DNA from: Candidatus Anaerobiospirillum pullicola
GTDB lineage: Bacteria > Pseudomonadota > Gammaproteobacteria > Enterobacterales > Succinivibrionaceae
Length of the DNA: 64,000 nucleotides
Direction: 5' to 3'
NCBI GenBank assembly: GCA_018884035.1
Contig: JAHLFE010000044.1
Location: forward strand, 37,783 to 101,782
Program-made: the position numbers and the translations under genes
The notes under the pieces: model-generated
Told to the model about the DNA's origin: nothing
The model's input: the letters and a program-made list of their open reading frames with translations, nothing else
The model's database searches: none
In this document: piece after piece, positions 1 to 64,000 of the stretch
Layout: every line of letters begins with the position of its first letter
How positions within the stretch are numbered: the stretch's first letter is position 1

Positions 1-1
1 T

Positions 2-670
2 TACGCCCTCTCGCTGGTGATTAATGATTTGCGCGACTTTGATAGCAGTGTGCAAGCTCTGCTGCAATCGCCACAGGGACAAAAGCTGCAAGCGGCTATG
101 GATGAGGATTTAACCAGTACGGTTAACCCTCTGATGCAGTCACTGCTCTACTATGAGCTCTCTTTAGAGGATGTTGATCAGGCCTTTGGTAAGTTCATGA
201 CGCAGTTACGCTCCCAAGGCTTGTTAGACCATACGCTGGTTATCGTCACCGCCGCCGAGGGCAATAAGCTCTTAGCCCGTGAGCCCCAGATCTTTGATCG
301 TGAGGTGCAGCATGTGCCTTTAATGGTGCTCTGGCCACAGGAGGTGCACCAAAAGCCAATGGTGGGCTCAGAAGTGCACAACTTAAGCTCACCACAGGAT
401 TTGAGCGCCACGATTGCGCGTGAGATCCTGCACGTCACAACCAGTGTGGGCAACTTTAGTTTAGGCGCCTCCTTAAAGGAGTTACCAGACCGTCCTTATG
501 TGGCTGTAGATGGCGTCGATGAGCTGATTCTGGTAGGCACAGAGAACAACATTATCTACTCTATGGATGGCTCGTCCTACATTGAGAATAATGGGGAGCG
601 CTTACCGGTGCGACCTAATCTCGAGAACCTCATTGAGGCCACGCGCGACTTAAACCGCTTCCTGCGCTAA
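2..670 (+). CDS. C-terminal part of YejM/PbgA-like inner-membrane sulfatase-fold protein (5' truncated by window edge)
   Basis: Frame is open to the window start. The C-terminus resembles YejM ('LVIVTAAEGN...VQHVPLMVLWPQE...ILHVTTSVGNFSLG'). Confidence 0.7.
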   Translation, partial: YALSLVINDLRDFDSSVQALLQSPQGQKLQAAMDEDLTSTVNPLMQSLLYYELSLEDVDQAFGKFMTQLRSQGLLDHTLVIVTAAEGNKLLAREPQIFDREVQHVPLMVLWPQEVHQKPMVGSEVHNLSSPQDLSATIAREILHVTTSVGNFSLGASLKELPDRPYVAVDGVDELILVGTENNIIYSMDGSSYIENNGERLPVRPNLENLIEATRDLNRFLR

Positions 671-790
671 GAAAGACTAAGACTTTCACCCAGCCACATG
701 GTTGCACTCTGAGGCGCAGCCTATCCCTGATTTCATTTGCTTTTGACTTTGCAAGTGGGGTAAGCCCCACGTATTGCTTTTGAGAACAAG

Positions 791-1621
791 ATGATCGTTA
801 CGCAAGAAAATATCGAGCAGGTGTTTGCCACCTCGATGAGCAAGCCGCTGTTTTGCCTGTTTTACACTGATGACCCAACTTGCGACACGGCCAAGAACGC
901 TCTGACCACAGCTATCAGTGACACCAATGAGTATGTGACCTTGGGCCTCTTTAACCTCAAAGAGGAAATTTGCCAAGGCGTGGCCTTGCAGCTTGGCCTC
1001 ATGAACGCGCCTTCTTTAGTGGTGGTGGATAAGGGCCAGCCAGTGGCGATTGCTGAGGGCAACGACATCGTGGCCCACCTGCCAGAGCTGCTCAAGCAGT
1101 ATCTGCCCTCTGAGGCGGAGACGCTGATGCGTGCTGCGCTGCAAGCTGAGGCGGCAGGTGACCTCAACACCGCTTGCTCTAAGGCAGCCGAGGCTTATGC
1201 GCAGGATGACAAAAACTTACAGTTTAAGTTCATCTACGCTCGCATGCTCATTGCGCAGAAGAACACGGCTAAGGCGCATGAGCTCTTAGACAATCCTGGC
1301 CGCGAAGAGCAATCCATGCCTGAGTACCAGCAGCTGCTCTCAGCTCTGACCTTAGCTGAGCAGGCGCAGAACAGCCCAGAACTGTTAGAGCTGGCTCAGA
1401 AGTATGAGCAGGATCCATCCGACGAGAATGCCGTGGCTTATGCGGTGGCGTTAGCGGATGCGGGCAAGAAGGAAGATGCCTTAGTGCTGCTGTTTGCTAA
1501 GCTCAAGGCCGACCTCAATAAGGAAGAGGTGAAGAAGACATTCCTCGATATTCTGAGCACCATGGATGGTGACAAGTTGCAGAGTACTTATCGGCGCAAG
1601 CTTTATACGTTGCTGCACTAA
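791..1621 (+). CDS. ybbN: YbbN/CnoX-like thioredoxin-domain co-chaperone with TPR region
   Basis: Thioredoxin-like N-terminus lacking CxxC ('LFCLFYTDDPTCDTAKNAL...APSLVVVDKGQP') followed by TPR-like Ala-rich helices. Confidence 0.75.
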   Translation: MIVTQENIEQVFATSMSKPLFCLFYTDDPTCDTAKNALTTAISDTNEYVTLGLFNLKEEICQGVALQLGLMNAPSLVVVDKGQPVAIAEGNDIVAHLPELLKQYLPSEAETLMRAALQAEAAGDLNTACSKAAEAYAQDDKNLQFKFIYARMLIAQKNTAKAHELLDNPGREEQSMPEYQQLLSALTLAEQAQNSPELLELAQKYEQDPSDENAVAYAVALADAGKKEDALVLLFAKLKADLNKEEVKKTFLDILSTMDGDKLQSTYRRKLYTLLH

Positions 1622-1904
1622 GAGTGTCTGTAGGAGCGGCCTCGAGAGAGCGTATTAAAAGGATAGGCCCCTGCCGCTGCTAATAAGACGTGGCGGCTGG
1701 GGGTTGCTGTTACCTGAGTGGTGCGGTCTTGTGCGCTGCATTGTTAACAGCGCGGCAGCCATTTCCTTGCAAGTACAATGGACGCTGCAGCTCGTGCTCC
1801 CTTATTGATAAGGTCACGAGTAAGGGCACGAGTAAGAGAAAGAGCAAGCGTAAGGGCAAGGGCGGCGCCCCATAAGCCCAAGTTGGGCTTTGCTCTGGTG
1901 ACTC

Positions 1905-3788
1905 TTAGATGCGCGTAGATGGCTCGTGGTGGGACTCGTTGCTGGCGTCAGGAGAGGTGTTAGTAGTAACTGGCGCTTTATTGCGGCCTATTCTGCGGCG
2001 CGGTAGCTGCGGTGTGGTCTCAGAGTTTGGCCAGCGCACAATCAGGGTCTTGATAAACGTGGCTAGCGGAATGGCAAAGAACACACCCCAGAAGCCCCAG
2101 AGGTTACCAAAGATCAAGATCGCCGCCAGAATGGAAAAGGCGTCCAGATTCATCGCCTTGGAAAAGAGCATTGGCGTCAGCACGTTACTGTCTAAGAGCT
2201 GAATAATGGTGTAAATCACCAATACCCAGAGCAGGCCTGTACTAAAGCCAAACTGGAAGATAGCAACCAAGACTACAGGTACGGCAATGATCACCGCACC
2301 CACATACGGGATCACGACTGAGAGACCCACACCCACACCTAAGAGCATGGCGTAGTTGACACCTAAGAGCATAAAGGCAAGGGTGTTGGCAATGGAGATG
2401 ACAATGATGTGGATGATCTTGCCGCGAATATAGCCTGCAATCTGGCTATGTAGGCTTGGCCAGAACTCCTTCATCAGCACCTGATTGTTGGGCAAGAGAA
2501 AGGTCGCCGCATTGTGCTGTAAGCTCTTTTTGTTGTAGAGCATCAAAAAGGTAAAGATAGGCACAATGATGAGGTAGACTAGCCACGTAAAGGCGTTTAC
2601 TACCGATGGCATCAGCTGCGTGCGCATCAGCGAGGCAATTTGATTGGTGGCGGCAATACGAGCATTGCGCACGTACTGCTCCAGCATCGGCATCGTCACC
2701 ATGGATGGTATGGGCTCTGGCAGATTGACGACAAAGTCGTACACCTCTTGGGCGATGCGTAAGTCAAAGTCCGTAACTGTCAGAGTAAAGGTACCATCAC
2801 CACCGCTAGGGTTTAGCGTGAGATTGCTAAGACGCAGCGCTGGGGTAACCACAGCGTGGTTGACGTTATGCGGATCGGCCAGTAGCTCTGGTCTTTGCAG
2901 CGATTGCTGAGTTAAAACCTGCAGATACTCCTCATCCATAAAAGCCTGCTCGTCGCCTGCGGCAACTGCGATGTCCTCACTCTTGAGCGTGGCTACAGGC
3001 ACATTTTCTTCAGAGGCAGACGCACTGGCAATGGTAGCAGGAGCTGCGCTTGCAGCGACCATAGGCGCCGCTGCTACAGGGGCAGCACTAAGAGTAGCAC
3101 GGGTGGACGTTGTGGCTGTAGCAACATGAGGGGCAGTGGTAGCTGTAGCTGTAGCGGTGGAGATGGCAGCTGTAGTAGCAGGGGAAGCCGTGGTTGCTGT
3201 AGGGGGGGTAGCCGTCAGTGTAGCCCCAGCATTTGAGGTTGGAGCTGGTGTCGTCTCATATGGCGGCAGCATGATGCGCTGATATTGTGCTGTTGGGGCG
3301 GCGAGGCTGCGTGGCAGGGGCTGCAGCGTGGCAGTAGGAGTAGGCGTAGCCGTAGAGCTCGTGGTTGGGGTAGGGTGAGTAGCCTCTGAGGCAGAGCCGT
3401 GTGTAGAGGCAGCCGATGGGGTAGCGGCGGGGGGAGTGGTGGTAGTGTTTTTACCGTTATCGAGGCTAAAAGCGACAATGGAGTTATAGAACTCTGCACC
3501 CTGCTTAATCACATTTGGCACGATCAGCACCATGGTAAAGACGACCAAGGAGCAAAAGAGGATCATAACCACAATGGAGGCTAAGTGCCGTCCCATTTTG
3601 CAGGTGCGGCTTAAAGCCACAACTGGCCAGTCAAGGCAAAAGGCGAGGCATAAGGCGACAACGAGCGGCCCCACCAACCACATAAAGTAGTAGACGGTAA
3701 TAAAGGCCCCCAGCAGCACCAGCGCAAACTCAATGGTGCCTGGCTGGGAGAAGTGGCGCTGATACCAGCGACGAAGCAGGTTTAGCAT
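1905..3788 (-). CDS. perM: AI-2E transporter family / PerM-like permease with about 160-aa Thr/Ala/Pro-rich insertion
   Basis: C-terminal 'GYIRGKIIHIIVISIANTLAFMLLGVNYAMLLGVGVGLSVVIPYVGAVI...QLLDSNVLTPMLFSKAMNLDAFSILAAILIFGNLWGFWGVFFAIPLATFIKTLI' is typical of the family. Next to bepA as in many gammaproteobacteria. Confidence 0.88.
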   Translation of the reverse strand: MLNLLRRWYQRHFSQPGTIEFALVLLGAFITVYYFMWLVGPLVVALCLAFCLDWPVVALSRTCKMGRHLASIVVMILFCSLVVFTMVLIVPNVIKQGAEFYNSIVAFSLDNGKNTTTTPPAATPSAASTHGSASEATHPTPTTSSTATPTPTATLQPLPRSLAAPTAQYQRIMLPPYETTPAPTSNAGATLTATPPTATTASPATTAAISTATATATTAPHVATATTSTRATLSAAPVAAAPMVAASAAPATIASASASEENVPVATLKSEDIAVAAGDEQAFMDEEYLQVLTQQSLQRPELLADPHNVNHAVVTPALRLSNLTLNPSGGDGTFTLTVTDFDLRIAQEVYDFVVNLPEPIPSMVTMPMLEQYVRNARIAATNQIASLMRTQLMPSVVNAFTWLVYLIIVPIFTFLMLYNKKSLQHNAATFLLPNNQVLMKEFWPSLHSQIAGYIRGKIIHIIVISIANTLAFMLLGVNYAMLLGVGVGLSVVIPYVGAVIIAVPVVLVAIFQFGFSTGLLWVLVIYTIIQLLDSNVLTPMLFSKAMNLDAFSILAAILIFGNLWGFWGVFFAIPLATFIKTLIVRWPNSETTPQLPRRRIGRNKAPVTTNTSPDASNESHHEPSTRI

Positions 3789-4538
3789 GGCAAACTCGAA
3801 GCGAGGGACAGGGGAAAAGTGGCTTTAGATTGCAGACTGCCTCTCGTGAGCGCAGGTAGCAAGCGTCGCTGTGAGCTGACACTTACTGCAAGGGCGATAG
3901 CGACATGCTCGGGAAGTGGTGCTTAAGGAGCTGAGGCTTAAGATGACAGCTTTTGTTTAGGTAAGAATTATAGCAGCTGGCCATTTGCATATGTGAGGTG
4001 AGCCTAAGGCAGGCATAAGGGCATTTTGCTAAACTTAGGGGGCAAAGCCTCTGCTGCCAACGTGGAGTGAGTGCTTGAAGGAGCAACCTACACTGCTGTG
4101 GGCGTAGAGACGATGATTGCTGTGCTTACTGCAACTTATCATTACCAGCAAGCAGAGCCATGACCTTGAGCTCGCTGTTTACCACAGTGGCGTCTGCGTT
4201 GAGCGGGCACGTGCTCTTTATCTCAAGGCGTGGCTGCTAAGGCATAACGTTCTCATTGAGCTTTCTGGTAATAGTCAAGACCACAGCAGCAGTTGCTGCT
4301 GTGCAGCTTTACTGCTAGTAAGCAAGAGCGTAGATAGCTTGAAAGGTTCATATGTGAGCAGAGCTCACCCTAAGCAGGGTATTGCCCTGCCCTGCAGGGC
4401 GTGCCATGCCTCGCCCCTGCATCTACATCTGCATCTGCATTGCATCTGCAAGGGATCTTCAGTGCCTTGCGTTAGAGGCCGCAGGACACAAGCCTTTGAG
4501 GTTATTTACGTAGTATCCACGCGCCGCTGGCTCCTGCT

Positions 4539-6122
4539 ATGACTCTTACCCTGTCTTCTCTTATGTCATTTTTGCTTGCTGCTAAGCCGCGCACTGTGGC
4601 TACCCCTGTAGCAGCATCTTCTCGTAACTCCTCTAAGCGCTTACGCCGCTTGAGCTTATCTTGTGGTGGGGCCTTGCTTTTCAGCGCCGCCGCTATGCTG
4701 GTGACCCCATCAGCTACTGCCGCTGAATTCTACGATGACAGTAACATTCTCATCCCGCAAATGGGTACGGCTGGAGCCTTAGGCATCAGCGTCCAGCGTG
4801 AAAAGGCCATTGGCGATTTCTTTTTACGTACCGCCCGCGCCAATCTGCCGGTGATCGACGACCCTGTACTTAATGAGTACGTGACCTCCTTAGGCAACAG
4901 ATTGCTGTCTCATGCGGACAATGTGCAATTTCCTTTTGACTTTTTTGTAGTCAAAAACAACGACCTCAATGCCTCGGCCTTTTTAGGCGGTAAGGTCGTG
5001 ATCAACACCGGACTCTTTAACTACGCTTCCACTGAGGATGAGTTTGCTTCGGTGCTGGCGCACGAAATTTCGCACGTGACGCAGCGTCACATCGCGCGCT
5101 TTGTAGAAAAGATGACCATGGCCAACCGTCTCTCGACAGCGGGTGTGGTCGGTTCCATTGTCATGGCGATCTTAAACCCAGCAGTGGGCTTAGCTGCCAT
5201 GTCGACCACCATGGGCGCTTCCATGCAAAGCGGTATTAACTTTACGCGTGACAACGAGTACGAAGCCGATCGCATTGGTATCACCCTGCTTTATCGCGCG
5301 GGCTTAAACCCTCAAGGTATGGTGGACATGTTCCGCTACTTAAACTCGCAGCAGGGCAATATCAACCCTGCCTTTACGCTCCTTATTGACCACCCTTTGT
5401 CTGATGTGCGTATGGCCGAGGCGCAAAATCGCGTCGCCCAATTTGAGCATCGTCCTGATTCGACCAACCCTGACTATCAGTATGCACGGGCGCGCGTGGC
5501 GGTACGCTACACCATGCCTGATGATGAAAAGTCCTTACGAGACTTTAAGCAGGGCTTAAAGCACAATGCCCGTGGCTATACGGAGTACTACCAAAATTAT
5601 GCGCTGGCTTTGGTGTGCTACGAGCTTAAGGAATACGATGAGGCGGCGGGCTATTTACGGCGCTTACCACAGTCGCAGCAGAGCAATCTCTTTGTGCTCG
5701 ATCTTTTTACAGACATCGATATCGCCCGTGGCCAACCTCAGCAGGCGGTAGCGCGTTTACAGCCTTTTTATAAGCGCACGCCGCGCAATCAGGTGATTGT
5801 GGCTAACTTAGCATCGGCATATAACGAGAACATGCAGTACTCGCGCGCCCGTGATCTCTTAGTGGGCTATTTGCGTTATAAGCCAAAGGATGTGCTGGCG
5901 CTTAACCTGTTAGCGACAACCTACACGAAGCTGAAGAATCAGTGTGATACCTTACAGACGCGTGGTGAGGTGTATGCGCTGTCTGCGGCCTATCCTCAGG
6001 CTATGGGCATGTTTAATCAAGCTCTGCAGACGTGCACCGAGATGCTGACGCGTGAGCGGATTAAGGCTCGTGTCAGTGAGCTGGTGACGCAGCGCTCTTT
6101 TGATGAGAGCCTCTTGCGCTAA
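4539..6122 (+). CDS. bepA: M48-family periplasmic metalloprotease with TPR domain, BepA-like
   Basis: HEISHVTQRH zinc-metalloprotease motif, signal-like N-terminus, TPR C-terminus. Exact start codon uncertain. Confidence 0.88.
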   Translation: MTLTLSSLMSFLLAAKPRTVATPVAASSRNSSKRLRRLSLSCGGALLFSAAAMLVTPSATAAEFYDDSNILIPQMGTAGALGISVQREKAIGDFFLRTARANLPVIDDPVLNEYVTSLGNRLLSHADNVQFPFDFFVVKNNDLNASAFLGGKVVINTGLFNYASTEDEFASVLAHEISHVTQRHIARFVEKMTMANRLSTAGVVGSIVMAILNPAVGLAAMSTTMGASMQSGINFTRDNEYEADRIGITLLYRAGLNPQGMVDMFRYLNSQQGNINPAFTLLIDHPLSDVRMAEAQNRVAQFEHRPDSTNPDYQYARARVAVRYTMPDDEKSLRDFKQGLKHNARGYTEYYQNYALALVCYELKEYDEAAGYLRRLPQSQQSNLFVLDLFTDIDIARGQPQQAVARLQPFYKRTPRNQVIVANLASAYNENMQYSRARDLLVGYLRYKPKDVLALNLLATTYTKLKNQCDTLQTRGEVYALSAAYPQAMGMFNQALQTCTEMLTRERIKARVSELVTQRSFDESLLR

Positions 6123-6130
6123 GATGAGCA

Positions 6131-6170
6131 AGGATAAGCAAGGATAAGCAAGGATAAGCAAGGATAAGCA
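6131..6170. repeat. Tandem repeat, 4 perfect units of 10 bp (aggataagca) plus degenerate flanking unit
   Basis: Direct reading immediately downstream of the bepA stop codon. Confidence 0.95.
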
Positions 6171-6295
6171 AGGCGAAGCTCGCTCAGGATAGCGGATAAC
6201 CCGTGGTAGCCTTCTTATCTTAGGTGTGCGGCGCGTTGATTTCAGATGCACTGTCTTAGGCCGAGCTCAGCTGCGTCATCCATATGGCTACAGAA

Positions 6296-6452
6296 CCATA
6301 CCCGCGAAACTAAGAGCTGACAGCTCAACTCAGAGCGTCAGCAACTCATCCCTAAGGGTGATTAAGATGCGCCAAACCAGCTTGTAAGCGCTATAGCTGC
6401 CACTTACAGCACTCATCCCTAAAGAGCATGGAAGCACACCAAGAGCACCATA
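6296..6452 (-). repeat. Dispersed intergenic repeat family 1, copy A
   Basis: Reverse complement matches 37575..37728 with about 8 mismatches over about 150 bp by eye. Contains palindromic elements. Confidence 0.93.
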
Positions 6453-6707
6453 AAGCTAGGGGGGGCTTAAGTTTGCTGGTATGCTACAGAACCCTTATGG
6501 TGGTGCTTTCCTTGGGAGAGGCGAATGTATATCATCCATGTATATCATCATGGGACAAAAGGTGTGCACCGCTCGCGTAAGTTATGATGTGTTAAGGGCT
6601 GTTAGATGAACGCTGCCTGTAAACGCGCTGGTGTCTACTAAGCAGCAGCAGCAGCTGCTGCTGTTGTGTGGGGGTGTTCAGGTTTTGCTTGTGGAGAGAG
6701 GAACTGC

Positions 6708-9038
6708 ATGTCTAGCAACGAAAGTAATGATATGGCTGTGTCTGGCGCCTCTCTGGCTGCACCAGAAGCAGATGCTGCTACAAAGAAAGCTACAGAGGTT
6801 GTTGCGGCTCCAACCGACGGCGATGAAGGACAAAACGCTGCCTCTTTGACCAAAGCCCCTAGTGGCGATGCAGGGGCACTGGCAGCAGAAGCTCCTACAA
6901 CTGCACCTGCTGTTGCTGCTGTAGAGGTGAATCCGGCAGATGCTTACGCAGAAAAAGAAAGAGTGGTGGTTGGTACCACGGCAGACGGTTATGCCATTAC
7001 TGAAGATGATATTCCGGTTACTGTAAAAGCAAGTGGGGGCAGAAGAGTATTTAGCTCCGTGCCTAATAACACCACGGTGACGCTGGGCATGAAGCACGAT
7101 TTACAAGGCTTCTTTGGTAGCGTGGCTTTTGCGAGCTTTGATGACAATGCTACCGAGGAAAAAAGCCGTGACGCTGTGCTTGAGGCAACGGTGTCTCAGG
7201 GCAGAGAAAGAGAAAAGGCCGAGGCTAATGCGCCGCAACGAGAGCTTACTGTTAGAGAAATGCTTGCAGCTCAAGCTGCTGTCAAAGCACAAGCTAGAGA
7301 GCAAGCGGAGCGTAGCGCTGCTGCAGCTCGTGCTTGCGAAGAAGCTACTACTGCAGCTTCTACAGCAACTGCGCAAGAGGCAGAGACCAGTGCTCCTGTA
7401 GGTGCAAGCGAGCCGTTGTCTGTAGCTACCAGCGACCACTCGGGTGAGTCTGTGCCAGCACCAGTGGCTGCTGAATACGCCTCCGCTGTGGCAGATGACA
7501 CTAACGTGCAGGCTAATGCGGTTGCTGCTGATGCTGCTGATGATGATGCGGACAATAATGAGGAAGAGTATGCGGCTCCGCCTTTAGATGTGTTTGTATC
7601 TGCGCCTCAATCCCCAGCTGTTCCAGCATCAGCCTTAGCTTCAGCGCCTGACGCGCCAATGCCAGAGGTCAGTACCCCTGCCTATAGCAGCGAGGACGCT
7701 GTCTACGTGCCTTACCCTCAAGATGATGCGGAGGCAGTTGCGGCGTATTCGTCATACGATCGTGACTACGATATTTATAATGACGCTGATAGCGCCCCCG
7801 CAGAGGAAGATGCGCCACCTCTCTATGCTTTTGGTGGTGCTGCTTCGTATGGACAAAGTGGCTCGGTGGTAGAGTCTGGTGCCGCTGCTTTTGCTGAATT
7901 CAGCTCTCAAAAAGGAAAACCTAAGGTCAAGCCGCCTAAGACCACGCTGAGCTTGGGCTTACGTCGTGACTTACATGGCTTTTTTGGTAATGTGTCTTTA
8001 GAGCACAAGGCCGATGCAAGCTATGACTTTATGGAGAGCACAACCCGCTTTGAAAAGAGCAGGCTAGCCTCACGTGAGGCACGGGCGCAGGCTAAAGCTG
8101 AGGCGCAAAAAGTTGCGCAAGCGGAGGCACGGCAAAAGCTCTTACAGAGCATTCAAAAGGGCCAAGATGCCCGCGAGCAAGATGCGGTACACAACATTGT
8201 TGATCACAATCCGGTCAACGAGGTAACACGTCCTGATTATAGTGAGGATGAGGTCAATGATCTGACCGACATCTACTCGATTACGCTGCCGGACAACTGG
8301 CATGATGCTGAGGAGTGGTCACCGAAAAATGAAAGGGGGCGTGGACGGCGTCCGCTGTTTCGTCCGATGAGTGACGGCTTTGATAAGCTGCCGATTGAGG
8401 TACGCGAGCGCTCGCTGAAGGCTGCTTTTGAGTATATCTGTACGAGGTATGCTGCCTTAAAAAAAGCTAAAAGCCTCGAACCATTATTAGCGCGTACTCC
8501 GCAAAAAAGTGTTCGAGGCTTAATTCGCATGGCGGCGGTGGACGAACTGCGAATGCGCTACCCAACCAGCTTTGTCATGGTGTTCTTTGACGAGCTCAAG
8601 GTGTCTCCTTCGACTTACCAGCGGTACAAAGAGGGAACGCTGCGCATTTTTGTGGAGCGGCCTAAGACCAAGCCACGTCCTGTGGATCGCTTTGATCTTC
8701 CTTTAAATAACGAGCCCGTAGCGCCAGTTGCTGCGGTGCTGTTTCGTCTGATCTCCGAGTTTGAGAACAAGCTGTCTCTGCGTCATTTACAGATTAAGCT
8801 CAAGCGCGCTGGTTTTTACCTGAGCCAGGATAAGATCAAACAACTCATAGCGATCAACCAAGATAGGCTGCAACGCTTTTCGTTTCTTCAAGTTTCACGC
8901 ACCAAGCGACATGAGGATAATGGTGATGACTTGGCGGTTTTGGCGGCGCGTCAGCAGAAGCGTAGCGGCCGTGCCAAGAGCACCAAGAAAGCAGCTGCCG
9001 CTACGGATGCGGCTGAGGCTAAGGACGAAGAGCCTTAG
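6708..9038 (+). CDS. Large hypothetical protein: Ala/acidic low-complexity region, duplicated 'TLGLRRDLHGFFG' motif, and conserved-looking C-terminal domain
   Basis: Long ORF. ATG preceded by a 'gagagagga' Shine-Dalgarno-like sequence. Compositional change to a structured C-terminus. Confidence 0.75.
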   Translation: MSSNESNDMAVSGASLAAPEADAATKKATEVVAAPTDGDEGQNAASLTKAPSGDAGALAAEAPTTAPAVAAVEVNPADAYAEKERVVVGTTADGYAITEDDIPVTVKASGGRRVFSSVPNNTTVTLGMKHDLQGFFGSVAFASFDDNATEEKSRDAVLEATVSQGREREKAEANAPQRELTVREMLAAQAAVKAQAREQAERSAAAARACEEATTAASTATAQEAETSAPVGASEPLSVATSDHSGESVPAPVAAEYASAVADDTNVQANAVAADAADDDADNNEEEYAAPPLDVFVSAPQSPAVPASALASAPDAPMPEVSTPAYSSEDAVYVPYPQDDAEAVAAYSSYDRDYDIYNDADSAPAEEDAPPLYAFGGAASYGQSGSVVESGAAAFAEFSSQKGKPKVKPPKTTLSLGLRRDLHGFFGNVSLEHKADASYDFMESTTRFEKSRLASREARAQAKAEAQKVAQAEARQKLLQSIQKGQDAREQDAVHNIVDHNPVNEVTRPDYSEDEVNDLTDIYSITLPDNWHDAEEWSPKNERGRGRRPLFRPMSDGFDKLPIEVRERSLKAAFEYICTRYAALKKAKSLEPLLARTPQKSVRGLIRMAAVDELRMRYPTSFVMVFFDELKVSPSTYQRYKEGTLRIFVERPKTKPRPVDRFDLPLNNEPVAPVAAVLFRLISEFENKLSLRHLQIKLKRAGFYLSQDKIKQLIAINQDRLQRFSFLQVSRTKRHEDNGDDLAVLAARQQKRSGRAKSTKKAAAATDAAEAKDEEP

Positions 9039-9322
9039 AGCTACTCTGCTAAGTAGGTTCAAGGACGGGGCATGAACGTATGGTGCGGTGATGTTGTGGC
9101 TCCACCGCTGGCGCCTGTCATTGAGCAGACAATAAGAGTAGACAATAAGAGGAAGAATGGCGGGTAGAGTAGAGGGTGACCCGAAGGGGCGGGAGAGAGA
9201 GAGAGGATTGGCTAACGTGGCGTGAACGAGAGTGGTGGGGAGAGCAAGGTAGCAGTGACCACCTGAAGTGGCAGCCACTGCGTGCTGCGTGCTGTGAGCT
9301 GCGTGCTGTGAGCTGCTACAGC

Positions 9323-11401
9323 CTAAAGTAAAGTGGCCTGAGGCTTAGCCGCACTGCGCGTTTGTGATAGCTGCGAGTTTGGACGATTAGGGTTGGCAGG
9401 GCCAATCTGGCTATTTACAGGCGTGCGCATTAAGCCATCACCCCTGAAATTAAACGTCCATGGGGCTAAGTAGGAAAAGTCGCCACTGTGACGCATCGAG
9501 CCCTCTAAGTTGGTGGCATCAGAGTTAGTGTTGACGTCAATGACAAACTGACCCTGATCGTAACCCACTACTTGCACATCACCGTCAAAACCGTAGGTGA
9601 CAAAGGCGTTTCTCACCTTTTTGATGTCTTCTAACGAGCGGACATTACCGATACGTAAGCGGACAAAGCCCTCACCAGGGCCTAAGAGGTCGATATCCGC
9701 ACTGTTAACACGAATTTGTGTGGTTTGCGTCTCTTGGGTTAAGGTCTGTTGGAAGGTCATTAAGGCACGGGCAATATCACCTGCACCTAAGGAGGCTACC
9801 TCATCCATTAAGCCCGATAAGGCTGACGAGGCGATGGCAATGCCGTCCTTGTTATAGAGGTTCCACTTTAAGGTGACGCCACTCTCGTTTGGCACCGAGC
9901 TAATGGCCGCAGCGACAAAGTAGTCGGCACCATAGCGCTTGCTTGCCTGCGTGAGCACTTGGTCTTGGTGGTCTAAGACGGTGTTGACGTTAACCTTTTG
10001 CATGTCCTCAAGATCGAGGATAGGGAACATTAAGCGGTACTTGTAATCAGGAGCAGCTTGCAGAATGGCTTGAGCAAAGGTACTTAAGTTTTGACCACTG
10101 ACAAGGCTTAAGTCCGAGTCGCTCTGCGTGCCATCGAGGCCTACCATCCATACGAGGACAGGATTGGATAAGCCATCCCATGAGGTGATACCACCTTGCT
10201 TTAAGATATTCTCCGCCATTGGCAGGCTAAAGCGCAGGACTAAATTGCCATCAGCATCTGAGCTCAGTGAGCGAATAGACGGGGCAATCTGATCTAAGGT
10301 GAAGTCACTGGTAGAAGATCCTAAGGTGATGCCGCTCTCTAAGCTCTTAAAGGCCTCTTTAATGGCGTCATCAAAGGAACCTAAAACAGTAACCGAGACC
10401 TCTTGGGTATTGGCTAAGTCAGGATCGTTAGTAGGTGTAAGTGGCTGGCCATCAGGGCCTACAGCAACGGTAGCACCACCTACAGTGGTGGTTTGGTTAG
10501 TAAAGGAGAAGCTTGGCTGGTCAGCAGATGGGGCTGCGCTGTCTGGGGAAAAAGCACCACGGGCGTAGGCGTCATTGCCAGCTGGGTAGAGCTGGTCAGT
10601 GACGTATTGCTGATTTTGGATCTCCTCGGCCGATGGCGTTGGGGTATTGAGCTGATCCTCAATGGTGTTAGTAGCAGTTGGGACAGTGGCTGTAACGGTA
10701 GACACAGCAGGCGCTGTCGTCTGGGCCGGAGCTGCAGTAGTGGTAGCAGGGGCCCAAGCCTGACCTTGGCCTTGGTAAGGAGCAGCCTGACCATAAGTAG
10801 TAGGTGTGGCTGTAGTAGCTGCAGGAGCCGTGGTAGTGGTTGTGGTAGTGGTAGTAGTGGTCTGTGTCGTCACCGCAGCGGTGCTAGCGCTGCTAGAGGC
10901 GGGCTCGGCTATAGAGATCTCATAGGCTGGGGCCTCTGTTTGTGGCAGAGGCGAGCGCATCATTGGCTGCTGGCGTGGCTGTGGGTAAGCCTGCTGTGCT
11001 GGCGCTGCTTGTGGGGCGGGCGCTGTAGCAGTCGTGTTTACCTGCGCTGGCGCGGCATATTGGGACTGCGCTTGTGCTTGAGCCTGCACCTGCGCCTGTG
11101 GCGCGGTCATTTGCGCTAAAGCCCCCTGTGGTGCTGGCTGGGCAGCAGCTGGCGTAGCAGAAGGTGCGGCTGGTGCAGCGGTCGCTGCAGGCGCTGGGGC
11201 GGGCGCTGCTACCGGTTGGGCAAATTCCACCGTGTAGTTTGGCTGCGCGCCATTAATGGTGATATTGCTGGCGCCCTGCGCAGACTGGGATGCGGGGACA
11301 GGTGTCGGAGCAGCCTCAGCAGCAGCGGTAGATCCAATTACTACCAAAAGCGATGTCGTAAGGAGCGAAAACTTGGTTGTCTGCATGACACACAGTCCCA
11401 C
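9323..11401 (-). CDS. DUF2066 domain-containing exported protein with long Ala/Pro/Gln/Thr-rich N-terminal region
   Basis: Signal peptide-like N-terminus. C-terminus 'DLEDMQKVNVNTV...LTQASKRYGADYFVAAAIS...KWNLYNKDG' is DUF2066-like. Divergent from purM, as in related genomes. Confidence 0.75.
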   Translation of the reverse strand: MGLCVMQTTKFSLLTTSLLVVIGSTAAAEAAPTPVPASQSAQGASNITINGAQPNYTVEFAQPVAAPAPAPAATAAPAAPSATPAAAQPAPQGALAQMTAPQAQVQAQAQAQSQYAAPAQVNTTATAPAPQAAPAQQAYPQPRQQPMMRSPLPQTEAPAYEISIAEPASSSASTAAVTTQTTTTTTTTTTTAPAATTATPTTYGQAAPYQGQGQAWAPATTTAAPAQTTAPAVSTVTATVPTATNTIEDQLNTPTPSAEEIQNQQYVTDQLYPAGNDAYARGAFSPDSAAPSADQPSFSFTNQTTTVGGATVAVGPDGQPLTPTNDPDLANTQEVSVTVLGSFDDAIKEAFKSLESGITLGSSTSDFTLDQIAPSIRSLSSDADGNLVLRFSLPMAENILKQGGITSWDGLSNPVLVWMVGLDGTQSDSDLSLVSGQNLSTFAQAILQAAPDYKYRLMFPILDLEDMQKVNVNTVLDHQDQVLTQASKRYGADYFVAAAISSVPNESGVTLKWNLYNKDGIAIASSALSGLMDEVASLGAGDIARALMTFQQTLTQETQTTQIRVNSADIDLLGPGEGFVRLRIGNVRSLEDIKKVRNAFVTYGFDGDVQVVGYDQGQFVIDVNTNSDATNLEGSMRHSGDFSYLAPWTFNFRGDGLMRTPVNSQIGPANPNRPNSQLSQTRSAAKPQATLL

Positions 11402-11671
11402 GATAAGAAAACACAGGTGTTTGGTGGGGGACGCTGAAGAAAAATCAGGCGCTTTTTACCACGGACACACTTCGTCAATCATAACACAGCCGCCGTGCTT
11501 ACGCGGCAGGCACTCATGGGGCAAGGCGCAGAGCTATTAGTGCAATGCAGAATAAATGGGGATAGGATGAAGTAACTATGCTTGCGGTGAAGGAGATCGA
11601 TAAATATGCGCTTGCATCAGTGTCATGTATAATAGGGGCCTGATTTGGCTCATCATTTTGAGAGGCAGTTA

Positions 11672-12724
11672 ATGGCTACCAATTTGACCTACAAAGACGC
11701 CGGTGTTGATATCGATGCAGGCGAGGAATTAGTCGAGAGAATCAAGGCTCCGGTAAAGCGCACCCAACGTTCAGAAGTGATTGGCGGTTTAGGTGGCTTT
11801 GGTGCTTTAACTCGCATTCCACAGGGTTATAAGGAGCCAGTACTGGTTTCTGGTACTGATGGTGTAGGCACTAAGCTGCGTCTTGCTATTGATTTAGCTC
11901 GTCACGGCACTGTGGGGCAGGATCTGGTAGCAATGTGCGTCAATGACCTCATTGTACAGGGTGCCGAGCCACTGTTCTTCTTAGACTACTATGCCACGGG
12001 CAAGCTCAATGTGGATGTGGCCACTGATGTGGTGACGGGCATTGCCCAGGGCTGCGAGATGGCAGGTTGCGCCTTAGTTGGTGGTGAGACCGCCGAAATG
12101 CCTGGCATGTATGAGGTTGGTGACTACGACTTAGCTGGTTTTAGCGTGGGTGTGGTTGAGGCTTCCCAGATTATCGACGGTGGCAAGGTTAAGACTGGTG
12201 ACACTTTAGTAGCTTTAGCTTCGAGCGGCCCACACTCCAATGGCTATTCTTTAATCCGTCACATCTTAAAGTTAGCTGACGTCAAGCCAAATGAGGACAA
12301 GCTGCCATCGGGCAAGACTGTCGCTGATGCGGTGATGGAGCCAACCCGCATTTACGTCAAGCCAATTTTGGCTTTATTAAAGATGGTGGATGTGCACGCC
12401 ATTGCACACATCACTGGTGGTGGTTTCTGGGAGAACATTCCCCGCGTCTTACCTGAGGACAATGTGGCGGTGGTTGATGCTGCTACTTGGCAGTGGCCAG
12501 AGATATTTACCTTCTTACAGCAGAAGGGTGGCGTCTCGACCTACGAGATGTATCGCACCTTTAACTGCGGTGTGGGTATGCTGGTAGTGGTTGATGCCGC
12601 TGATGCGCAGAAGACTGTGGACGTCTTAAATGCGCAGGGTGAGAAGGCATGGATTGCCGGTCACATTGCAGCTAAGAGCAGTGCTGAAGAGAAGCAAGTG
12701 CAGATTCTCAACATGCAGCCATAG
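11672..12724 (+). CDS. purM: Phosphoribosylformylglycinamidine cyclo-ligase
   Basis: '[19 protein letters not shown]...[10 protein letters not shown]...[14 protein letters not shown]...[15 protein letters not shown]' is diagnostic. ATG at 11672 preferred over the ORF start. Confidence 0.97.
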
Positions 12725-12752
12725 TCTGTAGTTTTCTCTACAGACACCAAGC

Positions 12753-12796
12753 AAAGGCGCTCTTATCTTGCGGGGTAAGGGCGCTTTTGTTTTTGG
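12753..12796 (+). terminator. Rho-independent terminator downstream of purM
   Basis: AAAGGCGC...GGGCGCTTTTGTTTTT stem plus T-run. Confidence 0.75.
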
Positions 12797-13130
12797 GGAT
12801 GCAACAAGGTTGGGAAGAGACTTTGGGGTGAGGGGGTAGCAGCTTGTGCGTTATCTTCAGGTGCAGACAAGAGGGCTTTGCTCATCCTTAGAGGTGGTAG
12901 AGGTGAGAAGAGGGCTTACTTTGGAGTGGTGTCAGGAGTGACGTTGGCAGGTGATGTCTGCAGATGATATCTGCAGAAGACATCTGCAGCTGACGTCTGG
13001 CTGCGTCTGCTCTCAAGGTGTAAGAGGGGGCAAAGATACCCTCCTGCGAGGTGGTAAGACTGCTGCTGTGGCGTACTCTAAAGTAACGTCAGCAGAGGCG
13101 TCTTAGCAGCAGCCAAAGCCTGCGCTAAGC

Positions 13131-14153
13131 TTGCGGCGCTATACTCTACCTGCTCGTTATGGTCAGCCCTGCTTTTGGGGCGAGGAGTGTTTTCTGAAGA
13201 CGATTTTGCAGCAAGCCCGTTCGGCCCTGACCCGCAGTAAGGACACAGCGGCAGAAAAAGAGGCGCCATCACCGGATAGCGCCAAGTACCAGAGTGCTGC
13301 CGCAGCAGCCACGCCAAGTGCTGGCAGTGCGCAGCAAGCCACTGCGCGCTTAAATGCGCTGTTAGGAGCGGCTGACAGAGCTGCGCTGCAGGCGCAAACA
13401 CCAGAGCAGACCGAGCTGGTTGGGTTGCCACCACAAACTACGGTAGAAGTCGTGGCGTCCTCGGAGCTTATTGAGGGCAAAACAGTTACAGAGAGCGTAA
13501 CAGCTGATTCTCAGGAGCTCTTGGCTGCTGCTGCTGCGGCGTTGGCTGCTACCACTGCTACTGATACCTCGGAGACAGTCACTACTACTACTACTACTAC
13601 TGCTACTACTACTACTACCGCCACCAACACCATCCAACAGTTCTACCCCGTGGTAGTCAGCACACCTGCTGAGCTGGCCGCTGCACATAAAGCTGGTGCT
13701 AAAAAGATCCTCGTGAAAGGCGAGCTCGCCTCAAAGTTAGAAACGGCCTTTGGTGGCTTACGCTCCTTAAGTAGTGCGTCCTTGAATGCCTTAGCGCTGG
13801 TGCTCAGTGGGGCGGCGCTACTGGCACCGTTTACTGGTGGGGTCTCTTTAGGAGCTGCCGGTACCGTAATGGGAACCTTAGGAGCGGCGCTTACGGCTAC
13901 AGCGATTGCGGCGATTTCTGCGATTGGCCTGTCACTGGTGGTAGCTGTCTTTAAAGGCTACGACGAGATTAAGCTGGCCGGTGGTGGTGTGGAGTTACGC
14001 CTCAAAAAGCATGTGCCCAAGGCGGAAAAGCAGGCTACGGAGATGGAGGCAGCTGCTCCTGTTACTGTGGCTGATACTGAGGTGAAAACAGATGCTGCGG
14101 CTAAAGCTGAGGATAAGGCTCACGAGCTTAAACCGTCAGAAGCAAAGCCGTAA
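13131..14153 (+). CDS. Hypothetical protein with poly-Thr/Ala linker and a hydrophobic hairpin region near the C-terminus
   Basis: Long ORF with strong amino-acid bias. 'LALVLSGAALLAPFTGGVSLGAAGTVMGTLGAALTATAIAAISAIGLSLVVAVF' predicted membrane segment. Start uncertain; no good ATG upstream. Confidence 0.55.
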   Translation: MRRYTLPARYGQPCFWGEECFLKTILQQARSALTRSKDTAAEKEAPSPDSAKYQSAAAAATPSAGSAQQATARLNALLGAADRAALQAQTPEQTELVGLPPQTTVEVVASSELIEGKTVTESVTADSQELLAAAAAALAATTATDTSETVTTTTTTTATTTTTATNTIQQFYPVVVSTPAELAAAHKAGAKKILVKGELASKLETAFGGLRSLSSASLNALALVLSGAALLAPFTGGVSLGAAGTVMGTLGAALTATAIAAISAIGLSLVVAVFKGYDEIKLAGGGVELRLKKHVPKAEKQATEMEAAAPVTVADTEVKTDAAAKAEDKAHELKPSEAKP

Positions 14154-14453
14154 GGACACAGCGCACTATGCAATTTAATGCAAGATCTCAGAGCCGAAGC
14201 TTAAGCACAGCCATGCGCTAGGCGCAGCAAGCCACGCAAGACTTCAGGGACAGATCTGCTGCTGTAAGGGTAAAGCTGGAGGAGGAAAGAGGGAAAAAGC
14301 AGGTAGGGAAAAGAATAGGCAGCAGAAGAAGAGGAAGAATAATAATAATAAGAAGAAGAAGAAGAAGAAGCGGGAAAGCGCGCCTGCACCGAGCAAAGCT
14401 TGGCGGCGCGCGGGAGCCACAGGGCGGTGTGCACCGCCCCGCAAAAGACAAGA

Positions 14454-15725
14454 CTATAAGCCTACTTGCATCTCAGCATTGGTCTGAGTGTCTTTTAAGA
14501 CTTCGTCGATGTCCTCACCTGCTAAGACGCGTTGCAGCGCCTCAGAGACCACGCTCTCAATAGCGTAGGTGTGTGGGCCATAGTTTAAGGCTGGAACCTG
14601 CGTGTTCCAACGGGCAAAGTCAGCGTAGATCTTTTGGTCACCAAAGAACGCATTAGCCACGTTGTAGTTGGAGATCTTGGTAGTGTCCTTTAAGGAGTTA
14701 ACCAAGGAGATCTTGGTGACCAGCTCGTTTAACAGCTGCTCATCGGTAGCAAAAGTCTCATTTAAGAAGTCGACCGCGACGTCAGCATTCTTAGAGTAGT
14801 TGTTGACGTACCACTGCGAGCCACCTAAGTTCGAGTAGTGGGTGCTCTCTTTTACCGTAGAGAGCTTTGGAATAGGGGCAATACGCCAATTGCCGCTGTT
14901 CTCAGTGTTCGCTTCAACCGATGGGGTAACCCAGCAGCCTTGCACCACAGTTGCGACCAGACCTTGCTGGAAGCTAGCGAGCATCTGCGTCCAGCCATTG
15001 TAGTAGGTCACTAAGTCTTCATCCTGCATCTTCTTTAAGATCAGCATGGCCTCTTTTAAGGCTGGGTTGTCAGCAATGGTCACCTTGGTGGCATCGTTGT
15101 TGGTGTACCACATGCCCGCAGATTGCATCATGACACGGATGATACCTAAGTCGCTTGGGTCATAGCCAAAGAGGTAAACGCCAGTGGTCTCTTTGACCTT
15201 TTTACCCATCTCGATGAACTGATCCCAAGTGATGTCTTGGAAGTCATCTAAGGTGTAACCAGCCTTTTCAAATAAATCCTTACGCAGGAAGGTGGCAGTA
15301 ACACCAGAATCAAAAGGTACACCGTAGACCTTACCAGAGGTGTCAGAGGAGGCCTTGACCTTGTAATCGACAAAGCGCGAGGTATCGATAGTGGAGCCGA
15401 TTTCCTTTAAGAAATCAGGGTAGCCGATGAGGAAGTTTTGGATGCGGTTGTCCTCGATGAGTACCACATCAGGCAGAGAGCGCACATTATTGGCGCCTAA
15501 AGCTGCATTTAAGCGTTGTACGATATCGGCTTGAGCGATGGACTCGACTTTAACGGTCACACCTGGGTGGCGGGCTTGATAGCGCTGCGCAGCCATTTTG
15601 GCGGCAGGCACATTGAAGTGATCATCCCAGCACCAGACTTTAAGTTCGGTTTCAGCGGAGGCAGCGGCGGAGCCGAATAACAGCGCACTGCCAACTAAGG
15701 CAGCTAAAGTAGCTTTAAGCTTCAA
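14454..15725 (-). CDS. Carbohydrate-type ABC transporter extracellular solute-binding protein (family 1)
   Basis: Signal peptide and 'LKVWCWDDHFNVPAAKMAAQRYQARHPGVTVKVESI...GKVYGVPFDSGVTATFLRKDLFEKAGY'. No permease or ATPase gene adjacent. Confidence 0.9.
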   Translation of the reverse strand: MKLKATLAALVGSALLFGSAAASAETELKVWCWDDHFNVPAAKMAAQRYQARHPGVTVKVESIAQADIVQRLNAALGANNVRSLPDVVLIEDNRIQNFLIGYPDFLKEIGSTIDTSRFVDYKVKASSDTSGKVYGVPFDSGVTATFLRKDLFEKAGYTLDDFQDITWDQFIEMGKKVKETTGVYLFGYDPSDLGIIRVMMQSAGMWYTNNDATKVTIADNPALKEAMLILKKMQDEDLVTYYNGWTQMLASFQQGLVATVVQGCWVTPSVEANTENSGNWRIAPIPKLSTVKESTHYSNLGGSQWYVNNYSKNADVAVDFLNETFATDEQLLNELVTKISLVNSLKDTTKISNYNVANAFFGDQKIYADFARWNTQVPALNYGPHTYAIESVVSEALQRVLAGEDIDEVLKDTQTNAEMQVGL

Positions 15726-16123
15726 TTGTCGATCCCTCTATATTGGCCACGATCGCGCCATCAAGGAGTTAGAGCCTCTTTCATAGGGGGCGGCAAGCGC
15801 GTTATTGGCCAGAGACAAGAGCTAAGAAAGCTCCTATTGCCTATACCTACACAGAGTGCGCGGGCAAGTAGGTGCAGCTCTCGTTATTTATGGTAAAAGC
15901 AGCGCAGTGCAGTGCAGTGCAGCAGAGCAAAGCCAGCACAGCTGCGACGATCATGGTGGCAGAAGCAAGGAATATTCTCACTTTGCTTGCTCATCTTAAC
16001 AAAAGCAAGAGCCTAAGCCGCACGAAGATAGAGAATTGCGACAATGGTTGCATTTTGCCAATTGCGGCGGCAGAGAATGGTGCAAACGTTTACATTTGTA
16101 CCACTAAAGAAGGGTGGAGTCTG

Positions 16124-16780
16124 TTACTTGTCCTCAGGCTTGAGCGGGACTAAACCAAAGTTCTGGAACATGAGGGAGAAGTAGTCACGCTTGAGCTTTT
16201 GGCTCTGGCTTGCGTACTTGCTCTTAGCTTCAGCAGGGGCAATAGAGGCCATCTTAGGTAGCGCTACTTGCTGGAGGTCTGATACAAAGCGAGTGTCCTC
16301 GAGCGTTTTGAGGCAAGCCTCCAGCGCCTCGTAGCTCATACGCGACAGCATTTTATGCAAGCCCTCGAGAGAGGGAGTACGGGCTTTGATGGGGTCAGCT
16401 TTGTCGACAGGTAACTTGGGGAGTGCCGCGTGGATAAAGGTAGCGATGTCCTGCCAGATGGTAATAGCAGAGCGATATGAGCTGGCACCGCACGCGACAC
16501 AGAGAGTGAAGGCGACAAAGAGCTCGATGATAGGGTAAGTGGTCTTGCGGTGAAAGCGGATGGTTACCCACTCTACGTCCAGCTCATAGAGTCTTTGGGT
16601 AAGAGCGGTGGTCTTGGCTACAGTGGCTGTAAAGTTCTGCGTTAGCGCTTTTTTGGCCCTGTAGGCAGCATCCTGACGCTCTTTGAGGCGGCTCATGATA
16701 ATACTCGGTGCTTGCTGCGCTTGAAATTTGGCTGGGGCAGCATTGTGCGGCGCGGGGCTGTTGTGGCTTGGCGTGGACAT
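16124..16780 (-). CDS. Hypothetical protein with a possible membrane segment
   Basis: 218-aa ORF with plausible composition and a hydrophobic stretch 'IIELFVAFTLCVACGASSYRSAITIW'. No family recognised. Confidence 0.5.
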   Translation of the reverse strand: MSTPSHNSPAPHNAAPAKFQAQQAPSIIMSRLKERQDAAYRAKKALTQNFTATVAKTTALTQRLYELDVEWVTIRFHRKTTYPIIELFVAFTLCVACGASSYRSAITIWQDIATFIHAALPKLPVDKADPIKARTPSLEGLHKMLSRMSYEALEACLKTLEDTRFVSDLQQVALPKMASIAPAEAKSKYASQSQKLKRDYFSLMFQNFGLVPLKPEDK

Positions 16781-16980
16781 GACAAGGAGCTTAGTGTGGA
16801 CTCAGCGGAAAAGCTGAGGGGAGGTCTCATTTGGTGCTGCGCCCTGCTGTAGAGCTGTAGAGATGGTTAGAGCGTAGGTGATAGATGGAAAGGGAGTGTC
16901 ACCGCATGCAGCTTAGTGAGGGGGCGGTTCTGAGGTGATTGCTCTCATCAGTGTGGAGCGCGCTTTTATCTCAGCTCAGC

Positions 16981-17583
16981 TTAAGCTTGGGCTTGAGGCA
17001 CCAGTAAGGCTTCTAAGCCACGGATAAAGATGTGAATAATGGTGGTGTGCACTTCCTGAATGCGGTCAGCATATCCCATGTGTGGTACCACAATAGGCAC
17101 ATCGCAGAGGTTATCGTGCTTTAACTTACCGCCATCTTTGCCTAAGAGGCAGATGGTCTTCATGCCCTTGTCTTTACTGGCGCGGCAGGCTTCGATGATA
17201 TTGCGCGAGTTACCCGAGGTGGAAATGCCTAAGAAGACATCGCCCTTGGCGCCTACGCCCTCGATAAAGCGCGAGAAGATGTAGTCAAAGCCGTAGTCAT
17301 TGCCGACGCAGGTGAGGTGGCTCGGATCGCAGATAGCGATGGCAGCTAAGGCGGGACGGTCATCACGGTAGCGGCCGGAGAGCTCTTCGGCAAAGTGGAG
17401 GGCGTCGCACATGCTGCCACCGTTACCAGCACTAATGACTTTGCCACCAGCGCGCATGCTGTCTGCCATGATGGCGATGGCTTCTTCGATAAGTTCTTTG
17501 GTGCGTGGTGCAGCGATAAAGGCATCAAAGGTCTGACGGGACTCTTGCAAGTCGGCCATTACATCAAAAGGAAGCAGGGCCAT
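16981..17583 (-). CDS. gmhA: D-sedoheptulose-7-phosphate isomerase
   Basis: 'GGKVISAGNGGSMCDALHFAEELSGRYRDDRPALAAIAI...GNSRNIIEACRASKDKGMKTICLLGKDGGKL' is SIS-domain GmhA. Confidence 0.93.
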   Translation of the reverse strand: MALLPFDVMADLQESRQTFDAFIAAPRTKELIEEAIAIMADSMRAGGKVISAGNGGSMCDALHFAEELSGRYRDDRPALAAIAICDPSHLTCVGNDYGFDYIFSRFIEGVGAKGDVFLGISTSGNSRNIIEACRASKDKGMKTICLLGKDGGKLKHDNLCDVPIVVPHMGYADRIQEVHTTIIHIFIRGLEALLVPQAQA

Positions 17584-17825
17584 GGAGACTCCTTAAGCTG
17601 AGTGAGAACAGATAGGGGAGTGTGTGCGGAGTGGTTACGGTGTGGTTGGGAATGGTGTGGTGGCAGTGGCAGCAAGTGCGGGCTGGGGAAGCTACAGGTT
17701 TGGCCAAAGGACAAGGTTTTGCGATGCGCCATACCACCAAAGAACTGACTTCCTTTGGCCAGTGTCCTTTGCCCTTTGCCTTTTACCATGTACCCTTTAC
17801 CCTTTTGGGCGCTGAGAGAGTCCGC

Positions 17826-18761
17826 TTACTCCTGTTTATTGCGGCCTAAGACGCGATCTTCCCACACCTTATGGGCATGCTTGTGCTCATCTAAGGTGAG
17901 GTCTAAAGCAGCACACTCCTCACGGTTTAATAAGCGGTAGCTCTGCTCAAAAAGCTGTGCTTGCAGGCGCTTTTTAAAGTCGCCCTTACTTTCTTCAGGG
18001 CCCTTTTGCAGCATCGGGAAGTAGAAGTTTGCGCCCCACATGCTGCCAGCAAAAGGCTGGTCGTTTTCGCTGCCAATCTGCTGCGTCTGGCCTAAAGACA
18101 CCATGTTATACACATGCTCGGCATGGCGCTCCGGCTCTACGCGCATCAGCGGTAGGCACATGCCTGGCTGACGCTGCCAGCGTCTGGTCTCGGTGGTGGT
18201 AGTGTCGACCTTAAGATCAAAGTCACGCTGGCCACCGGTCATAGCCAGATAGACTTCCGCTAGTAAGCGCGCGTCGAGTAAAGCACCGTGTTGCACACGA
18301 TGTTTATTGTTGATACCAAAGAGGTTACAGAGGTTATCGAGGTTAACTTGGTGGCCTGGGTGTAACTTTAAGGCCACGCCAATGGTATCCGTGACCTTGG
18401 CCATGTCAGCGACATGCTCATTAAGGCCCATGCGGTCAAATTCCATGTCGAGGAAGGAAACGTCGAATTTGGCGTTGTGGATGAGCAGCTCGCTGCCACG
18501 GATAAAGTCAATAAATTCAGCGGCGATTTGCGGGAAGGTTGGGCAATCACGCAGTTGTGCCCATGTCATACCGTGCACACGGGTCGCTTCTTCGTCGATT
18601 TCGCGCTGTGGGTTGAGGTAGATATGCAGTTCGCGTGAGGTTATTTTGCGGTCGATGATTTCCACGCAGCCGATTTCGATGATACGGTGATCGCCTGGGG
18701 TACCATCATCAGTTTTACCGGTGGTTTCGGTGTCCAGAGCAATTTGACGCAGACTAGGCAT
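17826..18761 (-). CDS. dnaQ: DNA polymerase III epsilon subunit (3'-5' exonuclease)
   Basis: 'RQIALDTETTGKTDD...HRIIEIGCVEI...HIYLNPQREIDEEATRVHGMT...LLIHNAKFDVSFLDMEF'. Divergent from rnhA as in E. coli. Start set at the internal Met. Confidence 0.95.
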   Translation of the reverse strand: MPSLRQIALDTETTGKTDDGTPGDHRIIEIGCVEIIDRKITSRELHIYLNPQREIDEEATRVHGMTWAQLRDCPTFPQIAAEFIDFIRGSELLIHNAKFDVSFLDMEFDRMGLNEHVADMAKVTDTIGVALKLHPGHQVNLDNLCNLFGINNKHRVQHGALLDARLLAEVYLAMTGGQRDFDLKVDTTTTETRRWQRQPGMCLPLMRVEPERHAEHVYNMVSLGQTQQIGSENDQPFAGSMWGANFYFPMLQKGPEESKGDFKKRLQAQLFEQSYRLLNREECAALDLTLDEHKHAHKVWEDRVLGRNKQE

Positions 18762-19208
18762 GGGGGCCGCCCTCACAAAAGAAAAGTCTGGGGAGAATTT
18801 TACCGCATTCTGGTTCTACTCAGAGTTTGGTGGCGACTACAACGTAGCCACACAACAAAAGGCTCAACAAAAGGAGTGATAGAGCTGGGCGCACATGTTA
18901 ATACTCTCGCTGGAGCATAGTGTGTGTAAGAGTAGTAACAGCTGCTGCTCCTAAGATTCCTAACTCCGCACATTATTGGGCAGAGGCGCTTAGTGCGATG
19001 GTAGCACTGTGTTAGTACTCACCTTGTGATTGCAGCCTATAAATAGGCTGTTTTCGCCAGCAACAGCATCGAGCTATGCTCTAGTTGAGGTCACTCTGGA
19101 GTGGCCTTTTACTGGCACAGAGTGCAGCTCCATGCTCTTTGCCTGGTTTGCCGATAAATAAGCGCTTTTTGCTGGTACCATAGAGTATGTTACGGTATAC
19201 AACTAATA

Positions 19209-19307
19209 GGGTAGTGATAGATAGTCGCAACAGACAACTATCTTCATGCGTATATAGCTTATATAAGCCGTTTATCGCGGACTTGTATGACAACTACCCT
19301 GCTTTTT
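19209..19307 (+). ncRNA. Candidate structured small RNA or leader with terminator-like 3' end
   Basis: Outer stem GGGTAGT(19209-15)/ACTACCC(19293-99) followed by a T-run. Internal stems AGATAGT/ACTATCT and GCTTATATAAGC. No ORF. Confidence 0.4.
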
Positions 19308-19618
19308 TCTGTCTTGGTAATGGCCTTTTTGCTATAATAGAGGCTGTCAAAAGGGGGAAATTAGCCCTCTACCGGCCCGCACGGTGAGTACGATTTTTTG
19401 TTCAGTGAGACAGCCGCACCCAGCGGGGTACAGACTGCGCTTAGCGCGGTGTGACAGGGTGGAGTCATAAGGGGCCAGCGTTAGCTGGTCTGCATGCTGC
19501 GGCAGTAATGCTGTGGCTCTGCGGTCAAAGCCAACCAGCTTTTAGGGTAATACGCGTAAGCGTGATACTCTGAGCCGTTTTCCGCAAGGATAAGCAGACT
19601 CGCAAAGGAGGGAAGGCG

Positions 19619-20083
19619 ATGAAAGAAGTGCAGATCTTTACTGATGGCTCTTGCTTGCGCAATCCAGGTCCTGGCGGTTATGCCGCTATTCTGAAATATC
19701 AGGAGCATGAACTGGAGTTAAGCCAAGGCTATAGCATGACGACCAACAACCGCATGGAACTCATGGCAGTGATTGCGGCCTTAAGTCGTTTGACTGAGCC
19801 TTGTGCCGTCACCTTGACGAGTGACAGTATGTACGTCAAGAGCGGCATTAACTCGTGGATTCATACGTGGAAAAGCAACGGTTGGTTAACAGCTGCCAAG
19901 CAGCCAGTGAAAAATGAAGACCTGTGGCGCTTACTAGACTTACTCTGTGCGCGTCATCAGATCAACTGGCGCTGGGTCAAGGGCCACTCTGGACATGCAG
20001 AGAATGAGCGCTGCGATACCTTAGCACGCAACGCGGCCCAAGGCCTAAGTGGTGAGCTGCTTTTGCAAGATAATCGGTGGTAA
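19619..20083 (+). CDS. rnhA: Ribonuclease HI
   Basis: '[24 protein letters not shown]...[16 protein letters not shown]...[20 protein letters not shown]'. Confidence 0.97.
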
Positions 20084-20954
20084 GTGCGTACAAGAAAGAA
20101 GGCGACGCACGATGCCCTGTGTACTGTCCCGTAGGAAGTACAGACAAGTGAACCCTATACTTGTCGCTACGGTGATCCTTCCCCTAATTACTGCCAAAGG
20201 TGCAGGCTTACAAAGAAAAGAGCTGTCCTCTGGCAACCTCTCGCGCATGAGGCGCGTTTTCTTTCCTAATGCCGCGCAGCAAGGATGTGCGCGGGACTGC
20301 CGCCAAGCTTTATGGGTAAACAACAAACCTAAGGCACTAGCGCGGTAGCGGCTGGGCTTTTGTTTTTGCTGTCGCAAGCTTTACGTGTGGCAACGAGGGG
20401 CTTAAGACATTCTTTAGACAGGGCACGGCCAAAAAAGTTTCGTCGGCATTTGGCTTTGAGCGTTTTTGTGCACCAAGGCCTGACATAAGCTCTTAGTGCT
20501 TATGAAGGTTGCAGTCCGCGAGGACTTAAAAGCGCAAGCGAACGCCAAAGTACATCCTGACGGTGGAGACGCTGCACCAAGACTCCGTAAGACGGTAAGA
20601 CACGGCAAAAGCTACTCTCTTTGGTGTCCCAAGGAAGCTCAAGCTAGAAAAGCCGTCAGGGCGCGTAAGCGCTTGCCTTACAGCAGTGGCTGTTGGGGTA
20701 GGGGGTTTTTGGTTTTTTCCTTTGCTGCAAACGATTACGAAAGCACGCAACTCTGACGCTATCTCTTGCTGTAAGAGCGCAGAGACAAGGACTGGCAGCG
20801 TAAGCACATCTCCTCTGAAGTAGGTGCTCCCATACATAGCTTACATCCCCGCCACCAACAACAGTTGGTGGTACAAGCATCTTTCACCTGATGGTGGGTG
20901 CAGGGCAGGGCAGGTGCTGCGATTGATTGCTGGCCGCAGGCCGTTTGTTGTGGA

Positions 20955-22112
20955 ATGATTAAGAGAACATTTGTAGTTTTTCTCAGTACTTTACTGCTGG
21001 TGTTAGGTCTGGTTGGTTGCTCTAGTGAAAACTCGGGGCAGAAGCTGGCGCTGTCATCGACGGTAACAGCGGCTACGGACGCACAGGATAGTACTGAGGA
21101 CAGCGTGCAGCAGGTTGATACTTTAACCTCTGCGCAAGCTGCCGCAACCACAGAGAGCTCAGAGACCACTGCACAGAATACTGCTGCTGTTGACGGCATG
21201 AGTGGCGCTGCTGCCCTTAACCCAGAGGCACAGGCTCGTCCGCAGAAGCTTAAGGAGTATGGCTCCTTATGGCAGAGCGACTTGTTTGCTGACAGTCGTT
21301 TCCAGCTCAACATTAAGCTTACCCCTTCGGAAAAGAAGGAGGCCAAGATCTTAGCGCGTTCCTTTGAGAGTCATATGGAGCGTGCTAAGCCATTTATGCA
21401 CTACCTGCTCACGGAGCTTAAGGCCCGCAACCTCCCAGTGGAGTTAGCTGCTATTCCTCTGGTAGAAAGTGGCTTTGACTTACGTGCGCGTTCGCATGCT
21501 GGTGCTCATGGCCCATGGCAGTTTACCCGTCAGACGGGTAAGAGCTTTGGCTTAGAGGTGAGCTCCAACTACGACGAGTTCTATGACTTTGTCGCCTCGA
21601 CGCAAGCTTCGCTTGACTACTTAACCCACCTGCACAAGGAGCTGAAGCGCTGGGACTTTGCCCTGATTGCTTACAACCAAGGTGAGTTTGGGGTAAAGCG
21701 TGTGATTCGTCGTGCTAAGGCCGCTGGTATTACGGACTTAAGTGTCGACAAGTTAAGCTTTTCGCGCATGGGCCGTCTGTACTTAAAGCGCGTGCGTGCT
21801 TATGCTGACATTATGCATCACCCAGAGAAGTATGGTGTGGAGCACCCTGAGATTGAAGACCGCGAGGTCTTTAAGCAGGTACAGGTTGCCGGTCGCGTGA
21901 ACTCGATGAAGAAGGTAGCAGAGCTGTCAGGTGCTGACTTACAGCTGTTAAAGACCTTAAATGCGGGCTACTTAAGCGACAGGCTGGTGAGCAAGAAGCA
22001 GCGTAGCATCTTAGTGCCAGTGGAGAATGTGGCGGCTTTGGAAAAGGCCTTAGGCATTAGAGCAGAGGTGCCATTTAGTGGCGAGGGCGTGGCAGCATTA
22101 GCTACGCGCTAA
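20955..22112 (+). CDS. mltD: MltD-like membrane-bound lytic murein transglycosylase (lipoprotein)
   Basis: Lipobox 'LLLVLGLVGCSS' and SLT domain 'ELAAIPLVESGFDLRARSHAGAHGPWQF...IAYNQGEFGV'. mltD-rnhA-dnaQ synteny. Confidence 0.9.
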   Translation: MIKRTFVVFLSTLLLVLGLVGCSSENSGQKLALSSTVTAATDAQDSTEDSVQQVDTLTSAQAAATTESSETTAQNTAAVDGMSGAAALNPEAQARPQKLKEYGSLWQSDLFADSRFQLNIKLTPSEKKEAKILARSFESHMERAKPFMHYLLTELKARNLPVELAAIPLVESGFDLRARSHAGAHGPWQFTRQTGKSFGLEVSSNYDEFYDFVASTQASLDYLTHLHKELKRWDFALIAYNQGEFGVKRVIRRAKAAGITDLSVDKLSFSRMGRLYLKRVRAYADIMHHPEKYGVEHPEIEDREVFKQVQVAGRVNSMKKVAELSGADLQLLKTLNAGYLSDRLVSKKQRSILVPVENVAALEKALGIRAEVPFSGEGVAALATR

Positions 22113-22179
22113 CGCTCAAACCTCTAGGCACAAGAGTGCTGTCTGCTAAGCTTCCTGCGCTCAAGCTCTGGTAGAGGAC

Positions 22180-22231
22180 AAAAGCATTGCTGGGGCGGTG
22201 GCAACACCGCTTGAGCAGTGCTTTTGTTGTT
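22180..22231 (+). terminator. Putative intrinsic terminator downstream of mltD
   Basis: CAAAAGCATTGCT...AGCAGTGCTTTTG inverted repeat followed by T-rich sequence. Confidence 0.65.
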
Positions 22232-22382
22232 TTTGGGCGGGATAAAGTGCGCGTATGGTGCGGGAAGTGTGGGCGGGTCTGAGCGCTGATGACCAAGGGA
22301 CTGACTGCCACGGCGCTGACTGCGCTTAGAGCAGGTGGGAACGGCTTATAATGGCTGTAAAGCTTTTTGCAGAGGAGGCGGT

Positions 22383-22781
22383 ATGTACAAGCGTGAATTT
22401 ACCCCTGAGCGCATCGAGTCCTTAAAGCCTCAGGAGATCTTTGTCTTTGGCTCCAATTTAGGCGGTTATCATGGTGGTGGCGCAGCGGCCATTGCTTTGC
22501 GTAAGTTTGGGGCTATCTGGGGGCAGGGCGTCGGTCTGCAAGGCCAGAGCTACGCCATTCCGACCATGCAGGGTGGTGTTGAGACCATTAAGCCTTATGT
22601 TGACGAGTTTATCGCCTTTGCCACAGAGCATCCGGAGCTTAAGTTTTATGTGACACGTATTGGCTGTGGCATTGCGGGCTTTAGGGATGAGGAGATTGCC
22701 CCGCTGTTTGCGGCGGCGCTGGAGAGGCCGCAGGTGATTTTGCCAGAGAGTTTTGTGCAGCTGCTGGAACAGAACAAGTAA
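22383..22781 (+). CDS. A1S_2505-like conserved protein
   Basis: 'EIFVFGSNLGGYHGGGAAAIALRKFGAIWGQGVGLQGQSYAIPT' motif. ATG preceded by 'agaggaggcgg'. Confidence 0.7.
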   Translation: MYKREFTPERIESLKPQEIFVFGSNLGGYHGGGAAAIALRKFGAIWGQGVGLQGQSYAIPTMQGGVETIKPYVDEFIAFATEHPELKFYVTRIGCGIAGFRDEEIAPLFAAALERPQVILPESFVQLLEQNK

Positions 22782-23045
22782 GGCGGCCAGTAAAGCCCGC
22801 AAGAGCAAGCGCAAGAGCAAGCATTGTCGGGGCTGCAAAATGCGCAAGGAGCAACAACAGCAAAGAGGAGGGCTCTGCTCGCTGTCTGTAGGTGAGAGCG
22901 CATATCTCAAAGGATTGGCACATATGCATGCCATAACGCTCTCAACCGACCAACCAATCAACTACTCTTGATGTCAGCAGCAGAGCAGAGTAGCATCAGA
23001 GTGTACTCCCAAGAGCACTCTGGATTCCTTGCCCGTAGTCAGCGT

Positions 23046-24119
23046 TTAGTAGATGAGCTTCTGGTGCGTGTAACTGCTGCTCACACTGTCTGTAGGCGGA
23101 GGCGTAGGCGTGCTCTTAAACTTTGCAGACATAGTGCTGTCTGCCTCTTTGGCCGTAAGTGCCGAAAGGAGTTTGCTGTCGAGTTTCAGCTGCTTGGTAC
23201 CAATGTCCCGTAAGGCGGCACACAGCTCCTCAAGCGCGATCTTTTGCTCAATGTTTTTGCGCACAAAGAGGCTTAGCGGACGACGCAGTGGCTGACCATT
23301 TTTGGTGAGCGTAAAGCGGTTGAGCTTAGTGTGCGTGGTATTGTCACCACGCATCAGGCTGCGATCAAAGATTAAGGCCGCACCCGTGCTCTGAGCTATT
23401 GCACGGCGCCCCTCACTTAAAGTGCTCACCGCATGTATAGGGCAAGTAAAGCCCAGCAGCTGTGTCAGCTGCCGCCGCTCCTCATTAAACTGGCTGACCT
23501 CAGTGATGATGTAGATCTCAAGCTGCCGCTCCTTGATGGTAGCTACGTCCAGCTTGCGCTTGTTTTTACCCTTGTAAGGGACATCCAGAGCCCGTGGTAG
23601 CTCACATTGCAGCTTCGGGGAAAAGAGCGCAAATTTGCCTAAGGTCTCGCTCTCGCCTAAGCGCGTGCTGTCAGAGATAAAGGCGTTTATGATGCCGTTA
23701 CTAAAGTTCTCGTAGAGCTCGTCAGGCGTGCCGTAGGCAAAGCTAACCTCACAGCCTGCCGAGTAGAAAATGATGCGCTTCAGGGCCTCATTCAGGGCCT
23801 CGGTCTTGTCCATGGAGGAGAGCAGACCTAAGCGCAGATTGAAGTTTTGGTTGTGGTGTACCCGCTGCACATGCGCAAAGAGATCATCAATTTGCAGGAG
23901 CAGGGGCTTTATACGGTGGTATAAGAGAGTACCGGCAGGAGTGAGGGTAAAGGAGCGGCCATGGCGGGCAAAGATCTTGATCTCGATGGCTTGCTCAAGA
24001 TTTTTCATTTGCTGGGAGAGCGCAGACTGAGAGATAAAGCATTGCTCAGCAGCCGTGGTAAAGCTGTGTTTATCAGCTATGGTCACAAAGTTCTGGAGAT
24101 GCTTTAATTCCATAGACAA
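23046..24119 (-). CDS. LysR-family transcriptional regulator
   Basis: N-terminal HTH 'LKHLQNFVTIADKHSFTTAAEQCFISQSALSQQMKNLEQAIEIKIFARHGRSFTLTPAG'. Confidence 0.93.
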   Translation of the reverse strand: MSMELKHLQNFVTIADKHSFTTAAEQCFISQSALSQQMKNLEQAIEIKIFARHGRSFTLTPAGTLLYHRIKPLLLQIDDLFAHVQRVHHNQNFNLRLGLLSSMDKTEALNEALKRIIFYSAGCEVSFAYGTPDELYENFSNGIINAFISDSTRLGESETLGKFALFSPKLQCELPRALDVPYKGKNKRKLDVATIKERQLEIYIITEVSQFNEERRQLTQLLGFTCPIHAVSTLSEGRRAIAQSTGAALIFDRSLMRGDNTTHTKLNRFTLTKNGQPLRRPLSLFVRKNIEQKIALEELCAALRDIGTKQLKLDSKLLSALTAKEADSTMSAKFKSTPTPPPTDSVSSSYTHQKLIY

Positions 24120-24435
24120 TCTGCGCGGTGCAGCCCTGTAGTTGTAGTTGTAGTTGTGGCAGCCGCACAGCCTCTGCTGCTGTGCTCTAAGAGCAAATGG
24201 GACGTAGCGCAGCTCACTGCTCTTAAGGCCAAGACTAAGGTCATAACCTCAAGGCAGGTGTGAGTGGTGAGGGGTAATGGAGTGACCACGACCTGTTGAG
24301 CGTGACTAAAGCCCACATCTTAAAGAGTGAGGTCTATAACCTGAAGAGCAGCACGCGCCTAAAGCCCCCTGAAAGTGACTTTTTACAGGGGACTCTTGTG
24401 GATAGTGGTGATTTAGTGCTGGCAGCGCTTTGTCC

Positions 24436-27003
<2,568 letters not shown>

Positions 27004-27067
27004 CTATGGCTGTGCTGTACTGATCGCAAGTTGCAGGGGGCGCATTGACCCCAATGGTATTTGGCTC

Positions 27068-27166
27068 TGACAAAGCGTTTGGCAATGTGTGTGATGTGAA
27101 GTATGAGCTGTGCCACGGCTTAAAAGCAGGCTTAGAAGCAGTGGTCGTTGGCTAAACGCTTTGTCA
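27068..27166. repeat. 13-bp perfect inverted repeat (TGACAAAGCGTTT / AAACGCTTTGTCA) spanning about 100 bp upstream of ligA
   Basis: Arms 27068-27080 and 27154-27166, read directly. Confidence 0.9.
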
Positions 27167-27986
27167 GCTCTATGTGTGTATTATACTCTACTTTATAGAA
27201 GCATTTCCCAAAAATTAATGATAATTTATTGATGTAAGACGCATGGGGCAAAAGAGGAAAGTGGGGGCAGGTGGGTACGGTTGCATGGAGCGGAGAGGAC
27301 TTTGAGCGCAAATGAAGAGTGCTAAAAAGTGCAGTGCAGTGCGGGCACAAGTCGTCTGCTAGCTGATAGGTTATGGGCATGTGGTGCTGTAGAGGTTAGA
27401 AGAGCGCAGCCATAAGGCAAAAGGCAGATGCTGAGGCAGCGGCTGTGGCTAAACTTAGTGACCGGTGCATTCGACTACCACCTTAGAGGCAGTTGGTTGC
27501 TCATCACCACCTATGACATTGTGCTTTCTGCCCTGTTGACGCCTCTTGTAAGGCCAAACTACCCCAGATAGCTTGCGCGTAACGGCAGTGATCACGTCAA
27601 GAAGCTGCTTTGGGGCGTTGTTTACTCCAACAGGGCAGCGATCGTACAAAACGCCACTGAGAGAGGCAAACAGCTGCTCTTTGGTGGTATGCAGCCAAAG
27701 CCAGCTGGGCAGAGGGAGAGGGGACTTATAAGCACTATAGCAAGCAACACCTGAGCTCCTTGAGCTTCTTCACCACCTGCAAGCCTTTAGCTCTGCTGGA
27801 AGCTGCCAGCAGCAGCAGCAGCAGCTGCTGCTGTTGCTAATGTAGAAGCACCGCTTAGGATAGGAGTGGATACCGCGAGCGCAATCATTACTCGTAACGC
27901 TACCTCAAGGACACAGAGCACCATGTCTCCGTCCCCATGTAGCAGAGACTGCTCTTAAGCAAGTGTCGTAAGATGCGATGCTGCCC

Positions 27987-28958
27987 TTACTGCTGCTGCC
28001 CTGCTGGAATGTTATCGTAGTTTTGCAGCTCTAAAGCCAGAGCATTGAGCTCGTCGGCGCCAATGATGCGGCGCTGCTGATCCTCCATATGACCACCCAA
28101 CTGCTTAATAAAGATCTCGGTGGCCATTCGCAGGGCATTGAAGTAGGCAAAGGCCTTACCCCGCTCAGGCAGCGTCATGTACAGAGCAATAGCTGAGGTC
28201 TGGTAGCCATGCATGTTCTCAGGGAAGTAGAACGGTGGCTCCATGGAGCAGATGCGGAAGACCTCGTTGGTCTTTTCACGGGCGTTTTCGTAGACGAAGT
28301 AGATCTTGAGGTTGTCCTTGATAAAGCCCTGAATAAAGCCGTAGTGGTTGCACAGCTCCTCAATATCCTCACCTAAGTAAGGCTTGTCCTTATCAGCCGC
28401 AATGATGATCTCATAGACCTCACGGTGTGGCATGTTATCAGCGTTGCTTGCTGCAGAGTTGGTCTCATTGCTATAGGCATCGGCACTAAGCGTCGTCGTG
28501 TCAGACGGCGTTGCCACTGTAGTTGGTGCGCCCTGACCGGCCATAGCAGCAGGAGTGGCAGCGGTAGTGGCGTGCGCTGGAGCATTACCCGCTTCATGAC
28601 GCAAGCCATGAGTCTGGGGGTTAACGCTAATCGAAGCGTTACTGCTTAAGTCAGCAAAGCCATCATCAAAGTCATGAGGCAGAGTGGCGCGCGCATGGCG
28701 GGCACTTTTGGCCGCTGGAGCCGCTTCGCTCTCGGCTTGTTCTTCGGCGTGAGCGTGTGGGGTTAAGGAATCTGGGGTAACGATGCGCACCTTACCAATT
28801 TGATTTGAGCGAGAGAGCTCTTGGTCGCGCTGGTCGTTTTTCTTGAGACGGCGGTTTTGCGGCTTATTGGAAAACCAGAGTCCATGGACGATAAAGACGA
28901 GGATGCAGATTGCACCAACGATCAGCACAATGGAACTGGGATCGGAAAAAGAGGACAT
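27987..28958 (-). CDS. zipA: Cell division protein ZipA
   Basis: N-terminal TM, charged/low-complexity linker, C-terminal ZipA domain ('PFYFPENMHGYQTSAIALYMTLPERGKAFAYFNALRMATEIFIKQLGGHMEDQQRR'). zipA-ligA and cysZ synteny. Confidence 0.88.
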   Translation of the reverse strand: MSSFSDPSSIVLIVGAICILVFIVHGLWFSNKPQNRRLKKNDQRDQELSRSNQIGKVRIVTPDSLTPHAHAEEQAESEAAPAAKSARHARATLPHDFDDGFADLSSNASISVNPQTHGLRHEAGNAPAHATTAATPAAMAGQGAPTTVATPSDTTTLSADAYSNETNSAASNADNMPHREVYEIIIAADKDKPYLGEDIEELCNHYGFIQGFIKDNLKIYFVYENAREKTNEVFRICSMEPPFYFPENMHGYQTSAIALYMTLPERGKAFAYFNALRMATEIFIKQLGGHMEDQQRRIIGADELNALALELQNYDNIPAGQQQ

Positions 28959-29517
28959 GGCAGGTGATCTCAAAGGCCGCTGGTGCGGTCAGTTCTCTTT
29001 GCGTGTCTCTTTGCATGTCTCTTTTCCTGCACACAGAGCACACAGGCAGGGCTGGGGACCTCAGGGGACGGAGTGTCAGACGAGGAATCGCAGTAGCTTG
29101 TGAGGTGTGCAAAAGAGAAACAAAACAAGGACGAAACAGAAGCTTTGTGGGGTGGAACCGCAGCCGTGCTTAGAGCTAAAACTGTAAGCTTGCTGGTGGC
29201 GTCGACACCAAGGGCAGCTAAGACTTGTTGCGGGTCTTAGTTGATGGCGAAAATTATACTCAAAGCCCCCATAAAGTCGCAATTGAGCACGGTAGACATA
29301 AGCTTAGAGGAAGTGGTGACGGTCAAGAGACAATGCTGCTCAAGGGGGGATTTTGGTTTTTGTCTGCTGGGGTTTGCGGTATGATGAGAGCTAGTTTTTG
29401 CTCTTTACGCCGCGCGTCATAGCGCCCACCGTAAGGGGCTCCCAGCGCCGCGCCGTGCGGCGCAGCGCAGCGAAAGGCGCGCCTTTCTTGTTTTATCCAT
29501 CGCTCTTGGCCTTAAGC

Positions 29518-30300
29518 ATGATCAAAGACAGTTCTAACCAAGAAATCTCAATCTGGAATATGGTTGGCTACCTCGGATCCGGCCTGCAATTAGCCCTCTC
29601 CAAAGAGTGCCGCTTATATGTGGTCATACCAATCATTATCAACTTTTTGGTGCTGGCCATTGGTGGCTATCTGGTTGTTCAGACCATTTCGGGCTTTTTA
29701 CAGCAGTACCTTGATCTGCTGCCAGAGTGGCTTAACTTCTTAAGCTACGTGCTGTGGATCTTTTTAGCCCTGACCATGGGCTTTGTCTTTTGCTACATCT
29801 TCTCCACGGTTGCGACCATTATTGCCTCACCTTTTTACGGCATGCTGGCCGAGAAAGCCGAGGGCGTGATTCGTGGGGCGCCATTTGCTGCGGGCAGTGA
29901 TGACGGCTTTGCCGCTGTCATCAAGGACGTACCACGTGTGATTAAGCGTGAGCTACGCAAGATGGCTTACTACCTGCCACGCGTGATTGTCTGCCTGATC
30001 ATTTCCTTTATTCCTGTCATTAATGTCATTTCCCCTATCTTATGGTTCTTACTGGCGGCGTGGATGATGTGCATTCAGTACGTCGACTACCCATACGACA
30101 ACCACAAGATCTCATTTGATGACATGAAGAAGGACTTGCAGAACCAGCGCTTAGCTTCGTTTGTGATGGGGGCGGTGATTTCGCTGGCGATGACGGTGCC
30201 TATTTTGAACTTGGTGATTCCACCAGCAGCGGTGTGCGCTGGCACTAAGTACTATGTCGAGATGCAAAAGCGCTATACCATTGATGTGGCGCTGCGCTAA
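29518..30300 (+). CDS. cysZ: CysZ/EI24-family sulfate transporter
   Basis: 'MVGYLGSGLQLALSKECRLYVVIPIIINFLVLAIGGYLV...IASPFYGMLAEKAEG'. Divergent from zipA. Confidence 0.9.
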   Translation: MIKDSSNQEISIWNMVGYLGSGLQLALSKECRLYVVIPIIINFLVLAIGGYLVVQTISGFLQQYLDLLPEWLNFLSYVLWIFLALTMGFVFCYIFSTVATIIASPFYGMLAEKAEGVIRGAPFAAGSDDGFAAVIKDVPRVIKRELRKMAYYLPRVIVCLIISFIPVINVISPILWFLLAAWMMCIQYVDYPYDNHKISFDDMKKDLQNQRLASFVMGAVISLAMTVPILNLVIPPAAVCAGTKYYVEMQKRYTIDVALR

Positions 30301-30343
30301 GAAACGCTAAAAGCTACGGCAGTTATAGCCACAACCACAGAGC

Positions 30344-30505
30344 TAAGAAATGAGTGATCGAATAAATGACGGAGAAAGGGATGAGTGATGGAAACGTCAC
30401 CAACCGTAAGATGAATGGTGCAGGTGAGCCTAATCCTATCTTAAGAGGGGGCACCATGCTTATCCTAAAGTCCGTCATCTGTTAGGTCAGTCGTTCCTAA
30501 GACAA
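30344..30505 (+). repeat. Dispersed repeat family 3, copy A (between cysZ and the EI homologue)
   Basis: Matches the reverse complement of 52675..52818 (shared 'atgagtgatc.aataa.tgacgg', 'aagatgaa.ggtgcagg.gag.ct.a.cctatcttaag'). Confidence 0.85.
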
Positions 30506-30728
30506 CAGTGCTAATACTGCTGGCCGCTTTCCTTACGGGAATTTCTCCCTACAGGAATCGCTCAAGCTGCCAGCAAGGCTCAAAGCAGGCGTTACACTTC
30601 GCCGCTGTCGGCGGCGTGATCTTTGCGCTGTGGGCGTGGTGACAACAGGTGCTGCTAAGCGTGTAGGGCGAGGCTTTGCGAGGATAGGCTTGACTAGCCA
30701 AGTCTAGGATAGGGCCGAGGAGGATGTA

Positions 30729-32429
30729 ATGTACACCATGTCAGGAATCACTGTCTCTGAAGGCGTCAGTGAGGGCTTTGCCTTTTTACTGCTGCCGCAG
30801 ACGGTGTCCACTGAGATCGAAGCTACGCGGGCTCTTAGTCCTAGCGATGAGCGCTTAAAGTACCTAAAAGCCAGTCGCGAGTTTGCCAACAAGCTCAATA
30901 ACGCCATGTCAGGTACTGTCCCTGATAAGGTGCGTGACCTCTTTGGCGCGGTGGCCTCGTATATCACCAACTCTGGCAACATTAACTCAATTGATGAGCT
31001 CATTGCTCAAGGGCAAAGTGCAGTTGAGGCAGCGCAAAACGTGCTCTTGCCAAAGATTGCGCGCTTTTCTCACGACGCTGATGCTGAGGATGGTGATGAT
31101 GACGACCCAGAAATGCAGGTCGTAGCCTCTGAGCTCAGCTCCCTGATGCGTGACTTTATTGCCACTATTAACTCCACCGGTACCGATGACGAGGCGGAGG
31201 TACCACAGCTCAATCGCCCGTGTGTCATCATTGCCTCTGACCTCACCCCAGCCCGCTTTCTATCTTTGCACACCGAGCTCGTGCGCGCGGTGGTGTTAGA
31301 GGGAGGTCAAGCCTCGGGGCACTTAGGCACGGTCTTACGTGACCTGTGTATCCCTGCCATTTATGGGGTAAAGGGCGCGCTGACTATTAAAAATGGTGAG
31401 CATGTGCTGGTGGATGCCACACGGGGCACTATCCTCATCGAGCCACCACAAGACACAGCGCGGGCGCTGATTGCTCAGCAGGATCTCTTTAATAGCAATA
31501 GCGATGATGACGACCCACCTGATAGCGACTTACAGGTGACGGTGGCTGGGTCGATGGGCGCTATTGGTGAAATTGACCGCTTAGCGCGCTACTTAAACCA
31601 CGGCTTGGGACTGCTGCGCTCAGAGTTTCTTTTTTTAAACTACCATCATGAGCCCAGCGTCGAGGAAATGGTGCGCACCTTTACCTCGATCTTCTCTAAG
31701 ATTCCCAAGACCGCGCCGCTCACTGCGCGTACTTTTGACTTTGCAGGCGATAAGAAGCCACTCTTTACCGTGGAGTTAGACCACGAGGGCCCTCTTTACA
31801 GCTACGGCGCACAGGTAGGATCGGCACTGCTCAAAAAGGAATTACGGGCGCTGTTGCTCGCGTCGGCCGGACGGGAGATTCACATCGTATTTCCGCTCAT
31901 TACCCGCATTAGTGAGGCGAAGGCGCTGACCACGATGCTGGCACGGGTGATTGAGGAGCTGGAAAGTGATAATGTGCCTTACGGCAAGTCGCATGTCGCG
32001 GTGATGATTGAGACGCCTGCGGCGGTGCTCTCGGCTAAGGCCTTTGCCGCATATGGCGAGATGTTTTTGATCGGTACCAGCTCGCTTGCTGAGTACGCAT
32101 CGGCACCCCGTCCACCTGAGGATTACTTTACGCCTGCGCTCTCGAAGATGATTGCCATTGCCTGTAAGGGGGCGCATGATAGCCATGTGCAGGTGGGTAT
32201 CGCTGGTCGCTTTGCGATGCGCACAGAGTTGCTGCCGTTCTTCTTAGCGCTGGGAGCCAGTTATATCACCACGGATGCGACGTCGATTGCGAAGGTGCGT
32301 AAGGAGCTGCAGCAACTTGCAGATCAGGGCGTAGTACCGCACTTTGATCAAAAGCTGTACAACAGCTTAATGGAGGTGGCCTCCAGTGACGATCTCCAGC
32401 GCTTACTCTTTGCAGACGATTTTGCGTAG
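30729..32429 (+). CDS. ptsI: Degenerate phosphoenolpyruvate-protein phosphotransferase (Enzyme I homologue)
   Basis: Full-length EI-like: 'LLRSEFLFLNY', 'ARTFDFAGDKKP', 'VAVMIETPAAVL'. His-loop (GGQASGHLGTVLRDL) and 'GTSSLAEYASAPRPP'/'GIAGRFAM' depart from the EI consensus. Upstream of crr. Confidence 0.85.
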   Translation: MYTMSGITVSEGVSEGFAFLLLPQTVSTEIEATRALSPSDERLKYLKASREFANKLNNAMSGTVPDKVRDLFGAVASYITNSGNINSIDELIAQGQSAVEAAQNVLLPKIARFSHDADAEDGDDDDPEMQVVASELSSLMRDFIATINSTGTDDEAEVPQLNRPCVIIASDLTPARFLSLHTELVRAVVLEGGQASGHLGTVLRDLCIPAIYGVKGALTIKNGEHVLVDATRGTILIEPPQDTARALIAQQDLFNSNSDDDDPPDSDLQVTVAGSMGAIGEIDRLARYLNHGLGLLRSEFLFLNYHHEPSVEEMVRTFTSIFSKIPKTAPLTARTFDFAGDKKPLFTVELDHEGPLYSYGAQVGSALLKKELRALLLASAGREIHIVFPLITRISEAKALTTMLARVIEELESDNVPYGKSHVAVMIETPAAVLSAKAFAAYGEMFLIGTSSLAEYASAPRPPEDYFTPALSKMIAIACKGAHDSHVQVGIAGRFAMRTELLPFFLALGASYITTDATSIAKVRKELQQLADQGVVPHFDQKLYNSLMEVASSDDLQRLLFADDFA

Positions 32430-32524
32430 CAGGTGACGTAAACTACTCTTCAAGCTGGTACTGGGTAGAGCTTGCTGCCTTAGTAATGGCGTATCATTCC
32501 CTTGGGCAACACGAGGACAAGGTC

Positions 32525-33082
32525 ATGGGCTTCTTTTCTGGTTTATTCAAGCACGTGACAAAGACCGATGAGGCGGCACCTTCAGCGGCTGAGGTCAAGA
32601 ACATTAACGCTGACGTGACTTTATATGCACCGGTTACTGGAACGCTCTTACCTCTGGAGGAGGTGCCAGATATCGTGATCTCAGAGAAGGTCATGGGTGA
32701 TGGCGTGGCGGTAGTGCCAGAGAGCGAGTCGATTGTGGCGCCGTGTGATGGCGTGATCTCGCGTTTGCTGCCGACAAAGAATGCCTTTGCGGTGCGCATG
32801 GCTGAGGGATTGGAGGTTTATGTCACCTTTGGTGTAGAGGCTATGGAGCTTAAGGGCGAGGGCTTTACCACCAAGGTGAATTTGGGCGATGAGGTGAAAA
32901 AGGGCGACCCGATCATTATTACGGAGCCGCGCTTATTGAGCTCTAAGCTCAAGTCGACCATTACCTCGATGATTGTGATTAAGAGCACGGGCGATATTGA
33001 TAAGATCTTTGCGGCGACGGGCAAGTGTCATGCTGGGGTGACGCCAGTGTTGTGGATTACGCTGCACAATAAAGCGCAATAG
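32525..33082 (+). CDS. crr: EIIA-Glc (Crr) homologue lacking both active-site histidines
   Basis: 'GFFSGLFKHVTK...LYAPVTGTLLPLEEVPDIVISEKVMGDGVAV...PTKNAFAVRMAEGLEVYVTFGVEAMELKGEGF'. Strong Crr similarity, with N (aat 32780-82) and T (acc 32825-27) at the His75/His90 positions. Confidence 0.9.
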   Translation: MGFFSGLFKHVTKTDEAAPSAAEVKNINADVTLYAPVTGTLLPLEEVPDIVISEKVMGDGVAVVPESESIVAPCDGVISRLLPTKNAFAVRMAEGLEVYVTFGVEAMELKGEGFTTKVNLGDEVKKGDPIIITEPRLLSSKLKSTITSMIVIKSTGDIDKIFAATGKCHAGVTPVLWITLHNKAQ

Positions 33083-33103
33083 GTGCGCTCAGAGATAAGA
33101 CAG

Positions 33104-33132
33104 GGGACAGCAGAGGCTGTCCCTTTTGTTTT
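33104..33132 (+). terminator. Intrinsic terminator downstream of crr
   Basis: GGGACAG-cagag-GCTGTCCC TTTTGTTTT. Confidence 0.9.
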
Positions 33133-33283
33133 GGAGCGGGAAAAGAGCTCTGCTCATAATTTGGCGTTTCTCTGAGTTTTGTGGATATGGCACCAACGCT
33201 ACCGCAAGGTTGATTAAGGCAAACATCATTACACCAGCGCAAGTGTTGAGGCTAAGGACTAACCAGTGAGCGCTGTCATTAGG

Positions 33284-33350
33284 GGAGATCTAATTTGAGG
33301 TAAAGGCCGTATCTTCGCGGTTTTGAGAAAATCAGTCGCCACTTCCCTAC
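33284..33350 (+). repeat. Dispersed repeat family 2, partial copy
   Basis: 'aggtaaaggccgtatcttcgcggttttgagaaaatcagtcgccacttc' aligns with copies at 45.5 kb (reverse complement) and 53.1 kb. Confidence 0.8.
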
Positions 33351-33404
33351 GTTTGCTCAAGAGCGATGAGGCAACGCGTCGCTTCCTTTATCTCATGCAA
33401 CAAC

Positions 33405-33440
33405 GAAAAAAGCCCAGTAGATCACTCCGCTGGGCTTTTC
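33405..33440. terminator. Bidirectional intrinsic terminator beyond pntB
   Basis: AAAAAAGCCCAG...CTGGGCTTTT. Confidence 0.85.
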
Positions 33441-33525
33441 TCTGGAATCAGCTTGCACCTTGCTCAAGCTAAGCTAAGCTGGGGGCCCCTATGCAGAGGA
33501 GAGCTTAGCTTAAAGCATGATCAGC

Positions 33526-35037
33526 TTAGATGCCGGATACAATCTCTTCAACCGACTTCTTCGCATCGCCGAAGCACATGTAGGTGTTGTCCTTGAAGAA
33601 CAGTGGGTTCTGCACACCCGCATAGCCCGCGTTCATCGAACGCTTGAAGACTACCACATTGCGAGCCTTCCACACCTCAAGCACTGGCATACCAGCAATT
33701 GGGCTGTTTGGATTCTCTAACGCAGCTGGATTCACGGTGTCGTTAGCACCAATAACCAGTACAGTGTCGGTGTTCTCGAAGTCGTCATTGATCTCATCCA
33801 TCTCAAAGACGATATCGTATGGCACCTTGGCCTCAGCTAACAGCACATTCATGTGACCTGGCAGACGGCCAGCCACTGGGTGAATGGCAAAACGCACTTG
33901 GCAGCCACGAGCTTGTAACTTCTCAGTTAACTGCGCCACTGCATTCTGCGCTTGCGATACAGCCATACCATAGCCTGGGGCGATGATGACCGAGGAAGAG
34001 TTCTTTAAGAGCTCTGCCACATCAGCGGTCTTCATCTCGTGGTACTCGCCCATTTCCTCGTCAGCATCAGTAGCAGCACCTTCGTTACCGAAGCCACCCA
34101 TGATCACCGACATGAAGGAGCGGTTCATAGCCTTACACATGATGTAAGACAGAATAGCACCGGAGGAGCCTACTAACGCACCAGTAACGATCAGAAGATC
34201 GTTCGAGAGCATAAAGCCAGATGCCGCTGCTGCCCAACCAGAGTAGGAGTTCAGCATCGAGATCACCACTGGCATGTCAGCACCACCAATGGCTGCCACT
34301 AAGTGCACACCAAAGGCAAAGGCGATCAGAGTCATCACCACTAATGGGAAGAGTGGTGGGTTAGCTGCTGCCATGAACCAGATCAGTAAGAAGAACGACA
34401 CGATCAGGGCGGCTAAGTTTAAGAGGTGACCGCCAGGGATCATTAAAGGCGCAGACTTGAAGACGCGCAGCTTGTAAGTGCCGTTTAACTTACCATAGGC
34501 CACGATAGAGCCAGTGAAGGTCACTGCACCAATGAAGATGCCTAAGAAGATCTCAACTAAGTGGGTGTTGAGCTCGGCAGCACTCATGGAAGTGCCCACA
34601 GCTGCAAGCGCAGCAGCGTTGGCCTTATTGGCTTCATCCAGCATCGCAACAATGGTGGCTGGCGAGTCACCAATTGATACCGTGATGGTATCTTGCACCG
34701 TTGGGCCTAACTCTAAGAAGGAGTTGTAACCCACCAGCACCGCAGCTAAACCCACAAAGGAGTGTAAGCATGCGATCATCTCTGGCATCTGGGTCATCGC
34801 CACGCGACGGGCAACGAAGATACCAATGGCACCGCCAATAACCATGGCGACAATGATTAAGAGGAAGCCTGAACCAGACTCAACCTGCACGAAGGTAGCT
34901 ACCAGAGCGATAGCCATACCTACCATGCCAGATAAGCAGCCGTACTTAGCCGTTTCCTGCTTCGATAAGCCCGCTAGGGCCATAATAAAGAGCAGTGCGG
35001 CCAAGATATAGGCCATGTGTATAGGACCTGCTACCAT
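33526..35037 (-). CDS. pntB: NAD(P) transhydrogenase subunit beta
   Basis: '[22 protein letters not shown]...[39 protein letters not shown]'. Confidence 0.97.
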
Positions 35038-35063
35038 TTGCTATTTCTCCTGATCTCTGATCC

Positions 35064-36602
35064 TTACTGCTGTTTCTTGAACATGGCCAGCATACGGCGT
35101 GTCACCGCAAAGCCACCGAAGATGTTAATCGAGGCAATGAGGACACCGATGAAGGCGAAGGCACCAATCACAAATGAGCCGGAGCTGATCTGTAAAATAG
35201 CACCCACAACGATAATGCCCGAAATAGCATTGGTAACCGACATCAGTGGGGTGTGCAGAGAGTGAGTAACGTTCCATACCACGTAGTAACCGACCACGCA
35301 GGCTAAGACGAAGACGGTGAAGTGTGGTAAGAACTTTTCTGGAGCGTAAATGCCAATCAGCGCAAAAGCGATGAGAACAATGGCAAGTAAGGAGATCTTG
35401 AAGGTCTTGGAGACCTGATGCTGCTCGATCTTCTTTGGTGGCTCAGCGCTCTTTGGCGCAGCTGGAGCAGCAGAGACGCTGATCTTTGGTGGTGGGAAGG
35501 TCACTTCGCCATCACGGGTTACGCACATGTTGCGTAAGATCACGTCCTCAAAGTCGACGTCGATGTTGCCATCCTTGTTCTTGCACAGGAGCTTAGCTAA
35601 GTTGACTAAGTTCGTAGAGTACAGTTGCGAGGATTGGGCTGGCAGACGGCAAGCTAAGTCAGAGTAGCCAATGATCTTGACACCATTTGGCGTGGTAGTG
35701 ATCTTGCCCTCGACCGTCAGTTCGCAGTTACCACCGGTGGCAGCAGCTAAGTCCACGATCACAGAGCCTGGCTTCATGCTCTCGACCATTTCCTTAGAAA
35801 TCAGGCGTGGAGCTGGCTTGCCAGGAATAGCAGCGGTGGTGATGATGATGTCCACGTCCTTGGCTTGAGCTGCAAACAGCTCCATCTCAGCCTTGATGAA
35901 CTCATCAGACATGACCTTGGCGTAGCCGTCGGAGGAACCGCCGTCTTCAGTCTTAAAGTCTAACTTTAAGAACTCACCACCCATGGACTTGATTTGGTCG
36001 GCCACCTCAAGACGGGTATCGAAAGCACGCACGATAGCGCCTAACGAGTGGGCAGCACCAATAGCAGCAAGGCCAGCCACACCAGCACCGATCACCAGTA
36101 CCTTGGCAGGTGGAACCTTACCTGCAGCCGTCACTTGACCAGTGAAGAAACGACCAAAGGTGTGTGCAGCCTCGATCACGGCGCGGTAGCCGGAGATGTT
36201 GGCGGTAGAGGACAGGGCGTCTAAAGCCTGAGCACGAGAAATACGTGGCACCATGTCCATAGCAAGGACGGTGACCTTCTTCTCGTTTAACTTGGCGACT
36301 AAGTCAGGGTTTTGTGCTGGGCGCACAAAGCTGACTAAAGTTTGACCCTCGTGGAGGAGCTTGATTTCCTCATCGCTAGGGGCATTGACCTTAAAGATGA
36401 TGTCGCTTTGCCAAACCTCACGACCACGTAAAACCTTCGCACCGGCGGCGGTATAGGCGGCGTCGTCAAAGCTGGCATCAGCGCCGGCGTTGCTTTGCAC
36501 CGCCACTTCAAAGCCTAACTTGATGAGCTTGGTTACGGTGTCAGGAGTGGCAGCCACTCTTGTTTCGCCTTTCAAGCTTTCTTTTGGAATACCTATCAGC
36601 AT
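35064..36602 (-). CDS. pntA: NAD(P) transhydrogenase subunit alpha
   Basis: '[23 protein letters not shown]...[30 protein letters not shown]'. Confidence 0.97.
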
Positions 36603-37324
36603 GGCTTCTTCCTGTAAGATTAGAAATAGAACTCGCCAACAGTCGATGCACTGAGCGGAGGGCTTTACCTGTAAAGCCGCGCACTGTCTAAAAACAGCTT
36701 ACGGTTGAGGTCGGTTTCTTATTGTGGCTGCGTCTTAGAGCTGTCTTGCTTTGCTTAAGCCATAGCAGAGCCCACCAACACCTCAATGAGGTTGGTGTGA
36801 CAGGGAACACAGCAGAATAAGAAGAGGTAAAGCTTGCGCTGTCTACATGAGAGCATGTGGGGCTTGGCAAGCTGATTCGACCTTAGATCATGCAATATTT
36901 ATGGTCTGAGGCGCAATGATTTTCCTGTGACTTTTAGATTAAGCACACAAAATATCGCGCCACAGAGCAGCTTACGCACAGTAGAAGCCACTGGTGGTGC
37001 CATGCAGGTGAGGGCTAAAGGTGTACTTTAGACCTCACAGCAGAGTCTAAGCACAGAGCAAAGTGACGCCGTTGGCCCAAAACTTGACAGCGAGTCTGAC
37101 GCAGAGCGGTTGTGGGCACAATTAGGGGGCTTGGGGGAAGCCACAAGGCAGTGCGCAGTGGGAGTAATGCTCTTAAAGTCGAATGTGGGCTATCATACAG
37201 AAATTGCGCCCCAGCAAACCAACAAAAAAGAGCATGTTGCCACTAATGCTGCATTTTTTTTGCGGTGGCGCACATTTGTTGGCTATTACCCAAGGGGAGT
37301 GGGAATGCGTAGAGTGCGTGCAGG

Positions 37325-37466
37325 ACAGCCAGATCGCTGCGGCAGCGCGCTGCGGCAGCGCGCTGCGGCAGAGCGCTGCGGCAAAGCGCAGTGGGGGCGG
37401 CAGAGCACAGCGGGAGCAAGATCACTGCGGGAGCAAGAGCACTGCGGGAGCAGCAAAGCACTGCGT
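37325..37466. repeat. GC-rich degenerate minisatellite (gcgctgcggca / actgcgggagcaagag units)
   Basis: Multiple back-to-back imperfect units, read directly. Confidence 0.85.
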
Positions 37467-37574
37467 TAATGGTTAGAACGTGGCCAAGAGTGACTGGAGG
37501 ACTTAGTCATCGATTGATGTGACATGATGGGGGAGCAGGGCCATTCCCAAGAACTTAACACCACCATGGCTTTT

Positions 37575-37728
37575 GTTGCTCTTGGTGTGCGTCCATGCTC
37601 CTTAGTGATGAGTGCTGTAAGTGGCAGCTATAGCTCTTACAAGCTGGTTTGGCGCATCTTAATCACCCTTAGGGATGAGTTGCTAAAGCTCTGAGTTGAG
37701 CTGTCAGCTCTTAGGTTCGCGGGTATGG
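37575..37728 (+). repeat. Dispersed intergenic repeat family 1, copy B
   Basis: Near-identical to the reverse complement of 6296..6452. Confidence 0.93.
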
Positions 37729-37955
37729 AGCAGTGCGATAGGCTGCTGCCGACAGATGCTGTTTTTGCTGCCTAAAAGAGCAGCAAAAGATGATAAAATG
37801 GCGAGTTTGGTGCGCTGCACTATGGTGCTTTTACCACCTCAAGTTGCTAGCAGTTTTAGCTTGCTGCACTGATCGCAGTTGCTAATGTGTACTTGAGCTG
37901 TACTTGGAGGTAAAAGCTGTGATTTTTCAGGTAAGGACTGTTTCTCCTTTGCCTT

Positions 37956-39161
37956 TTGCCGGTGCTTGTTGTGCTTCGTAGCGATTTTCATTTCGACCTG
38001 CCACCTGAACTTATTGCCTCTTTTCCTGCAAAAGAGCGCACCTCCTGCCGGATGCTCTGCCTTGATGGTAATAGCGGCGCGTTGCAGGACAAGATCTTTT
38101 CTGACTTAAAGCAGTTTTTACAGCCTGGCGACCTCTTAGTGTTTAACGACACTAAGGTGATTCCCGCTCGTATTTATGGCCATAAAGACACCGGTGGCAA
38201 GTGCGAGTTCTTAATCGAGCGCCTGCTGACACCACAGCAAGCCCTGACTCACATCAAGGCCTCTAAGGCGCCAAAAGCAGGCTCGCTGATCTTTGTTGGC
38301 CCTGTGGCACCACAGGATGCTGTAAAGGCAGCAGCTGGTGATGATAGCGTTGAAGTCAGCAGTGAGAAGCGCTACTTAATCAAGGTCTTAGGCCGTCAGG
38401 GTGACCTCTTCCATATCGAGTGCGAAGCGGGGCACGAGATCTTAGAGATCCTCAATGATATTGGTCATATCCCGCTGCCTCCTTACATCAACCGTCCTGA
38501 TGAGGAGTTAGATCGCGAGCGCTATCAGACGGTGTACTCCCGTGAGCCTGGTGCTGTCGCTGCCCCAACGGCTGGTCTGCACTTTGATCAGGCGCAGCTT
38601 GATGACCTTAAGGCTTACGGAGTGAACTTCGCCTTTGTGACCTTACATGTGGGGGCTGGTACCTTTCAGCCAGTGCGTGAGGATGATGTGCTGAAGCACC
38701 ATATGCACAGTGAGTATGTGCAGCTTTCCCCAGAGGTCGCTCAACAGGTGATTGCTACCCATGAGAGCGGCCATCGCGTGATTGCCGTGGGTACGACCGC
38801 AGTGCGCTCTTTAGAGAGCGCCGCTACAGCTGCCAAGAAAAAGGGCCTCAGTGCGGAGATCGCGCCTTTCTCTGACGACACCTCGATCTTTATTTACCCA
38901 GGCTACAAGTACCAAGTGGTCGATGCGCTGATTACAAACTTCCACTTGCCAGAGTCGACGCTCATTATGCTGGTATGCGCTTTTGCAGGCTACCACAACA
39001 CCTTGCAGGCCTATAAGCATGCGGTGGCAGAGCGCTATAAGTTCTTTAGCTACGGCGACTGCATGTTTATCACTAAGCGCACTACGGAGATGGACTTACC
39101 ACCTTCAGTGCAGCGTGATGTGGCAGAGGCTCAAGCTAAAGCCCAAAGCTTAACGCGGTAG
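37956..39161 (+). CDS. queA: S-adenosylmethionine:tRNA ribosyltransferase-isomerase
   Basis: '[26 protein letters not shown]...[19 protein letters not shown]...[11 protein letters not shown]...[11 protein letters not shown]'. True start may be GTG at 37971. Confidence 0.95.
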
Positions 39162-39315
39162 TAACAGCCTCAAGCGTTTAGAGGGCAAAGTAGCTGTGCT
39201 CTGAGGTCAGAGCAGCGCCTTGCATCGTGGCCGCAGCCACAGCTGCTGCTGCTCGAGTTCTCGTTTTAGTGGCAGTGATATCGTGTCAGTGCTGCCCATG
39301 CTCCTGATGGAGATT

Positions 39316-39448
39316 AAAAGTATTTACCACCAAGCGGCGTTTGAGGCTATCAAGATAAACCGCTAATACAAGCCATCCAATAGTGATCTTCAAAGTAGAT
39401 CGCTGATCGGTGTGGCTCGGTAAATACTTTTGAACTTCATCACTATTG
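39316..39448. repeat. Two interleaved inverted repeats (pseudoknot-type order) between queA and tgt
   Basis: AAAAGTATTTACC (39316-28)/GGTAAATACTTTT (39419-31) and CAATAGTGAT (39378-87)/ATCACTATTG (39439-48). Confidence 0.9.
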
Positions 39449-39677
39449 AGCTGGTGCTGCGGCCAAGGGCCGATAAGGGCCGATACGGGCAGTGGCAGTA
39501 AGAGCAATAGTAAGAGCAAAAGCGCTGACCGCTTTTACTGCGTTTTTTACGCTGAACCCTATTTATTTGCGCTTGCTCGTGCCAGTGCGGAATCTTATCC
39601 CCCGCAACTTATGGTCGGTTGCTTACTGACGGTGACGTTAAAGTTTGACGCTGTCACCTTCCCCAAGACGGCACTGA

Positions 39678-40850
<1,173 letters not shown>

Positions 40851-41105
40851 CGCTTAATTACGCGTAATGAAGGGCGCTGCCGCAGCATCATGTGACTGTG
40901 AATGCTCAAGCTAATCCTAAGTTTAGAGCGGTAAGCTGATCACAGCGATGCTGGGCTAAGCTGTAGCTGTAGCTGTAGCTGCCTGATGGTGCCTTAAGCT
41001 TTGCTCAAGCAAAGGCTCTTTACTGCTGTCACCTGAAACTGGAGGCAGGAGTGAGTGACCTGTGTTGTAGTTTGTTTTGTTGTCTTAATAGGATCGGACA
41101 TAAAA

Positions 41106-41438
41106 ATGGATATCATTTCTGTTGCCCATGCTGCTGAAGGAGCTCCGGCCGCCGGTGGCGATATGAGCATGCTCATTATCCTGGTAGTGTGCATGGTCGC
41201 GGTCTACTTCTTTGTGATGCGCCCAAACAACAAGAAGCGCAAGGAAATGCAGAAGCTGTTAGACGGCTTAGCTGTGGGTGACGAGGTTCTGACCAATGGT
41301 GGCATCGCTGGTAAGGTGGTGAAGCTGCCAGACAACAAGGACTACGTGATGATCAGCGTCGGCAAGGACGTGATCTTACAGATGAAGCGTAACTACGTGG
41401 TGGCTGTGTTGCCAAAGGGCACTTTAGAGGCGGTCTAA
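41106..41438 (+). CDS. yajC: Preprotein translocase subunit YajC
   Basis: 'LIILVVCMVAVYFFVMRPNNKKRKEMQKLLDGLAVGDEVLTNGGIAGKV'. Confidence 0.95.
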   Translation: MDIISVAHAAEGAPAAGGDMSMLIILVVCMVAVYFFVMRPNNKKRKEMQKLLDGLAVGDEVLTNGGIAGKVVKLPDNKDYVMISVGKDVILQMKRNYVVAVLPKGTLEAV

Positions 41439-41455
41439 GCGTAAAGTGTAAGGGG

Positions 41456-41490
41456 AAAGGCTAAGGGCTTGGTTCTTAGCCTTTTCTTTT
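41456..41490 (+). terminator. Intrinsic terminator after yajC
   Basis: AAAGGCTAAG-ggcttggtt-CTTAGCCTTTTCTTTT. Confidence 0.85.
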
Positions 41491-42438
41491 GTGGTGCCTT
41501 AGTGCCATGCCATGCTGCGCCTCAACCAAATGCGAGCAGAAAGATGCGGCCAGAAAATCACATCCTAAAGAGCCACACGGTGGGGTAACCAGCCACACTT
41601 GAAGATGTGGCGTTGTAGCGCTTTCCTACGAGGTGTGGCGCTGGAGGATGGTGCTTTTTGTAGCGTGTAACAGAATGTAGTGTGTGCTGCCAAGGGCTTA
41701 CCCTCAAGGTCTTACATAAGGGTTCTCTTAAGGTCAAGTGGTGAAGCCTTATCTTAAGCCTTGCTTCAGGCCTTAATTCAGACATTGCCTCTGGCTTTGT
41801 CACAGGCATAGCCGTGAGTCTTTGCCAGCACATATTAGAAGGGCACAGGCAGGAGCAAACTGCTGCGTGCCGCTCCTCGTTTGCCTCAGCGTCAAGGCTG
41901 TGCTTATGCTCTGCTTTACGCTTTGGCTCTGGACGCGAGGCCTTTTTCCTGAACGGTTTTTGCTGCGGCCCGAGATGGGGTGGGGTATGGTGTCTTCCCA
42001 TGCCGTGCTTCGTTTCGAGCCGTTGTTGCTTTTAGCAGCTCATGTCTAAGCAGTGTTGCCCGCAGCCACGGGCGCTCTGTCAGATCTCACCACCAGCGAG
42101 TCTGTGGCGAAGCTCCCCTTATACCTTGTATAAGGGGCGCGGGCCCTGAGGCTAGTCGCGATCTGAAGTAACTGTGGCCAGACCACAACAGGATAGGAAG
42201 AGAAAAGGTGTCGTGCGTCTATGTCTGTGAGGACAGAGGCTCCAGCGAGGACTTCTTTTAGGTGTAGGTGGTGAATGGACGTGTCATGGGGTGCGCCGGT
42301 CCAGGGCTGAGTCTTTGAGTCGGGCGGTGCAAGAGAAGCGCTTGCGTTTTTCTTGAGGCCTTTTTGCTTTTACTGGGGCCGCTACTGCCGTGGGTGTACT
42401 TAATGAGACGTGAAATAGGTAAAGTTGTGGAATAGACC

Positions 42439-44319
42439 GTGATTAATAAATTTCCGTGGTGGAAAAACCTCTTGGTGGCCGTGGTCATCTTGATCGGCTT
42501 TTTTTACGCCTTACCAAATCTCTATGGTGAAGACCCTGCCTTACAGGTGTCCGGTACTAACGGCAACCCTGTATCGCAAGAGGTGGCGACGCAAGTAGAA
42601 AACCTCTTAAACAGCAAGGGTATCACTGGCCAATACGAGCTCGACGAGCAAGGTCAATTGCTGGTGCGTTTTAAGACGCTGGATGAGCAGATTATGGCTA
42701 AGGATTTGGTGCAGGCGTACCTGGGTGATCGCTATATCACCGCATTGAACCTTGCGCCAGCAACCCCTGAGTTTATGCGCAAGCTGGGTATGCACCCATT
42801 AAAGTTGGGTCTGGATTTACGTGGCGGTGTGCACTTCCTCATGGAAGTGGACATGGAAGAAGCCATGAAGAAAATGCGCACCCAGCTGGTATCGGACTTA
42901 CGTACCGAGCTCAGACAAAATGATCTGCGCTTGTCCGGTGCCCGCTCTGAGGGTAATGACGTGGTGATCTCATTCCGCGACAGCGAGACCCGCGATGCGG
43001 CCATGTCTTTACTGCAACGTAATCATCGTGATTTCACCTTCCAAGATTACGATGACGGCGGTCACTACTACATTCGTGCTGCGATGACGGAAGCTCGTTT
43101 ATCGCAGATTCGCACCAGTGCCGTCGATCAGAACATCAACATTTTACGTAACCGTGTCAATGAATTAGGTGTGGCTGAGCCTTTAATTCAACGTCAAGGC
43201 GCTGACCGTGTGGTCGTGGAGTTGCCTGGCGTGCAAGACACCGCCCGTGCTAAGGAGATCTTAGGCGCCACAGCCACGCTGGAATTCCGCTTAGTCGATT
43301 CCAACGCAGACTTAGGTGCGGCGATGCAGGGTCGTATTCCACCTGGAACCGAGCTGCACTATGACCGTAACGGCGCTCCTGTGGTCTTAGAAAAGCGTGT
43401 GATCTTAACCGGTGACCACATCGTGGATGCTTCCTCCTCCACTGATGAAAATGGCCGTCCTCAAGTAAACATCTCGCTGGATTCGCGTGGCGGCTCCATT
43501 ATGTCCGAGTTTACTAAGGACAACATCGGTAAGCCGATGGCGACTAACTTCATCGAGTTTAAGGTGGTGGAGAATACTGATCCAAATGCCCCTAAGGTCG
43601 GTGAGCCAGGTTACAAGCCAAAGTTTAAGAAAGTAGAGCAGGTGATTAACGTCGCCACCATTCAGTCACGTCTGGGCTCTAACTTCCGTATTACTGGTAT
43701 CGATTCCTCGCGTGAGGCCCACAACTTAGCACTGCTCTTACGTGCCGGTGCCTTAATCGCGCCTATCCAGATCGTCGAAGAGCGTACCATTGGCCCTTCA
43801 TTAGGTCAGGAAAACATCGAAAATAGTATGCGTGCCATGCTCTACGGCTTCACGGCCTTAGGTCTGTTCATGGTGATCTACTATAAGGCCTTTGGTCTGG
43901 TGGCCAATCTGGCGCTGTTCTTTAACCTCGTGCTCATTGTGGGCGTGGTGTCGATGATTCCAGGCGCTACTATGACCTTGCCAGGTATAGCCGGTATTGT
44001 GCTGACCATTGGTATGGCCGTGGACGCGAACGTGCTCATTTACGAGCGCATCCGTGAGGAGCTCCGGCATGGAAGGTCGGTGCAGCTAGCCATTAACGAA
44101 GGTTACGCCCGCGCCTTTGCCACCATTGCCGACTCGAACATTACGTCCTTTATTACGGCCTTTATTCTGTTCATGGTCGGTACAGGTGCGGTTAAGGGCT
44201 TTGCGCTGGTGCTGATGGTGGGTCTCGCCTCGTCGATGTTTACCGCTGTGACGGCCTGCCGCGCCATTGTGAATATCATTTGGGGTGGTCGCCCTAACCT
44301 CAAGACCTTAAGCATTTAA
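42439..44319 (+). CDS. secD: Protein translocase subunit SecD
   Basis: '[17 protein letters not shown]...[16 protein letters not shown]...[28 protein letters not shown]'. GTG start. Confidence 0.97.
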
Positions 44320-44332
44320 GGAGCGGCCGCAG

Positions 44333-45280
44333 ATGTTACAGTTTATTAAGGACACCACCGTCATCCCTTTCATGAAGATCAAGGGCACGGTGGAAATCTT
44401 GTGCATACTCCTCGTGATCGCATCGATTGCGTCGATGGTGGTCAAGGGCATGAACTGGGGCCTCGACTTTACCGGCGGTATTGTGGTGGAAACCCATTAC
44501 TCGCACTCCATAGCCTTGGAGGATGTGCGTAAAGCGTATGCTGCCGAGGGTATTGAGGGTACAGTGCAGAACTTTGGTTCGACGCAGGATGTGATGATCC
44601 GTGTGGCCCCAAAGGATGACCTCAATCAGCAGATCGTAACGGAGAAGATCCGCGACGCCGCCACCAAGCTCGATCCCCAGTCGCACATTACTCGCTCGGA
44701 GTATGTGGGCCCAGCAGTCGGTGCGGAGCTGGTACAAAGCGGTATCATCGCCATTGTGGTGTCGCTGATTGCCATCTTGATCTACATTGCCTTCCGCTTT
44801 GAGTGGCGTATGGCCACGGGTGCAGTGATCTCGCTGGCTTACGACGTGATTGTGGTGTTGGGCGTGTTCTCGTTTTGGCAGATTGAGTACGACTTAACAG
44901 TGTTGGCCGCCGTGCTGACGGTGTTAGGTTACTCCCTGAACGATAAGATCGTGGTGTTCGATCGTATTCGTGAAAACGCGAGCAAGCTGCCTCGTGACTT
45001 TACGATGGATCACCTCTTTGACGTGTCGTTAACGCAGACGCTGGCCCGTACTATCATCACCTCGGGTACGACGCTGATTACCGTGTTATCGCTGTTAATC
45101 TTTGGCGGTGACATGATTTTCGGCTTCTCGCTGGCGCTGACGATTGGTATTGTCTTTGGTACGATCTCTTCGATTTATGTAGCATCGACATGGGCTCTGC
45201 TGCTGAAGATCGAGCGTAAGAATCTGATTCCAAAGAAGATCGACAAAAAGGAAATCGAGATGGAGAGCATGGAGGACTAA
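44333..45280 (+). CDS. secF: Protein translocase subunit SecF
   Basis: 'GMNWGLDFTGGIVVE...LTVLGYSLNDKIVVFDRIREN'. Confidence 0.97.
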   Translation: MLQFIKDTTVIPFMKIKGTVEILCILLVIASIASMVVKGMNWGLDFTGGIVVETHYSHSIALEDVRKAYAAEGIEGTVQNFGSTQDVMIRVAPKDDLNQQIVTEKIRDAATKLDPQSHITRSEYVGPAVGAELVQSGIIAIVVSLIAILIYIAFRFEWRMATGAVISLAYDVIVVLGVFSFWQIEYDLTVLAAVLTVLGYSLNDKIVVFDRIRENASKLPRDFTMDHLFDVSLTQTLARTIITSGTTLITVLSLLIFGGDMIFGFSLALTIGIVFGTISSIYVASTWALLLKIERKNLIPKKIDKKEIEMESMED

Positions 45281-45362
45281 GCCCTCTTTTAGCTCCATCA
45301 GATGTAGGCTCAGCGCGATTACGCCGCCGCACGGCTTAGATCGTATCCGCGCTGGCTTTGGC

Positions 45363-45406
45363 AAAATCCCAGACTTGCAGCGATGCAGGTGCTGGGATTT
45401 TTTGTT
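45363..45406 (+). terminator. Intrinsic terminator after secF
   Basis: AAAATCCCAG...CTGGGATTTTTTG. Confidence 0.85.
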
Positions 45407-45492
45407 TTGTGGGATAGAGATGAGTCCTAACGAGGAGAGGACTCTTGTTGCGCGGTAAAGATAAAGAGCCTCGGCATGTGGGGCTGCTGTCG

Positions 45493-45631
45493 AGATGTCG
45501 AGAAGTTGCGACTGTTTTTTCCCAAACCGCTAAGATACGGCTTGTATATCAGGCTGGATCTACTTGCGACTACCACTTAAGGGTAAGGCGATAGCCTTAA
45601 AGCTTAGAGTGCCACTATCTCAAGCTTTAGT
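45493..45631 (-). repeat. Dispersed repeat family 2, copy (minus orientation)
   Basis: Reverse complement aligns along its length with 53052..53192. Shared hairpin TAAGGC-tatc-GCCTTA. Confidence 0.85.
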
Positions 45632-45763
45632 GTGGTGCTGCCGCAAGATGGTGTTGCAAAGGTGGCTAAAGGCAGAAGAACAGGTAGGTTAGGGGAGGGG
45701 TAAGGAGAGCGATAGGGAGAGGTAGGGAAAAGGGACGAGCAAGCGCTTAGGAGCTGGCACCAT

Positions 45764-45815
45764 AAAAAATCCCAAAGCCCACCACGTCTTTTACCCGTGG
45801 CGGACTTCGGGATTT
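45764..45815. terminator. Bidirectional terminator downstream of smpB
   Basis: AAAAAATCCC...CCACG...CGTGG...GGGATTT. Confidence 0.75.
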
Positions 45816-45871
45816 GCGATTGAAGAGGACAGTCGTGTGTGCAGGTCGAGGCAAACAACACGCTCTACGCA

Positions 45872-46354
45872 TTACATCGCCTTTTTCATGACGCGCTCTT
45901 TCTCGCGCTGCCATTGACGCTCTTTAATAGCATCACGCTTGTCGTGCTCTTGCTTGCCACGAGCAAGACCAATCTCAAGCTTGGCCCACGAGCCCTTCCA
46001 ATAGAGCTTGAGTGGCATAATGGTGTAGCCTGAGCGCTGCGACTGTCCCATGAGCTTGTTAATCTCACGGCGATTCATAAGCAGCGTGCGGGTGCGCGTT
46101 GGATCTGCCACCACAAAGGCACAAGAGGTCTTGAGGGGATTAATGGTCGCACCCAAGAGTAAAAGCTGACTGTCCTTGACCGTAACGTAAGCTTCGGAGA
46201 TGTTGGCCTTACCAGCACGCAGGGACTTTACTTCCCAGCCTTGTAAAGACAAACCAGCCTCGTAGCGATCTTCAATAAAGTAGTCGTGGGTGGCACGGCG
46301 GTTAACCGCGATGACCGACCCCGTGTTGGTCTTTTTCTTGTTCTTACCAGCCAT
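45872..46354 (-). CDS. smpB: SsrA-binding protein SmpB
   Basis: 'AVNRRATHDYFIEDRYEAGLSLQGWEVKSLRAGKANISEAYV...LYWKGSWAKLEIGLARGKQEHDKRDAIKER'. Confidence 0.97.
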   Translation of the reverse strand: MAGKNKKKTNTGSVIAVNRRATHDYFIEDRYEAGLSLQGWEVKSLRAGKANISEAYVTVKDSQLLLLGATINPLKTSCAFVVADPTRTRTLLMNRREINKLMGQSQRSGYTIMPLKLYWKGSWAKLEIGLARGKQEHDKRDAIKERQWQREKERVMKKAM

Positions 46355-47134
46355 ATGTTCCTCAAAAAAGGCAAGAAGAGACAAAACCCCTGTGGAAGTT
46401 GCCTAAAAGCAGGTGCCGCCAAGCGAGTGCTTAAAAGCAGGAGCTTCCTTAGGTGAGGACACTAAGTGAGTTTCACCCACTGCGGTGCAGATGTTAACAG
46501 AGGCTCTGGGGAAAAGCCACAGAGAAGCAGCGGCAAAGAGGGTAACACTTTTGGTATTGTGCAGTAAGATTCTCTGCGTGCGTTTGCGCAATAATGGCGT
46601 CTCTGTGTTGCCATTTTGCGAATTTAATGGCACGTAAAATGCGAAGTTCAGAGAATTTTGCGTGGGGGCTCTGCCCTGCAAAATCGCGCTTTTAAGCCCC
46701 CCTTACGGCATAGCTTTCCTTGCGACCAATGCCGCATTTGCTGCATTTGCCGCATTGCTGACAGCTTCTTGCTAAGATTTTTTAGCTAGTGCTCAGGATT
46801 AGGAAAGCAGGGTGCTAATATGGCGCATACATAGCAGTGGTCGCTCCTTAGCATGAAGCCAACTGCGTGCTAATTTAGCAAACTACTAAGTCAGCACAGC
46901 GTTAGTGTTCACTGCCGCAACTTCACTTACAGATTACGCTCACCACTTCCCAAATTAATCACTTCTGCAAGGCTCTCCATCACTACCATTGCTGCTACGC
47001 GCTGTAGATCCCGTGGTGGGGAGGCCTTGGTTAACTACCCTTTCATCATCGTAGCTTTGGCTGTATATCGCAGTTTGTGCTCATACAAAAGTACCTGCAT
47101 GTAAAGCTCGGGGCCACACGTTTAGGGCTTGAGA

Positions 47135-48943
47135 ATGGATACTAACGCACCAGCAGCATCTGAGCAGAACATAGCTCCTAACCCTGCTTCTGCTTCACAG
47201 TCAGCGCAGCAGCAAGTGAGTGGTGGTGTGCACGACATGTCCCCAGACGTGGGCTTAGCACGGCCGCACATGCCGTTCCTCGCCTCGCTGTTTAAGCTGC
47301 GCTTCCGTGACATGTCGATCATACACCGCCTCTACCTGTGTGTCGGCATCAGCTTTTTGCTCTTCTTTATTGCCACTTTTGCGGTCTTCTTTATTACGCA
47401 ATCGCAGGTGGACTCTACTTTAACCTCGCGCTCGACCTTAAGCAGCGTGTTAAAGCAGTCTGACCACTTAAGCGATGACATCCTCGTCTTAGAGGATAGC
47501 GTGCATCGTCTCTTAGTCGCGCAGAAGTCAAGCCCAGCCCAAGAGAACGAGGTCAATAACGTCCTCAAAAAGCTGCAAACAGATTTCGCCACGCTGCGTA
47601 CCTTAGTGCAGGGGCTGGATAACGGTCAGTTAAAGGCCGACCTGCAAAACAAGTACTTCCCAGAGATCTCTACCTTCTTAAACAACATGCAGCGCACGTC
47701 CTCGGAGCTTTTAAACTGCTACGTGGGTGATCACGATCGTGCGGTGAAGTTGGCTTACGAGCAGTCGACCTCTTATAGCATCCCAGCCTTATATGACATG
47801 CGTCAGATGATCAATGAGGTGGGTGACCGCTTAATGGTCAAGCAAAATGCCACCAATCAAGTGCTGCGTTGGGTGCAGTACCTGCTCTTTATTGGTCTGG
47901 GCATTTCCTTGTGCGTCATAGTGCTCACCAATATCACCATTCGTCATTCGCTGCGCCATGATACGGGCGTGCTGATTAAGCGCCTGCTGGCGATGGCTAA
48001 GGGCGACCTTAGTACCAAGGTTGCACTGCAAGCAAAGGATGAGATTGGCTCCATTGGTCGCTTAGTTGACTACGTGGTCGATAATACCAGTGGCACGCTC
48101 CTCATGATGAAGAACGACGTCGATAAGCTCTACGAGATGGTCAACACCAATCGTAAGTCGATTGATGCCACTAATGAGGCTATTTCGGTACAGCGTAATA
48201 CGGCGCAGAACGTGGCTGAGGCTACCTCGGAGATGGAAAACTCAGTAGAAAAGGTCACTGAGTTTGCCAAGTCGACCTTAAGTGAGGTAAAGAACGCCGA
48301 AGAGGCCTCTGATACCTGCCGTCGCACCATGCAGGACAACATCACCACCACGCACACCCTCTCTGACCGTCTGCGTGCTTCCTCTGAGGCCATTAACAAG
48401 ATTCACATGATGAGCTCGCAAATCGAGTCCATTGTGAAGACCATTGCGGATATTGCTGATCAGACTAACTTGCTGGCCTTAAACGCCACCATCGAGTCGG
48501 CTCGTGCCGGTGAGTCCGGTCGTGGCTTTGCTATTGTGGCAGATGAAATTCGTGAATTGGCCATTAAGACTGCTAAGTCCACGCAAGAGGTGAGCAACAC
48601 CATTAGCTTGCTGGAGAAGGCTGTGACCAATTCCGTGAACGTGATGGCAGCGTGCGAGGGCGAAATGGACAACTCGCTGCAACAGAGCTCGCGTGCTAAC
48701 TCCTCGATTGAGGAGATTATGGGCATTATTGCTACCATTTCGGACATGTCTGAGCAGATTGTGCAGTCCTGCCAGATGCAGACGAGCTCGGCCTCTGAGA
48801 TCAACCAGAGCATTGCGCACATCTCGCGCCTTGCTGAGGACAGCTACGACCAGATGTCTGAGCTGCAATCTAACATGCACGCCTTAAACGACTTAGCGAC
48901 GAATCAGGCGGCGGTGTTAGGCAAGTTCCAGCTTAAGCAATAG
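47135..48943 (+). CDS. Methyl-accepting chemotaxis protein
   Basis: TM regions, HAMP-like segment, and MCP hairpin '[40 protein letters not shown]'. Confidence 0.95.
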
Positions 48944-49258
48944 GCTGTAGGGGCAAGTTCACTGTCCATACAGTGCGGCGTTCCCTGACAGCTTTAGACA
49001 AAAATTGCAAAGGGGCTGCGTGATAAGTGTCGGTCACTTGCTGCCAGCCCCTTAGTCTTTAGGTGACGGCAGGATAGCGGTGTGACGCCACGATAGCGGT
49101 AACGTCACAAGCTGGGAGTCGGGCCGCCGTACCACGGCTCCACAGCCGCAAAATCAGCCTTGCACCGCCTCCTCTTTTGTGGCAAAATTCTCCACCGCGT
49201 TTACCCCCGCTGAGTTTGTGATCGGCGTTGGGCGCATTTATTTCACAAAGGATTTATC

Positions 49259-49525
49259 ATGTTAACTACCGAGCAAAAGGCTAAGATCGTCGCCGAATTC
49301 GGCCGTGGCCAAAACGACACTGGCTCCCCAGAAGTGCAAATCGCTTTACTGACCTACCGTATCGCTGATTTACAGCCTCACTTCCAGCAGAATCAGAAGG
49401 ATCACCACTCTCGTCGTGGCCTCTTACGCATGGTTGCTCAGCGTCGTAACCTCTTAGACTACTTAAAGTCCAAGGATCACGAGCGCTACTTAGCCATTGT
49501 GGATAAGTTAAAGCTCCGTCGCTAG
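49259..49525 (+). CDS. rpsO: 30S ribosomal protein S15
   Basis: '[56 protein letters not shown]'. Confidence 0.98.
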
Positions 49526-49570
49526 GCTTTATTAGCGGCAAGCCCAGCCATCTCCATGGCTGGCATAAAA

Positions 49571-49597
49571 AGGGCGACTTGAGGTCGCCTTTTTTAT
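49571..49597 (+). terminator. Intrinsic terminator after rpsO
   Basis: AGGGCGACTTGAGGTCGCCTTTTTT. Confidence 0.92.
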
Positions 49598-50372
49598 TGG
49601 TCGCAAGTAAAACTTAAGAGCCTACCACTCTTGGTGTTTTTGCGCTGCTATCCCCTGCCTTTTAGTACGCATATCGCATATAATTAGCGATTAGCCTGTG
49701 CACGCCAGCTTTACTTGCTTGTAAGTAAAGTTGTGAAAGAAGATGATAAATATCGGCTTTTTGGTGAGGCACAGACGTAGATCAGCGTCAGCTTGAGAAG
49801 CTTGGTGCTCTCAAGCGGAGAATAATCCTAGATAGCTGCTAGGGGCGAACTTATAAGCTCTCGCTCATGGTGCTTTCTTGCACCACAAACTTTAAGGGAA
49901 GCGCCTTAAGGCCTCAATCCCTGCGCATGGTCTACAATACTGGTTTCTTTTTGATGATGTTTAGGTCCAAAAATCAAACAGCTCCACGCTAAAAAGCGTG
50001 TCTCAGCGGATACTAAGCCCGCGTAAGCCCTCCTGCCTCTTGAGCGCAGGTGCGTGCTCTGAAGATAGTGCGCTACTTACGATGGCGTAAATCCTTTACA
50101 CCTCTAAGGCCAATAAGGCCAATGCCATCCTTACCTAGAGTCCAGCAGGTGCTGGTAGGTAAGGGACCGCACTAAAGATCAGCTTTCTTTTGGTACGAGG
50201 TTATACGCTGCGCGCTGTGCTGTTTGCTGCTGCACGGGTGTTAGGCTCTGGCGTCAAAGGCCAACGTAAGTTTTAAGCACTTGCGTGAGGCTCATGGCTG
50301 CCGCTGGTCTCCCTGCTTGAGGCTTTGCGGAACTTACACGTCACGTTGCAGTAATTTAGGGACGGAGAAGTA

Positions 50373-52664
50373 ATGAATTTAACGCCTATCACCCGCACCT
50401 TTAAGTATGGTCGTCATACCGTTACTTTAGAAACAGGTGCTATTGGTCGTCAGGCAGACTCGGCGGTACTCGCTTCCATGGACGACACCACGGTGCTGGC
50501 CACGGTGGTGTGCAATCGTAAGGAGCCAGACGAGAGCCGTGATTTCTTCCCGCTTACCGTTAATTACCAAGAGCGTGCTTACGCTGCAGGTAAGATCCCA
50601 GTAAGCTTCTTCCGTCGTGAGGGCCGCGCCAGCGAGGGTGAGACCTTAATCGCCCGCCTCATTGACCGTCCAATGCGCCCTCTGTTTCCGGATGGTTTCT
50701 ACCACGATGTGCAGGTCGTGGTGACCGTGATGTCGGCTAACCCAGAGGTGCCAACAGACATCATCTCCATTATCGCTGCATCGGCTGCTTTAGCTACCTC
50801 TGGTCTGCCATGGGGCGGCCCATTAGGTGCCGCGCGTGTCGGTTATATCGACAATCAGTACGTCTTAAACCCAATCACCTCCGAGCAAGCTCGCTCTGAC
50901 TTAGACCTCGTGGTCGCTGGTACCGATAAGGCTGTGGTCATGGTGGAGTCTGAGGCGAACATCCTGCCTGAGGATGTGATGCTGGGTGCCGTGATGTACG
51001 GCTATGAGCAACAGCAGAGCGTGATCAATGAGATCAAGGCCTTTAAGGAGCAGGTCAATCGTCCAGTGTGGGATTGGCACAAGGCTCCAGAGGACGAAGA
51101 GCTCTTACAGACTGTGCAGGACTTAGCTCGCGAGGACATCGGTCAGGCTTTCTACATCGTCGATAAGCTCGAGCGTCAAGAGCGCTTAGAGAGCATCAAA
51201 GACACCGTCACCGAGAAGGTGACTGCGATGAAGGAAGAGTGGGCGGAAAAGCAAAACAAGATCGCCAACATTCTCTTTGAGTTAGAGCGCACCACCGTCC
51301 GTGAGCGTATCTTAGCCGGTGAAAAGCGTATCGACGGCCGTACCTTACGTATGATCCGTCCTATCACCGTTGCTACCGGCATCCTGCCACGTGTGCACGG
51401 CTCAGCTTTATTCACTCGTGGTGAGACGCAAGCTATTGCCACCTGCACCTTAGGCTCTGAGCGTGATGCCCAGACCTTGGAGGATATGACCGGCACCCGT
51501 ACCGATCGTTTCATTCTGCACTACAACTTCCCACCATACTGTGTGGGTGAGACTGGCATCATTGGTTCGCCAAAGCGTCGTGAGATTGGTCACGGCCGTT
51601 TAGCGAAGCGCGCCTTACGTGCTGTGCTGCCAGATCAGGATAAGTTCCCATACACCATCCGTGTGGTCTCGGAGATCACTGAGTCCAACGGCTCGTCTTC
51701 GATGGCTTCCGTCTGCGGTGGCTCCTTAGCTTTATTTGCGGCTGGTGTGCCTTGCAAGGCTGCGGTTGCTGGTATCGCCATGGGCCTTGTGAAGGAGGGC
51801 GATCGTGTCGCCGTCTTAACTGACATCATGGGCGATGAGGATCACTTAGGTGATATGGACTTTAAGGTTGCTGGTACCGCTGAAGGCGTCACCGCCTTAC
51901 AGATGGATATCAAGACCGATGGTATCACCCGTGAGATCATGCAGCAGGCCTTAACCGATGCCCACGCTGCTCGTATCCACCTCTTAAAGATCATGTGCTC
52001 GGCTATGCCAGAGCCAGCCTCTGAGCTGTCGCCATTTGCTCCACGCGTGGTGGTGATCCACATCAAGCCAGAGAAGGTGAAGGATGTGATTGGTAAGGGT
52101 GGTGCGAACATTCGCAGCATCCAAACTGACACCAACACCGCCATTGAGTTAAACGATGACGGCTCGGTGAGCATCGCGGCTATCTCTGAGGCTGATGCCA
52201 AGGCTGCGATTAAGCGCATTCAGGATTTAACGGCTGAAGTTGAGGTCAATCAGGACTACACGGGTACCGTAGTGCGTATCACTGATTTTGGTGCCTTTGT
52301 GAACATCCTGCCAGGCCGCGACGGCTTAGTGCACGTTTCCGAGATTGCTAACGAGCGTGTTGACCATGTGTCTGATTACCTGCGCGTGGGTGACACCGTG
52401 CGTGTGCGCTGCTTAGCTGTGGACAAGGACACGGGGCGTATCCGCTTATCGATCCGCGCGTGCTTAAACGAGGAAGCGGAGCAGGAAGCGGCAGCTGAGG
52501 CGGCAAAGCAGGCTGCTGCGGAGCAAGAGGAGCAGGAGGCTTTAGCTGAGGACTCATACGATACCGCCAGCGAGAGTGAGGAGTACAGCGCTAATGAGGA
52601 GCGTGCAGAGCGCTCTGAGCGTAGCGATGAGGATGAGGGGCCATACGCCCATAGCCCACGCTAA
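50373..52664 (+). CDS. pnp: Polyribonucleotide nucleotidyltransferase
   Basis: '[28 protein letters not shown]...[20 protein letters not shown]' plus S1 domain and acidic tail. Confidence 0.98.
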
Positions 52665-52674
52665 AAACGACCTG

Positions 52675-52818
52675 ACTATATTAAGGAACAGCTGATTTAA
52701 TAGATCACGGCATTTAAGGCAATCGTGTTTGCTTAACCTTAAGATAGGCTCAGCCTCGCCTGCACCTTTCATCTTGGGGTGTGGTACGTTACCGTCACTT
52801 ATTAGATCACTCATTCCT
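52675..52818 (-). repeat. Dispersed repeat family 3, copy B (downstream of pnp)
   Basis: See 30344..30505. Confidence 0.85.
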
Positions 52819-53051
52819 AAGTGCGGCCTCTGGCTGCACTAACCCCAGCCCCAGCTGTGTCACCACTTTAAGGTGATGATGCACTGGGGTTTGTTGTTTT
52901 TGCTCGCTGTCAGCAAACGTTATTGCTGCAACCTGTGGCTACTCTCCTTACAACAAAGCCATGTGTATGAGCGGACATCGGGCAGTTGGTTCGCATTTAT
53001 TTTTCCTGATAAATAAGCTGTTTCTGCTGTACAACCATAAATGATAGCCAC

Positions 53052-53192
53052 TACATCGAAGCTTGAGATGAGGGCATCCCCAGCCTTTAAGGCTATCGCC
53101 TTACCTTTGATTGTTGGGGGTCAGTAGATCCACTTTAAGGCAAAAGCCGTATCTTAGAGGTTTAAGAAAAATCAGCCTCAACTCCTCGACGT
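53052..53192 (+). repeat. Dispersed repeat family 2, copy (plus orientation)
   Basis: See 45493..45631 and 33284..33350. Confidence 0.85.
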
Positions 53193-53748
53193 CAGATGAG
53201 TGCGGGGCTGCTTGTTTAGGGGCTTGGACACTAAGCTCATGTCTGTATTTTATTTCACGTGAAATAGAGAAAAAAGTGCACTACGCTTAGCGGAGCGTAG
53301 CAAAGCGCTCCGCTTGCGCTAAAATAGTTAGTTTTGGTGCAAATTTGTGCAGATACATGCTGGTGCATGGTGCTGTGCATTGCATGTCGAGCTTAATGTG
53401 TTTTTGCTGTGAGCGCCAGCCGAGGCTAAGCGAGCTGTGCTTTTCGCGGGGGCATGCGCTGCGGCGCTGCTGCCCCTCAGCAACAACACACCACACAAAG
53501 GCAGTAAGTGCATAAGCTCTTTACTTGCAGCCCTCTCTGGGCGCGGGTAGGGAAGGCTGTGCTTATTGCAGCTTACCTCTACTTCGCTCTCTGGAAAGTT
53601 CCGCCAGCGGTGCTGTAACCCAGAAGTGTACGCAAAGCAGCGCTGCGGCGCGGCAACTGTTCAGAAGTAGAGGTCAGCGTGAACTGGTGTTCTTGTTGGC
53701 GCACCCGCGCTAAAGAAGACATCTGTCTTAGTTTCGGAGTTTAGGGTC

Positions 53749-55137
53749 ATGTCAACCCGTGAACATTTTGCGACACGTCTGGGCTTCCTGCTCATTACCG
53801 CCGGTTGTGCCATCGGCTTAGGTAATGTCTGGCGCTTCCCCTACATTGTGGGTCAGTACGGCGGCGCATTCTTCGTCTTAATCTACATCTTCTTCCTCGT
53901 CTTCTTTGGCTTGCCACTTCTTATGATGGAGCTGGCTATCGGTCGCTCCTCCCGCCGCTCGCTGGCTCAGTCCTTTGAGACCTTAGAGCCTCAGGGCAGA
54001 CACTGGCACTTTAACAAGTGGTGGATGATCGCCGGTAACTACGTGCTGATGTCGTTCTACAGCGTGATCACCGGTTGGATGCTCTACTACAGCTTAAAGG
54101 GCTTCTCCGGTGAGTTTGGTGTCAACTCCGATGCCACCGTTGCAGGTGCCGCTTTTGCCGACATGCTGGCCTCGCCTTCATCAATGCTGATCAGCATGCT
54201 GGCAGTGGTGGCTGTGGCCTTTGGTATCTGCGCCTGCGGTCTGCGTAAGGGTGTTGAGCGTATCACCAAGCCAATGATGATCCTGCTCTTTGCACTGCTC
54301 TTCTTTATGGCGCTGCGCTCCTTTACCTTAGACGGTTTTGAGGAGGGAGTGTCCTACTACTTAAAGCCAGATCTCTCGAAGATCACTGATGGTGGTATCG
54401 CCCGTGTGATTGAGGTCTTCTCGGCGGCCATGGCGCAGGCGTTCTTTACGCTGTCCATTGGTGTGGGTGCCATTCAGATCTTTGGTACCTACATGAGCTC
54501 GAATCAGACCTTAGCCTCTGAGGGCCTGTCGATCTTAGCCTTAGACACCACTGTGGCTTTCTTATCCGGCCTTGTGATCTTCCCTGCTTGCTTTACTTAC
54601 GCCGTGGAGCCAGGTCAAGGCCCAAGCCTGATTTTTGTGACCTTAGTGTCGGTCTTCTCGCACATGGAAAATGGTGCTTTCTGGGGCGGCATCTTCTTTG
54701 TGTTTATGCTCTTTGCGGCACTGTCGACGCTGATTGCGGTGTTTGAAAACATCATCGCTATCTTTATGGAGCTGTTCACCACCTCGCGTCGTCGTGCGGT
54801 GATGATCAACTTCTGCGTCATCTTTGTGGTGTCGCTGCCTTGCATCTTAGGCTTTAACTACTGGTCTGACATCCACCCATTAGGTGGCAGTTCGACCATC
54901 CTCGATCTTGAGGACTTCATTATTTCCTACAACATCCTGCCATTTGGCGCGTTAGTGTATGCAGCCTTTATTACATGGCGTGGTGGTTGGGGCTTTAACA
55001 ACTTCTTAAGCGAGTGCAACACCGGTAAGGGGGTGCGCATGCCAAGCTGGGGCTTAAATTACTACCGCTTTGTGGTGCCAGTGGTGATCTTCTTACTGAT
55101 CGCTAACTGCTACTACTCGGTGTTCTTTGCTGGCTAA
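53749..55137 (+). CDS. Neurotransmitter:sodium symporter (NSS/SNF) family transporter 1
   Basis: 'RLGFLLITAGCAIGLGNVWRFPYIVGQYGGAFFVLIYI', multiple TMs. Confidence 0.95.
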   Translation: MSTREHFATRLGFLLITAGCAIGLGNVWRFPYIVGQYGGAFFVLIYIFFLVFFGLPLLMMELAIGRSSRRSLAQSFETLEPQGRHWHFNKWWMIAGNYVLMSFYSVITGWMLYYSLKGFSGEFGVNSDATVAGAAFADMLASPSSMLISMLAVVAVAFGICACGLRKGVERITKPMMILLFALLFFMALRSFTLDGFEEGVSYYLKPDLSKITDGGIARVIEVFSAAMAQAFFTLSIGVGAIQIFGTYMSSNQTLASEGLSILALDTTVAFLSGLVIFPACFTYAVEPGQGPSLIFVTLVSVFSHMENGAFWGGIFFVFMLFAALSTLIAVFENIIAIFMELFTTSRRRAVMINFCVIFVVSLPCILGFNYWSDIHPLGGSSTILDLEDFIISYNILPFGALVYAAFITWRGGWGFNNFLSECNTGKGVRMPSWGLNYYRFVVPVVIFLLIANCYYSVFFAG

Positions 55138-55623
55138 GGCATGACTATTCTTAGCAGGTAACTGCTCTCTTAGCACGTTACCAGCTGACCGCTCCCTAAC
55201 TTACGAAGATGGCGCTTGCTCCAAGATAAAGTGCCATTTTGGCGCATAAGCGCACTTTTCTGCTCTCTTTTGCGTCATTGCTGTTTTTTAACGCCGTTTA
55301 GTGCTCAAATTTAGGGCATAATACGGCGTTTTGTTTTTCTGTGGTGCAGAAAATTCTGTAGTGGTAGCTTTCGGCATAAACTCTCAAGCCACAGACATAG
55401 CACTGCCATTGTGCCTCCTTAGGTGTGGCAGCAGGCGCAGGAGCTCTTGTTAGAGCAGCACTTTTGAAGCTGCACTGCTGTGACGCAGTAAGGCGCTGAT
55501 GGACACTGCACCTGACGCGGCCTCAATAAGTTGTGGGCTGCTTCCCGCCGCTTAGATACGCTGACACTCCTCTTTCTAGGCCTCACGCTGTGGCACCGCG
55601 TGCTGCCACTTGGATTTTTGTAT

Positions 55624-56988
55624 ATGGCTCGAGAACAATTCTCTTCGCGCTTAGGTTTCCTCTTAATCGCCGCTGGCTGTGCTATCGGTTTAGGAAACGT
55701 CTGGCGTTTCCCTTACATCACCGGTCAATATGGCGGCGCGATCTTCGTCATCATTTACCTGTGCTTCTTGTTCTTTGTAGGTGTACCGCTGCTTACTATG
55801 GAGCTGTCGGTAGGCCGCGCTTCTCGCCGCTCTTTGGGCCAATCCTTTGAGGTGTTAGCCCCGCACACCAAGTGGTACTTAAACAAGTTCTGGATGATTC
55901 CAGGCAACTACATCCTCATGGCTTTCTACTCGCTGGTGACCGGCTGGCTGCTCTATTACATGGTCATGCTTGGCAGTGGCGTCATGCAGGCCCCAACCCA
56001 AGAGGCCGCAGGTCAGGTCTTTAATGAGCTGCTGGTAAGCCCAGTGAGCATGTTTACCTGCACCGTGATCGTGGTGGTAGCCTCATTCTCGGTGTGTGCC
56101 TTTGGCCTAGAAAAGGGCGTGGAGCGTATCACCAAGCCAATGATGATCCTGCTCTTTGCGCTGCTTATCTTCTTAGCCGCGCGCTCCTTTACCCTGCCTG
56201 GCGTCAAGGAGGGCTTAAGTTACTATCTGCTGCCAAGCTTTGACAATATGCAGCGTGAGGGTATCTTAAATGCGCTGTCGGCAGCGATGGGCCAATCGTT
56301 CTTTACCTTAGGCTTAGGTGTGGGCTCGATTCAGATCTTTGGCTCTTACATGAAGCGCCAATACACCTTAGGCTATGAGGCTTTCACCATTACCTTGCTG
56401 GACACCACGGTGGCTTTATTAGCAGGCTTTATCATCTTCCCTGCTTGCTTTAGCTACGGTGTAGAGCCAGGTCAGGGCCCAGGCTTACTCTTTGTGACCT
56501 TAGTGACCGTGTTCTCTAACATGGACTACGGTGCCTTCTGGGGGGGCTTATTCTTCTTATTCATGCTCTTTGCGGCGGTATCGACGCTGATTGCGGTGTT
56601 TGAGAACATTATCGCCATTACCATGGAGATGTTTGCGCTCTCGCGTATTAAGGCGGTGCTGATTAACTGCTGCGTGGTGCTGCTCTTAGGTCTGCCTTGC
56701 ATGTTTGGCTATAACTACCTCTCGGATATCCATCCTTTAGGTGGTTCGAGCACGATCTTAGACACCTACGATTTTATTCTGAGCAATAACATCCTGCCAT
56801 TTGGCACCACCTGTTACGTGCTCTTTATTACCTTAAAGCGTGGCTGGGGCTTTGATAACTACATTGCCGAGACCAACTACGGTAAGGGCTTAAAGTTCCC
56901 ACACGCCTTTAAGTACTACTATCGCTTCATTCTGCCAATTGTCATCTTAGCTCTGTTTATTCAGGGCTATGTGGGCGTCTTTGGCTAG
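55624..56988 (+). CDS. Neurotransmitter:sodium symporter (NSS/SNF) family transporter 2
   Basis: 'RLGFLLIAAGCAIGLGNVWRFPYITGQYGGA'. Start set at ATG 55624. Confidence 0.95.
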   Translation: MAREQFSSRLGFLLIAAGCAIGLGNVWRFPYITGQYGGAIFVIIYLCFLFFVGVPLLTMELSVGRASRRSLGQSFEVLAPHTKWYLNKFWMIPGNYILMAFYSLVTGWLLYYMVMLGSGVMQAPTQEAAGQVFNELLVSPVSMFTCTVIVVVASFSVCAFGLEKGVERITKPMMILLFALLIFLAARSFTLPGVKEGLSYYLLPSFDNMQREGILNALSAAMGQSFFTLGLGVGSIQIFGSYMKRQYTLGYEAFTITLLDTTVALLAGFIIFPACFSYGVEPGQGPGLLFVTLVTVFSNMDYGAFWGGLFFLFMLFAAVSTLIAVFENIIAITMEMFALSRIKAVLINCCVVLLLGLPCMFGYNYLSDIHPLGGSSTILDTYDFILSNNILPFGTTCYVLFITLKRGWGFDNYIAETNYGKGLKFPHAFKYYYRFILPIVILALFIQGYVGVFG

Positions 56989-57263
56989 AGATAGGGCGTC
57001 ATAAGTGGCGTGAGTGGCGTCACTGGTGGTTTGTGACTTTAGTGGCTTCAGAAGTTGGTTGCCTTAGGCGCAAAGCAAGGTAGGAGCAGGGCTGCAGACA
57101 GTAGGGGAAAAGACTCCGTAAGGCCCTGTGGTCACTGCAGCTGTGCTCGTAGCGACTCCACTTTTCTGCCCGCACCACGACTGCTAAGCCACTTTAAAGT
57201 TTAAAGCCGCTGCTGCCACAGAAAGCTGCGTGTGCAACCGCTCACAAGGTGATGCTGTGAGCA

Positions 57264-57312
57264 CAGCTACAGCTACAGCTACAGCTACTGCTACTACTAC
57301 TACTACTACTGC
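57264..57312. repeat. Simple sequence repeat (agctac)n / (tac)n between NSS genes
   Basis: Direct reading. Confidence 0.9.
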
Positions 57313-57556
57313 TGGTTTGCTGTGGCATAGTGCTTCTTAGGTTTTCTTTTACGTAGGCGCGCTTGCTTTTGCCCGTGAGCGCTCTTATTTATTGTTGGCT
57401 ACCGCACTTGCTGCCCCGCGTGTAACCGACTTTTCTGCAAATCAGTTGAGGCTCCTCACTTACCGCCCAGCCCAGCACGTAGTGCGCTTGCACCTCATGC
57501 TGTGAGAGGCTGGGGAACCGCAAGGCCCAAGTAAGCGAGCTTAACTGGGGGTTTTT

Positions 57557-58933
57557 ATGGCTCAACGCGAACAGTTCTCCTCGCGCTTAGGCTTCCTGCT
57601 CATTGCCGCTGGCTGCGCGATTGGCTTAGGAAACGTCTGGCGCTTCCCATACATCACCGGTCAATACGGCGGTGCTGCCTTTGTGATCATGTATTTGGTC
57701 TTCCTCCTCATCATTGGTGTGCCGCTCTTAACCGTCGAGCTGTCGATGGGCCGTTTCTCCCGTCGCTCTGTAGCTCGCGCCTTTGATGTCATCGAAAAGC
57801 CAGGTAGCAAGTGGCACTTAAATAAGTTCTGGATCATCCCTGGAAGCTACATCCTGCTCTCCTTCTACGCCGTGATCACAGGTTGGCTGCTCTACTACTG
57901 CCTGCGTATGCTCACCGGCTTCTTCCCTGTGGGGACCACCAAGGAAATCGCCGTTACGCGCTTTAGCGAGCTCTTAGCAGACCCATACATCATGTTTGTC
58001 TGCACTTTCTCGGTGGCCTTTATTTCCTTTGGCATCGTGGCCTTTGGCTTAGTCAAGGGCGTGGAGCGTATCACCAAGCCAATGATGATCCTGCTCTTTG
58101 CGCTGCTGTTCTTCATGGCCTTCCGCTCGTTCACGCTGCCTGGTTTTAGCGAGGGTATCGCCTTTTACCTCACCCCATCTTGGGACAACATGAAAAGTGA
58201 GGGCTTCTTAGTGGCGGTGTGGGCAGCAATGGGACAGGTGTTCTTTACCCTGTCTATTGGTCAAGGCTCCATTGAGATCTTTGGTGCTTACATGGATAAG
58301 CGTCACTCGCTCATCTCCGAGTCGGTGCTTATTTGCTGCTTAGACACCACAGTGGCCTTACTTGCTGGCTTTATTATCTTCCCAGCGTGCTTTAGCTACG
58401 GTGTGGAGCCAGGTCAAGGCCCTAGCTTACTGTTCGTATCCTTAACCACCGTCTTTGCCAACATGGACTATGGTTGGTTCTGGGGTAGCCTCTTCTTCCT
58501 TTTCATGCTCTTTGCGGCCATGTCGACGCTGATTGCGGTGTTTGAGAGCGTGATTTCGATCAATATCGATCTCTTTGCTATTAGCCGTGTTAAGGCCGTG
58601 ATTATCAACTTCCTGATCATTACGGTCATGGGCTTGCCATGTATTTTAGGCTTTAACTACTGGTCTGATTTCCACCCATTAGGTGGCAGCTCGACTATCC
58701 TTGATCTGCAAGACTTTTTGGTGTCCAATAACGTGCTGCCATTAGGCTCATTTGTGATGGTGCTGTTTATCACTGCCAAGACGGGCATGGGCTTTAAGCG
58801 CTATCAGGAAGAGTGCAACACCGGTGTTGGTCCAAAGATCCCTAACTGGATGTACTGGTACATGCGCTTTGTGCTGCCAGTGATCATTGGTGTGATCTTA
58901 GCGGTGGGCTACTACAACATCTTCCTGGCCTAA
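57557..58933 (+). CDS. Neurotransmitter:sodium symporter (NSS/SNF) family transporter 3
   Basis: 'RLGFLLIAAGCAIGLGNVWRFPYITGQYGGAAFVIMYL'. Confidence 0.95.
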   Translation: MAQREQFSSRLGFLLIAAGCAIGLGNVWRFPYITGQYGGAAFVIMYLVFLLIIGVPLLTVELSMGRFSRRSVARAFDVIEKPGSKWHLNKFWIIPGSYILLSFYAVITGWLLYYCLRMLTGFFPVGTTKEIAVTRFSELLADPYIMFVCTFSVAFISFGIVAFGLVKGVERITKPMMILLFALLFFMAFRSFTLPGFSEGIAFYLTPSWDNMKSEGFLVAVWAAMGQVFFTLSIGQGSIEIFGAYMDKRHSLISESVLICCLDTTVALLAGFIIFPACFSYGVEPGQGPSLLFVSLTTVFANMDYGWFWGSLFFLFMLFAAMSTLIAVFESVISINIDLFAISRVKAVIINFLIITVMGLPCILGFNYWSDFHPLGGSSTILDLQDFLVSNNVLPLGSFVMVLFITAKTGMGFKRYQEECNTGVGPKIPNWMYWYMRFVLPVIIGVILAVGYYNIFLA

Positions 58934-58989
58934 GTAAGGACAGGGTAGTGCTCTAAAGACGCGGCTAAGCTCGCAGGCTTAGCCACAGC

Positions 58990-59037
58990 AAGCCCCCATA
59001 AGCACTCTGTTTGGAGTTGTTTGTGGGGGCTTTTGTT
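58990..59037 (+). terminator. Intrinsic terminator after third NSS gene
   Basis: AAGCCCCCATAAGCACTC...TGTGGGGGCTTTTGTT. Confidence 0.85.
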
Positions 59038-59737
59038 ATGCGTGTCAGCCGAAGTAGCTCTGAGGTAGGTTAATGGCAAGTAGCTGTGCTCACACATGTG
59101 GAAACCGCTCTCTTAACAACAGTGGAAACAGCTGAGTGGAGTGGCGTGGAGTGGTGGCCGCTGTATCCTCTGATGGCTATCATCTGGAGGTTTTTGTCTC
59201 TGACGACATCACCACAGGGCGTTTAGCAAAGAGCAGGCTCCTGAGAAGAATATGGGCTCCACTCAGAGTTTGGTTGATACCAAAAAGCAGCAGCGCCCTG
59301 CAATCAAGCATGGGCCCCATGTGATGGCGTTTGGCGTGACCAATCTTGGATTAGTGTTGGTTCCATATCCACCAAACTCTGAAAAGGGCCAGAATATGAT
59401 CTTAGAGGGTATGATCCTTTGTGGTGCCATACTACCGCGTCTTTGGCGGCCTTTTGAGCCATTGCATGGAGCTGCTGCTAATGCGCTTGCAAGGTGCAAA
59501 AGCGGCTTATCCATGCCCGCTTTAGCGGCTTGGAAAATGCTGAGTGTTGTAGTTATTTCTGTGGCGAGATGCCGCCACAGTTGAAAAAAGAGCAAGGCAG
59601 CGTGCACTTTTTGCGCTGTACGCGGTCTAAAGCTTTACAGGCATGATGTCGCGGCCTGTGGTCAAAAGCTTCATTGCAGAAAGTAGAGCAGCTGCTCTGA
59701 TGGAGGAGCGTACTGCTAATTAAGAGGTAGCCTCGTC

Positions 59738-62083
59738 ATGGCTACCGCCTTGGTCTCAAGGAAAGACACATCACCCCCACAACTGTTTTTGAGGAAAAAG
59801 AGGATGGGCAAATTAACTTGGCAGCCGTGGCTGCAGCAGGTGTTAGCACAGACCCCTAAAGCCATGGTAGGCGCATTATTGCTAGCGCTAGCACCTCTAG
59901 TCCTAGCCTCGTCAGCCTCTTCCTCCTCCTCATCCTCTTCTGCCCAAGACGATGCGGCCTCAACCCAAGAGGAGCAGGTCGACGCCATTGAAAGTAAGCT
60001 CGCTACCACCTCAGCCAATATCACCATTAGGGCCGGTGCTAACTCCAATGACCTCGTTTCTGGCTCTGCTGAGGCCAACGGTAATAGCGATGTTTACAGT
60101 GGGACGGCGCTGCATTTTGAGGATCAGATGATGCTCAATGCCCGTCGCGTCGATCTCGATCTCTTTGCCAAAATGCCAAAGTCCCGCATTACCAAGATGC
60201 GTGAGGCCTATGTGCAAGCAGAAAACGCCTTTCGCCGTGGCGATGAGGCCTTAGGCTTTGCTATCCAAAAGCAGCACTTACAAGGCTACCCGCTCAACAT
60301 CTGGCTCAATTACTACTATCTGGCCAATGACATTAAGACCAGCAAGTTTGACGCGGTGATGAAATTCATCAACAGCAACGAGCAGGCTGAGCTTGCCGAG
60401 CTGTTACGTGACCGCTATGCGCGCTACCTCTCCGATGTGCGTGACTATGCGCGTCTGTCGGTGTTAGTGGGTCCCAAGCCATTTGATGAGACCAAGCTCT
60501 CGACGCTGAGCTTTAAGCAAAAGACCCAGCTGTGCCGCTTCTATGAGGCTAACTGGCCTTTAGATAAGGTAAACGAAGAGGCTATCAGCTTTGCGACGCG
60601 TATTTACCTCGATTTAAGCAAGCGCCCATTGTCCTGCAATGGCTTAATGGCCTTGTTTGACGCTAAGGGCTACCTCACCGATAAGCTGGTCTTAAAGCGT
60701 TTTGAGAACGCCTATGTGCAGCGCTCCTATACGGAGACGACTGACTCCTTAGCCCAAGAGCTGCAACACACGGACTTTGCTAAGCGCGTCGATCAGCAGA
60801 TGCAGCTGTACTCGCAGCCAGAGAAGCTCTTTGACGAGGTTAAGGGTAACTCGGAGGACGAGCACCGTGTGGCGGTGCTTGCCTTTAAGCGCTACGCCAA
60901 CTTATCCCCACGCTCGGCCCGTAATGACTTTAAGAAGTTTATCAAGACTTACGATCCATCCGAGACGGAGCTCATCGATATCTACCAGATCTTTGCCTCG
61001 TCGTTCTTAGGGCGGAGCTACGGTTTATCTGACGTCGAGTGGGTGGATCGCAACCTGCCAACGTTAGCGTGGAATGACACCTTAAAAGAGCAGCGTTTAC
61101 GTCGCGCCATTTACTTTGCCCAGTGGAAAGAGGTCTATGTCCTCATTGACCACCTCTCCCCAGACCTTAAAGATGACATCAACTGGCGTTACTGGAAGGG
61201 CCGTGCGGCTTTAGAGCTGGGTAAGACCGACGAGGGTAATGCGCTGCTTGCTGAGGTGGCCAAGGATCGCAGCTTCTTTGGTTTTTACGCGGCACAGACG
61301 CTGGGGGTTGATTATCCTTTCAACTACCTCAAGATCGACCCTAATTTCTCCTTCCCGCTGGACATTGCCAACAACAAGGCGGCGATTCGCTTCTTAGAGC
61401 TCTATGCGCTTGATGATGACAATGCCATTTATGAGTGGCGTGAGATTGCGAAGCGCTCCCCAGAGCACGAGGCGATGGTCATGGCACAGTGGGCCTTACA
61501 GACGGGCAATATCTCCTACGCCATTGATTTTGTGGTGAGCTCGGGCCGTTGGGATGCCTTAGATTATCGCTTCCCGATTGCCTATCGCAGCTCCTATGAG
61601 CACTTCTCCAAAGAGAGTAATGTGCCGCTGTCGTTCTTATACGGCGTTTCGCGTCAGGAGAGCATGCTCAATCACAACATTCGCTCGTGGGCAGGTGCTG
61701 TGGGCTTAATGCAGGTGATGCCTGGTACGGCCCGCGATATCGCGCGTAAAGAGAAGTGGAAGTTCAGTGGCACTAACAGTCTCACTGATCCTGAGACCAA
61801 TATCCAGTACGGCAGCACCTATCTGCGCTGGATGCTTGATAAGTTTGATAACAACCGCATTTTAGCGGCGGCGGCTTACAATGCAGGCCCAGGTCGTATT
61901 CCACGGTGGCGCTCTAATGATGGCGTGAAGCGCGATGTGGCCATGTTTGTGGAGTGCATTCCATTTAAGGAGACGCGTAAGTACGTGCAGAACGTAATTC
62001 TGTACGATGCCATTTATAACTTCCTGATCACAGGAGAAAAGGGCGAGCTGATACACCCTAACGAGCTGAGCTACGCGTACTAA
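59738..62083 (+). CDS. slt: Soluble lytic murein transglycosylase (Slt70-like)
   Basis: C-terminal SLT domain 'YGVSRQESMLNHNIRSWAGAVGLMQVMPGTARDIARK...YGSTYLRWMLDKFDNNRILAAAAYNAGPGRIPRW'. Helical N-terminal superstructure region. Confidence 0.92.
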   Translation: MATALVSRKDTSPPQLFLRKKRMGKLTWQPWLQQVLAQTPKAMVGALLLALAPLVLASSASSSSSSSSAQDDAASTQEEQVDAIESKLATTSANITIRAGANSNDLVSGSAEANGNSDVYSGTALHFEDQMMLNARRVDLDLFAKMPKSRITKMREAYVQAENAFRRGDEALGFAIQKQHLQGYPLNIWLNYYYLANDIKTSKFDAVMKFINSNEQAELAELLRDRYARYLSDVRDYARLSVLVGPKPFDETKLSTLSFKQKTQLCRFYEANWPLDKVNEEAISFATRIYLDLSKRPLSCNGLMALFDAKGYLTDKLVLKRFENAYVQRSYTETTDSLAQELQHTDFAKRVDQQMQLYSQPEKLFDEVKGNSEDEHRVAVLAFKRYANLSPRSARNDFKKFIKTYDPSETELIDIYQIFASSFLGRSYGLSDVEWVDRNLPTLAWNDTLKEQRLRRAIYFAQWKEVYVLIDHLSPDLKDDINWRYWKGRAALELGKTDEGNALLAEVAKDRSFFGFYAAQTLGVDYPFNYLKIDPNFSFPLDIANNKAAIRFLELYALDDDNAIYEWREIAKRSPEHEAMVMAQWALQTGNISYAIDFVVSSGRWDALDYRFPIAYRSSYEHFSKESNVPLSFLYGVSRQESMLNHNIRSWAGAVGLMQVMPGTARDIARKEKWKFSGTNSLTDPETNIQYGSTYLRWMLDKFDNNRILAAAAYNAGPGRIPRWRSNDGVKRDVAMFVECIPFKETRKYVQNVILYDAIYNFLITGEKGELIHPNELSYAY

Positions 62084-62687
62084 GCTAAAGCTGAGAGCAC
62101 CGTAAGCTCACGACACAGCACTTCACAGGGCCTGAGCGGGGAAAACAGCTCAGGCTCTGCTTTTTTGGGGAGAGCGCACGACGTAGCGTGAGTATCCCAA
62201 AAAGCAAATCTCAAAGGAGGTAACTGCCTACAATCAGGTGTGTTACCTTTAGAGTAGGTGTTTGCTAAGGATCTGCTCTCGAGATAAGGCGCCGTCAGGC
62301 GCTTTTTGGTTATCTACGCGTAGCAGTAGGTAGGTAGCCTTAATCCGACACACCTTGGCGCATCGCCAGCAGAGGTTGGTGAGAGTGGCTCTCTCTGATC
62401 TGGAGGTAGGTAGGTTGGATAAGGAGTAACATCCAGCGCAGAGGCGTGATCACCGTCTGACCATGATGTGGGCTGCTCACACCGCTAATGCTGCCTGCCA
62501 CTTAATTTGCTGTGGATCACGCGGCACTGTACGATGCGCTGTGCTTAGCTCTGTGATCAGCTGTGTGGTCAGATGTGGTGCTGCAAAATGTGCATAACCA
62601 TATCCCCAAAAAGCCCTTATTTATCAGGTAAAGCTCTCAGCAGCCCCGCAAGTACACCCCGCTGCGCTTTTTTTTCCAAAAAAACGC

Positions 62688-62715
62688 TTTACAAGTGGAG
62701 AAAAACCCTTATAAT
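62688..62715 (+). promoter_or_regulatory. Sigma70-type promoter for tRNA-Leu
   Basis: TTTACA-16 bp-TATAAT located 41 bp upstream of the tRNA. Confidence 0.75.
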
Positions 62716-62756
62716 GTGCTCCGTCAAATCGATCGCTGATTTGGCAAAAATCTCTT

Positions 62757-62839
62757 GCCCAGGTGGTGGAATTGGTAGACACGCTACTTTGAGGGGGTAG
62801 TTCGCGAGAGTGCGGGTTCGAGTCCCGCCCTGGGCACCA
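62757..62839 (+). tRNA. tRNA-Leu (anticodon GAG), CCA encoded
   Basis: GCCCAGG...CCTGGGC acceptor pairing, long variable arm, 'ctttGAGgggg' anticodon loop, GGTTCGAGTCC T-loop, terminal ACCA. Confidence 0.95.
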
Positions 62840-63537
62840 TGCAAGAGATTGCGGAATAGGCTTACTTGCAAACCTGCTAAAGCGGGGGAGGAAGTGAGCT
62901 TTTTTTTATTTGCCGCCTGTAAATTGGTGTGCAGAGCTCTTTGTGGACAGCCCCTTAGTGCTGCCGTGCACGGTCACAATCCCTCCCACGTGAGCAAGAG
63001 CGCTGAGCTGTTGCTTTCTCCCGCCATCTTCACTTTCCTCACGTAGCACCATCAGGTTGGTGCAGACTCAGCTGCACATGGTGCTCTCTGCTTTGCTTTC
63101 TGCGTTTCTGCGCTACAATCTGCCTTTGCTGCTTGTCTTGCTCCTATCAGCGCTATTGTGTCTGCGCGAAAGAGCAGAGCCTTTACTGCTGCGTGCTTGG
63201 TATGAGGACACCTAACCGTTAGAAGACAGCAGTAAGAGCCCCAGTAAAGGCTCAGCGTGCCCGCCCGTAAGCACCTTTTAACCAACAGGTGTTGGGAGCC
63301 AACATGTGTTGGGGGCCGCTGGTGTGTTCTCCCTAGGTTTAGGTTGCAATCAGCTTGCTGCAAGGAGTCCAATTTGAGTTTTACGGCTTTGCTGTGCTCT
63401 GCTGCAGCGTCTCTTAATTGGGGAGCCCTGTGGCGCTGGCTCTTATTGCGCACTCTGTCCCGCTATTTCCTTTTGTCTTTGTATTTCCTCCTGCCTTTTT
63501 GCCTGCTGTTGGCGCTGCACGTTTTGACCTAGAGTTG

Positions 63538-63577
63538 TCGGCTAACCCCACTCGTAAGAGTGGGGTTAGCCGACAGT
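63538..63577. repeat. 18-bp perfect inverted repeat hairpin (TGTCGGCTAACCCCACTC-GTAA-GAGTGGGGTTAGCCGACA)
   Basis: Direct reading. Lies about 220 bp upstream of the TnpB-like ORF. Confidence 0.92.
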
Positions 63578-63798
63578 TAGTATTGGGGCTTTAGCCAAGC
63601 ACAGCGTACACACATCCTCAGCCTTTGAGGGATCGTTTTGTGGTACCAAGCACGTAATAAAGGAGTATAATTAGAAATGTAATCGTGATGTTTAGACCAT
63701 CCAAACGGGTATAAGCTGTTACAGACATGCATCTTGCAGATGTATAGCCTAGATTTGAGGAAAATAAGCGCTTAGCTATTTTATATTTGGTTTGGTAA

Positions 63799-64000
63799 AT
63801 GATCTTTACTCGTAGCTACTCCACACTTTTGGCTGCATTAGGCCTCCCGAAGAAGGCACTGCAGAAGACGGTAGATATCTACCGTCAAGCGGTGGAGTTT
63901 TTTATTACCGTTATGCTGCTTGAGTGGGGGACAACATTTACCAGCACCATGAATCAACAGGATTTCCTTACTGCAGCTGAGAAACTTTGTGTCCCTAGCA
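63799..64000 (+). mobile_element. 5' part of a probable TnpB-like/IS200-IS605-associated transposase gene (truncated by window end)
   Basis: Open frame MIFTRSYSTLLAALGLPKKALQKTVDIYRQAVEFFITVMLLEWGTTFTSTMNQQDFLTAAEKLCVPS..., reminiscent of TnpB-family N-termini. Upstream hairpin. Confidence 0.5.

Follow-up and report, generated by a model that had tools for sequence, protein, structure and literature searches.

An EIIA-Glc and Enzyme I pair that has lost catalytic residues, conserved in eight genera of the Succinivibrionaceae

In enteric bacteria, the textbook switch for carbon status is EIIA-Glc, whose logic is taken to be that of phosphorylation. What such a protein might do once its phosphate-carrying residues are gone is the question raised by crr*, a gene in the window (the whole 64,000-nucleotide stretch of Candidatus Anaerobiospirillum pullicola DNA analyzed here). 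Its product, Crr*, is an EIIA-Glc homologue in which both active-site histidines, His75 and His90, are replaced. An earlier note on this DNA had claimed the double replacement and given the codon positions; translation and alignment confirm the asparagine and threonine, and the positions are correct (Table 1). The close alignment with E. coli Crr described there was overstated, as identity is about 38%. Crr* exceeds the cut-offs of the Pfam model PTS_EIIA_1 (PF00358; 7e-37, 126.4 bits versus 27.2) and of TIGR00830 (111.5 versus 97.5 bits), but falls below that of the equivalog model NF006962 (145.5 bits versus 212). In a phmmer search of the PDB, it matched E. coli and Vibrio EIIA-Glc at about 1e-32, with N aligned to H75 and T to H90. 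Clade members were used to build an AlphaFold2 model (mean pLDDT 81); its TM score to EIIA-Glc structures is 0.91 on the target, and by this model Crr* is predicted to keep the EIIA-Glc fold, while its sequence predicts that it is unable to carry phosphate at the His90 site.

The earlier note, sound as it was on the histidines of Crr*, overlooked an equally disabled Enzyme I homologue (EI*, encoded by ptsI*) directly upstream and the absence of ptsH from the operon. In Enzyme I (E. coli structure 2HWG), D455 is an Mg2+ ligand, N454 and R465 hold the phosphate of PEP, and C502 is the proton donor. Relative to E. coli PtsI, EI* carries N454S, D455S, C502A, E504R and R358G and has lost R465; because N454, D455, R465 and C502 are lost, autophosphorylation from PEP should be impossible. 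Serines at 454 and 455 are present in 39/39 non-redundant EI* sequences, Ala502 in 38 and Arg504 in 35. Retained in the alignment to E. coli PtsI are His189, R296, R332, K340 and E431; His189 occurs in all 38 EI* sequences that cover the region, and a one-residue shift around it is common to the canonical Enzymes I of the Succinivibrionaceae. The Pfam domains follow the Enzyme I order (PF05524, weak at 24.1 bits against a cut-off of 24.4, then PF00391 and PF02896), and an AlphaFold2 model matches the Enzyme I fold. The equivalog-domain model TIGR01417 is failed (177.5 versus 341.7 bits), and strong divergence marks the HPr-binding domain at the N-terminus, which scores 24 bits compared with about 115-127 in the best catalytic EI paralogues. 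EI* of the window and of its Anaerobiospirillum relatives also has acidic runs (DDDD); in some of these species the protein reaches about 660 aa, so its inserts vary within the genus.

Table 1. Coordinates of the crr* locus in the window and of a second EIIA-Glc-type paralogue in Succinivibrio
Feature	Position	Strand	Remarks
zipA-like	27987..28973	-	Name from sequence and synteny; conserved neighbor marking the ancestral ptsHI-crr locus
cysZ, sulfate transporter	29398..30300	+	NF003433, 281 bits, cut-off 140
Gap	30301..30728	+	cysK-ptsH site in relatives
ptsI*	30729..32429	+	Enzyme I homologue, 566 aa, PEP site disabled
crr*	32525..33082	+	EIIA-Glc homologue, 185 aa, Thr at His90 site, Asn at His75
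N-terminal amphipathic segment MGFFSGLFKHVT	32525..32560	+	Clade-wide form M[GS]FFSxLFK
Codon aat (Asn), His75 position	32780..32782	+	Window translation
Codon acc (Thr), phosphoacceptor His90 position	32825..32827	+	Window translation
pntB and pntA (transhydrogenase)	33526..36602	-	Names from sequence; conserved downstream neighbors
Asn75/Asn90 EIIA paralogue	L256:2570-3067	-	
Asn75/Asn90 EIIA paralogue	L258:2872-3372	+	
Asn75/Asn90 EIIA paralogue	L272:2556-3047	+	
Asn75/Asn90 EIIA paralogue	L273-L280		8 further Succinivibrio loci

The gene order zipA, cysZ, ptsI*, crr*, pntB/pntA is kept in most loci for which enough flanking sequence was fetched, and cysZ, the conserved upstream neighbor, directly adjoins ptsI* in most of the genera with the dead pair. 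No HPr ORF or remnant was found in the gap between cysZ and ptsI*. At the same locus in a related genus (g6), the genes are ptsH-ptsI-crr-pntB, and the catalytic residues of both EI and Crr are in place. The conserved order and the g6 locus show the Crr*/EI* pair to derive from the ancestral gammaproteobacterial ptsHI-crr locus and not to be a stray paralogue.

All 58 Succinivibrionaceae genomes in the family sample have a Crr orthologue. His90 is missing from that protein in 41/41 species of eight genera, and His75 is missing in all but one of them; the 17 species of the remaining six genera all have His90. Fixation across the clade, which the earlier note had proposed as a check, is thus found for the loss of His90, and as far as sequence can tell its statement that the protein cannot carry phosphate is borne out at that site. 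The residue at position 90 varies among 40 non-redundant rows (T in 21, S in 12, R in 3, and N, C, G and V in one each), so the exact residue appears to matter less than the loss of histidine. The dead EI signature tracks exactly the same eight genera: the adjacent Enzyme I is dead in 40 of the 41 Crr* species and deleted in the other, G044 (locus L075), in which ptsI* has been naturally removed from between cysZ and a retained crr*. Since G044 has Crr* without EI*, the two proteins need not act together. With His90 absent throughout 41 species in eight genera, independently sequenced isolates included, the substitutions in Crr* are neither chance nor sequencing error.

A scan of GTDB representatives places the dead type in Anaerobiospirillum (including A. 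succiniciproducens DSM 6400), Succinatimonas hippei YIT 12066, Succinivibrio dextrinosolvens DSM 3072 and ACV-10, and Candidatus Avisuccinivibrio, and the eight genera include the type strains of Anaerobiospirillum, Succinatimonas and Succinivibrio. Among the best 80 GTDB loci, 28 are of the dead type, all from lineages of the family and none from outside it, and the next matches have about 25% identity. Sampling 198 genomes across the order likewise turned up no EI of the dead type.

All Crr* sequences group in a single clade (100/100) inside the group that holds E. coli Crr and the canonical Crr of the family. EI* is likewise a single clade (100), and its sister group is the canonical Enzymes I that occupy the same locus elsewhere in the Succinivibrionaceae; at 2.7 changes per site its stem is very long, and its placement therefore rests partly on synteny. 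Catalysis seems to have been lost once, with constraint returning afterwards. For crr*, the window differs from its nearest relative by 3 nonsynonymous versus 25 synonymous changes (dN/dS 0.033), and for ptsI* by 4 versus 78 (0.015); other close pairs give 0.02-0.12 for the two genes (Fisher p<1e-13). The canonical crr and ptsI of sister genera fall in the same range (0.03-0.12), and within a genus the values for crr* and ptsI* are like or below those of the neighbors cysZ and zipA. Purifying selection on Crr*, the other check proposed in the earlier note, is thus found as in working copies, and the intact ORF reported there holds in all 41 species. The relaxed selection and broken ORFs that mark pseudogenes are not seen in the pair, and neutral decay was rejected on these grounds. 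A relic decaying slowly after a foreign PTS had replaced it would account for two genes without catalytic residues, for the vanished ptsH and for catalytic copies elsewhere, but given the undisrupted Crr* ORFs, the low dN/dS and several newly fixed residues (described below) it is improbable in the extreme.

Working phosphotransfer genes are indeed found elsewhere. In the genome of the window, contig C146 carries a Crr with both histidines adjoining an Enzyme I, C131 the end of an Enzyme I adjoining HPr, C130 a further Enzyme I, C67 a PtsP-like Enzyme I, C192 a second HPr, and C9 an EIIA-carrying permease. A second, canonical crr accompanied by decay of the present copy was the outcome named beforehand as contradicting the earlier note; the canonical gene exists (C146), but crr* is not decaying. 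HPr was found in 41/41 genomes of the dead-pair genera, canonical EIIA paralogues are present in these genomes, and the extra Enzymes I that were read in these genera retain N454, D455, R465 and C502. The working Enzymes I split into two groups, which branch alongside Bacillota sequences (the joint node has SH-aLRT 85, one subgroup 99); support for this grouping is moderate, with SH-aLRT of 85-93 at some nodes. There is precedent for Proteobacteria gaining PTS genes from Firmicutes or Fusobacteria (PMC2405797), and displacement by foreign Enzymes I likely triggered the origin of the dead pair. In two loci (L297:2178-5301 and L298:4102-8656), a kinase-like gene, by its sequence of the four-carbon acid sugar kinase type, comes after the Enzyme I of one working group and close to gltX, an arrangement conserved between Succinivibrio and Anaerobiospirillum.

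With HPr encoded elsewhere, the relay might in principle run by other means, HPr~P or another donor phosphorylating His189 of EI* backwards and Thr or Ser90 of Crr* accepting the phosphate. The invariance of His189 and the presence of T or S in 33 of the 40 Crr* rows are what such a relay would call for, but position 90 can also be Arg, Gly, Val, Asn or Cys, the HPr-binding domain of EI* scores just under the Pfam cut-off, and ptsH is missing from the operon, which leaves this route improbable. Equally doubtful is the reading of EI* as a different enzyme of the PEP-utilizing barrel family with Crr* as its subunit. The invariant R296, R332, K340, E431 and His189 do place part of the pocket under selection; against this, the Mg2+ ligand Asp455 and the acid Cys502 are lost, no new conserved catalytic set is obvious, and G044 keeps Crr* without any EI*.

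In E. coli Crr, the face that meets HPr and the target proteins includes His75, His90, F41, F71, D94, V96 and E97. A column comparison of 40 Crr* rows finds F41I and F88Y in all of them, F71 replaced by L, I or V, and D94 mostly by G or E, whereas V96 and E97 have become variable and have lost their constraint. Other residues are newly fixed in the clade, namely Tyr88 (40/40), Arg69, Cys63, Ser143 and Trp165 (38/40 each) and Ser144 (36/40), while V36-P37-D38 and E43 are conserved. In the form given, neither the "conserved surface motifs" of the earlier note nor classical inducer exclusion is supported, the HPr- and target-binding face having been rebuilt. As to its proposal of a Crr locked in the unphosphorylated state, the loss of the phosphoacceptor stands, but the partner face has been remodelled.

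Adenylate cyclase is a classical EIIA-Glc client. It is present in 41/41 good genomes of the clade and likewise in the genera with canonical Crr, so as a discriminating partner it is uninformative. The class I adenylate cyclase of Anaerobiospirillum (G001-G009) has unusually long frames of about 1300-2300 aa, and split Pfam matches in several of these species suggest large insertions.

The N-terminal amphipathic segment of Crr* is retained across the clade. In V. cholerae EIIA-Glc, the N-terminal segment is needed for regulating membrane partners and not cytosolic ones (PMC6123446), and by this analogy the segment in Crr* is likely a membrane anchor. A classical Crr frozen in its dephospho form, which would constitutively inhibit sugar permeases and glycerol kinase and would not stimulate adenylate cyclase, is compatible with the kept fold, with the conserved V36-P37-D38 and E43, with an anchor of the kind that V. 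cholerae membrane partners require (PMC6123446), and with the presence of adenylate cyclase. However, the core of the target face is uniformly altered, and adenylate cyclase is equally present beside canonical Crr. Because the binding face has been rebuilt, Crr* is not simply E. coli Crr arrested without phosphate, and this explanation is considered unlikely. The rebuilt face, the kept N-terminal segment and the V. cholerae precedent together favor a binding protein located at the membrane whose partner is new or altered, and on its sequence Crr* is probably a membrane-associated, phosphorylation-independent regulator.

What defines a pseudoenzyme, the loss of catalytic residues with fold and purifying selection kept, is found in both proteins from sequence, AlphaFold2 models and dN/dS. 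The single clades, the ancestral locus, dN/dS of 0.02-0.12 and the catalytic genes elsewhere identify Crr* and EI* as a fixed pseudoenzyme pair and not a decaying one, and the sequences suggest that both relay proteins have been turned into something else, probably regulators. The preferred explanation, held with somewhat better than even confidence, is that the vertically inherited ptsI-crr was converted once, in the ancestor of the eight genera, into a pseudoenzyme pair kept for protein-protein interaction. Bacillota-like Enzymes I would have taken over phosphotransfer, ptsH would have been lost from the operon, and the original EI and EIIA, freed from catalysis, would have been retained for their interactions. 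The N-terminal amphipathic segment would hold Crr* at the membrane, and Crr* would bind its target through the rebuilt old active face (Ile41, Tyr88, Thr/Ser90, Asn75 and Arg69), with the newly fixed Ser143-Ser144 and Trp165 joining in. Its activity would be set by its own amount or by EI* and not by phosphorylation, and R296, R332, K340 and E431 may still let EI* bind a ligand resembling PEP or pyruvate, without turnover. A more specific version, in which the EI and EIIA-Glc segment displaced by foreign Enzymes I was re-used as a phosphorylation-free regulatory complex in which EI* would sense a PEP-like metabolite and Crr* would use its new surface to act on a new target, is offered tentatively, as one possibility.

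Succinivibrio has a second EIIA-Glc-type paralogue of about 165 aa, with Asn at both the His75 and His90 positions in the 11/11 species read. It forms its own clade (100/100) and, at the three fully read loci, has a LysR-type regulator nearby. As this double loss is independent, chance becomes an even less likely source of the missing histidines, and EIIA proteins that cannot be phosphorylated would seem to be of use in the Succinivibrionaceae. In genera g12 and g13 (G049-G056; e.g. L300:5015-5623, minus strand), a canonical Crr (with H75N in G056) has no adjoining ptsI, the only Enzyme I found is PtsP-sized, and HPr matches occur only within ORFs of about 400 aa; in G053, crr adjoins threonine-biosynthesis-like genes. 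Judged by these genes, the g12/g13 protein is a Crr without an obvious sugar relay.

Crr* and EI* belong to the Crr and PtsI families by descent, but fail the features that define those families functionally. Crr* shares with E. coli EIIA-Glc (NF006962, TIGR00830, PF00358) its fold, locus, N-terminal amphipathic segment and VPD and E43 motifs, but lacks His90 and His75, has a rebuilt active face and scores below the NF006962 cut-off. EI* has the same locus and order of domains as E. coli Enzyme I (TIGR01417), together with His189 and some of the PEP pocket, but lacks N454, D455, R465, C502 and E504 and scores below the TIGR01417 cut-off. PTS-derived regulators without a transport role are represented by PTS-Ntr and the incomplete PTS of Brucella (PMC2937029), and unphosphorylated EIIA-Ntr acts as a regulator on its targets (PMC4314083). 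The regulators of this kind that were found keep a phosphorylatable histidine and a working EI, whereas the present pair is disabled in both. There is also a likeness to inactive-enzyme regulators such as the iRhoms (PMC8580931), in which catalytic residues are lost while fold and selection are kept. No earlier description of an inactive PTS EI-EIIA pair was found in the open-licence literature searched.

For annotation, the pair carries a warning, as domain searches still detect PTS EIIA and EI domains in two proteins neither of which should perform PTS chemistry. Phosphorylation-independent roles are directly testable in the culturable S. dextrinosolvens, A. succiniciproducens and S. hippei. 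A clade that has long retained EI and EIIA-Glc after the loss of phosphotransfer allows what these proteins bind to be considered apart from the chemistry that they perform.
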